Shown here: piece after piece, positions 1 through 40,743 of the stretch | How positions within the stretch are numbered: position 1 is the first letter of the stretch | Layout: each line of letters opens with the position of its first letter | Assembly (NCBI GenBank): GCA_903862885.1 | Contig: CAIOZU010000030.1 | Coordinates: 1-40,743, forward strand | DNA from: an uncultured Pseudomonadota bacterium | GTDB taxonomy: Bacteria; Pseudomonadota; Gammaproteobacteria; Steroidobacterales; Steroidobacteraceae | Direction of reading: 5' to 3' | DNA length: 40,743 bases | Notes under the pieces: generated by a model | The model's input: only the letters and a program-made list of their open reading frames with translations | Told to the model about the DNA's origin: nothing | Databases searched by the model: none | Translations under genes and position numbers: made by a program

Positions 1-102
1 AGGCCGCATAGCGCACTGGGCTATAGGCCACCCGCACCTGAGACGACGGTGGTGCGTTTGACGACGTTGAAGAAAATAAGCGAGACTCAGATCGCTGCGT
101 AA
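1..102 (+). CDS. IS3-family transposase OrfB, C-terminal fragment (5' end outside window)
   Basis: Frame 1 is open from the first base to a TAA at 100-102, giving 33 residues beginning RPHSALGYRPPAPET. The HSALGYRPPAPE stretch is the well-known C-terminal signature of the rve/DDE integrase OrfB of IS3-family elements, found just after the catalytic core. In the full protein this domain cuts and joins the element's ends, and OrfB is normally made as an OrfAB fusion by a -1 frameshift. The catalytic residues are outside the window, so activity cannot be judged. The fragment is followed within 13 bases by the presumed right inverted repeat, as expected for an intact IS 3' end. Confidence 0.88.
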   Translation, partial: RPHSALGYRPPAPETTVVRLTTLKKISETQIAA

Positions 103-114
103 CAGACATCAGAG

Positions 115-140
115 CTGGACCAGTTAAAGCAGGTCGGTCA
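115..140 (-). repeat. Presumed right inverted repeat of the IS3-family element
   Basis: Read on the minus strand this 26-base segment begins TGACC and ends AACTGGTCCAG. It aligns with 40526-40552 (TGACC start, CCT, AACTGGTCCAG end), and the similarity continues about 8 bases inward (CTGATGT). Imperfect terminal repeats beginning with TG are usual in the IS3 family. Confidence 0.65.
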
Positions 141-267
141 CGTATGCAAAAACATCTAAATTAAAATAATTGCCCAAACCTAAAACCAAGCCGCAACAGC
201 CAATAATTGTTAACGTCACACCAGTTCTTGCCATCCACTGCAAGATCGTTCGCTTAACATTCGTCAT
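124..267 (-). pseudogene. Small membrane-protein ORF cut by the IS end (hypothetical)
   Basis: An ATG at 265-267 opens a 47-codon frame that ends at TAA 124-126. Residues 17-31 are hydrophobic (VTLTIIGCCGLVLGL) after a short basic N-terminus (KR at 5-6), so one membrane helix is predicted. The last four to five codons lie inside the presumed IS end, meaning that the original gene, if real, was truncated by the insertion near residue 42. No good ribosome binding site is seen upstream. I do not recognise the family. It may equally be chance. Confidence 0.2.
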
Positions 268-647
268 ATAGTAACTTAGAGACTATTTAACCGACACCCA
301 CGAAGCGCACTTTCGCCGTCTTAAAGTCCAGCAAAGATGCCAGAGTGCTCCGCATCCCGGGTCGCGCGCTGATAATCCATAAAACGAACGAGCGACCAGA
401 CCCCATTATATCTGTCGAGTCGCCGCTTCGTGTGGCCGTTCTCTGTGCAGGACGACAGGCGCAGGATGGCAAAGGAGGCAGCCACGATTCGTTGTCAGGA
501 ATGAGGATAGCCGTCTGATAACCTAATTTGATTGAAAGCCGTCGCGCCATCGTCCAATGTCTTAGCCACGTCGGGATCGCGACCGATTAGACGGCCTGAA
601 TTGACTGGCAAAGTGGATCGCGTCGGCGACACTCTTTTTTCAGCGTG
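141..647. other. Intergenic stretch between IS end and tRNA-Cys
   Basis: Apart from the short truncated frame at 124-267, nothing convincing is seen in this 0.5 kb. An 87-codon minus frame at 287-550 has no ribosome binding site and no recognisable domain. No tRNA-Leu is present, although in E. coli leuZ follows cysT. The mix of AT-rich (150-300) and GC-rich (300-640) segments fits eroded gene debris beside a mobile element. Confidence 0.5.
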
Positions 648-721
648 TGGAGGCGTCGGCCAGAATCGAACTGGCGTACACGGATTTGCAGTCCGCTGCG
701 TGACCACTCCGCCACGACGCC
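648..721 (-). tRNA. cysT: tRNA-Cys (anticodon GCA)
   Basis: The minus strand folds as a cloverleaf: acceptor GGCGTCG at the 5' end pairs with CGACGCC, the anticodon loop reads CTGCAAA (anticodon GCA), and the T-loop segment is GTTCGATTC. The sequence ends with discriminator T and an encoded CCA (648-650). It lies 22 bases behind tRNA-Gly and is probably processed from the same transcript as pgsA. Confidence 0.96.
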
Positions 722-743
722 GGCCGTCCATCATCAATCCAAC

Positions 744-819
744 TGGAGCGGGAGACGAGGCTCGAACTCGCGACCTCAACCTTGGCAAGGTTGCGCTCTA
801 CCAACTGAGCTACTCCCGC
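744..819 (-). tRNA. glyW: tRNA-Gly (anticodon GCC)
   Basis: The minus strand begins GCGGGAGTAGCTCAGTTGG, with D-loop GTTGGTAGAG, anticodon stem-loop CAACCTTGCCAAGGTTG (anticodon GCC), T-loop GTTCGAGCC, 3' acceptor CTCCCGC, discriminator T and encoded CCA (744-746). It lies 57 bases downstream of the pgsA stop codon, as glyW does in E. coli. Confidence 0.97.
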
Positions 820-876
820 TCGCGACGAACCCGAAAGTCTATAGGTCTTATCCGTGGTGTCAAGATTTTAGCGCGC

Positions 877-1458
877 TTAACCACGATTTTGCGGGGTTTT
901 TCCCATTAAATCCGGCCAAGCCGCTCTCAAGTACCCCAACATGGACCAAAGAGTCAAGGTAGCGGCCAACACCGTGAGCACGAGCCCCATCCAATAAATA
1001 GGTAAACCGAACAAATCTTGGTAGTACAGCATCATGGTCAAGCCGACAATCTGCGCCACCGTTTTAAACTTACCCACTGCCGACACGGCCACTTTGCGCC
1101 GCGCACCGATCTCTGCCATCCATTCACGTAATGCCGAGATGGCGATCTCCCGACCAATAATGACCGCCGCGGTTAAGGTCACGTACCAGGTGGGGTTGCG
1201 ACTAACGATTAACACCAATGCCGTGGCGACGATTAACTTATCGGCAACCGGATCTAAGAATTCCCCTAAGGGCGACACTTGACCGGTGCGTCGTGCCACG
1301 TACCCATCAAGCGAATCGGTGATGCCGGCGACCATAAACAACAGTCCAGCCGCGACGTCACCAAAGCCATACGGCAGGTAAAACAAACCGACGATCACTG
1401 GGATCAGCGCGATGCGCACGGCAGTGAGCATATTAGGAAGGGTATACGGCGTGGTCAC
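877..1458 (-). CDS. pgsA: CDP-diacylglycerol--glycerol-3-phosphate 3-phosphatidyltransferase
   Basis: This inner-membrane enzyme makes phosphatidylglycerol phosphate from CDP-diacylglycerol and glycerol-3-phosphate, the committed step to phosphatidylglycerol and cardiolipin. The 193-residue product has the CDP-alcohol phosphatidyltransferase motif at about 48-73: D..DG..AR, eight residues, G...D...D (DSLDGYVARR, then GEFLDPVAD). Hydrophobic segments surround it at about 9-30, 75-105 and 130-180. Length is close to E. coli PgsA (182). The start is a GTG at 1456-1458, three bases after the uvrC stop, so translation is probably coupled to uvrC. tRNA-Gly and tRNA-Cys follow, as in E. coli. The family and subfamily calls are secure from motif plus synteny. 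Confidence 0.95.
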   Translation of the reverse strand: MTTPYTLPNMLTAVRIALIPVIVGLFYLPYGFGDVAAGLLFMVAGITDSLDGYVARRTGQVSPLGEFLDPVADKLIVATALVLIVSRNPTWYVTLTAAVIIGREIAISALREWMAEIGARRKVAVSAVGKFKTVAQIVGLTMMLYYQDLFGLPIYWMGLVLTVLAATLTLWSMLGYLRAAWPDLMGKTPQNRG

Positions 1459-1461
1459 GAG

Positions 1462-3345
1462 TCAGCCACCTGGGTGCAAGTGTTCATAGATCGCCACAGC
1501 AAGTCCCTGACCGATGCCCTTGACCTGCACCAAATCAGCGACCCCGGCCCCCAGTATTCCTTGAAGTCCGCCAAATTGCTTTAATAGTTCACGGCGCCGG
1601 GCCGCCCCCAACCCCGGAATCCCCTCTAGGACCGAGCTCTGGCGGGTTTTGGCCCGCCGCGCGCGATGCCCGGCGACGGCAAAGCGGTGCGCCTCATCCC
1701 GCACCCGCTGGATCACGTGTAGAGCGCGCGACTCGGGCGCTAGGCACAGCGGTTGCTCCTCGTCAGGCAAAAAGAGTCGCTCCTGCCCGACCCGACGATC
1801 CGCACCCTTAGCAACACCCACCACCCGCGGCACCTCAACACCCAAGGACGCGAGCACCGCCACCGCCTCCGCCAACTGGCCCGCACCGCCATCAATCAGG
1901 AGCACATCCGGGCACTTCGCTTCACCCGCTTTGACCCGCTGGTAGCGCCGGGTCAGCGCCAGTCGCATGGCAGCATAGTCGTCCCCTGGGGTGATTCCGT
2001 CGAGGTTAAAACGCCGGTAATCGCTCTTAATCGGCCCTTCCGGCCCAAACACCACACACGAGGCCACGGTCGCCTCCCCGCCTGTGTGACTGATGTCAAA
2101 ACACTCTAGGCGCACAGGGGGTGACGCCATCCCTAAGGCCTCACCCAACTCCTCCAGCTGCTCGTTCACCCCAACATTCACCGCCAGACGCATCTTGAGG
2201 GACTGATCGGCATTGTCGCGGGTAAGGCTGACCCAACTCGCTTTCAGCCCGCGTGCCCCCACGTGGATCGTCACCCGATGCCCCGCATAGTCAGACAGCG
2301 CCTGCGAGAGCACCTCCGGGTCCGTGACCGGCTGGCCGATCACGATCTCACGGGGCGCTGGGTGGGTCAGGTAGTGCTGCGCTAAAAAGGCCTCCTCCAC
2401 TTCGAGCAAAGACGCGGCGGGCGCGCGCGCAAAATACGTGGTCGTACCCAAATTCAGACCCCCGCGAATCAGCATCACCGCAATCGCGCAGAGCCCGGGT
2501 CCGCTGACCGCGGCCACCACATCGCACTCCAGTGACGCGGCACCGCTGACGACTTGCCTGGCCTGAATTTCTTTTAACGCTGCCAACTGGTCGCGCAGCA
2601 CCGCGGCCTTCTCATAGGCGAGTACTAAGGCGGCTTGATCCATGCGCTCAGCTAATTCATGGGCGACTTCATCGTTACGACCTTCCAGTACGCGCACCAC
2701 CGCACCCACCTCTTGTGCGTACGCGGCCTCGGTGGTTAAGCCAACACAGGGTGCAGAGCACCGCTTGATCTGATACTGAAGACACGGTCGAGTGCGATTC
2801 GCGAAGTAACTGTCCTCACAGGAACGTAACTGAAATAGTTTCTGCAATTGCACCAAAGTCTCGCGCACCGCAGTGGAGTTCGGATAAGGACCAAAATACC
2901 GTCCCGGTAACTTTCGTGTCCCACGATAAAAACTCAAACGCGGAAATGCATCTTTTGAACTCAAGTATAAATACGGAAACGTGCGGTTGTCCTTGAGCAG
3001 CACGTTATAGCGCGGCAAGTGCCGCTTGATCAGATTGAACTCCAGCAGCAACGCCTCAATATCGGAATGCGTGACGGTAATCTCCATAGAGACAATCTGC
3101 GGCACCAGCGCTTGCGTCTTAGGATCACTGAGATCTGATCGAAAGTAACTCGCCACACGCGACTTCAAGTTGCGTGCCTTGCCGACGTAGAGGATCGTGC
3201 CACTCGCATCTAACATGCGATAGACGCCCGGCCGATTCGGCAATGAAGCGACGAAGGCTTTGCCGTCAAAAGGGACAGACACGGGGGCCACGGCGACCGA
3301 CGAGTCGGTCGGCGTGTCAGCAACAGGGGTGTCGGGAACGGCCAT
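1462..3345 (-). CDS. uvrC: Excinuclease ABC subunit C
   Basis: UvrC makes the 3' and 5' incisions around DNA lesions recognised by UvrA and UvrB. The N-terminus carries the GIY-YIG nuclease domain (RPGVYRMLD at about 38 and ILYVGKARNLKSRV at about 52-65). A UVR-like helix region with FANRTRPCLQYQIKRCSAPC precedes it to the middle. The C-terminal RNase H-like nuclease region (LECFDISHTGGE, LLIDGGAGQL) and two helix-hairpin-helix motifs (IPGLGAARRRELLKQFGG and VKGIGQGLA) follow. I start at ATG 3345 (MAVPDTP), giving 627 residues versus 610 in E. coli. The frame stays open a further 34 codons upstream, but that stretch is low-complexity and lacks a ribosome site. It heads the uvrC-pgsA-tRNA unit and diverges from the pseudouridine synthase gene, with about 80 bases between them. 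Confidence 0.96.
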   Translation of the reverse strand: MAVPDTPVADTPTDSSVAVAPVSVPFDGKAFVASLPNRPGVYRMLDASGTILYVGKARNLKSRVASYFRSDLSDPKTQALVPQIVSMEITVTHSDIEALLLEFNLIKRHLPRYNVLLKDNRTFPYLYLSSKDAFPRLSFYRGTRKLPGRYFGPYPNSTAVRETLVQLQKLFQLRSCEDSYFANRTRPCLQYQIKRCSAPCVGLTTEAAYAQEVGAVVRVLEGRNDEVAHELAERMDQAALVLAYEKAAVLRDQLAALKEIQARQVVSGAASLECDVVAAVSGPGLCAIAVMLIRGGLNLGTTTYFARAPAASLLEVEEAFLAQHYLTHPAPREIVIGQPVTDPEVLSQALSDYAGHRVTIHVGARGLKASWVSLTRDNADQSLKMRLAVNVGVNEQLEELGEALGMASPPVRLECFDISHTGGEATVASCVVFGPEGPIKSDYRRFNLDGITPGDDYAAMRLALTRRYQRVKAGEAKCPDVLLIDGGAGQLAEAVAVLASLGVEVPRVVGVAKGADRRVGQERLFLPDEEQPLCLAPESRALHVIQRVRDEAHRFAVAGHRARRAKTRQSSVLEGIPGLGAARRRELLKQFGGLQGILGAGVADLVQVKGIGQGLAVAIYEHLHPGG

Positions 3346-3424
3346 GGCCCATGTTCGGGCCGGCGCCCGCGCTTCGCAAGCACCTAGGCTATCGCTCCAC
3401 CGATAACTGTTCGACAATGGCCCC

Positions 3425-4060
3425 ATGCCACTGCTGCTATTGAACAAGCCTTTTCAGGTGATGACCCGCTTCTCAAAAAGCGACGCGCGCGCCACCTTGG
3501 CCGATTTCATCAAAATCCCCGGGGTTTACCCGGCGGGCCGGCTGGATTTTGACAGCGAGGGCCTGCTGTTACTCACGGATGATGGCCCCTTACAGGCCTT
3601 AGTGACCGATCCCCGGCACGCCCTTGAAAAGGTCTATTGGGCCGAAGTCGAGGGCATCCCCCCAGAGGGGGCGCTAGAGACCTTACGACGGGGCGTGGCA
3701 TTGCCGGATGGACTGACCCGAGCGGCCGGCGCGCGCCGCCTCGAGGCACCTGAGGGGTTGTGGCCACGGAATCCGCCGATCCGAGTGCGCGCTCATATCC
3801 CCACCACGTGGATCGAACTCACCCTGCGGGAGGGCCGCAACCGGCAGGTGCGTCGCATGACCGCCGCCGTCGGATACCCGACGCTGCGGCTGATCCGGGC
3901 ACAAATCGGACCTTTCCATCTGGCGGGCTTAGCCCCGGGCGAGGTTCGCGAGATCTCCCCTAGCGAGGCGGCAGAATTTAAGGCGAGTCTGTTGGCAACG
4001 AGCGGGCGCCAGACAAGCGCCCGATCCGCATCGCGACCTCGAGCGCCTGCTCGTAGTTAA
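3425..4060 (+). CDS. rluE: 23S rRNA pseudouridine synthase, RluE/RsuA type
   Basis: The 211-residue product belongs to the RsuA/RluB/RluE group that isomerises uridine to pseudouridine in rRNA. It starts directly in the catalytic domain (LLLLNKPFQVMTRF) without the S4 domain that RsuA and RluB carry, as in E. coli RluE, which acts on U2457 of 23S rRNA. The active-site motif GRLDFDSEGLLLLT at 38-51 gives Asp41 as the likely catalytic residue. EGRNRQVRRM at about 137-146 and RLIRAQIGPF at about 155-164 are further family motifs. The last 30 residues (after about 182) are basic and low complexity and are encoded within the 3' end of the DAHP synthase gene on the other strand. Target specificity is inferred from domain architecture only. 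Confidence 0.85.
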   Translation: MPLLLLNKPFQVMTRFSKSDARATLADFIKIPGVYPAGRLDFDSEGLLLLTDDGPLQALVTDPRHALEKVYWAEVEGIPPEGALETLRRGVALPDGLTRAAGARRLEAPEGLWPRNPPIRVRAHIPTTWIELTLREGRNRQVRRMTAAVGYPTLRLIRAQIGPFHLAGLAPGEVREISPSEAAEFKASLLATSGRQTSARSASRPRAPARS

Positions 4061-5354
4061 GGCGCGGATCGACCGTTGAGCGATAGGCCCGCGCCAAATC
4101 ATGATCCGATAAGCCGCGCGCACCACCCGTGCATTCAGTGACGTTATCGCCGGTCAGCTCCAAGTGGACACCGCCCAGATGGGAGCCCATTTCGGCGTGC
4201 ACTTTAAACGCCGATTCGATCTCACTTAAAATATTTTCAAAACGACGAGTCTTCACACCCGTCGCGGTCGACTCCGTGTTGCCGTGCATCGGATCACAGA
4301 TCCAAAGCACTTCCGCACCCGAGGCGCGCACCGCCTCAATCATGGGTGGCAATTTCGATTCGATATCCTTGGCGCCGAGTCGATGCAGCAGGGTGAGCCG
4401 ACCCGGAATGCGCTCTGGATTCAAAATGCGCGTAAGCTCTGCGAGATAAGCCGCATCCGCGCTCGGACCGACCTTGACCGCAATGGGATTGGCAATTCCC
4501 CTAAAATACTCGACGTGGCCATGCTCAAGCGCCGCGGTGCGCACACCAATCCAAGGCATATGCGTCGACAGGTTATACCAACGCTGAGTGCGCGCGATGA
4601 ATCGAGTCTGTGCCTGCTCATAGTGCAGATGCAAGCCTTCGTGACTCGCGTAGAAATTCGTCTGCTCCGCATCCGCAACGGTGCGACCCGTGATGGATTC
4701 AAAGAACGTCAGGGCGTCACCGACCGACGACGCGATGCGCTTATACTCCTCGTACTTCGGCGAGTGGCGCATGAAATCTAAATCCCAATACTCAGGATGA
4801 TGCAGATCCGTGAATCCGCCCTCGACTAATGAGCGCACAAAATTAAGCGTCAACGCCGCGCGCTCATAGCCGCGTAGCAAAAGACTTGGATCCGGCTCAC
4901 GAGCGGCCGCATCAAATGGCGCTCGATTGACGATATCGCCACGATAACTCGGTAAGGTCACGCCGTCTTTGGTCTCCATATCGGCGGAGCGTGGCTTGGC
5001 ATACTGTCCGGCGATACGACCCACGCGGATAATGCGTTTTTTCAAGCCATGCGCCAGAACCAAACTCATCTGCAGCAAAATCTTAAGCTGTTCCACCACG
5101 CGCTCTGACGTGCAGTCATCAAAGGATTCCGCGCAATTGCCGCCTTGCAAAATAAAAGACTCACCCTGTTGCGCCTTCGCTAAGTGGCGATGCAAGGCAT
5201 CCACTTCCCACGACACGACGATCGGTGGGAGGCGCGACAACTCAAGCACCGAACGCTCAAGCGCTGCCGGATCCCGGTAGGTGGGTTGCTGTAGCGTGGT
5301 CTTTTGCTGCCACGAGGTCGGTGTCCAGTCTTTCAGGCGATTTTCAGTGCTCAT
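3978..5354 (-). CDS. Class II 3-deoxy-7-phosphoheptulonate (DAHP) synthase
   Basis: The enzyme condenses phosphoenolpyruvate and erythrose-4-phosphate, the first step of the shikimate pathway. The product (458 residues from ATG 5354) is the plant/Mycobacterium-type class II enzyme rather than the E. coli AroF/G/H type. Family motifs include WTPTSWQQK near the N-terminus, FILQGGNCAESFDD (metal-ligand Cys), RVGRIAGQYAKPRS, WIGVRTAALEHGHVEYFRGIANPIAVKVGPS, LWICDPMHGNT (metal-ligand His) and HLELTGDNVTECTGG. An upstream in-frame TTG at 5375 would add seven residues; the ATG gives the usual MSTENRLKDWTP-like start. It is monocistronic here and overlaps the rluE-like gene tail to tail by 83 bases. 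Such enzymes serve either general aromatic synthesis or phenazine-type pathways; nothing nearby suggests the latter. Confidence 0.93.
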   Translation of the reverse strand: MSTENRLKDWTPTSWQQKTTLQQPTYRDPAALERSVLELSRLPPIVVSWEVDALHRHLAKAQQGESFILQGGNCAESFDDCTSERVVEQLKILLQMSLVLAHGLKKRIIRVGRIAGQYAKPRSADMETKDGVTLPSYRGDIVNRAPFDAAAREPDPSLLLRGYERAALTLNFVRSLVEGGFTDLHHPEYWDLDFMRHSPKYEEYKRIASSVGDALTFFESITGRTVADAEQTNFYASHEGLHLHYEQAQTRFIARTQRWYNLSTHMPWIGVRTAALEHGHVEYFRGIANPIAVKVGPSADAAYLAELTRILNPERIPGRLTLLHRLGAKDIESKLPPMIEAVRASGAEVLWICDPMHGNTESTATGVKTRRFENILSEIESAFKVHAEMGSHLGGVHLELTGDNVTECTGGARGLSDHDLARAYRSTVDPRLNYEQALEVAMRIGRLSGARSLPTDSP

Positions 5355-5427
5355 GATGCGCACTTTAACATTCAAAGGGCCTCACGGGCAGGGGCGGATG
5401 AGCCGACTGGGCGGTCATGGTGGGTTT

Positions 5428-8400
5428 TTACAACCGCGGCGCCCGCGCCTCTAAGACTTGCAAACTCATCCGCACCCGTTTCTCGGACACCGGCACCCGG
5501 GTTTTTAAATCCTGTGCAAACAGCTGTACACCCCACTCCTCCAGCCACCACCTCAGCTCAGCGAGGTCAGCGGGCAGGGTGCCCTGCGGCCATTCACGTG
5601 CCGCCAGCCGCGTCAACCGTTGCCGGCACTCGATGAACACGGTGTGCGAAGCGATCGTCGTGGCGCGCGTGTCGCTCAGCTTTTCTACCCGACGTCGCAG
5701 CGCCTTCAGATATCGGGGCAGCGAGTCGAGCCAAGGATCGGGTGTTGCCCGTACAAAGCCTGCGTACACCAGGGCCTGTGACTGAGCAGTGACATCGGCC
5801 GCCCACGCACTCGGCACGCCATTCGGCAAGCGCGCGATCTCGGCTTTCAGCGCATGGTGCTCGCCAAGCACCTTCTCAATGACGTCACTCAAATGCTCAG
5901 CCGCCGTCACCAACACGGGACGTGCGCGCTCAGCGGCTTGCCGAAAGGTCTCCGCATCCCGGGGAATCTCTGGAGAATCGCCTAGGCTCTCCCGCTCCAC
6001 CGCCCGGAAGGCAATGTCCTCGATGAGTTCGCGAGCCGCGCCGACGGATTGGTGTAATAACAGTAAGGATCGACGCGCTGCGATGAGTTTCTGTGCCTGA
6101 CGAACCGTCGGCTCTAGTTGGATCACCAGAAGACGAGTCATGCCTAAACGACTGACGGCCTCCGCGCGTGCGCGATCGGCCTGCAAGGACAGCGACACGT
6201 GCGTGCGCTCATCCTGCATCATTGGATGCAAATCCAACTGCACGCCCTGCCGCTCCACCCGCACGGTGTGCGGAAGGATCGCACAGTCAAACTGCCTGAT
6301 ATCCGTACGCGTCCAAGGATCATCTTTCGCCGATACCCGTACACCGCCATCCGCTTTACGCCGATACCACCGCTGCAGCGTCGACACGTCGCGTCCCTCG
6401 AAGACGACGGCACCCTCTGCATCCAATACCCGAAGGTTGAGTTGCAGCCATGGCGCCAAGCTCACTGAAGCAAGTACTGCCTCCGATATCGCCTGCCCGC
6501 CGCGCCGGCTTAAAATGCGACTGAGTGCCGCGCAAAGACCGAGGCCTCGCATGCCCTCTAACTCAAGCAGACACTGACGAGCGACATCGGGTGCGGGCAC
6601 CAATTGGCGCCGCAAGGCTTTTGGGAGTCCGCGGATCAGCGCCGTGACCTTCTCCGGTAACCACGCCGGAATGCCCCACTCTATCTCGCCTGACTGCAAG
6701 GTCGGCACTAAAGCCTCCGGAATCTGTACCGTCGCCCCATCACGCACACTGTCCGGGTCAAACACATAGCGCACTGGCAAATGATTGCCCACCAACGCCA
6801 ATTGCTTCGGATACTGAGCCTCGGTCACCGTCGGGGCATCTGGCCGACGCAACTCGGCCTGCGTCTGGTAAAGCGCCGTGGGATCTCGCCGCTCGATCTC
6901 CCGCCGCCAGCGATCGAAAGTCGCCAGCGAGTGCACCCCCTCCGGGATAATCGCCAAATAGCAGGCCGCCTCAGTCACCTCATCGACCAACACGACGTGC
7001 CGCCGTAGCGCCGCCTCATCGGACTCCAGCTGTCGCTTAACGGCCAAATTGTGCTCAAGAAAGGCAGCTTTCAAACGACTGCGCCGGTGCACTAAGGCTT
7101 CGCGTACAAACATCTCGCGCGCTGCCACCGGCGCCACTTGACCATAGTTCACTCGCCGCCCAGCGACCAGCACCAGTCCATACAGGGTCACCGACTCTCG
7201 GCAGCTCACCACGCCTCGCTGCTCATCCCATTCGGGCTCGGTGTGCTCGCGCTTGACCAAGTGGGTCGCTAGCGGTTCGACCCACGCCGGATCGATCGCC
7301 GCAACTAAGCGCGCATACACGCGTTCCGTCTCCACCAACTGCGCCGCCATCAACCAACGCGGTGCGCTCTTGCGAACAACGGTACCCGGGGCGATGACAA
7401 AACGACGCCCACGCGCCCCTAAAAAATCTCCTCGCTCGGTCTTCTCACCCAGATGACCGAGCAAACCGGTCAGCAGTGCCCGGTGGATGGCGTCGTGCGA
7501 GGCTGCACGCTCATTCAGTACCCAGCCGAGCTCACGGATCAGGCTATGCAGCTGAGACTCCAACTCCTCCCACTCGCGCATGCGTGCGGCCGACAGGAAA
7601 GCCTGCTGACACCAGCGACGCAATGCATTTTTGCTGTGCGTGTCGCGCGCCTGTTGGTAGCGGGCGCGTAAGCCCAACAGCGTCATGAAGTCTGATCTGG
7701 GATCAGCGCCCTCCGCATGTGCTGCATCGGCAGCGGCCTGTCGATCGGTGGGCCGCTCGCGAGGGTCTTGAATCGACAACACGCTCGCCACGCTCGCCAG
7801 CTCCCGCAAACAACCCTCCGCACGGGCCGCTACCAGCATGCGCCCGATGCGCGGGTCCACCGGCAGGCGGGCGATCGTGCGTCCAAGGGAGGTGATCACC
7901 AATGACTCATCGACCGCTTGCAACTCTTGCAAGAGCCGATAGCCATCGTTAATCAGTCGCGTGTCCGGCGGATCAAGGAATGGAAAATCGATCGGCGATC
8001 CGAGCTTAAGCGTTTCCATCTGCAAAATGACACTGGCTAAGTTGGTGCGACGCACTTCGGGCGCTGTGAATTCCGGGCGTAGCAAGAACTCCTCTTCGGC
8101 ATACAGCCGAATACACACCCCAGCACCCATGCGCCCACAACGCCCTGCCCGCTGCCAGGCACTGGCTTGCGAGATAGGCTCAATCGGCAGTCTCAATAGC
8201 TTAGAACGCGCGCTGTAGCGCGCCAGTCGGGCAAGACCCGAATCAATCACTGACCGGATACCGGGGACGGTGAGTGAGGTCTCAGCGACATTGGTGGCGA
8301 GTACCACCCGCTGCGGACCGCGCCGATCAAACACCCGACTTTGCTCGCTCCATGCCAGTCGGGAGTACAAGGGCAATACCGTAAAGACGTTGCCAAATCG

Positions 8401-9192
8401 CTGCTCAATAGCCTCCGCCGTCTCGCGAATGTCGCGCTCGCCTGGCAAGAACACCAACACATCACCACGGCCGATCTCGCCCGGCTCGTGACGCAGCTCG
8501 GTCAGTGCCTGCAAAATGCCCTCAGTGAGTCCGACATCAAAGCGATCATCCGCATCTGACTCCAACGGGCGATAGCGCACCTCGACCGGGTAACTTCGAC
8601 CCGAAACTTCAATCACTGGCGCGCCGTGGAAGTAGGCTGAAAAACGCGCAGGCTCGATGGTCGCGGAGGTGATCACCACGGTTAAATCCGCGCGACGCGA
8701 CAGCAGTTTGCGGACGAAGCCCATCAACAAATCAATGTTGAGACTGCGTTCATGCGCCTCATCGATGATCAACGCATCGTAGCGCGACAGCAGCGGATCA
8801 CCACGCGCTTCCGCCAATAGGATGCCGTCGGTCATCACCTTGATGACGGTATCAGGTGATGAACTGTCGTTAAATCGTACCTTGTGCGCCACATACTGAG
8901 GCGGCGCCCCCGCCAGCTCCGCGCTCAATCGCGCCGCCACTGAGCGCGCCGCGATGCGTCTCGGCTGCGTGTGGCCAATCATCCCAGAGCGCACCACACC
9001 CGCCTCTAGCAGCAACTTGGGTAACTGAGTGGTTTTGCCAGAGCCCGTCTCACCACACAGAATCAGCACCCGCGAGGCCTGTAACGCAGCCACGATCTCT
9101 TCGCGGCGCGCAACGATCGGCAACTCAGGCGGATACTGGAGCGTTGGCCGCGCGCGCGCGCTCGTCGGATCGGCGGGGGTCTCGAGCGACAT
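5428..9192 (-). CDS. hrpA: ATP-dependent RNA helicase HrpA (DEAH box)
   Basis: A 1254-residue DEAH-box helicase, close to E. coli HrpA (1300). In E. coli, HrpA is involved in mRNA processing and rescue of stalled ribosomes; the role here is inferred from the family. Motif I is GETGSGKTTQ at about 47-56, motif II DEAHERS, motif III SATIEP, and motif VI QRAGRCGR. The helicase-associated winged-helix/ratchet region and the long HrpA-specific C-terminal part (DUF3418, with RWYRRKADGGVRV and the final KRVRMSLQVLEARAPRL) are all present, so the gene looks intact. I start at ATG 9192 (MSLETPAD). A TTG at 9237 would add 15 residues and overlap mazG by 20 bases. It is the last gene of the nudL-mazG-hrpA cluster. 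Confidence 0.94.
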   Translation of the reverse strand: MSLETPADPTSARARPTLQYPPELPIVARREEIVAALQASRVLILCGETGSGKTTQLPKLLLEAGVVRSGMIGHTQPRRIAARSVAARLSAELAGAPPQYVAHKVRFNDSSSPDTVIKVMTDGILLAEARGDPLLSRYDALIIDEAHERSLNIDLLMGFVRKLLSRRADLTVVITSATIEPARFSAYFHGAPVIEVSGRSYPVEVRYRPLESDADDRFDVGLTEGILQALTELRHEPGEIGRGDVLVFLPGERDIRETAEAIEQRFGNVFTVLPLYSRLAWSEQSRVFDRRGPQRVVLATNVAETSLTVPGIRSVIDSGLARLARYSARSKLLRLPIEPISQASAWQRAGRCGRMGAGVCIRLYAEEEFLLRPEFTAPEVRRTNLASVILQMETLKLGSPIDFPFLDPPDTRLINDGYRLLQELQAVDESLVITSLGRTIARLPVDPRIGRMLVAARAEGCLRELASVASVLSIQDPRERPTDRQAAADAAHAEGADPRSDFMTLLGLRARYQQARDTHSKNALRRWCQQAFLSAARMREWEELESQLHSLIRELGWVLNERAASHDAIHRALLTGLLGHLGEKTERGDFLGARGRRFVIAPGTVVRKSAPRWLMAAQLVETERVYARLVAAIDPAWVEPLATHLVKREHTEPEWDEQRGVVSCRESVTLYGLVLVAGRRVNYGQVAPVAAREMFVREALVHRRSRLKAAFLEHNLAVKRQLESDEAALRRHVVLVDEVTEAACYLAIIPEGVHSLATFDRWRREIERRDPTALYQTQAELRRPDAPTVTEAQYPKQLALVGNHLPVRYVFDPDSVRDGATVQIPEALVPTLQSGEIEWGIPAWLPEKVTALIRGLPKALRRQLVPAPDVARQCLLELEGMRGLGLCAALSRILSRRGGQAISEAVLASVSLAPWLQLNLRVLDAEGAVVFEGRDVSTLQRWYRRKADGGVRVSAKDDPWTRTDIRQFDCAILPHTVRVERQGVQLDLHPMMQDERTHVSLSLQADRARAEAVSRLGMTRLLVIQLEPTVRQAQKLIAARRSLLLLHQSVGAARELIEDIAFRAVERESLGDSPEIPRDAETFRQAAERARPVLVTAAEHLSDVIEKVLGEHHALKAEIARLPNGVPSAWAADVTAQSQALVYAGFVRATPDPWLDSLPRYLKALRRRVEKLSDTRATTIASHTVFIECRQRLTRLAAREWPQGTLPADLAELRWWLEEWGVQLFAQDLKTRVPVSEKRVRMSLQVLEARAPRL

Positions 9193-9217
9193 TAGCGACG
9201 AATGAGACCGCGCGTGC

Positions 9218-10000
9218 TCAAGAGGGATTTCTCTCAAGCGCTTTGGCTGCCGCCCAGTAGCGCTCTAGATCCGCAAGCTCACTCGGTAATCCCGCATCCA
9301 CACAGGCCTCTACCTGTCGGAAGCGACTTTCAAAGCGTCGGTTGGCGGCCCGCAGCGCACCCTCCGGGTCCACACCCAGATGGCGCGCTACATTGCTAAC
9401 GGCTAACAGTACATCCCCCAACTCATGGGTCACCGCCTGTGCATCGCCGAGCGCGATCGCCTCATCCAACTCGCTCAACTCCTCCTCCACTTTAGCGCGC
9501 GCCCCACGAGAGTCCGGCCAGTCAAAGCCCATGCGTGCCGCCCGCGCACCGATTTTGTCGGCTCGTGCCAAGGCAGGCAGTTGCAGCGGAATGCCATCCA
9601 AGCGTCCAGCGCGCACCGCCAATTCACTGCCACTGGCTTGTTTCTCGGATGCCTTGATCTCCTCCCAGCGCCGCGACACAGAGGCCGAGTCAGTCGCCGT
9701 CTCATCCGCAAACACGTGCGGATGGCGACGCACCATTTTCTCAACCACGGTCGTGACCACCGCGTCAAAATCAAAGGCCCCCTGCTCTTGCGCAAGGCGC
9801 GCGTGAAACACCACCTGCAACAGCAGATCGCCTAACTCCTCCTTCAAGTCAGGAAGGTGGCCGCGCTCGATCGCATCCACCACCTCGTAGGCCTCTTCAA
9901 TCGTATACGGCACCAGACTCTGAGAAGTCTGCTGGTTATCCCAGGGGCATCCCGTCTGCGGATCACGCAAACGGGCCATGACCTCCAATAAGCGCTTCAT
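9218..10000 (-). CDS. mazG: Nucleoside triphosphate pyrophosphohydrolase MazG
   Basis: MazG hydrolyses nucleoside triphosphates to monophosphates and pyrophosphate and is thought to clean the nucleotide pool and temper the stringent response. The 260-residue product matches E. coli MazG (263) and has both tandem MazG domains. The first runs from RLRDPQTGCPWD through EEAYEVVDAIERG and KEELGDLLLQVVFHARLA (about 12-80). The second has the EEELSELDEAI and HELGDVLLAVSNVARHLG metal-binding helices (about 170-215). Start at ATG 9998-10000 is supported by a GAGGTG ribosome site about 10 bases upstream; the longer open frame upstream overlaps nudL and has unrelated sequence. Seven bases separate it from nudL, so the two are cotranscribed. 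Confidence 0.95.
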   Translation of the reverse strand: MKRLLEVMARLRDPQTGCPWDNQQTSQSLVPYTIEEAYEVVDAIERGHLPDLKEELGDLLLQVVFHARLAQEQGAFDFDAVVTTVVEKMVRRHPHVFADETATDSASVSRRWEEIKASEKQASGSELAVRAGRLDGIPLQLPALARADKIGARAARMGFDWPDSRGARAKVEEELSELDEAIALGDAQAVTHELGDVLLAVSNVARHLGVDPEGALRAANRRFESRFRQVEACVDAGLPSELADLERYWAAAKALERNPS

Positions 10001-10007
10001 GTCAGCG

Positions 10008-10640
10008 TCACACCTCGATAAGTAAGCGGTACAACTTAATGAGTAAACCCGCCGTCGCACCCCAGACGCGGTGCCCGTCGAACTCAAACTCGTGAAAATC
10101 GATCTGATGACCCGCCAGTGGCCGCGTCCTGACATGGTGCTGGGTGGGATCTAAAATACGCGCCAAGGGAATCTCAAACACACTGGCGACTTCCAGCGGG
10201 TCACACACCAATGGCGCATCCAGCCGCACCAAGCCGACCACTGGCGTGATGCAATAGCCGGTACCGATGAGCGAGTCTGACAAAAACCCCAGCACATCCA
10301 CCGCGCGCGCATGCAGCCCGATTTCCTCAAAAGTCTCCCGCAGCGCGGCCTCGCGGGGACCTGCGTCGCCAGGTTCGATGCGACCGCCCGGAAAAGAGAT
10401 CTGACCGCCGTGTTGGCGCAAACCCGACGCCCGTTCGGTCATTAAAACGGTCAGTCCTTCTGGCCTATCCACCACCGGCACCAGCACCGCCGCCCGTACC
10501 GGATCGGTGGGAATCAGCGCGCGCACCGCCGGGGAATAATCCAACGGTAACCCGGCAAACGTGGCCTCACCCGGCAGGCTCGGCTGGGATCCGCTGAGGC
10601 GCTGTCGTAGGCGCTCTTTAATGTCGCTATCAGTCAGCAT
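10008..10640 (-). CDS. nudL: CoA pyrophosphatase, Nudix family (NudL/YeaB type)
   Basis: A 210-residue Nudix hydrolase predicted to cleave CoA and CoA derivatives to phosphopantetheine and 3',5'-ADP. The CoA-specific NuCoA motif is clear (VLMTERASGLRQHGGQISFPGG at about 64-85 contains LMTERA, R, GGQISFPGG). It runs straight into the Nudix box GGRIEPGD....REAALRETFEEIGL at about 84-108, with the RETFEE metal-binding core. The ATG at 10640 is preceded by GAGGG at a suitable distance. It is the first gene of the nudL-mazG-hrpA unit and is divergent from purB, with a 152-base shared upstream region. The pairing with MazG makes a small house-cleaning nucleotide/cofactor hydrolase operon. Confidence 0.93.
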   Translation of the reverse strand: MLTDSDIKERLRQRLSGSQPSLPGEATFAGLPLDYSPAVRALIPTDPVRAAVLVPVVDRPEGLTVLMTERASGLRQHGGQISFPGGRIEPGDAGPREAALRETFEEIGLHARAVDVLGFLSDSLIGTGYCITPVVGLVRLDAPLVCDPLEVASVFEIPLARILDPTQHHVRTRPLAGHQIDFHEFEFDGHRVWGATAGLLIKLYRLLIEV

Positions 10641-10739
10641 GGACCCTCACCCGGGGACGGGCGTGACGCCAGCGTCCTAGCACCCCCAGGAGCCATCGGA
10701 GCGACCAAAAACCGACAATTGACGTTCTGGGACATCCAC

Positions 10740-10767
10740 TTCAAACCGATACGTTATGATTTACTAT
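10740..10767 (+). promoter_or_regulatory. Possible purB promoter
   Basis: In the nudL-purB divergent region a TACTAT (10762-10767) lies 16 bases after TTCAAA (10740-10745). A TATGAT (10755-10760) just upstream is an alternative -10 without an obvious -35. The segment is clearly more AT-rich than its surroundings and ends 25 bases before the purB start. No recognisable PurR operator is seen. This is pattern matching only. Confidence 0.3.
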
Positions 10768-10792
10768 TCTAACACCGCACTGAGGCACCACC

Positions 10793-12181
10793 GTGACCGA
10801 TCCACTCGGGAATCTATCGACCCGCTTGTCTGCGCTGTCACCGGTGGATGGTCGCTATGCGGCCGCCTGTGAGCCCTTGCGCGCGATCGCCAGTGAAGCC
10901 GCGCTCATCCGTTACCGGGTCAGCGTAGAAGCACAGTGGTTCCGCTTTTTAGCCGGCGACCTACGGCTCCCCGAACTCGCACACACCCCCGCCTCCGTGC
11001 TCGCACGGGCGGCCGCGCTCGCCGTGCGTGGCGACGCTGATGAAGCCCCTGCCGTCAAGGCGCATGAGATCAGAATTAATCACGATGTGAAGGCAATCGA
11101 GTACTACCTGCGAGATCAACTGAAGCAGGCCGGCGCCACGGATCCCCAATTAGAGTTTGTACACTTTGGCTGTACGTCTGAGGACATCAATAACCTCTCC
11201 TATGCGCTGATGTTAAAAACCGCGCGTGATGCCATCCTCATCCCCGCCCTCACCCGTCTGGCGGATTGGCTGCGAACACAAGCGCACCAGCACGCAGGGC
11301 TTGCGATGCTGGCGCGTACGCATGGTCAAGTCGCCACACCCACCACCTTAGGTAAAGAGTTCGCCAATGTCGGTGCACGCCTGTCGCGCGCGCTCGGCGC
11401 ACTCCAAGCCATCGAGCCCTTAGGCAAGATGAATGGCGCGGTGGGTAATTTCAATGCCCATGTGATCGCCTACCCAGACGTCGATTGGCGCACGGCGAGC
11501 GCGCGCTTTGTGAGTGGCTTAGGGTTAAGCCCTAACCCTTATACGATTCAAATTGAGCCGCACGACTGGATTGCGGAGTACTGCGATGGTCTCGCACGCA
11601 TCAATACCCTCCTCATTGACTTCGCCCGCGACAACTGGGGGTACGTGTCCTTAGGCTACTTCAAGCAGAAACTGATCGCCGGAGAAGTCGGCAGTTCAAC
11701 GATGCCGCATAAGATCAACCCCATCGACTTTGAAAATGCCGAAGGCAATTTAGGCATCGCCAATGCGCTGTTGCGACACTTCGCTGAGAAACTCCCTATC
11801 TCCCGTTGGCAGCGCGACCTGACCGATTCCACCGTGCTTCGAAACGTGGGCGTCGCACTAGCGCACAGCCTGTTGGCCTATATGTCGCTGGAGCGCGGAC
11901 TGGCGCGCATTGAGCCAGACCTTGGGCGCATGGCAGCGGACTTGAATGATAATTGGGAGGTGTTGGGCGAGGCGGTCCAGACCGTGATGCGCCGTTACGG
12001 CGTCGCTAACGCCTATGAGCGCTTAAAAGCGCTCACCCGCGGCACCCGAGTGACACCCGAAGGGCTACACGAGTTGATCGACAGCCTCGAGGTACCAGAA
12101 GAAGCGCGCGCGCGCCTAAAAGCACTGACCCCCGCGACCTACACCGGACTGGCCGCCGCGCTGGCGGCCGACGCCCCTTGA
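10793..12181 (+). CDS. purB: Adenylosuccinate lyase
   Basis: PurB catalyses two fumarate-releasing steps of purine synthesis: SAICAR to AICAR, and adenylosuccinate to AMP. The 462-residue product is near the E. coli length (456). The fumarase/aspartase superfamily signature GSSTMPHKINPIDFENAEGN lies at about 300-319. It holds the mobile-loop catalytic Ser. HFGCTSEDINNLSYAL (about 123) and ARTHGQVATPTTLGKE (about 174) supply the other two conserved regions, with the likely catalytic His in TSED/THGQ. The N-terminus LSALSPVDGRY is also typical. Translation starts at a GTG (10793-10795), with GAGG at 10782-10785 as ribosome site. It is a single gene ahead of a hypothetical gene, with 142 bases between. 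Confidence 0.97.
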   Translation: MTDPLGNLSTRLSALSPVDGRYAAACEPLRAIASEAALIRYRVSVEAQWFRFLAGDLRLPELAHTPASVLARAAALAVRGDADEAPAVKAHEIRINHDVKAIEYYLRDQLKQAGATDPQLEFVHFGCTSEDINNLSYALMLKTARDAILIPALTRLADWLRTQAHQHAGLAMLARTHGQVATPTTLGKEFANVGARLSRALGALQAIEPLGKMNGAVGNFNAHVIAYPDVDWRTASARFVSGLGLSPNPYTIQIEPHDWIAEYCDGLARINTLLIDFARDNWGYVSLGYFKQKLIAGEVGSSTMPHKINPIDFENAEGNLGIANALLRHFAEKLPISRWQRDLTDSTVLRNVGVALAHSLLAYMSLERGLARIEPDLGRMAADLNDNWEVLGEAVQTVMRRYGVANAYERLKALTRGTRVTPEGLHELIDSLEVPEEARARLKALTPATYTGLAAALAADAP

Positions 12182-12323
12182 TCCCCTGATCGCTTGTTCC
12201 CCAAGGCCCCCGGCGCTCAAGTCCTTAAAGCGTGATCCAGTTAGCCGCGACGGGCTGCCCGCACGGCTAGCATAGCGAGGCGTGATCGACCCGTTGGTCG
12301 CTCCGATCGCTACAAGGACGCCG

Positions 12324-12839
12324 GTGCCAGAATTTCCCTCCCCTGTGGTTGCCACGCCGGCCGTTCACCCGCGGCAGACGCTCAGTACGGTAGAAGACTG
12401 TGGTCGTGCAACGATCCGCCTCATCAGTTCTGCGGAGCGGGTGCTGACCATATTGGCGCACGATCTGGAAGCGCCGCTGTATCGGCAAGCGGCGTTCATT
12501 AGCGCCGTGAAACACTTCGTGCTGCGCCCTCGCTTCACGCGCGTACGGGTCCTGCTGTTATCCCCTGAGCGGGTGGCCTACCAGAACCATCCCTTCATTG
12601 ACGTCGCGCGCAAACTCACCAGCTCCATCGAAATACGAAACGCAACCGCCGCCTTCTGCGAGTACCCGGGCGCTTATCTGATCGCAGATGACCACTCCTC
12701 CTTGGTGCAGCCGCTGCACGATCGCTGGAACGGTCTGTACGAGCCTAGAAACCCGATGGTGTCCCTGACCATGTTGCGACATTTTGATACCGGCTGGATC
12801 GAGTGCACCCAGCGCCGCTCGATCTTGTTAGCAGGCTAA
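12324..12839 (+). CDS. Conserved hypothetical protein (DUF7931-like)
   Basis: A 171-residue soluble protein with no signal peptide or membrane helix. I start at GTG 12324 because AAGGA sits 7 bases upstream; the longer frame from GTG 12282 lacks a spaced ribosome site. The sequence has an N-terminal helix region (TLSTVEDCGRATIRLISSAER), a strand/loop LTILAHDLEAPLYRQAAF, a second region RFTRVRVLLLSPER, and a C-terminal EYPGAYLIADDHSSLVQPL and MLRHFDTGWIECTQ. The ILAHDLEAPLY and YLIADD stretches are reminiscent of small gammaproteobacterial proteins annotated DUF7931, sometimes near acetyltransferases. I recall this from general knowledge and cannot confirm it here. It lies 29 bases before mnmA and may be translated from the same mRNA. 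Function unknown. Confidence 0.75.
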   Translation: MPEFPSPVVATPAVHPRQTLSTVEDCGRATIRLISSAERVLTILAHDLEAPLYRQAAFISAVKHFVLRPRFTRVRVLLLSPERVAYQNHPFIDVARKLTSSIEIRNATAAFCEYPGAYLIADDHSSLVQPLHDRWNGLYEPRNPMVSLTMLRHFDTGWIECTQRRSILLAG

Positions 12840-12868
12840 GCGGGCCCCAGCCGAGTTATCATCTGGCC

Positions 12869-13951
12869 ATGCCAGATCGCCTCATCATTGCCCTCTCCGG
12901 CGGCGTCGACTCCGCGGTCGCGGCCCTCCTATTGCAACAAGCCGGCCATCGGGTCGAGGCTTTGCACATGACCAATTGGGATGACGACGAGGCGGGCTAT
13001 TGCACCGCCGCGGATGACTGGCAAGCGGCCCTCGCCGTGGCCGAGGCCTTAAAAATCCCCATTCACCGAGTCAGTTTCGCCGCCCAGTATCGCGCGCAGG
13101 TATTTAAGAACTTTCTGGAAGAATACGCCGCCGGTCGCACCCCTAATCCCGACATCCTGTGTAACCGTGAGGTGAAGTTCGGGGTATGCCTCGAGTACGC
13201 TGAGCGACTGGGTGGGGTGGCGCTTGCCACCGGTCACTACGCGCGACGGGTGAGCGATGCCATGGGCACGCACTTGTATCGGGCACGTGACCTGAATAAA
13301 GACCAAAGCTACTTCTTGCAGCGGGTACCGGAAGCGGCACTGGCGCGCGCCCGCTTTCCCTTAGGCGACTATCTAAAAAGTGATGTACGACGCTTAGCGC
13401 GCGAGGCCGGGTTACCGGTGTATGACCGACCAGACAGTACCGGCATTTGCTTTATTGGCGAGCGCCCCTTTAAAGCATTCTTAGGGAGTCATCTCAATGC
13501 GGTGCCCGGTGACATCGAAACCCTCGACGGCAAGGTGGTCGGTCGGCACGATGGACTGATCTTCCACACCATTGGTCAGCGTCAGGGGCTCAAGATCGGC
13601 GGCTCCCACACTGGCAACGGCCAAGCCTGGTACGTTGTCGCCAAAGACGTGCCCCGCCAAGTCTTGCGCGTGGTGCAAGGTGCTGATCATCCGAGCTTAC
13701 TGGCTAAGGGCTTTTCGACCGATGCGATCCTGTGGCTCACGGTGCCCCCCGCCAGTCCCTTTGAGTGCGCCCTGCAGATCCGCCACCGCCAAAGCCCGGT
13801 GGGCGCCACCGTCCACTGGGATGCGCGCGGCGCTCAGGTTCTACTCAATGATCCACTGCGCGGTGTGGCGCCCGGCCAATATGCGGCTTTTTATCACGGC
13901 GATCATTGCTTGGGTGGGGCGGTGATTACGGCACCCGCCGGCGACCAGTGA
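12869..13951 (+). CDS. mnmA: tRNA-specific 2-thiouridylase MnmA
   Basis: MnmA adds sulfur at C2 of U34 in the Lys, Glu and Gln tRNAs, using ATP and sulfur relayed by the Tus proteins. The 360-residue product has the PP-loop ATP site ALSGGVDSA at 8-16. The two catalytic cysteines are in NPDILCNREVKFG (Cys98) and TGICFIGER (Cys194), matching Cys102 and Cys199 of E. coli. HTIGQRQGLKIGG and the C-terminal beta-barrel region follow. ATG 12869 is chosen because the SGGVDS motif then sits at the usual distance; the 22 extra upstream codons overlap the preceding gene. It is 29 bases behind the hypothetical gene. Confidence 0.97.
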   Translation: MPDRLIIALSGGVDSAVAALLLQQAGHRVEALHMTNWDDDEAGYCTAADDWQAALAVAEALKIPIHRVSFAAQYRAQVFKNFLEEYAAGRTPNPDILCNREVKFGVCLEYAERLGGVALATGHYARRVSDAMGTHLYRARDLNKDQSYFLQRVPEAALARARFPLGDYLKSDVRRLAREAGLPVYDRPDSTGICFIGERPFKAFLGSHLNAVPGDIETLDGKVVGRHDGLIFHTIGQRQGLKIGGSHTGNGQAWYVVAKDVPRQVLRVVQGADHPSLLAKGFSTDAILWLTVPPASPFECALQIRHRQSPVGATVHWDARGAQVLLNDPLRGVAPGQYAAFYHGDHCLGGAVITAPAGDQ

Positions 13952-13954
13952 CGT

Positions 13955-13960
13955 TATAAT
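13955..13960 (+). promoter_or_regulatory. Possible acnA -10 element
   Basis: A perfect TATAAT lies in the 32-base mnmA-acnA gap, 24 bases before the acnA start. No clear -35 hexamer is seen at 16-18 bases upstream, so a separate acnA promoter is only possible. Confidence 0.25.
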
Positions 13961-13983
13961 CGCCGCCTCAAACGGGAGGCCCT

Positions 13984-16671
13984 ATGACCGACAGCTTCAA
14001 AACCCAAGCCACATTAACCGTAGGCGAGACCGCCTACCGCTACCGCCGCCTGCCGGCGATCGCAGGGCACGATCTCAGTCGACTCCCCTACTCACTGAAA
14101 ATTCTGCTGGAGAATTTGCTGCGCTTTGAGGATGGCATCAACGTCACCCGAGCAGACATTGAGGCCGTGCTTGGTTGGGATCCGAAAGCCAACCCACATT
14201 ATGAAATCGCCTTCACGCCTGCCCGCGTGATCATGCAAGACTTCACCGGCGTGCCCTGTGTGGTCGATCTGGCTGCGATGCGTGAGGCCATTGTAAAACT
14301 CGGCGGCAATGCCAAACGAGTGAACCCCCTCGCACCGGCTGAGCTGGTGATCGATCATTCCGTACAAGTCGATGACTATGGTCACAGCGATTCACTCGCT
14401 AAAAATAACGCGGTGGATTTTTCTCGAAACGGGGAACGCTATGCCTTTCTCCGCTGGGGACAAAGCGCGTTTAAAGACTTCAAAGTCGTGCCACCGAACA
14501 CGGGCATCGTCCACCAGGTCAACCTAGAGCATTTAGGCCGCGTGGTGTTCAGTCAGACACGCGAGGGCGTTCGTGAGGCGTACCCAGATACCGTGGTGGG
14601 CACGGACTCGCACACCACCATGATCAATGGCCTCGGTGTGGTCGGTTGGGGCGTGGGCGGCATTGAAGCGGAAGCGGCGATGCTCGGTCAGCCGGTGACC
14701 ATGCTGATTCCAGCCGTGATTGGCGTCAAACTCATCGGTAGCTTGCCAGCCGGCACAACCGCCACTGACTTGGTACTGACCATTACCGAACTGCTTAGAA
14801 AAACGGGCGTGGTCGATAAGTTCGTGGAGTTCTTTGGCGATGGCTTAGCGGCGCTGCCGCTGGCCGATCGCGCGACGATCAGCAATATGTCCCCTGAGTT
14901 TGGTAGCACCATCGCGGTGTTTCCGATCGATGAGGAAACCATTCGCTATCTGCGCCTTACCGCGCGTCCCGAGGAGCAGATCGCGCTGGTCGAGGCCTAT
15001 GCCAAAGCGCAGGGTCTGTGGCGCACCAACGGCATGGCCGAAGCGCAGTACAGCGCCGTGTTAACCCTTGATTTGGGCACGGTCGTGCCCTCGGTGGCCG
15101 GTCCTAAGCGCCCACAAGATCGCGTGCCCTTGACCCAAGCGAAGGCCGTCTCCCAGACGGCGGTCGCGACCTTTGCCCGCGAACGCCAAGCGAAAGCCTC
15201 TAAAGGCACTGGCCAGGCCGTGGTGTCCGTGGGTGGTTACACCTTAAAAGACAATGCGGTGGTGATCGCCGCCATCACCAGTTGCACCAACACATCGAAC
15301 CCCGCGGTATTAGTGGCCGCGGGCTTGCTGGCACGCAATGCGCTGGCGCGCGGCCTGAAGACAAAGCCGTGGGTCAAGACCTCCTTAGCACCCGGTTCGC
15401 GCGTGGTCACCCGCTATTTGGATGCCGCCGGCCTCACCGCGCCCTTAGAGGCGCTCGGGTTTTATACGGTGGGTTATGGCTGCACCACCTGCATCGGTAA
15501 CTCCGGCCCACTGAATGCCGAGATATCAGACGCCGTGCGTGTGGGTGATCTCACCACCGCCTCGGTGCTCTCTGGTAATCGCAACTTCGAGGGGCGCGTG
15601 CATCCAGAGGTGAAGATGAATTTCTTAGCCTCACCGCCTTTGGTTGTCGCCTACGCCTTAGCCGGCAGCATGGACATTGACCTCACGACGGAAGCCTTAG
15701 GCACCGGCCAAGATGGCCAAGCGGTGTATCTCAAGGACATCTGGCCGAGTGCACACGATGTGGACGCCACCGTCAAGCAAGCGGTCGATGCGGCAATGTA
15801 CAAAAAAGGCTATGCGAGCGTCTTTGAAGGCGACGCCCACTGGAACGCGATTCAAGTGCCAGCCGGTGAAGTGTACGCGTGGGAGTCTGCCTCCACGTAT
15901 GTGCGTAACCCGCCCTACTTCGATGGGATGACCATGACGCCGCCCGCCGTGGCAGACATCAAAGGTGCACGGGTACTCGCGCTTCTAGGTGACTCGGTCA
16001 CCACCGATCACATCTCACCGGCCGGCAGCATTTCAAAATCGAGTCCCGCGGCTCGCTACTTGCTCGAACAAGGGGTTGCCGCGGTCGACTTCAACTCCTA
16101 TGGCGCGCGCCGCGGTAATCACGAAGTCATGATGCGTGGCACCTTCGCCAATATTCGCCTGAAGAATCTATTGGCACCAGGCACTGAAGGCGGCGTATCG
16201 ATCCATCTGCCGACCGGCGAGGCGGGCTCGATCTATGACGTTGCCATGCAGTACAAGCGCACCCAGACTCCCTTAGTGGTGTTAGCCGGCAAAGAATACG
16301 GCACCGGCTCATCGCGTGACTGGGCGGCCAAGGGCACGATGCTGTTGGGTGTACGAGCGGTGTTAACTGAAAGTTTTGAGCGTATCCATCGCTCTAACTT
16401 GATCGGCATGGGTGTGCTACCTCTACAATTCGTGGAGGGTGCGACGGCGGCCTCGCTTGGCCTCACGGGCCAGGAGACCTTTGATTTCTTAGGCCTAGAC
16501 GGCGGTGCAGCGAAAACCATTGAGGTGGTTGCGACCGCCGCGGATGGCCAAGCCCAACGGTTCAAAGCCCGGGTACGTATTGATACGCCGAAGGAACTCG
16601 ACTACTACCGACATGGCGGTATCTTGCAGTATGTGTTGCGCAGTCTGGTGTCGAAGGAATCTTCCCACTGA
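13984..16671 (+). CDS. acnA: Aconitate hydratase A
   Basis: Aconitase interconverts citrate and isocitrate in the TCA cycle using a [4Fe-4S] cluster. At 895 residues it is the length of E. coli AcnA (891) and of the IRP/AcnA class. The cluster cysteines are in [10 protein letters not shown] (Cys434) and [14 protein letters not shown] (Cys500 and Cys503), as in E. coli (435, 501, 504). [27 protein letters not shown] and [12 protein letters not shown] are family signatures, and the swivel domain has [15 protein letters not shown] at 13975-13979 is an excellent ribosome site for the ATG. The HAD gene follows five bases after the stop. Confidence 0.98.
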
Positions 16672-16676
16672 GTGAC

Positions 16677-17363
16677 ATGCACCCCACACGGCACGCACCC
16701 GCCACGCCGGTGCGTGCGCTGGCCGTCTTTGATCTCGACGGGACGATCACTCGGGCGGACACCTTAGTGGTGTATTTGCGGTACGCGTTGCAGCAATACC
16801 CGCGGCGCGCGTGGTCTTTATGGAAGGTCCCCGCGCTGCTGCTGGGCTATCTCCGCCACCGCGATCGCGGCGTGCTTAAAAGCCAACTCCTCACCGCCCT
16901 GCTGCACGGGCTATCCCGAACGGAGATGGAGCAACTGAGTCGCCGATTTCTCGATAAACACCTCGATCGACTCACCCGTGCAGGCGCTTTGCGCGTGCTG
17001 CAGACGCATCGCGCGAAGGGTGATTATCTGGTGTTGTTGTCGGCGAGCGTGGATCTGTATGTGCCACTGATCGGTGAACGACTCGGATTCCATGAGAGCA
17101 TCTGTACCGAGATCGCCTGGCATCACAACCAACTGAGCGGCGGGCTGACAACGGCCAATCGCCATGGCGCAGAGAAGACGCGGGTGATTCGTGCACTCAA
17201 AGAAAAATACCCGCACGCCACCGTCAGCGCCTATGGCAACGCGCGCTCCGATTTAGCGCATTTACTGACGGTCGACTACCCGACGGTCGTCAATGCCCGC
17301 TGGCGTACCGCGGCACGGGCACGGGCGCTCGGACTACCCGTCGAGCAGTGGAGTTTTAAATAG
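16677..17363 (+). CDS. HAD-IB family phosphatase (SerB-like)
   Basis: A 228-residue haloacid dehalogenase-type hydrolase of the phosphoserine phosphatase-like IB subfamily; substrate unknown. Motif I is FDLDGTIT at about 18-25, with the nucleophile Asp and acid Asp. Motif II is VLLSASVD. Motif III Lys is in HGAEKTRVIRALK. Motif IV reads YGNARSDLAHLL. In many relatives the first part of motif IV is GD, here GN, while the second Asp is kept. The cap region (about 35-100) is helical and basic. The ATG lies five bases behind the acnA stop with only a distant AAGGAA, suggesting translational coupling to acnA. A long AT-rich gap follows. Confidence 0.85.
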   Translation: MHPTRHAPATPVRALAVFDLDGTITRADTLVVYLRYALQQYPRRAWSLWKVPALLLGYLRHRDRGVLKSQLLTALLHGLSRTEMEQLSRRFLDKHLDRLTRAGALRVLQTHRAKGDYLVLLSASVDLYVPLIGERLGFHESICTEIAWHHNQLSGGLTTANRHGAEKTRVIRALKEKYPHATVSAYGNARSDLAHLLTVDYPTVVNARWRTAARARALGLPVEQWSFK

Positions 17364-17425
17364 TATATTTTTCAATAGTTTATTAAGTTTTTATAAACTG
17401 AATAATACGATTTGAAGTCGATCGT
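17364..17425. promoter_or_regulatory. AT-rich intergenic segment with small hairpin, upstream of msrPQ
   Basis: The first 60 bases after the HAD gene are strikingly AT-rich for this window. GTTTAT (17378-17383) pairs with ATAAAC (17393-17398) across a 9-base loop. The segment probably holds the end of the acnA transcript and the msrP promoter. No perfect -35/-10 pair is assigned. Confidence 0.4.
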
Positions 17426-17485
17426 GTCTTGCGCGATCCTGTCAATGCCCCAGCGTCAAGGATTCACCGGAGGATCGGAGCGTTC

Positions 17486-18433
17486 ATGCGACACAGACCC
17501 CGCCCACTGACCGAACAGCACGTCACACCGGAATCCCTCTATCTGACGCGTCGCCACCTGATCAGCGGCCTGTTAGGTACCGGCATCGGCCTCGCCGTGG
17601 GTGACGCCCACGCCAGTCTCCCGACCGGAGCGGTCCTTCACGCAGCGCACAATGCGGCGATGAGTGTCAGTGCGCCACCCAACAGTTGGGATGACATCAC
17701 CACCTATAATAATTACTACGAATTCGGTACTGACAAGTCAGACCCGGCGCAGTACGCGGGCTCGCTGCGAGTGACGCCATGGACCGTGACGATCGGAGGT
17801 GAGGCGGATATCACAGGCCCTGTGTCGCTAGATGATCTGCTAAAGCCCCACGCGCTCGAAGAACGCATCTACCGGCTGCGCTGCGTGGAGGCGTGGTCGA
17901 TGGTGATTCCCTGGGTGGGTATCCCTCTAGGCGAGGTGCTGCGTCGTTTTAAGCCGCGCTCCAACGCCAAGTATGTGCGCTTCACCACCCTGAATGATCC
18001 CACTCAAATGCCCGGTGAACGCTCCAGCATCCTGCACTGGCCGTATACCGAAGGCTTACGCCTCGATGAGGCGATGCACCCACTCAGTCTGTTGGCCGTG
18101 GGCCTGTATGGGCGCAGTCTGCCCAATCAAAACGGCGCGCCGCTGCGGCTGGTGGTGCCGTGGAAATATGGGTTTAAGAGCATTAAGGCCATTGTCGGTA
18201 TTGAGTTCGTCGAAAGAGAACCACGCAGCGCTTGGTCGCAGGCCAATCCAAAAGAATATGGCTTTTACGCCAATGTGAACCCAGCGGTCGATCATCCCCG
18301 CTGGAGTCAGGCCAGTGAACGACACATTGGCGGCGGCCTATTTGCCCCAAGACAGCCGACCCTACCCTTTAACGGCTATGCCGAACAGGTGGCTGATCTG
18401 TATCGCGGCATGGACTTGAGGAGACAATTCTGA
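17486..18433 (+). CDS. msrP: Periplasmic protein-methionine-sulfoxide reductase, catalytic subunit MsrP
   Basis: MsrP is a molybdopterin-dependent periplasmic enzyme that repairs methionine sulfoxide in envelope proteins, with electrons from MsrQ. The 315-residue product has a Tat signal with the twin arginine at [11 protein letters not shown] (21-31) and a likely cleavage near DAHA. The sulfite-oxidase-like fold holds the conserved Mo-ligand Cys133 in [15 protein letters not shown]. The [20 protein letters not shown] and [11 protein letters not shown] motifs are typical of MsrP (formerly YedY). ATG 17486 follows GGAG with a 5-base gap. The longer frame from 17429 would place residues before the Tat signal. 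The stop codon overlaps the msrQ start, so the two are translationally coupled. Confidence 0.95.
18418..18430 (+). promoter_or_regulatory. Strong ribosome binding site that fixes the msrQ start
   Basis: GAGGAG (18418-18423) is followed six bases later by CTG at 18430-18432, whose last two bases form the msrP TGA. No ATG, GTG or TTG lies in this frame nearby until TTG 18526, which would delete the first membrane helix. Confidence 0.7.
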
Positions 18434-19059
18434 GCAGCGATCGTTGGCTTCGATGGGTATTTAAGCCACTGCTTTTTTTACTGGCCTTATACCCTCTGAG
18501 TGCACTGATCGTCGCCGCACTGGGCTTGTGGCACTGGCACCTCAACGCAGACCCCGTGGCCCAAGTGATGGATCAGCTGGGCTTGTGGTCGCTTCGCTTG
18601 CTACTGATCACACTGTGCATCACGCCCCTTCGGCAACTCACCGGCTGGTCGCCACTTCAGCGCTTCAGACGCATGCTCGGCCTGTTCGCTTTTTTTTACG
18701 TGTGCCTACATGTCGCTATGTATGTCGCCGTCGATCAACGATTTAATTGGCCGGAACTGTGGAAAGACCTCACCCAGCATGGGTGGATCATTGTCGGATG
18801 CGTGGCGTTCGTGTTGTTGATTCCACTCGCGATCACCTCTACAAAATCCGCCATGCGCCAATTGGGTCGACAATGGCAACGTCTGCACGCCGCGATCTAT
18901 GTCGCCACCCTCGGCGGCTGTTGGCACTACTACTGGCAGGTCAAACGCGACGTGCGTCCGCCACTCGCTTATGCGGCTATGTTTGCACTGCTGATGGGCT
19001 GGCGCATCATCCACCGGTGGCGCCAAGCGCAGCGCCTGCGCGTGCCGCGCACGCACTGA
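18430..19059 (+). CDS. msrQ: MsrQ, haem-binding membrane subunit of MsrPQ (CTG start inferred)
   Basis: MsrQ is the inner-membrane b-haem protein that passes electrons from the quinone pool or a flavin to MsrP. From the inferred CTG at 18430 the product is 209 residues; E. coli MsrQ is 211. This start restores a full first helix at about 13-33 ([20 protein letters not shown]) and the [14 protein letters not shown] segment. Later helices are near 48-68, 75-95, 113-133, 150-165 and 170-190. Haem-ligand candidates are the His in VCLHVAMYV and the His residues in [19 protein letters not shown]. The alternative TTG at 18526 would lose 32 residues and a helix. The next gene is 126 bases away. Confidence 0.85.
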
Positions 19060-19185
19060 CTCGGACAGTCGTATCTACCACGATAGACACGGATCGGTCG
19101 ATCCTCTATCGTTTGCTGATCCTCCGTACGGGCGGATCATTGTCTTTATTGCTCTATGGATTGCTCTCTCAACCAAGGACCTCTC

Positions 19186-19767
19186 ATGCGTCACCGCACC
19201 GGCACCCTCCTCCTCGCCTTCCTCATGTCGCTCCTCTGTCTACCCGCCCACGCGCGCTCACACGCTGATGAAGACACGGTCCAGCTGTTCCGCCAATCGA
19301 ATCAAAGCGCGAACTACGTGAATCACAGCTACGCCTATGCGGTGTTTCCTACCATCGGCCAAGGCGGCATGGTGATTGGTGGCGCACGGGGTAAGGGGCA
19401 TGTCTATGAGCAGGGCAAACGCATCGGTGCAGTGACGATGACTCAGCTGAGCGTGGGCTTTCAGTTAGGCGGCCAAGCCTACAGCGAAATCATCTTTTTC
19501 AAGGACAAGGCAGCGCTCGAGGAATTCACTAGCGGTAATTTTGAGTTCAGCGCCCAGGCGGGCGCCATTGCCATTACGGCCTCGGCAGATGTCAGTGTCG
19601 GCACCAGTGGCGCCAAGGCCGGGGCGAGCCTTGAAAAAGACAACGCCGCCACCGTTGGCGAGTATCAGCATGGACTTGCCGTATTTACTATCGCCAAGGG
19701 CGGCTTGATGTACCAAGCGACCGTCGCTGGGCAGAAGTTTGCTTTCACGCGTCGCACCGATGACTGA
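19186..19767 (+). CDS. Exported SYLF/Ysc84-domain lipid-binding protein
   Basis: A 193-residue exported protein with a signal peptide (MRHRTGTLLLAFLMSLLCLPAHA, cleavage after AHA at about 23). The rest is an Ysc84/SYLF-type domain: SYAYAVFPTIGQGGMVIGGARGKGHVYEQG, TQLSVGFQLGGQAYSEIIFFKD and AFTIAKGGLMYQATVAGQKF-like strands (the last reads VFTIAKGGLMYQ). In eukaryotes this domain binds phosphoinositides. The bacterial proteins are periplasmic or outer-membrane associated, with unclear roles. AAGGA with a 6-base spacing supports ATG 19186 over the TTG-initiated longer frame. It follows msrPQ in the same direction, but with 126 bases between, so it is probably a separate unit. Confidence 0.88.
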   Translation: MRHRTGTLLLAFLMSLLCLPAHARSHADEDTVQLFRQSNQSANYVNHSYAYAVFPTIGQGGMVIGGARGKGHVYEQGKRIGAVTMTQLSVGFQLGGQAYSEIIFFKDKAALEEFTSGNFEFSAQAGAIAITASADVSVGTSGAKAGASLEKDNAATVGEYQHGLAVFTIAKGGLMYQATVAGQKFAFTRRTDD

Positions 19768-19873
19768 CACCGGACCGCAAGGCCCTCGCCTGCCGGCACA
19801 CGCGGGTAGGCCGCTTGGGTCGTCGCGCGGCGGCGGAGCGTTCTGGAGTCGCCCCGCAGCCTGAGCGCTCGCC

Positions 19874-20752
19874 TTACAGCGAGGTCCTCATCGTCCACAG
19901 CTCCGGAAAGAAGCGTAACTCCAAGGCTTTGGCTAAATAGGCGACTCCGTCGGTGCCACCTGTGCCACGTTTGTAGCCGATGATGCGTTCCACCGTTTTC
20001 ATGTGCGAGAAGCGCCACGTCTGGAAACGGCTGTCCAAGTCCATGAGCCGTTCCGCTAACTCGTATAGATCCCAATGGGTCTTTGCGCTGTGATAGACCG
20101 CAAGCCACGCCGCAGTCACCTGTTTATGTGGAATGTAGCTGTCGGATAGGTCGCGACTTAAATGTGACTCGGGTATTTCAAATCCTCGTCGCGACAACAA
20201 CTGCAAGCACTCGTCGTACAAGCTGGGTTGGGTGAGTGCGTGCGTTAACAGCGCATGCGCCTCAGGATCCACACGATGCACAGCCAACATCGCACGGTTT
20301 TTATTGCCGATCATAAATTCCATCAGCCGATATTGTGGCGACTGAAACCCTGAGGAACGCCCAAGCGAATTTCTAAAGCGTGAGTAATCCGCCGGCGTTA
20401 AGGTCGCAAGCACATCCCACACTTGAAGTAATTGCTGTTGGATATGACCCACGCGCGTCAAGCCCTTAAAGCACGGCGGCAAATCATCGCGCCGCACGCA
20501 GTCCATGACTGCTGCTAACTCATGCAGCATTAACTTCATCCACAGCTCGCTGGTCTGGTGGACAATAATGAATAGCATCTCATTATGTTCAACCGAGCGG
20601 GGGTGCTGCGCACCCAATAGACGCCTTAAATCCAGATACTCGCCATAGCTCTGCGACAGCGGCACATCCCAGTCTGCCGACTCCGCACTCATCTCCACCG
20701 CCACCGGACGCGGCGATGGACTGTTCAGATCAGGGGGTGGCGGCGATGTCAT
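19874..20752 (-). CDS. kynA: Tryptophan 2,3-dioxygenase
   Basis: A haem enzyme that opens the indole ring of L-tryptophan with O2 to give N-formylkynurenine, the first step of the kynurenine pathway. From ATG 20752 it has 292 residues, the usual bacterial TDO length. FIIVHQTSELWMKL (61-74) is the substrate/haem-edge helix. RFSHMKTVERIIG (about 247-259, likely haem-ligand His250) and GTGGTDGVAYL (the mobile substrate loop) are family-defining. AGGA upstream of the ATG supports this start; the longer frame overlaps the preceding gene. No kynurenine formamidase or kynureninase is nearby. The gene lies seven bases behind the YgjP-like metalloprotease and is the last of a six-gene minus-strand cluster. 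Confidence 0.96.
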   Translation of the reverse strand: MTSPPPPDLNSPSPRPVAVEMSAESADWDVPLSQSYGEYLDLRRLLGAQHPRSVEHNEMLFIIVHQTSELWMKLMLHELAAVMDCVRRDDLPPCFKGLTRVGHIQQQLLQVWDVLATLTPADYSRFRNSLGRSSGFQSPQYRLMEFMIGNKNRAMLAVHRVDPEAHALLTHALTQPSLYDECLQLLSRRGFEIPESHLSRDLSDSYIPHKQVTAAWLAVYHSAKTHWDLYELAERLMDLDSRFQTWRFSHMKTVERIIGYKRGTGGTDGVAYLAKALELRFFPELWTMRTSL

Positions 20753-20759
20753 GGCAATC

Positions 20760-21524
20760 CTAAGTAAATACCCAATCAGGTACCTGCTGCCAACCACGAC
20801 TCAGCTCGCGATCTAGGCGCAGATAGTCCGGCTCATGGGAGGCAACCAAACTCCAAAAGTGATCTGAGTGATTCATCTGCACCGTGTGCGACAGTTCATG
20901 AATGAACAGATAGCGAACCACCTCAGGTCGCTGAAACAACAGACACACATTGAGGCTCAGTGTACCGGAACGCGAGCAACTCCCCCACCGGGTGCGCTGC
21001 TGACGCACCTGCACGCGACTAAAGGCAAAGCCTGTTTCATCCGCCACCTCAGCCAACCAGGCACTTAAGGCCGCATGCGCCTGCTCCCGAAGCCACGTGC
21101 GCAGCACGCGTCGTAACGGGGCGACCTCCGTGGTGTCTCCATAGAGCTCGAGCACGCGATCGGCCACGACCTTAAATCCAGGCCGTGCGCGCGCGACGTA
21201 GCGCAACTCCCAATCATCCTCCAGGGCGTTTAACAGCACACGGCTAGGCAAGAGCGCCTGCACGCCAGCGGCGGACACGACACGTGCTACCCGCGTCTCA
21301 ATCCACGATCGGTGTCGCCTCACAAAGCGCTCCACCTCTGCGGGGGTGACCCCTGCGGGCACCGTCACCTCCACCCGACCGCCAGGAAGAACCCGTAAGG
21401 TCATGCGCCGCGCACGGGCACTCGCACGCACCGAAAAGGCAGGCAGGGGCTCATCCGCCACCCGTGCGCCCATCGCAAGCCCTTTGAGATGCGGACCAAT
21501 CACTCGACTCACCTCACCGCTCAT
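20760..21524 (-). CDS. YgjP-like zinc metallopeptidase (DUF45 family)
   Basis: A 254-residue predicted soluble zinc-dependent metallopeptidase of the YgjP/WSS1/SprT-like group. The active site is HELSHTVQMNHSDHFW at 209-224, with HELSH giving two zinc ligands and the catalytic Glu210; His222 is the likely third ligand. It is preceded by the family motif RTRWGSCSRSGTLSLN (178-193). The N-terminal third holds the SARARRMTLRVLPGGRVEVTVPAGVT beta region typical of DUF45 proteins. The start ATG (21522-21524) overlaps the TGA of the upstream permease gene as ATGA. An internal ATG would give 237 residues. Its position between an ABC exporter and tryptophan dioxygenase is unexpected. The substrate is unknown. 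Confidence 0.88.
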   Translation of the reverse strand: MSGEVSRVIGPHLKGLAMGARVADEPLPAFSVRASARARRMTLRVLPGGRVEVTVPAGVTPAEVERFVRRHRSWIETRVARVVSAAGVQALLPSRVLLNALEDDWELRYVARARPGFKVVADRVLELYGDTTEVAPLRRVLRTWLREQAHAALSAWLAEVADETGFAFSRVQVRQQRTRWGSCSRSGTLSLNVCLLFQRPEVVRYLFIHELSHTVQMNHSDHFWSLVASHEPDYLRLDRELSRGWQQVPDWVFT

Positions 21525-22696
21525 AGGCTTCGAAGCCCCGCAGTGACTGACATATGCGCCGCCCGATAGCCAGGCCACAAGCCGCCCACCAACCCTAAGG
21601 CCACGGCGTACACAATGCCCGTACCCAACACCGCGGGGGTGACCCGGAATGCAAAGGTCAGCTGACTGAAGGTCTGAAAGTTCAGCGTCGAGGCGCGATA
21701 GCCATCAAAGCCCACATAGGCCAGTAGCCCACCGAGCACCCCCCCGGCGATGCCAATGAGCGCGGCTTCCACCAACACGCTCGCCAGCACCGCGCCCCCA
21801 CCGAAGCCTAGGGCGCGCAGGGTAGCGATCTCGCGCGTGCGCGCAGCCACCGCCGCATACATGGTGTTGACCGCACCGAACACCGCGCCGATCCCCATGA
21901 TGAATGCGATCGCGGACCCCAAGGTCGTGACCAAGGTGACCAGCGCCCGTGATTGCTCTGAGTAAAACGCTTTCTCGGTGGCCACCGTGACGTTCACCCG
22001 AGGGTCGGTCATCAATGCCTGCATCAGTCGCTCAGTGGCCTGCGGCGCCAGTAACTGCGCACGCACCGACTGCAGCGAACTGCCGCGGCGATAACTGGCT
22101 TGCAGCACATGCACATCCGTCCACACCTCAGACTCCGTCACACTGCCTTGATCCTCAAACACACCCACCACATCCCATTGCTTGGCGCCAAAGCGCACCG
22201 GCTGGCCCACTTGGATGCCGCGGAATTGGCTGGCCGCACCGCGACCGACGATCACCTCATCCAAGCCCGGCCGGAACAGGCGTCCACTCACGAGCTTAAA
22301 ATGCGATCGCAGCGCCATCGCACGTGGACCGACCCCACGAAAAGGGACATTGGCAGCCGTGCCCGAGCCTCTCATCGGCAGATCCACTAACACGTAGGCC
22401 TCCGGTGACACCAGTGGGCCACTGGCATCCCGAGCGATCCCTGGGGCATCCTCGATGACCTTCGCTTCCGCACTCAACAGCGTACTGGCCAACTCCCCGC
22501 TCGAGCCACCGCGCACAATGACCGCCACATCCGCGGCACCCGCCACGTTCAGTGCCGCTTTAAACCCTTGACTCATCGCCAGGGTCGCCACCAGCACCAT
22601 CACTACCCCGGCAATACCAATCACTGCCACCAACGTGGCCGCGAGCCGCCCCGGCACACTTTTGAGGTTCATGCAGATGACCGATATCGCTTGCAT
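21521..22696 (-). CDS. ABC exporter permease, FtsX/MacB type (second permease)
   Basis: A 391-residue inner-membrane subunit with MacB/FtsX topology. One helix lies at about 18-42 (RLAATLVAVIGIAGVVMVLVATLAM). A large periplasmic MacB-like core domain follows at about 45-270. Three more helices sit near 282-308 (SAIAFIMGIGAVFGAVNTM), 318-345 (VLASVLVEAALIGIAGGVLGG) and 360-382. REIATLRALGFG (about 304-316) is the typical FtsX coupling loop. It lies three bases behind the first permease gene, and its stop overlaps the metalloprotease start. It probably forms a heterodimeric permease with its neighbour. Exporter direction follows from family and from the HlyD-like adaptor; the substrate cannot be predicted. 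Confidence 0.92.
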   Translation of the reverse strand: MQAISVICMNLKSVPGRLAATLVAVIGIAGVVMVLVATLAMSQGFKAALNVAGAADVAVIVRGGSSGELASTLLSAEAKVIEDAPGIARDASGPLVSPEAYVLVDLPMRGSGTAANVPFRGVGPRAMALRSHFKLVSGRLFRPGLDEVIVGRGAASQFRGIQVGQPVRFGAKQWDVVGVFEDQGSVTESEVWTDVHVLQASYRRGSSLQSVRAQLLAPQATERLMQALMTDPRVNVTVATEKAFYSEQSRALVTLVTTLGSAIAFIMGIGAVFGAVNTMYAAVAARTREIATLRALGFGGGAVLASVLVEAALIGIAGGVLGGLLAYVGFDGYRASTLNFQTFSQLTFAFRVTPAVLGTGIVYAVALGLVGGLWPGYRAAHMSVTAGLRSL

Positions 22697-22699
22697 TGC

Positions 22700-23860
22700 C
22701 TACACCGCGCGCAGTGCCGTGGCGATTTTTAGACGCATGGCAAGCCATGCGGGCACTGCCCCTGCGGCTGCACCCAATGCGGCGGCGACCCCAACCCCTT
22801 GCAACAAGGCCGGCAGCGGGATTCTAAAAAAGGGCAGGACGGCATGCAGACGCGGTTCTAAGGCGCTGGTGATCAACCAGGCGAGGCCTAAGCCCAGTAG
22901 CGCACCGACCAGCGTGATCGCCAGCGACTCGGCGAGCACCAACACCATCACCGCCCCATCGTTAAAGCCGACGGTTTTAAGCACGGCCAGTTCCGGCGTT
23001 CGCTCACGCACGGATTGCGCCATGGTATTCGCGGTGACCAACAGCATGGCAAAGAAAACGGCCGTTACGATGAAGGTCAGAATTGCGCCAATATTACCGA
23101 TTTGGTTGGCAAATGACTGCGCCACCGCTTTCTCGGTAGAGGTCTTGGTCTCCTGCCTTGAGTTCGCAAATAACGCATCGATCTCACTGGATACCGTGGC
23201 GGCCAAATGCGGATGCTTCAGTTGCGAGACAACCCAACCGATTTGATCACGGCGCGTGCCTAGGGATTCATTGAAAAACTCATAGTGAATAAAGATCGTA
23301 TTCGCAGGCTGGTCATCAGCGCGATAAATCGCCGCAATCTGGATAGGCCAGGAAGGCGCATTGTCCTTGCGGCGATAGATATTGGACTTCAGTGGAATGG
23401 TGTCACCCACTTTCCACCCATACTGGGTGGCCAAGGCCTCGCCGACTACGGCCGCCGATCGCTCACTCTGCCATGCCAATAAGCCGGCCGGTGCCACCTG
23501 AATCTGCGGGTACATCCCAAAGTAATTGGGGTCTATCGCAAACACCACCAACTGCTGACGCGGGTCCTGATAGATCCCACCAAACCAACTGAGCGACGAG
23601 GCCTGCCGTACCTCCGCCAACTGTCGCACTTGGGTGAGATAACTACGCGGCAGACTCTCAATGATGGAGACCTTGGCGGTGGTGATGATGCGATCTTGAC
23701 CGGCGACCTCGACCCCGCCGGTGAGAGCGAAGCGCACCGCACCGAGCAATCCAAATAGCATGAACGCTACTACGATCGAGGCGATGGTGAAAAAAAGGCG
23801 CGCGCGGTGTCTATAAAACGCCGCACTCAGCAAAGGCAGCAGACTGAAGTAGCTGGCCAT
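22700..23860 (-). CDS. ABC exporter permease, FtsX/MacB type (first permease)
   Basis: A 386-residue inner-membrane protein with helices at about 21-45, 256-278, 303-330 and 350-373 and a periplasmic domain at 46-250. VRERTPELAVLKTVGFNDG (285-302) is the FtsX/MacB coupling segment facing the ATPase. It shares architecture but little sequence with the second permease, which suggests a heterodimer. ATG 23860 is four bases from the ATPase stop. Relatives include the YbbP/LolCE/MacB permeases and the two-permease exporters of Bacteroidetes and Proteobacteria. The product is clearly a transporter subunit, but the cargo is not known. Confidence 0.92.
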   Translation of the reverse strand: MASYFSLLPLLSAAFYRHRARLFFTIASIVVAFMLFGLLGAVRFALTGGVEVAGQDRIITTAKVSIIESLPRSYLTQVRQLAEVRQASSLSWFGGIYQDPRQQLVVFAIDPNYFGMYPQIQVAPAGLLAWQSERSAAVVGEALATQYGWKVGDTIPLKSNIYRRKDNAPSWPIQIAAIYRADDQPANTIFIHYEFFNESLGTRRDQIGWVVSQLKHPHLAATVSSEIDALFANSRQETKTSTEKAVAQSFANQIGNIGAILTFIVTAVFFAMLLVTANTMAQSVRERTPELAVLKTVGFNDGAVMVLVLAESLAITLVGALLGLGLAWLITSALEPRLHAVLPFFRIPLPALLQGVGVAAALGAAAGAVPAWLAMRLKIATALRAV

Positions 23861-23863
23861 GGG

Positions 23864-24550
23864 CTAGCGTTCCTCCCGTACCAAGGCCCCTTTGTCTAAG
23901 TACAAGATGCGCCGCGCCCGTGCGGCCGCGCGCGGATCATGGGTCACCATGATGATGGTCTTACCCGCTTCTCGATTCAGCGCATCAAACAAATCTAAAA
24001 TCTGATCACCGGACTTGCGATCCAAATCGCCGGTTGGCTCATCGCACAACAGCAAATCCGGATCGGTGACGATCGCGCGCGCAATGCCCACGCGCTGTTC
24101 CTGACCGCCGGACAGCTCACCGGGCTTATGGTTCGCACGATCGGCAAGTCCCACCAAGGACAACGCCGCCTCTGCGCGGCGTTGACGCTCCGCTTGAGAG
24201 GCTCGGGTCAGCAAGAGCGGCAACTCGACGTTCTGTCGCGCGGTGAGCACCGGCAGCAAGTTGTACATCTGAAAGATAAAGCCGACATGACGCGCGCGCC
24301 AGCTTGCCAACTCATTGGAGGACAGTCCTTCAATAGCAACCCCTGCCACTCGGATCGAGCCCGCCGTCGGTTGGTCAAGACCGCCGAGTAAATTCAGCAA
24401 GGTCGATTTACCTGAGCCTGAGGGACCCATGAGCGCCAGATAGTCGCCCGACGCAATATCCAAGTCGAGACCATCTAATACCGGCACCACCTCCGTGCCA
24501 CGGCGGTATTCCTTGCGCAGCCCACGCACCTCGACGAGTGCTGGGGTCAT
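23864..24550 (-). CDS. ABC exporter ATPase, MacB/LolD type
   Basis: A 228-residue ATPase of the LolD/MacB/FtsE subfamily. Walker A is GPSGSGKST at 42-50, the Q-loop Gln94 is in FIFQMYNLLP, the ABC signature LSGGQEQRVGIARAI starts at 146, and Walker B with the D-loop is LLLCDEPTGDLD (about 166-177). The switch His lies in MVTHDPRAAARA. FQMYNLLPVLTARQNVELP is the usual MacB-type Q-loop neighbourhood. The ATG is immediately behind the hlyD-like stop with no spacer, consistent with translational coupling. It is expected to dimerise and drive the two FtsX-type permeases encoded downstream. Confidence 0.95.
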   Translation of the reverse strand: MTPALVEVRGLRKEYRRGTEVVPVLDGLDLDIASGDYLALMGPSGSGKSTLLNLLGGLDQPTAGSIRVAGVAIEGLSSNELASWRARHVGFIFQMYNLLPVLTARQNVELPLLLTRASQAERQRRAEAALSLVGLADRANHKPGELSGGQEQRVGIARAIVTDPDLLLCDEPTGDLDRKSGDQILDLFDALNREAGKTIIMVTHDPRAAARARRILYLDKGALVREER

Positions 24551-25762
24551 TTAGTCACCCTTCAGGGTGACCGACGCACCCTCAATTAACGCGGCGCTAG
24601 GCTTTACGATCACATGATCACCGACGGCAAGCCCTTCAAGCACGGGCAACTCATTGCCTAAGGTCGGACCGACTTTGACCGCGCGGGTGCGTGCGTGACC
24701 GCTGATCACCATCCACACATGATCACCCACCAGGGCCTCGGCAGGAATGGTGCCCAGCGCGTGCGCATAGACATCGGTCTGCACGTCTAAAAAGCGCACC
24801 TTAACCCCCATATCCGGCAACACGCGCGGCTCTAGGTGATCCAGTGCGATGCGCACCTTCACCGTCGCTTTCTGCCGGTCCGCCGTCGGTACCACCCGAA
24901 TCACATGCGCGGCCCAATCCGTCTCCGGGTAGGCATCAAGCACCGCCTCCACCGGCTGCCCTTCGTGGACCCGATGGATAAAGGCTTCATTGACATCTAC
25001 CTCCAATTCACGCGACGCCATATCCACCAGGGTCGCAATGCCGGTGCGTGTAAAGCCACCACCCGCAGAGATCGGTGAGACCATTTCACCCGGTTGTGCG
25101 TCTTTGGTGATGACCACACCGGCAAAGGGGGCACGAATCACCAGATCATCTAGATCTTGTTGACGCGATCGCACCGCACTCGCGGCCACCGCCACCTGTG
25201 ACTGTTGTTGACGCAAGTGGGCCTCTAAGGCATCGACATCCGCCACACTGGTGTCGAGCACGCTTTGTGCGACGAGCTGACGCTGATGCAGTTCTTGATT
25301 ACGACTTTGCATGCGCTTGGCATCTCGCAGCCGAACCTCGGTTTCACTGAGCGAGCGCTCAGCCGCCATGCGCTCACTGAGGGCGACTTGATAGCTCGCG
25401 GCGGCAGTGGCCGTATCGAGCTTAGCCAGTACCTGACCCTCCGCCACCTGCATGCCTTCATCCACATCCACTTCCATCACCCGACCGGTGACCTTAGAGG
25501 CGACCGTTGCCAGGCGTCTGGCGACCACATAACCCGAGGCATTGAGAATGGTCGCGCGACCGGAAGCCGGTGGTGCGCTGACCACCACCACATCCACCGC
25601 GATCGGCGCATGGCCCCACGGGCGCACCCACCACACCAACAGCGCCACGAGTACCAAAAAAGGCCAACGCCAAGCGCTCAGTCGACGCCAGCGCGGGTCG
25701 CGGCTGACGACGCCGAGCGGGCTTCGCTTAAGGGCAGAGAGCGCGTCCTGATCGAGCGCCAT
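24551..25762 (-). CDS. HlyD/MacA-type periplasmic adaptor (RND/ABC membrane fusion protein)
   Basis: A 403-residue membrane fusion protein. One N-terminal membrane anchor is at about 32-47 (WPFLVLVALLVWWV), after a cytoplasmic head of about 30 residues. The biotinyl-lipoyl half-motif ASKVTGRVMEVDVDEGMQVAEGQVLAKLDT is at about 88-118 and the second half APFAGVVITKDAQPGEMV is at about 208-225. Between them a coiled-coil hairpin (ASYQVALSERM to SRQQDLDDL) reaches about 200. A beta-barrel and membrane-proximal domain complete it. In MacAB-like exporters this protein links the permease to an outer-membrane channel; none is encoded here, so a distant TolC homologue is likely used. ATG 25762 (MALDQD), preceded by GGGAG, is preferred over the upstream frame that overlaps tatD. 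It is the first gene of the unit and diverges from tatD. Confidence 0.92.
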   Translation of the reverse strand: MALDQDALSALKRSPLGVVSRDPRWRRLSAWRWPFLVLVALLVWWVRPWGHAPIAVDVVVVSAPPASGRATILNASGYVVARRLATVASKVTGRVMEVDVDEGMQVAEGQVLAKLDTATAAASYQVALSERMAAERSLSETEVRLRDAKRMQSRNQELHQRQLVAQSVLDTSVADVDALEAHLRQQQSQVAVAASAVRSRQQDLDDLVIRAPFAGVVITKDAQPGEMVSPISAGGGFTRTGIATLVDMASRELEVDVNEAFIHRVHEGQPVEAVLDAYPETDWAAHVIRVVPTADRQKATVKVRIALDHLEPRVLPDMGVKVRFLDVQTDVYAHALGTIPAEALVGDHVWMVISGHARTRAVKVGPTLGNELPVLEGLAVGDHVIVKPSAALIEGASVTLKGD

Positions 25763-25812
25763 AACAACTCCCAATCCATTACAAGTAAGGATAAGCACGT
25801 TACCATAGGCGC

Positions 25813-26637
25813 ATGCATCCACCGCCACTGGTCGATATTGGCGTTAATTTAACCCACGAGAGTTACGACGCCGATCGAGCGGAGGTGCTGGCGCGCGCCC
25901 ATGCCGCCGGCGTGCAGCAGTTGCTGATCACCGGCACCTCGCTCGCTATCTCGCAACGGGCGATCACACTGGCCGAATCCTATCCAGGACAGTGCTACGC
26001 CACGGTCGGCGTGCACCCACACCACGCGAGTGAACTCACCGACGAAGCGCATGCGCCACTGCGTGCCTTATTGCAGGCACCGTGTGTGGTCGCCCTCGGC
26101 GAATGTGGCCTCGACTATTATCGTGACTACTCGCCCCGAGCGGCGCAGCGATTGGCTTTCGAGTGGCAGCTCAGCCTCGCCATTGAGCAGAAAAAACCGT
26201 TATTTTTGCACCAGCGCGATGCGCACGCGGATTTTCTATCGATGCTCTCGGACGTCGTCAAGGACTTACCGCACGCGGTCGCGCACTGTTTTACGGGGAC
26301 GGTCGATGAGGCAGAGGCCTATCTCGCGCTCGGTCTGTCGATTGGCCTCACCGGTTGGATCTGCGACGAGCGCCGCGGTGCGCATCTACTGGCCGTGGCG
26401 CGCCGCATTCCCGCCGACCGCTTGCTGCTAGAGACTGATGGCCCCTACCTATTGCCGCGCACGCTGCGACCGAAGCCCAGTAGCCGTCGCAATGAACCGA
26501 GTTACCTGCCCGAGGTCTGTCGAGTCGTGGCAGGCGCACGCGGCGAGACACCGGACGCGGTCGCCCGCTGCACGACTGACAACGCGCGGAGATTGTTCTC
26601 GCTACCCGCTATATCCGAGAAAGTACTCGATTTATAG
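25813..26637 (+). CDS. tatD: TatD-family metal-dependent 3'-5' DNase/hydrolase
   Basis: A 274-residue TIM-barrel hydrolase of the amidohydrolase superfamily. TatD in E. coli is a 3'-5' exonuclease involved in DNA repair and is not part of the Tat machinery. The first metal site is DIGVNLTH (8-15), slightly different from the usual DxHxH with Asn-Leu-Thr-His as in E. coli TatD. VGVHPHHASEL (about 61), ALGECGLDYYRD (about 95), FLHQRDAHADF (about 128), HCFTGTVDEA (about 158) and LLLETDGPYLLPR (about 201) give the other metal and active-site residues. It is closer to TatD than to YcfH by its initial motif and length (E. coli 260). It is the only plus-strand gene in this area and shares a 50-base divergent region with hlyD. 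Confidence 0.92.
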   Translation: MHPPPLVDIGVNLTHESYDADRAEVLARAHAAGVQQLLITGTSLAISQRAITLAESYPGQCYATVGVHPHHASELTDEAHAPLRALLQAPCVVALGECGLDYYRDYSPRAAQRLAFEWQLSLAIEQKKPLFLHQRDAHADFLSMLSDVVKDLPHAVAHCFTGTVDEAEAYLALGLSIGLTGWICDERRGAHLLAVARRIPADRLLLETDGPYLLPRTLRPKPSSRRNEPSYLPEVCRVVAGARGETPDAVARCTTDNARRLFSLPAISEKVLDL

Positions 26638-26648
26638 CAAGTAACTGA

Positions 26649-26672
26649 CTGATATTAATGAGTTAATATCAG
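26649..26672. terminator. Perfect 10-bp palindrome between convergent tatD and NERD genes
   Basis: CTGATATTAA (26649-26658) is the exact reverse complement of TTAATATCAG (26663-26672), with a 4-base TGAG loop. It lies 11 bases after the tatD stop and 22 bases before the end of the convergent gene, so a bidirectional terminator is the simplest reading. The stem is AT-rich and no long T run follows on either strand, so a protein-binding operator is an alternative. Confidence 0.5.
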
Positions 26673-26694
26673 GGACAGGCTGTTGGGTAGCGGC

Positions 26695-27297
26695 TCACAG
26701 CCGGCGCAGCGGACTTAAGGTCGCGGCACTCTGAATACGCTCCCAAGCCGGCCGCAAGCGAGTCTCCACCATATCTTGGCTGTCCGGATCCGTCTCCTGA
26801 CCCAACGAGTCGGCTAACCGCGCGAGCAAGGTGACGGACGGGGGCTGGCCCTTTGGAAATTGGCCACGCGCACTGAACACCACGCGGCCGTCAACCGGCA
26901 CATCCTCACCGGCCAATGAGCGCACCACCGCCATGCGGTCATACAAGGTGTTTAACGGGTTTGGAAAAGTGAAGCGACGCTGTTTTTGCATCACCGTCCA
27001 CTCGGTCATTTGCTCACCACCGAAGATCATACCCGCCACATCGCGCAGATCGAGCACCACAATACCGCGCCGGGTAAGCAACACAAAATCCAAATGAAAC
27101 CAGCCATCATTGCCATCCGACACGATGACATCTTGCATATGGGCGAGTGACACCGCTTCAATGCGTGCCCGCAACGCACGCTTTTTTTGACGCGCGCGAA
27201 ACCAAAGCCCTAACCAGACAGCCAAGGCGATGATCAGCGCCGTGGCACTGCCGAGGAGTAGCCAAGCCGACAGCGAAATTGTCTCTAGACGAATCAA
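26695..27297 (-). CDS. NERD (nuclease-related) domain membrane protein
   Basis: A 200-residue protein with one N-terminal helix at about 10-32 (SAWLLLGSATALIIALAVWLGLWF) followed by a basic stop-transfer stretch (RARQKKRALRAR). The cytoplasmic domain resembles the NERD fold: HMQDVIVSDGNDGWFHLDFVLLTRRGIVVLDLRDVAGMIFGG contains the D..LLT..GI.VLD core with VVLDLRDVAG in place of the more usual E.K of nuclease-type NERD proteins. The FPNPLNTLYDRMAVVRSL motif is also typical. The start is TTG 27295-27297, overlapping the thrC TGA as TTGA, so it is translationally coupled to thrC. Nuclease activity is not assured. Its role beside the threonine operon is unknown. Confidence 0.8.
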   Translation of the reverse strand: MIRLETISLSAWLLLGSATALIIALAVWLGLWFRARQKKRALRARIEAVSLAHMQDVIVSDGNDGWFHLDFVLLTRRGIVVLDLRDVAGMIFGGEQMTEWTVMQKQRRFTFPNPLNTLYDRMAVVRSLAGEDVPVDGRVVFSARGQFPKGQPPSVTLLARLADSLGQETDPDSQDMVETRLRPAWERIQSAATLSPLRRL

Positions 27298-28586
27298 GCC
27301 AATACCGCTTTGAGCGCGTCTAAGGTCGCCGGCATCTCAGTGACCTGGCGAGGCAAACTCAATAAGCGGGCCAGTGCGGGCGGCACCGCCAAGGGGCGAC
27401 CCAATAACGGCTCCACGGTCTCTGGGAACTTGGCAGGGTGGGCGGTCGCCACCCAAATCCACGGCTTTGCGCGCTGCGCTTGGCTTAATCTTTCATACAC
27501 CTCGGCCGCACAGGCCGTGTGCGGACAAAGCGTTTGCGCAAGCAAACGATCCGCGCTTTGGATGCGCGCCTTGATCTGCGCATCGCTCACGCTCCTCCCA
27601 CTGACCTGACGGATTAACGCCTGCCACTCGGGGTGCAAATGACGCAGCCGCTCCATATTACTGGGATTTCCGACATCCATCGCCGAGGCAAGCGTCGCTT
27701 GGCTAGGACGCGGCTGCCAGTGGCCCGTACTCAAGTAATCGGTCACCGTGCGGTTGTCATTAAAGGCCATCACGATCTCACCGATCGGCAGTCCTACTCG
27801 CTTAGCCCACACCAAACTCAGCACGTTGCCCAAGTTACCGGAAGGCACAATGTAGTTGGCCAGCTCCCCGGTGCGCCGGTAGTTGGCCAGACTAGACTGC
27901 ACGTAGTAACACGCCTGCGGCAGTAAGCGTCCGATGTTGATGCTGTTAGCGGACGACAACTCCCGATGGGCCGCGACCGTGGGGTCTGCAAAGGCTTCTT
28001 TGACTAAGCGCTGACAGTCATCAAAGGTGCCCTCCACCGAACAGGACTTCACGTTACCGCCCCAGCAGGTCAGTTGCATCTCCTGACGAGGCGATACCAA
28101 TCCCTTGGGGTACAGCACCACCACCTCAATTCCTGGGCGGTTATGAAAGGCCGCCGCCACCGCGCCACCGGTATCCCCTGAGGTGGCCACCAAAATCGTC
28201 AACGTGCGCGCGCTCTGACGGTGCAATCGGGCCATGCAGCTCGCCAAGAAACGCGCGCCGAAGTCCTTGAAGGCGGCGGTCGGACCATGAAACAACTCTA
28301 ACAATGAGACATCCTCTGCCGTGCCCAGCCGCACCAGTGGCACCGGAAAGTTAAAGGCCTCATGAACGATCGAGCCCAGCGCTGAGGCCAGTGGATCGTC
28401 TGCAAAAAAAGGCGCCAGAAAGGTCTCTGCCGCGACCGGCAGCGCATCGCTTGTCGAAAAGTCGCCTACCGACAAACTCGGAAAGGTGCGTGGCACATAC
28501 AAGCCGCCATCGGGCGCAATGCCACGGCGCAAAGCCTCAGACAACGTCGCTGTCAGTGAGTCGTTACGGGTACTGATCAGTTCCAT
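27294..28586 (-). CDS. thrC: Threonine synthase
   Basis: A PLP-dependent enzyme converting O-phosphohomoserine and water to threonine and phosphate. At 430 residues it matches E. coli ThrC (428). The Schiff-base lysine is in HGPTAAFKDFGARF (Lys107). The SGDTGGAVAAAF phosphate-binding loop follows at about 140, then GNLGNVLSLVWAKRVGLPIGE and MDVGNPSNMERLRHL. The DGGLYVP N-terminal motif is typical. The ATG overlaps the thrB stop by one base (TAATG). It is the third gene of thrABC. Confidence 0.97.
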   Translation of the reverse strand: MELISTRNDSLTATLSEALRRGIAPDGGLYVPRTFPSLSVGDFSTSDALPVAAETFLAPFFADDPLASALGSIVHEAFNFPVPLVRLGTAEDVSLLELFHGPTAAFKDFGARFLASCMARLHRQSARTLTILVATSGDTGGAVAAAFHNRPGIEVVVLYPKGLVSPRQEMQLTCWGGNVKSCSVEGTFDDCQRLVKEAFADPTVAAHRELSSANSINIGRLLPQACYYVQSSLANYRRTGELANYIVPSGNLGNVLSLVWAKRVGLPIGEIVMAFNDNRTVTDYLSTGHWQPRPSQATLASAMDVGNPSNMERLRHLHPEWQALIRQVSGRSVSDAQIKARIQSADRLLAQTLCPHTACAAEVYERLSQAQRAKPWIWVATAHPAKFPETVEPLLGRPLAVPPALARLLSLPRQVTEMPATLDALKAVLA

Positions 28587-29515
28587 TAGGCAATCACCCT
28601 CGCCCCTTTCGGCTCAATCTCTGAAATCCATCGATCGGATTGCAAGCCATGCATCAGGAAAGCCTTGCTCATCGCGGTCTCAATGTCCTTGGCATCTTTC
28701 TGCTCACACCACGCGAACACGGTGGGGCCTGCTCCGGAAATCGAACAGCCGAGCGCACCGGCCGCCATCGCTGAACGCTTCACATCTTTGAAGCCTGGAA
28801 TCAGCGCTTGACGTTGCGGTTCGACCACGACGTCTTCAAAGGCATCGCGAATCATGTCGAGATCATTGGTATAACAAGCCGAAATAAAACCGGCGAGGTT
28901 GGCGCATTGCCATACTAAATCGGACATCTCGACAGTGCGACTTAATATCCGCCGTGCCTCTTTGGTGGACAGGTACATGTGCGGGTGCACCAGCACGCAG
29001 CGAATGCCAGGTGGCACCGGAATCTGCTTGGTGCGCGGAAAATCAATCCCCACGGTCAACACCAAACCGCCAAACAAACTGGGCGCGATGTTATCAACAT
29101 GCACCGAACCACTGGCCACCGCCTCGCCTTTCATGGCAAATTTCAGCAACTCAAGCGACGTGAGTGGCTTCTCTAAGAAGGCATTGCCGGCAACCACCGC
29201 CGCGACCGCCGAGGCAGCCGAGCCGCCGAGACCGGAGCCTAAGGGGATCCCCTTCTCAATGACCATATCAAAACCAAAATCCAGTCCCTGTGACTCCACC
29301 AAACTCTTCAAGGCTTGGCCGGCCGTGTTTTGTTCTGGCTCTAAGGGCAAATCCAGCGCAAGCCCGGTGATCGCTTGGATACGAACTCCCGGGGTGGCGG
29401 TGCGGGTCAAATGGACCTTATCGCCGATCGCCTCCACCGCGTGGCCTAAAATATCAAAGCCGATACCGACGTTGGCAACCGTCGCAGGAGCAAATGCAGT
29501 GGCAGTGGTTCGCAC
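28586..29515 (-). CDS. thrB: Homoserine kinase
   Basis: A GHMP kinase that phosphorylates homoserine with ATP. From GTG 29515 the product has 309 residues (E. coli 310). It opens RTTATAFAPATVANVGIGFDILGHA. The ATP-binding GHMP loop is GIPLGSGLGGSAASAVAAV (about 90-108), and the C-terminal motif GALGCSISGAGPTVFAW (about 253-269) is present. TGAGG five bases before the GTG makes this start convincing; the upstream in-frame ATG would overlap thrA and add 24 unrelated residues. It lies 16 bases after thrA. Confidence 0.97.
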   Translation of the reverse strand: MRTTATAFAPATVANVGIGFDILGHAVEAIGDKVHLTRTATPGVRIQAITGLALDLPLEPEQNTAGQALKSLVESQGLDFGFDMVIEKGIPLGSGLGGSAASAVAAVVAGNAFLEKPLTSLELLKFAMKGEAVASGSVHVDNIAPSLFGGLVLTVGIDFPRTKQIPVPPGIRCVLVHPHMYLSTKEARRILSRTVEMSDLVWQCANLAGFISACYTNDLDMIRDAFEDVVVEPQRQALIPGFKDVKRSAMAAGALGCSISGAGPTVFAWCEQKDAKDIETAMSKAFLMHGLQSDRWISEIEPKGARVIA

Positions 29516-29531
29516 AAACACCTCAATACGT

Positions 29532-32018
29532 TTAAAGATTGACGCCGAGATAAGCCGACAGACGCAACAGATCACCAAACACCCCACCGGCGGTGACCTC
29601 TGGCCCTGCGCCGGGGCCTTGCACGATCAAGGGATTGTCACAATAACGCCGTGTCTCAAATCGGACCACATTGTCGGTCAGGGCTATATTGGCGAAGGGG
29701 TGCTTGGCATCTAAGCTCACCAAGCCCACGGTCGCCGCACCGCTGACACTCAATCGGCCCACATAGCGAAGCACCTGGCCCTTGGCTTTCGCCGCCTGAT
29801 AGCGATCGGCAAGTGCTTGATCAAATGCCGGCAGTCGATTTAAAAATTCATCCGGCGTGCAGTCACTGAGATCGGCTGGTACTAAGCTTTCCACCACCAC
29901 ATCCGCCATCTCAAGCGCCAAACCCATCTCGCGGCCAAGAATAATGAGCTTGCGAGCCACATCGGTGCCCGACAAGTCATCGCGCGGATCGGGCTCTGTG
30001 TAGCCTTTCTGCTTTGCCTCGCGCACGATCGATGAGAAGGGCACGGTGCCGTCATACACGTTGAAGAGATAAGCGAGCGTGCCGGAGAAAATCCCTTCGA
30101 TCGAGCGAATATCATCGCCCGTTTCGCGCAAATCGCGTAGCGTCTGAATGACCGGAAGCCCGGCACCCACGGTCGCTTCATACAAGTAGTGACTGCCGCC
30201 CTCGCGGCGTGCGCTTTTAAGCGCTTGGTAATCACTGAGCGCACCGCTGTTGGCTTTTTTATTGGGCGTCACAATGTGAATCCCCGCCGCCAGCCAAGCG
30301 CTATAGCGAGCGGCAACCGTGGGACTTGAGGAACAATCAATGATCACCGCGTGCGGCAAATGCGCCGCTTGCACGTGGCGCGTGAATCGATCGAGATCAG
30401 AGGCCTGTGTGCTGTGGGCTAATTGCTCACGCCAAGGACCCTCACCGAGCGCCCCATCCGCCAGTAACATGTGCTTGGAATTCAGTACGGCCCGAAGCCG
30501 CAAGTCGAGCTCGGCATGGTCTTTGAGTCGCTCGCTTTGACTTAAGATCTGATCAATCAAAGCGCCACCGACCAAGCCTGGGCCAATGAGACCAATCGAC
30601 AGGGTGTGCCGCGACAGATAAAAGGCCGCATGCACCGCCTGCAGCGCGCGACTGGAGTGGCGCGCATCAATCACGACCGAAATATTGCGCTCCGATGCGC
30701 CCTGCGCAATCGCCCGCACACTGATCGCGGCACTGCCTAAGGTGTTAAATAACTTCGCCGCCACGCCGTGACTACCGGCCATGCCATCACCGACCACGGC
30801 GAGAATGGAGCAGCCCTCGCTCACCTCCACCCGTTGGATCTGACCCTCACGCAACTCGCGCTCAAAGGCGGCCTTGACGACTTGGGCTGCGGCTTCCGCA
30901 TCTGCATTGGGCACCGCGCAACAAATCGAGTGCTCGCTCGAGCCTTGGGAAATTAAGATCACCGAAATAGACGCTTCACGGAGCGCGCCAAACAGACGTT
31001 GGGCGGTGCCAGGCACACCGATCATGCCGGCGCCTTCTAGGTTCAGCAACGCCACCGCATCGACCGTGGTGACGCCTTTAACCGGCTGCGAGGACGCCGG
31101 ATGCTCACAAATTAAGGTACCCGGCGTCTCAGGCGCGAAGGTGTTCTTGATACGAATCGGGATTCCGAGTCGCACGGCGGGTGCCATGGTCTGTGGGTGA
31201 ATGACCTTAGCCCCGAAATAGGCTAACTCCATCGCCTCGTTATAAGACAAGGAGTCAATGATCTTGGCATCCGGTACGCGACGCGGATCGGCGGATAACA
31301 CCCCATCCACGTCGGTCCAAATGATGATCTCATCCGCCTGCAGCAGTGCCCCAAAAATCGACCCTGAAAAGTCGCTGCCATTGCGACCGAGCGTCGTCTG
31401 CAAGCCATCCGTGGTGCTGGCGATAAACCCAGGAATGACCAACACGCCGCGCCAATCGGCGGTCAAGGTGCGCGCCAGGCTGTGCTCGGACTGGGTCCAT
31501 TGCACGACCGGACCGAGCGGGCCCCACTCCACCGTCACCACCTCACGCGCATCCAGCCAACGCACTGACTCTGTGGGGTTTCGTTTGGCTAGCAGCGCCG
31601 CCAGTAGACGCGAGGACCACAACTCACCGAAACCGGCGACCCGATCCTTGAGTGGTGTGGCGGCCTGGCGAATGAGGCGCACCGTATTGAGAATACCGCT
31701 GATGTCCGCAAGATCCGCCGTCAAGGCCTGCACGTAGGGACTTGACGCCTCACCCTCACCCAGCAGTCGATAGGCGAGATTGACGTGGCGCACGCGCAGA
31801 TCCGCTACACGCTGCGAAACCGTCGGATCCTGCGCCTCGGCGAGCGTCACCAGACTGAGCAGTGCGTCGGTGACCCCTTTGCACGCGGACAACACCACGC
31901 CGCGACGGGCTGAGGGATCGGCCTCAACCAACCGGCAGACGCGCTCAAAGCAATCGGCATCGGCCACCGAGGAGCCGCCAAATTTATGAACGATTGTCTG
32001 CGTGGGGGGAGTAGTCAT
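29532..32018 (-). CDS. thrA: Bifunctional aspartokinase I / homoserine dehydrogenase I
   Basis: ThrA performs the first and third steps from aspartate to threonine and is usually inhibited by threonine through its ACT domains. From ATG 32018 it has 828 residues (E. coli ThrA 820). The kinase part has VHKFGGSSVADADCFERV (about 10-27), GFIASTTDGLQTTLGRNGSDFSG and the ADEIIIWTDVDGVLSADPR motif. Two ACT-like repeats lie at about 315-460 (GVPGTAQRLFGALREASISVILISQ and GVAAKLFNTLGSAAISVRAIAQGASERNIS). The dehydrogenase starts with GLIGPGLVGGALIDQI and contains YEATVGAGLPVIQTL and IEGIFSGTLAYLFNVYDG. A TTG at 32042 is an alternative start. It heads thrABC-NERD. Confidence 0.97.
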   Translation of the reverse strand: MTTPPTQTIVHKFGGSSVADADCFERVCRLVEADPSARRGVVLSACKGVTDALLSLVTLAEAQDPTVSQRVADLRVRHVNLAYRLLGEGEASSPYVQALTADLADISGILNTVRLIRQAATPLKDRVAGFGELWSSRLLAALLAKRNPTESVRWLDAREVVTVEWGPLGPVVQWTQSEHSLARTLTADWRGVLVIPGFIASTTDGLQTTLGRNGSDFSGSIFGALLQADEIIIWTDVDGVLSADPRRVPDAKIIDSLSYNEAMELAYFGAKVIHPQTMAPAVRLGIPIRIKNTFAPETPGTLICEHPASSQPVKGVTTVDAVALLNLEGAGMIGVPGTAQRLFGALREASISVILISQGSSEHSICCAVPNADAEAAAQVVKAAFERELREGQIQRVEVSEGCSILAVVGDGMAGSHGVAAKLFNTLGSAAISVRAIAQGASERNISVVIDARHSSRALQAVHAAFYLSRHTLSIGLIGPGLVGGALIDQILSQSERLKDHAELDLRLRAVLNSKHMLLADGALGEGPWREQLAHSTQASDLDRFTRHVQAAHLPHAVIIDCSSSPTVAARYSAWLAAGIHIVTPNKKANSGALSDYQALKSARREGGSHYLYEATVGAGLPVIQTLRDLRETGDDIRSIEGIFSGTLAYLFNVYDGTVPFSSIVREAKQKGYTEPDPRDDLSGTDVARKLIILGREMGLALEMADVVVESLVPADLSDCTPDEFLNRLPAFDQALADRYQAAKAKGQVLRYVGRLSVSGAATVGLVSLDAKHPFANIALTDNVVRFETRRYCDNPLIVQGPGAGPEVTAGGVFGDLLRLSAYLGVNL

Positions 32019-32074
32019 CGGGATGCTTTCAATGTCAGTCAATTAAGGCGAGTCGTGTCGGCTGTGCGGCGCAC

Positions 32075-32103
32075 AATCTACTGCGCGTACCCAGCCCGCG
32101 CAA
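32075..32103 (-). promoter_or_regulatory. Candidate thrA promoter
   Basis: On the minus strand TTGCGC (32098-32103) and TAGATT (32075-32080) are separated by 17 bases, placing a start near 32068 and a leader of about 50 bases. That leader shows no Thr/Ile-rich leader peptide or attenuator hairpin like that of the E. coli thr operon. Confidence 0.4.
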
Positions 32104-32125
32104 GGGAGTGCAGCCCATCCTAAGA

Positions 32126-32183
32126 CCCTCATGAGGGCGTCCGGCGCGCATGAAAGCGCAGCAGCCACGCCCCCGCTCCGGGG
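32126..32183 (-). terminator. Hairpin-forming segment downstream of ygiQ
   Basis: Two GC-rich inverted repeats lie in the 277-base ygiQ-thrA gap: CCCCG/CGGGG (32171-32175 with 32179-32183) and the perfect palindrome CCCTCATGAGGG (32126-32137). Neither has a long T run, so termination of ygiQ is only possible. The rest of the gap holds no gene I can support. Confidence 0.3.
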
Positions 32184-32295
32184 ATGCGCACGAGCCACAC
32201 CAAAGCCACAGCCGCGCAGCGCGCAGGCCAACGAAGTGCAAAGGGCGCAAGCAGCGCTTTAAAGAGCTCGGGACGCGATTCATGGCGGACGAGAC

Positions 32296-34512
32296 TCATC
32301 GGGCGCGCTTAGGGGAGCGCGGCGCAGCCGCTTTGCTAGACGACGCGCGCGGCGGCAGTCCGGTGTGCTGGGTGAGCACCCGTCCCCCGCTTCGCAGGCT
32401 TCGAGCGCGCGCAGCCAAGGTCACTTCCTTAGCCGGTGCACCGCCCGTGCCCGCGGGCTGCCAACCGGGCACTAGCTGGTGCTTCGCACTGCCAATCAAG
32501 TCCGCCCTTCCGATGGCTTTCAACGCATCACGAAGAATCGGCCAGTTGTTGGCATCGTGATAGCGAAGAAACGCTTTATGTAAGCGGCGCACCCGCGCGC
32601 CTTTCGGGACGATGACGTCTTCACTGGTCGCTGTGACCCGCTTCAAAGGATTCTTTCCCGAATGCCACATGGCGGTCGCGGTCGCCATCGGCGAGGGCAA
32701 AAAGGCTTGGACTTGATCGGCTCGAAAGCCATTGGCTTTAAGCCACAAAGCCAACTCCAACATATCCTGATCGGTGGTCCCCGGATGAGCGGCAATAAAG
32801 TAAGGAATCAGGTACTGCTCTTTACCCGCCTCCAACGAATAGCGATCAAACAGCGCTTTAAACCGATCGTAGCTGCCGATACCCGGTTTCATCATCATCG
32901 ACAATGGGCCCTCGCCAATCGCCTCGGGTGCGATTTTTAAGTAGCCACCGACGTGGTGAGTGGCGAGCTCCTTCACATACTCGGGCGATTGCACTGCTAA
33001 GTCGTAGCGCACACCCGAGGCGATTAATATTTTTTTAATACCAGGCAGCGAACGTGCGCGTCGATACAGCTGAATCAAGGGGGCATGATCGGTATTGAGA
33101 TTGGAGCAAATCCCCGGGTACACACAAGAGGGCAAACGACACGCCGCCTCAATCGCCGGTGATCGACAGTGCAGTCGATACATATTAGCGGTCGGTCCAC
33201 CGAGGTCAGAAATGACACCGGTAAATCCCGGCACCTGATCACGGACCTGCTCGATCTCTCGAATAATCGAATTCTCAGAGCGACTCTGAATGATGCGCCC
33301 CTCATGCTCAGTGATGGAGCAAAAGGTGCATCCGCCGAAACACCCGCGTTGGATGGTTACCGAGAACTTAATCATCTTATAGGCAGGTATTTTTGCATCC
33401 TTATAACGCGGATGCGGCACACGGCTATAAGGCAACTCATACACGCCGTCCATCTCTTGGGTCGACAAGGGAATGGGTGGCGGGTTTAACCACACATCTG
33501 CATCACCATGGCCTTGCACCAAGGCGCGCGCGTTCCCCGGATTGGCCTCTAAGTGGAGAATGCGCGAGGCGTGCGCGTACAAGATGGCGTTATCACGCAC
33601 CGCTTCATAGGCCGGTAGGCGAATGACGCTGCGTGCTCGGTCTTCGCTCTTCACGCGCCGACTGAAACGCACCACACTCACCCCAGGCTCTAACGGAGCT
33701 GCCTGCGCGCTGTTCGCGGCATTGGCGGCCTTGATCTCAGGCTCCATCGCGTAAGGATCGATGGGTGGATTTAAAGGTCCCGGGGTATCGATCTCAGTTG
33801 AATCAATCTCAATCCAACCGGCAGGCGTCGCCTTGCGTATAAACGCGGTGCCACGGATATCGGTCAAATCAGCCAGCGTCTCTCCTGCGCCCAATCGATG
33901 GGCAATCTCCACGATTTGACGCTCGCCATTACCAAACACCAACAGGTCCGCGCGCGCATCCAACAAAATCGAGCGCCTGACTTTCTCACTCCAATAATCA
34001 AAGTGCGCGATGCGCCGCAACGACGGTTCAATGCCGCCCAGCACAATCGGTGCATCGGCAAAGGCTTCACGAACCCGTTGCGCGTAGACAATCGAGGCGC
34101 GATCAGGCCGTTTGCCACCCGCGCCCTCCGGCGTGTAGGCATCGTCGCTTCGCACCCGCCGCTCGGAGGTATAGCGATTAACCATGGAGTCCATGTTGCC
34201 GGCCGTGATCCCAAAAAAGAGATTCGGCCGGCCGAGCTCAGTAAAAGCATCGGTACTGTGCCAGTCCGGCTGGCTGATGATGCCCACTCGAAAACCCTGG
34301 GACTCGAGCAAGCGGCCGACAATCGCCATCCCAAAACTCGGGTGATCCACGTAGGCATCCCCAGTCACGACGATCACATCACACGAGTCCCAACCGAGCG
34401 CATCCATCTCGGCACGGGACATGGGCAGGACGGGTGCCACGCCAAAACGTCGCGCCCAGTAAGGGCGTCGTGAAAACAGCGCGGGGGGTGGAGGGGCCGG
34501 TGGCAGTGACAT
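32296..34512 (-). CDS. ygiQ: YgiQ family radical SAM protein
   Basis: A 738-residue radical SAM protein of the widespread YgiQ (UPF0313) family; its reaction is unknown. An N-terminal cobalamin-binding-like domain ([30 protein letters not shown], about 41-70) precedes the radical SAM core. The [4Fe-4S] ligands are in [13 protein letters not shown]: Cys391, Cys395 and Cys398. [14 protein letters not shown] and [15 protein letters not shown] are YgiQ signatures. The tail after about 670 is basic, Ala/Arg/Ser-rich and probably disordered. The ATG at 34512 opens [19 protein letters not shown]. It is a stand-alone gene, divergent from the cytochrome pair, with a 180-base upstream region. Confidence 0.92.
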
Positions 34513-34692
34513 CCGGCTATTGTCGCTGATTTGGGCCTAAAAAGCCCCTGTGATGACCGGTACGGTGCTGTTTTATAAGGGCATTACGCAGGTGATATAG
34601 GTGTTTTCACGAGTGGCGGCCCACGAACAGCCCCCTACACTGGAGCTCAGAGACCACTCCTCTGCCGCACACTCCCCTTGGAATCACCGACC
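34513..34692. promoter_or_regulatory. Divergent upstream region of ygiQ and the cytochrome pair
   Basis: A 180-base gap. It holds a small inverted repeat (GGGC, CTAAAAA, GCCC) and AT-rich stretches such as TTTTATAA and GATATA that could be -10 elements. No convincing -35/-10 pair or known operator is assigned. Confidence 0.35.
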
Positions 34693-36063
34693 ATGCCATG
34701 CCGCACCGATTCTCAGAGCCTAACGACCATTTGGATGGCGATCCTTGGCACCCTGATCGTGACGCTCCTGCCAGCCGCCGCCCACGCCGTCCCAAGCTTC
34801 GCCCGTCAGACGGGTGTCGCCTGCGAAGCCTGCCACACAGTCTTTCCGGAACTCACCCATTTTGGTCGGCTATTCAAAGCCAACGGCTATGTGCTCGATA
34901 CCCGCACCCAAGTCAAAGATGTGAACGCGGAGCGCCAAGAGATGCTGTCGCTTGCCAGCCTCCCGCCGTTGTCTTTAATGATCCAAGCCTCCTACACACA
35001 GCTCGCCACCCCCTTACCGGACGCTGCCGGTCACGGTGCTGCCCAAAATGGCGTGGCCGCCGTACCCCAGCAAGTGAGCCTTTTTTACGCCGGGAAGATC
35101 GCCCCGAATCTCGGCGCTTTTTTACAACTGACCTACGAGAATGACAGTGGCACGATCGGCATTGATAACGCCGATATCCGCTACGCAAAAAATATTCTCC
35201 TGCCGGATGACCAGTCGCTGATCTATGGCCTCTCCTTGAATAACAACCCGACCGTTCAAGATCTGTGGAATTCTACGCCCGCCTTTGGTTTTCCCTATGC
35301 CGCCTCCAATTCCGCACCGGGCAGCCCCTATGCCACGCAAATTGACGGCACTCGTGGACAGGATGTGGCGGGTATCACCGCCTACGCGCTTTGGAATGAG
35401 TCGGTCTATGGTGAGTTGGGTCTTTATCGTTCCGCCAAACAAGGAACGGCCTCGCCCTTAGACAGCACCACCCCCGGTGGCGTGTTGGCCAGTTCCGCCC
35501 CCTACTGGCGTGTGGCCTATGAACGCAATTGGGGTGCGCACTCCTTAGAGGCCGGCTTATACGGCGCTACATTTAAGATCTATCCGGACTTCGGTCAGGG
35601 CTTTGGACAGGCGCTTCGCGGCCCGAGTGATCGGTATCGCGATGTGGCCTATGACCTACAGTATCAATACGTGGGTGATCTCCACTTGTTTACCCTGACA
35701 GCGACTCACATCGCCGAGAAACAAACACTGGACGCGACCCTGACCGCCGGCATGAGTAGCCAAGCACGCAATGAGCTCAATACCACGCGGGCTTTTGCGA
35801 CGTATTACTACCAACGTAAAGTGGGCGGCACCGCGGGTGTTTTCAGAACCTCAGGCAGCACCGATGCGTTGATCGCACCCCACTCACCTGACACGGCGGG
35901 CTGGGTGATGGAGGTGAACTACATGCCGTGGCTTAACACCAAGTTCGGCATCCAATACACCGCCTTCAGCAAGTACTCAGGCCTTGGCAGCAACTATGAC
36001 ATGGCCGGACGAAATGCCAAAGACAACAACACCTTGTATCTACTTGCCTGGCTATCCTACTGA
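34693..36063 (+). CDS. Cyc2-like fused monohaem cytochrome c / outer-membrane beta-barrel
   Basis: A 456-residue exported protein. The signal peptide ends in PAAAHA (cleavage after about 32). The mature N-terminus is VPSFARQTGVACEACHTVFP, with a single haem-c site CEACH at 44-48, followed by ELTHFGRLFKANGYVL. The rest (about 75-456) has no further Cys. It is rich in alternating aromatic/hydrophobic strands (VSLFYAGKIAPNLGAFLQLTYE, VYGELGLYRSA, WRVAYERNWGAHSLEAGLYGA, DVAYDLQYQYVG, KFGIQYTAFSKYSG) and ends LYLLAWLSY, as an outer-membrane porin would. A short N-terminal cytochrome fused to a barrel of this size is the architecture of Cyc2, the outer-membrane iron oxidase of Acidithiobacillus and neutrophilic iron oxidisers. 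The FARQTG..C..CH motif is known in that family. Iron oxidation is inference. ATG 34693 is preferred to TTG 34678. A diheme cytochrome gene follows 13 bases later. Confidence 0.8.
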   Translation: MPCRTDSQSLTTIWMAILGTLIVTLLPAAAHAVPSFARQTGVACEACHTVFPELTHFGRLFKANGYVLDTRTQVKDVNAERQEMLSLASLPPLSLMIQASYTQLATPLPDAAGHGAAQNGVAAVPQQVSLFYAGKIAPNLGAFLQLTYENDSGTIGIDNADIRYAKNILLPDDQSLIYGLSLNNNPTVQDLWNSTPAFGFPYAASNSAPGSPYATQIDGTRGQDVAGITAYALWNESVYGELGLYRSAKQGTASPLDSTTPGGVLASSAPYWRVAYERNWGAHSLEAGLYGATFKIYPDFGQGFGQALRGPSDRYRDVAYDLQYQYVGDLHLFTLTATHIAEKQTLDATLTAGMSSQARNELNTTRAFATYYYQRKVGGTAGVFRTSGSTDALIAPHSPDTAGWVMEVNYMPWLNTKFGIQYTAFSKYSGLGSNYDMAGRNAKDNNTLYLLAWLSY

Positions 36064-36076
36064 GCGCGACAGACCT

Positions 36077-36751
36077 ATGACCCTGAATCAGATCCCATCG
36101 CGCCTACACGGTCGTTCACAGCGTCTTCTACGACTCAGTCGACTGAGTCTTTTCGGGTGCGTCTTTAATTTGGCTTTGGGTCTGGCGCTCGCTGACACCC
36201 CAGAGCAACGCATCACCCACCACGCCACGCACCTGGCGGTCGAAGCCTGTGGCACCTGCCATGGGGCACAGGGGGTGAGCCAGCTCCCTAAGATCCCCAA
36301 CCTCGCCGGACAAGACGCCGACTACCTCAGCGCGCAACTCAAAGCCTTTCGCAACCAAACCCGTGGCGATCCGGATGCCATCGGCTACATGTGGGGCATG
36401 GCCGCGGCTTTAGATGATGAGACAATCGCCGCCCTCGCCAGCCACTACGCGACCCACACACCGAGCGCCGGGCGAGTGAGTCACTCGAGTGCACTGCCCA
36501 TGGGCCGTCGACTCTATCAAGAGGGATTACCCGATCAGGGCGTGCCGGCCTGCAGTGCCTGTCATGGCCTCGATGCGCACGGACTCGCCGGCTTCCCACG
36601 ACTCGCCGGTCAGCACGCACAATACCTGCTGAAGCAACTGCGCTCCTTCCAAAACAATATGCGTGATGTGGCGGTCATGCACGGGGTCACGCAAGGACTC
36701 AAGCGCGCTGAGATGGAGTCAGTCGCCGCTTATCTCGAGAGCCTACCGTAG
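36077..36751 (+). CDS. Diheme cytochrome c, c4/c553 type
   Basis: A 224-residue periplasmic cytochrome with two tandem cytochrome c domains. The signal peptide runs to about 39 (ALGLALA then DTPEQ). Haem 1 is CGTCH at 58-62 followed by PKIPNLAGQDADYLSAQLKAFR. Haem 2 is CSACH at 159-163 followed by PRLAGQHAQYLLKQLRSFQ. The Met ligands are probably in YMWGMAAALDDE (105/108) and NNMRDVAVMHG (195/201). The layout is that of cytochrome c4, a soluble or membrane-attached electron shuttle between bc1 and terminal oxidases. In A. ferrooxidans the diheme c4-type Cyc1 is encoded beside Cyc2 and takes its electrons. Here the gene begins 13 bases after the Cyc2-like gene, so the two very likely form one operon. 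ATG 36077 is chosen for the signal peptide. Confidence 0.92.
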   Translation: MTLNQIPSRLHGRSQRLLRLSRLSLFGCVFNLALGLALADTPEQRITHHATHLAVEACGTCHGAQGVSQLPKIPNLAGQDADYLSAQLKAFRNQTRGDPDAIGYMWGMAAALDDETIAALASHYATHTPSAGRVSHSSALPMGRRLYQEGLPDQGVPACSACHGLDAHGLAGFPRLAGQHAQYLLKQLRSFQNNMRDVAVMHGVTQGLKRAEMESVAAYLESLP

Positions 36752-36857
36752 TCGAGATCAGAGTCGCGCGATGTCAGACTAGCAAACAAGGCACGCGTAC
36801 CGATAAACGATGTATCAACCCCGCTCATCTCGCTACGCAGACTGACCCCACATAAAA

Positions 36858-36899
36858 AAAGCCCCTTCACGTCGCGGTACGCGATCTTGAAGGGGCTTT
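36858..36899. terminator. Bidirectional terminator between the c4 and porin genes
   Basis: AAAGCCCCTTCA (36858-36869) is the exact complement of TGAAGGGGCTTT (36888-36899). An inner stem TCGCG/CGCGA (36872-36876 and 36880-36884) closes on GTA. On the minus strand seven T residues follow the stem, an excellent terminator for the porin. On the plus strand TTTC plus CGTTTC follows, weaker but usable for the cytochrome unit. Confidence 0.85.
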
Positions 36900-36938
36900 C
36901 TCGTTTCAACAGACGATCGACGCGTCTATCCAGAGGCG

Positions 36939-38417
36939 CTAGAAGGTATAGCGAACCCCCACGGTCGGATCAATGGTCGAGGTGTTGTAGGTAAAGCCAT
37001 TCGCTAAGCCACCTTGCACCTGTGACCACATGGCGCCGGTGTAGCCATCAAAGCGTTTGGTGAAGTGATACACCGCCGCCAACGACACCACACTCTCCTT
37101 ACCACTGCAGGTCGCACTGCCGGTGCCTGAGCAACCCGAAGTCCAACCGGAATTCGCAGCCGACCCGTAGTTATTTTGGTGATAGCCGTACACCGCACCG
37201 ATTACATCCAAGTGTGTGTTCGGTGAATACTTGGCGCCGAGCCAACCCACATCGAGTGTCTTGGTGTTGAGGAAGGAGCTCTTCGCGCCGGTTTGTGCAT
37301 TGACGGTCACTAAGGTGTAACCCCCAATGGTGTGTTGTCCAGCCAGCACAACCTTCGATGGATTCTTATAGTCAATCCGCTCGTAGCCGCCACTTAACTT
37401 CCACTGTTTATTGAGCGTGTACTGCGCCATCAAACCGACGGTCGTATTATCGGAAATCGTGCCCGTCACCGCCTTATCAATCGACGCGCACGTGTACGTC
37501 GCATTACTCAGCCCATCGACGTATTGACCGCTACCCGCGGCACACGCTTGCGTCACGTCATACACGCCTGAATTGCTCTTCGCTCCTGCCGCAGTCAAAG
37601 AACCCGCCGCAATCGCGTCGTTCTTCTTTGCATAATAGGCATCGACTGAGCCACCTGGAAACACCCAACCCAACGCGAGTTGCTGGGCGGTACCGGGATT
37701 TGAACCGCTCTTGCCTTGATACATCGCAGCCACGTGCGCGCCATGCGCCGTCACCTCGTACTTTACCGAGTTATCTAGGCGTCGATTTTCAGTGTCACCC
37801 CCACCCGCTGCCGTACCTGACCAACCGATCAGCGAGAAGGCGTTCGATGCATTCATCGGATCGTATTTAGCGATGCCATCGGCCAACACGCCGTTCTGAC
37901 GACCAACGGTGAGCGTGCCCCACTGCGCGTGGCTGACACCCGCATAAGCCGCACCACCAAAGACTTGACCCGCGACACTGCTGTCGATACCGTTGGTTTG
38001 GCTTCCTAAGGCCACGCCATTGTTTACCGTGAGGGACTTCAAGCCATCCGGCAATTGACCGGACCATGGATTGATCAGCGACTCGAGTCTAAACACCCCA
38101 GACCAGCCGTTACCGAAATCTTCCTGACCCTTCAAACCAATCTTGGTCTGACCGAGGTAACTGCCGGCCACATTGGTTTGTGATCCCACGCTATTTTTCT
38201 GGATGGCTTCGTTGGCACCGCCGCCGTTCCAATAATCACTGAGCGGCGCACCTGCGGATTGATACTGCACACCGACATCTAAGGTGCCGTACAAGGTGAT
38301 GCCCGCCATCGTCAGCGGGCCATCGGCTGTGGCGGCGCCAAGCGCGCTCGCGGAGATCAAAGGCCCTGCCGTCGCTGCCAACGCGATCCGCAGCCAAATA
38401 GGCGTGTTCATTTTCAT
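36939..38417 (-). CDS. Gram-negative general porin (Porin_4 type)
   Basis: A 492-residue trimeric porin for passive diffusion of small solutes across the outer membrane. The signal peptide ends near SASALGAATA (about 29). The mature start ITLYGTLDVGVQYQ and the C-terminal Phe in VGVRYTF are diagnostic. GLKGQEDFGNGWSGVFRLES and GTLTVGRQNG are common porin strand motifs. It is longer than typical porins (about 350-400) because of large loops. Two loops carry Cys pairs (TQACAAGSG...YTCAS at about 290-315 and SGCSGTGSATCSG at about 430-442), presumably disulfide-bonded. AGGGG precedes the ATG at 38417. It is convergent with the cytochrome pair and transcribed alone. Confidence 0.9.
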   Translation of the reverse strand: MKMNTPIWLRIALAATAGPLISASALGAATADGPLTMAGITLYGTLDVGVQYQSAGAPLSDYWNGGGANEAIQKNSVGSQTNVAGSYLGQTKIGLKGQEDFGNGWSGVFRLESLINPWSGQLPDGLKSLTVNNGVALGSQTNGIDSSVAGQVFGGAAYAGVSHAQWGTLTVGRQNGVLADGIAKYDPMNASNAFSLIGWSGTAAGGGDTENRRLDNSVKYEVTAHGAHVAAMYQGKSGSNPGTAQQLALGWVFPGGSVDAYYAKKNDAIAAGSLTAAGAKSNSGVYDVTQACAAGSGQYVDGLSNATYTCASIDKAVTGTISDNTTVGLMAQYTLNKQWKLSGGYERIDYKNPSKVVLAGQHTIGGYTLVTVNAQTGAKSSFLNTKTLDVGWLGAKYSPNTHLDVIGAVYGYHQNNYGSAANSGWTSGCSGTGSATCSGKESVVSLAAVYHFTKRFDGYTGAMWSQVQGGLANGFTYNTSTIDPTVGVRYTF

Positions 38418-38769
38418 TGCTGATATCCCCTAGATAATTCTGAATAGTCACCGTCGATTCGAACCGTTGGCGAGAGATCCCGCCCGAAAAACGGCGCTGG
38501 CCTGTGCCCCGACGCGGGTGAGGCCGAGTGTGATGACGCGTCTGTTACAATTTAATGACGTCCATCCTAACTGGTTTAATAGAAAAAGTGCGCAACCACT
38601 TGTACCGCCGCGAAAAATCCTAAAGGGGCATTTTACACCGCTTTGCGGTTTAACACGCAGCCCACCCGTGCCAGATGGCGCCCCGGTCGAAAAAATCAAT
38701 AGAAACAGCCAATTGGCTCTCAAAATCCGTCAAGCCCTCGCGCCAGCCCCACCCAGCCACTCGAGTCAA
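38418..38769. other. Gap between porin and MFS genes
   Basis: 352 bases with no supported gene. It must hold the porin promoter; the AT-rich part at 38540-38600 is the best region but I do not assign boxes. A small hairpin ACCGC-TTT-GCGGT (38637-38649) may end the MFS transcript. Confidence 0.5.
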
Positions 38770-40092
38770 TCAGGTGGCTTCAGCGCCCACCACGCGGCGC
38801 GCGTCAATCCCAAGCCACGCCACGGCCGCCACCAGCGCACACACCGTCCCAATCAGGAAAGCCGTGTGCCACGCCCCATGCCCCGACAAGTAGGCCACGA
38901 TCGGGATGCCGATGATTCCCCCCAGGTTACCGCCGGTGTTCATGACCCCACAGGCGGTCATGCTGTCGGCTCGACCGAAGGTGATGGCTGCCCCCCAATA
39001 AGACCCTTCGGTGAGTTCCACAAAACCAAAGCACAGCGCAAGCGCCGCGACCGCCGCTAAAGGACTGCTGATGGATACGGCCACGATCAGCAACAGCCCC
39101 GCGATCGGTAAGGCAATCAGTGGGATCAGACGAAAGCCCCAGCAGGTACCAAAGCGCGCACACAACTGTCCGGTCATCGCGCCACCGAGGCCTGCGCCAA
39201 TGGCGGATGCCAGCGGCGGGATACTCGCCAACAGCCCGCTCGTGATCACGGAGAAGTGACGTTCCTGCACCAGATAGAGGAAGCACCAGTTCGATAACAA
39301 GTAGAAAGCATAGTTCATACAGATGTATGAAAAAGTAATGAGCACGACATTTTGATCGAGCAACAAAGCGCGCAGACGCGTCCAACTGATCGGTGCCGCC
39401 ACCACCGCATGCACTCCCTCACCAATCTCAGCGAGCTCCAGGGTCGTGACCTTCAGATGTTGACTCGGCCGATCCCGTCCGTACCACATCCATCCGGCGA
39501 TCAACGCGAGTGCCGGCACACTGGTCCAAAAAAGCGCCGCTTGCCAGCCAAACACCAACATTAAAGAGGCGATCAACGGCGGTGTGATCGCAGCCCCTAG
39601 CCCTAAGCCCGCGGTCTGCAAGCCTTCCACAAACGCCCAGCGGTTCGGTGGGAACCAGGCTTCAAACACCCCCGCCGACACCGGAAACACCGCCGCCTGA
39701 GCGAGGCCCAACAACAACTGGGTACCGAGCAGCGCCACAAACAGCGTCTGACCCGAAAACACCACCGGCGCCAACGGCGTGGTGATGACCGCCAGAAAGG
39801 ACAAAATGCCCATCCAGATCATGGCGCGGTGCGTGCCATGCCGTTGACCCAAGATGCCGGCCGGTAGCTGCAACGCGCAATAGCCAATCACAAAGGCTTG
39901 CTGCAACCAGCCCACCTGCATCTGGGTAAGTCCCAACTCCGGCATCATTTGTTGGGCGGCCACGGTCAAGCTCTTCTGCTGCATGTAGGCGAGCAAGCCA
40001 AAGCCAAACATGAAAGAGAAAATGCGCCAACGCACTCGGGTCATGGCGACTTTCAAGGGGCTGTCGGCGAGCCCCGAGGTAACTGAGTTCAA
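38770..40092 (-). CDS. MFS transporter, anion:cation symporter (ACS) family-like
   Basis: A 440-residue inner-membrane transporter with about 12 helices, two blocks of six separated by a loop at about 210-235. The loop after helix 2 is GQRHGTHRAMIWMG (RhaS-like MFS motif A variant). Helix 4 is FEAWFPPNRWAFVEGLQTAGLGLGAAITPPLIASL, typical of ACS-family sugar-acid and organic-anion transporters (glucarate, galactonate, tartrate types). YLSGHGAWHTAFLIGTVCALVAAVAW is the last helix. The substrate is not predictable here; no catabolic genes are adjacent. The start is either TTG 40092, with AGGAA seven bases upstream, or ATG 40044, which would give 424 residues. I keep the TTG. It is transcribed alone. 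Confidence 0.88.
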   Translation of the reverse strand: MNSVTSGLADSPLKVAMTRVRWRIFSFMFGFGLLAYMQQKSLTVAAQQMMPELGLTQMQVGWLQQAFVIGYCALQLPAGILGQRHGTHRAMIWMGILSFLAVITTPLAPVVFSGQTLFVALLGTQLLLGLAQAAVFPVSAGVFEAWFPPNRWAFVEGLQTAGLGLGAAITPPLIASLMLVFGWQAALFWTSVPALALIAGWMWYGRDRPSQHLKVTTLELAEIGEGVHAVVAAPISWTRLRALLLDQNVVLITFSYICMNYAFYLLSNWCFLYLVQERHFSVITSGLLASIPPLASAIGAGLGGAMTGQLCARFGTCWGFRLIPLIALPIAGLLLIVAVSISSPLAAVAALALCFGFVELTEGSYWGAAITFGRADSMTACGVMNTGGNLGGIIGIPIVAYLSGHGAWHTAFLIGTVCALVAAVAWLGIDARRVVGAEAT

Positions 40093-40525
40093 CGGGTGTT
40101 CCTACGCGATCGAGTGCTTGATGAACACCCAGAGCCAAAGCATAACCCACTATCCCAACCGTAGACAGCCGCCCACCCCGCGGCTCTTTTGGTTGCGATC
40201 AAAGCCGGCACCGCAACGCGAACCCTGACACGGGATTAAAAGACAGACCGCCACCTAGCGCGTGTCTAAGGCGGTCGCAAGGCGGCGCCAGTCACGCGTC
40301 AGCGCCTGTCACCGGCGACGCCGACAAACACGCTCTGTTCGACCCAGATACAGAGCGATACGCCACCGCTGGCCACGCAGGCGTTGGGCGATCGACCCCT
40401 GCGTCCCTACTAAAGCGTGAGAACAGAGTCTATTCAATCAGCGCTAATCAGATCGCGTGAAGACAGGCCAATACACCCCGCACAACCGTCTACTGAATAC
40501 CTTAATGGCCAGTTGAAGTCGCCTA
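40093..40525. other. Gap between MFS gene and right-hand IS
   Basis: 433 bases with no gene I can support. Short open frames exist on both strands but lack ribosome sites and recognisable sequence. The MFS promoter should be in the first 150 bases. Confidence 0.5.
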
Positions 40526-40552
40526 TGACCTGCCTTGAGATAACTGGTCCAG
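40526..40552 (+). repeat. Presumed left inverted repeat of the IS3-family element
   Basis: Begins TGACCTGCC and ends AACTGGTCCAG. It corresponds to the reverse complement of 115-140 with mismatches in the middle. Confidence 0.65.
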
Positions 40553-40594
40553 CCTGATGTTCCCTAAAATAGAGGAACGGAGGGTTAAGGATCA

Positions 40595-40743
40595 TGCCAA
40601 AACAACGGTTTACGACGGAAGAGATCATCCACACGCTGCGCGAGGCTGACGTTCTGTCAGGTCAAAGCAAGACGGTAGCCGAGGTCTGCAAGCAGTTAGG
40701 GGTTACCGATAAGACCTACTTTCGGTGGCGCAAGACCCACGGG
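40595..40743 (+). CDS. IS3-family transposase OrfA, N-terminal fragment (3' end outside window)
   Basis: An open frame from ATG 40595 to the window end gives 49 residues. It starts MPKQRFTTEEI and continues LREADVLSGQSKTVAEVCKQ, then LGVTDKTYFRWRKTHG. This is the helix-turn-helix DNA-binding N-terminus of IS3-type OrfA (the T.EEI..LR..E.....G...EVC..LG.....YYRWR pattern). GGAGGG and AAGG lie in the leader just upstream. OrfA is normally joined to OrfB by frameshifting. The rest, including the leucine zipper and frameshift site, is outside the window. Confidence 0.92.

Follow-up and report, generated by a model that had tools for sequence, protein, structure and literature searches.

The locus described here raises the question of whether two adjacent genes in an uncultured member of the Steroidobacteraceae encode proteins that together take up electrons from outside the cell and, if so, from which donor and by which route. 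A sequence-only reading of the window, i.e. the whole stretch of 40,743 nucleotides analysed here (contig CAIOZU010000030.1), had assigned the first protein the architecture of Cyc2, and likened the second to the diheme c4 cytochrome encoded by cyc1 in Acidithiobacillus ferrooxidans. The first gene and its sequence marks are as follows:

34693..36063, + strand: cyc2-like gene, 456 aa, with signal peptide, mono-haem N-terminus and predicted 16-strand porin body
34786..34812, + strand: AVPSFARQT, residues 32-40, matching the published Cyc2 signature AXPXFAR[Q/K][T/Y]
34822..34836, + strand: CEACH haem site, residues 44-48, the sole CXXCH of ORF1, followed by PEL (PXL motif)

ORF1 begins with the ATG at 34693 and stops at 36063, an alternative TTG start being possible at 34678, and its signal peptide, judged by eye, ends in AHA, before V, at residues 32/33. 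According to Keffer et al. (2021, PMC8406198), Cyc2 proteins are marked by the motif AXPXFAR[Q/K][T/Y], one CXXCH, a PXL, a length of at least 365 aa including the signal peptide, and a 16-strand porin. We found all of the sequence marks in ORF1: the haem stretch reads CEACHTVFPEL, with one CXXCH and a PXL just after it, the CXXCH stands directly after the signal peptide, as the earlier reading had stated, and the 456 aa, counted with the signal peptide assigned by eye, exceed the published lower bound. Searches of Pfam, NCBIfam and PDB sequences with the ORF1 protein gave no match; because no family model covers ORF1, its membership of the Cyc2 family rests on the published motif, the fold and the tree.

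For the fold, AlphaFold2 run on a 71-row alignment gave a model with 16 strands of at least nine residues (pLDDT 81.8, pTM 0.80). The haem segment of this model had a pLDDT below 50, and the prediction was made without haem, so the model does not give the position of the plug. The best Foldseek matches of the model were porins, with 6ehe at the top (E 8.9e-10) and OprP (2o4v), which is named as a Cyc2 template in PMC8406198, at rank 10; the query-normalised TM-scores were modest, 0.35-0.48 among the 50 matches listed. These results support a 16-strand porin-like barrel as the predicted body of ORF1, its closure being judged from the porin matches, and agree with the beta-rich, porin-like body expected from the sequence.

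A scan of one genome per species yielded 417 relatives, the best 80 of which were kept; 70 of these 80 loci entered alignment A1 and 22 entered a 60-row Cyc2 tree. The exact AXPXFAR[Q/K][T/Y] motif was present in 70 of the best 80 relatives, one CXXCH plus PXL in 79 of them (the exception being a copy that ends at a contig edge), and the haem region held 8 of the 11 invariant columns of a wide alignment. In the tree, whose references are mostly without names, the window fell in a 43-row clade (support 100/97), and an inner clade of 28 rows (100/98) held both the window and the Cyc2 of locus L107, the two being 37% identical over 454 aligned columns, full-length. L107 is a rus-like operon, composed of cyc2, one gene without assignment, COX1, another such gene, CtaA, a UbiA-family gene and a gene for a rusticyanin-like copper protein (137 bits, under the 146.7 cut-off of TIGR03095). 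From L107 we infer a cluster-2-like place for the Cyc2 of the window; the A. ferrooxidans Cyc2 has been placed in Cluster 2. The signature, single haem, length and predicted 16-strand porin body are shared with the Cyc2 proteins of Acidithiobacillus and of rus-like operons, a likeness drawn from the published marks and L107 and not from a named chromosomal A. ferrooxidans Cyc2. Taken by its full signature, modelled strands and tree placement, ORF1 is a genuine Cyc2-family protein, as proposed earlier, which would be located in the outer membrane and carry an inserted haem.

Several observations were made on the wider family. One distant clade of the tree, mostly made up of family f220, looks Zetaproteobacteria-like; by our own count, f220 supplied about 65 of the 88 matching genomes in a phylum-wide sample. 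A second distant clade is characterized by AMPAFARQY-type motifs, and any name given to it would be tentative. In the order of the host, L116-L118, L120, L122 and L123 form a divergent Cyc2-like group, also with AMPAFARQY-type motifs and with no haem ORF directly downstream. Named relatives were found on nine plasmid records, from Caballeronia, Paraburkholderia, Methylocystis, Ideonella, Acidiphilium, A. ferrooxidans and Polymorphobacter. For example, L124 (CP084173.1, 45689-54942) has a cyc2-like gene and an adjoining transposase on a plasmid of A. ferrooxidans strain YQ-N3, in a neighbourhood much like that of Acidiphilium cryptum pACRY03 (L130), suggesting recent transfer or a mixed assembly.

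The second gene and the end of the pair comprise the following features:

36077..36751, + strand: cyc1-type dihaem cytochrome c4 gene, ATG at 36077, 224 aa, two CXXCH
36248..36262, + strand: first c4 haem site, CGTCH (CXXCH motif)
36551..36565, + strand: second c4 haem site, CSACH (CXXCH motif)
36858..36899, + strand: hairpin between the c4 gene and a convergent porin gene, -27.8 kcal/mol, z -6.4, likely transcription end

The gap between the two genes is 13 bases (36064-36076), exactly as first read. We found that a c4 gene lies directly downstream of cyc2 in 75 of the 76 loci that could be tested among the best 80 of 417 relatives, i.e. those in which 500 bases or more follow the cyc2 gene, with L052 as the exception; a cruder clustering of neighbours caught c4 in only 40 loci, and any other family in at most 11. 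Chance adjacency of a porin gene and a c4 gene was ruled out by these 75 conserved pairs, and the short gap and the adjacency argue for a probable co-transcription of the two genes. The pairing is not universal in the family, since L107 and several other distant copies have no dihaem ORF directly after cyc2. In comparison with the nearest relative, L002, changes fell at codon positions 1, 2 and 3 in numbers of 62, 46 and 219 for cyc2 (453 codons) and 49, 37 and 117 for c4 (215 codons), i.e. mostly at third positions, and thus both genes look to be under protein-level selection. It is highly improbable, in our estimate, that ORF1 is a porin with a vestigial haem motif beside an unrelated c4: the failure of any Pfam or NCBIfam model or PDB sequence to match it would suit such a protein, but the CXXCH and PXL retained in all of the 80 loci except the one truncated at a contig edge, the invariant columns gathered around the haem and the nearly constant c4 neighbour speak against it.

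The pair is flanked by ygiQ, which is divergent, and by the porin gene, which is convergent. The hairpin was not listed by a simple terminator scan, and a sigma-70 promoter scan at the pair gave nothing above chance. No known iron-oxidation genes were present among the neighbours, and clustering of neighbour families revealed no cox or rusticyanin cluster shared across loci. A complete rus operon was ruled out at this site, the neighbours being ygiQ and the porin gene, with no rusticyanin, cup or cox genes beside the pair.

The closest PDB chain to the c4 of the window was 1h1o, with 127 bits as against 108 for 1etp. We take 1h1o to be the c4 (Cyc1) of A. ferrooxidans. By contrast, the nearest other c4 of the host, of which 176 of 220 residues were used, favoured 6q2u (126 bits) over 1h1o (91 bits). 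The host has two c4-like matches besides the partner, one of which was scored with internal stops though an intact dihaem ORF is present there. In a 40-row tree built with a subset of the linked c4s extracted from 74 loci, 34 Cyc2-linked c4s (window and plasmid rows included) together with 1h1o split from five others with a support of 94/91, just short of the star mark of the tree tool, and both further c4-like proteins of the host fell among these five. In addition, a stretch with YMW was present in 65 of 75 c4s (the window and the 74 linked proteins), the other ten having FMW or YMY there, and YMW was absent from the other two c4-like proteins of the host. An ordinary c4 was thus ruled out for ORF2 by the PDB ranking and the c4 tree. 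These comparisons support the view that the second gene encodes a dedicated Cyc1-type c4, distinct from ordinary c4s, in line with the partner originally suggested. It resembles the A. ferrooxidans Cyc1 in being a dihaem c4, in having that protein as its nearest solved structure and in the shared YMW stretch; in PMC8406198, Cyc1 is equated with the c4 described by Abergel et al. (2003).

The order of the genes, with a Cyc1-type c4 following cyc2, is also that described for Acidithiobacillus (PMC10654088), in which cyc2-cyc1 heads rus operons and stand-alone cyc2 and cyc1 occur as well. It is probable, judging from these protein and gene-order comparisons, that the pair is a Cyc2-Cyc1-type electron-uptake module oxidising Fe(II). 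In such a module, dissolved Fe(II) would enter the outer-membrane Cyc2 barrel and pass one electron to its only haem c, located at the periplasmic opening, and the dedicated periplasmic c4 would then shuttle the electron toward the only haem-copper oxidase detected in the host, with the HiPIP of the host perhaps taking the place of rusticyanin as an additional carrier. The earlier reading had left room for a donor other than iron, and we consider it unlikely that the same machine draws its electrons from a source other than dissolved Fe(II), be it reduced humic substances, a redox mediator, another metal or an electrode-like mineral. According to PMC8406198, the function of homologs far removed from the tested Cyc2 proteins is uncertain, and Cyc2 homologs occur in organisms not known as iron oxidisers, so that additional functions are possible; moreover, the Cyc2 of Ca. 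Tenderia electrophaga has been linked to electrode oxidation (PMC5371394), and several relatives of the window come from MAGs for which we read habitats such as lakes, peat and mine waters from the names of the isolates. However, all three Cyc2 proteins with biochemical evidence oxidise Fe(II), and it has been argued that a mono-haem porin requires a donor small and soluble enough to enter the pore (PMC8406198). The MtoAB/PioAB systems likewise take up electrons at the outer membrane, but consist of a separate 26-strand porin and a decahaem cytochrome (PMC8406198), whereas the function predicted here would reside in one mono-haem fused protein.

Oxidation of Fe(II) by the pair would require a route for the electrons in the host, whose genome (G000, 2.79 Mb, 99.3% complete) contains this one Cyc2. 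No rusticyanin was detected in the host genome at E 1e-3, so that the absence of a rusticyanin gene beside the pair, noted in the first reading, holds in the window and extends to the whole genome at this threshold; the A. ferrooxidans Cyc1, unlike the c4 of the window, works beside rusticyanin. As for the oxidase, none is present beside the pair, as had been stated, but the host does have a haem-copper oxidase elsewhere in its genome, encoded by one COX1 gene within what, judged by eye, is a cluster of cox genes. The host also has one HiPIP gene, the presence of which says little, because most members of the family (31 of 36) have HiPIP. A HiPIP gene is located within 1.2 kb of cyc2 in L012, L013, L019, L066 and L125, the last on a Caballeronia plasmid, and this proximity makes HiPIP a suggested carrier where rusticyanin is missing.

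RuBisCO was not detected in the host genome, and we therefore propose that iron would be a supplementary electron source and that the host is not a Calvin-cycle autotroph. Among the other genomes of the genus, a Cyc2 match was found in 13 of 14, one of them (G007) with the type of about 42% only, and RuBisCO in 4 of 14. A second Cyc2 type, about 40% identical, was observed in genomes of this genus (L112:14386-15879, - strand, and L114:7892-9271), and in G009 it shares a contig with the first. Counts from our tables showed no association of Cyc2 with RuBisCO in the family of the host, RuBisCO being present in 7 of the 21 members whose Cyc2 match reached at least E 1e-60 and in 4 of the remaining 15. 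The pair thus differs from the Acidithiobacillus rus operon in lacking adjoining cup, cox and rusticyanin genes and in belonging to a host in which no RuBisCO was found.

The region upstream of cyc2 offers a clue to how such a pair might be switched. We found that the relatives have a common upstream motif, TAGGTAGTTnCC, which resembles published FixJ sites. The upstream tests used 72 sequences, taken from the window and from those loci that had a usable ATG and sufficient sequence; control upstream regions were taken from simple ORF calls, with start codons chosen by rule. Specifically, the 6-mer TAGGTA occurred upstream of cyc2 in 18 of 72 sequences, as against 1.2 expected, and the derived motif yTAGGTAGTTnCCg, at a score of at least 12, in 28 of 72; the corresponding counts were 4 of 432 for shuffled sequences and 11 of 467 for other upstream regions of the same loci. 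When each group of similar upstream sequences was held out in turn, with a threshold of 10, the motif was recovered in 24 of 72 sequences (19 of 59 groups). Among the controls, it was found in 2 of 216 shuffled sequences and in 11 of 590 draws made from other upstream regions. All but one of the 24 matches were located 82-130 bases before the start (e.g., L009:2402-2419), the remaining one being at 158. Further occurrences of the motif include those preceding a CRP/FNR-family gene in L074 and, in L068, a gene that matched no Pfam model.

Published forms of the sites include the FixJ sites GTAGTTTCCC and GTAMGTAG and the fixK site TAAGTAATTTCCCTTA (PMC4999443). Several thresholds were tried for each published FixJ site form. 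The published TAAGTAATTTCC was found at up to three mismatches in 19 of 72 sequences, as against 27 of 468 other regions (Fisher 6e-7 for this comparison, kinship ignored) and 24 of 432 shuffles; at four mismatches it was found in 46 of 72 as against 124 of 468, yet also in 171 of 432 shuffles. The other published forms were enriched more weakly. GTAGTTTCCC was found in 1 of 72 (4 of 468 others) at one mismatch and in 20 of 72 (50 of 468 others, 66 of 432 shuffles) at two, and GTAMGTAG in 4 of 72 (4 of 468 others) as an exact match and in 21 of 72 (49 of 468 others, 44 of 360 shuffles) at one mismatch. The corresponding position of the window is as follows:

34598..34611, + strand: TAGGTGTTTTCACG, 95 bases before the start codon, no more than a weak version of the FixJ-box-like motif seen in the relatives

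This site, TAGGTGTTTTCACG, is at the usual distance but scored only 6.5, a value reached by about 10% of controls (scores above 6 were obtained with 23 of the 216 shuffles and with 52 of the 590 draws), and it differs from the fixK site at 4 of 12 positions.

A candidate regulator is present in the host. Within about 7 kb of the pair, 8 of the 80 loci have a gene of one response-regulator family and 11 of one histidine-kinase family, a single member of each being checked against Pfam; the regulator in L036 has a receiver and a LuxR-type domain. The host encodes a FixL/FixJ-like pair at L169:8801-11373 (contig C14), in which the kinase adjoins the regulator. This regulator is 67% identical to that of L036, and its closest structure is the response regulatory protein 1yio (191 bits), with FixJ (5xso) behind at 167 bits. 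The first PAS domain of the kinase best matched FixL structures (E 6e-29); the aligned haem histidine is kept, and one neighbouring arginine of wild-type FixL is replaced by alanine. It is possible, and we propose it tentatively, that a FixL-FixJ-type oxygen switch drives the Cyc2-Cyc1 pair: a FixJ-like regulator would bind the putative TAGGTAGTTnCC box about 80-130 bases upstream, iron would be oxidised only at suitable oxygen, and hosts need not be autotrophs; the box of the window may have decayed, or the variant may be tolerated. No paper naming Cyc2 was found among the matches listed in a literature search for Cyc2 together with Fix regulation, and FixK control of the pio iron-oxidation genes is known (PMC3050613).

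The same upstream motifs in the relatives would also suit a redox or stress valve, in which the pair balances electrons at low oxygen or protects the cell from Fe(II) or reactive oxygen without conserving energy, as would the occurrence, in seven loci, of a universal stress protein gene cluster close by (one member checked against Pfam) and the host genome without detected RuBisCO. We regard such a valve as quite improbable, however, since the presence of a dedicated Cyc1-type c4 speaks for a respiratory chain and a third of the family members with a strong Cyc2 match (the 7 of 21 given above) do have RuBisCO.

Cyc2 in uncultured Steroidobacteraceae is already published, and the window adds another example. 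The Cyc2 of MAG 28, a Cyc2-bearing putative Fe(II) oxidiser of this family (PMC8357290), corresponds by record title to L046, which shares 50% identity with the window and has a c4 downstream; MAG 28 is listed with carbon fixation (PMC8357290), whereas no RuBisCO was found in the host of the window. With this Cyc2 and the cyc2-cyc1 order of Acidithiobacillus (PMC10654088) published, the present pair is of a kind already in print. What the data indicate is that the cyc2-c4 pair is a fixed unit in this Cyc2 branch, and that the pair of the window is, from the comparisons above, most likely an Fe(II)-oxidising electron-uptake pair in an organism without detected RuBisCO, thus adding a near-complete genome of this type to those of the presumed iron oxidisers. 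It is the proposed FixLJ link that merits testing; should the FixJ-like box be genuine, it would provide a simple, testable handle on the switching of Cyc2 iron oxidation.
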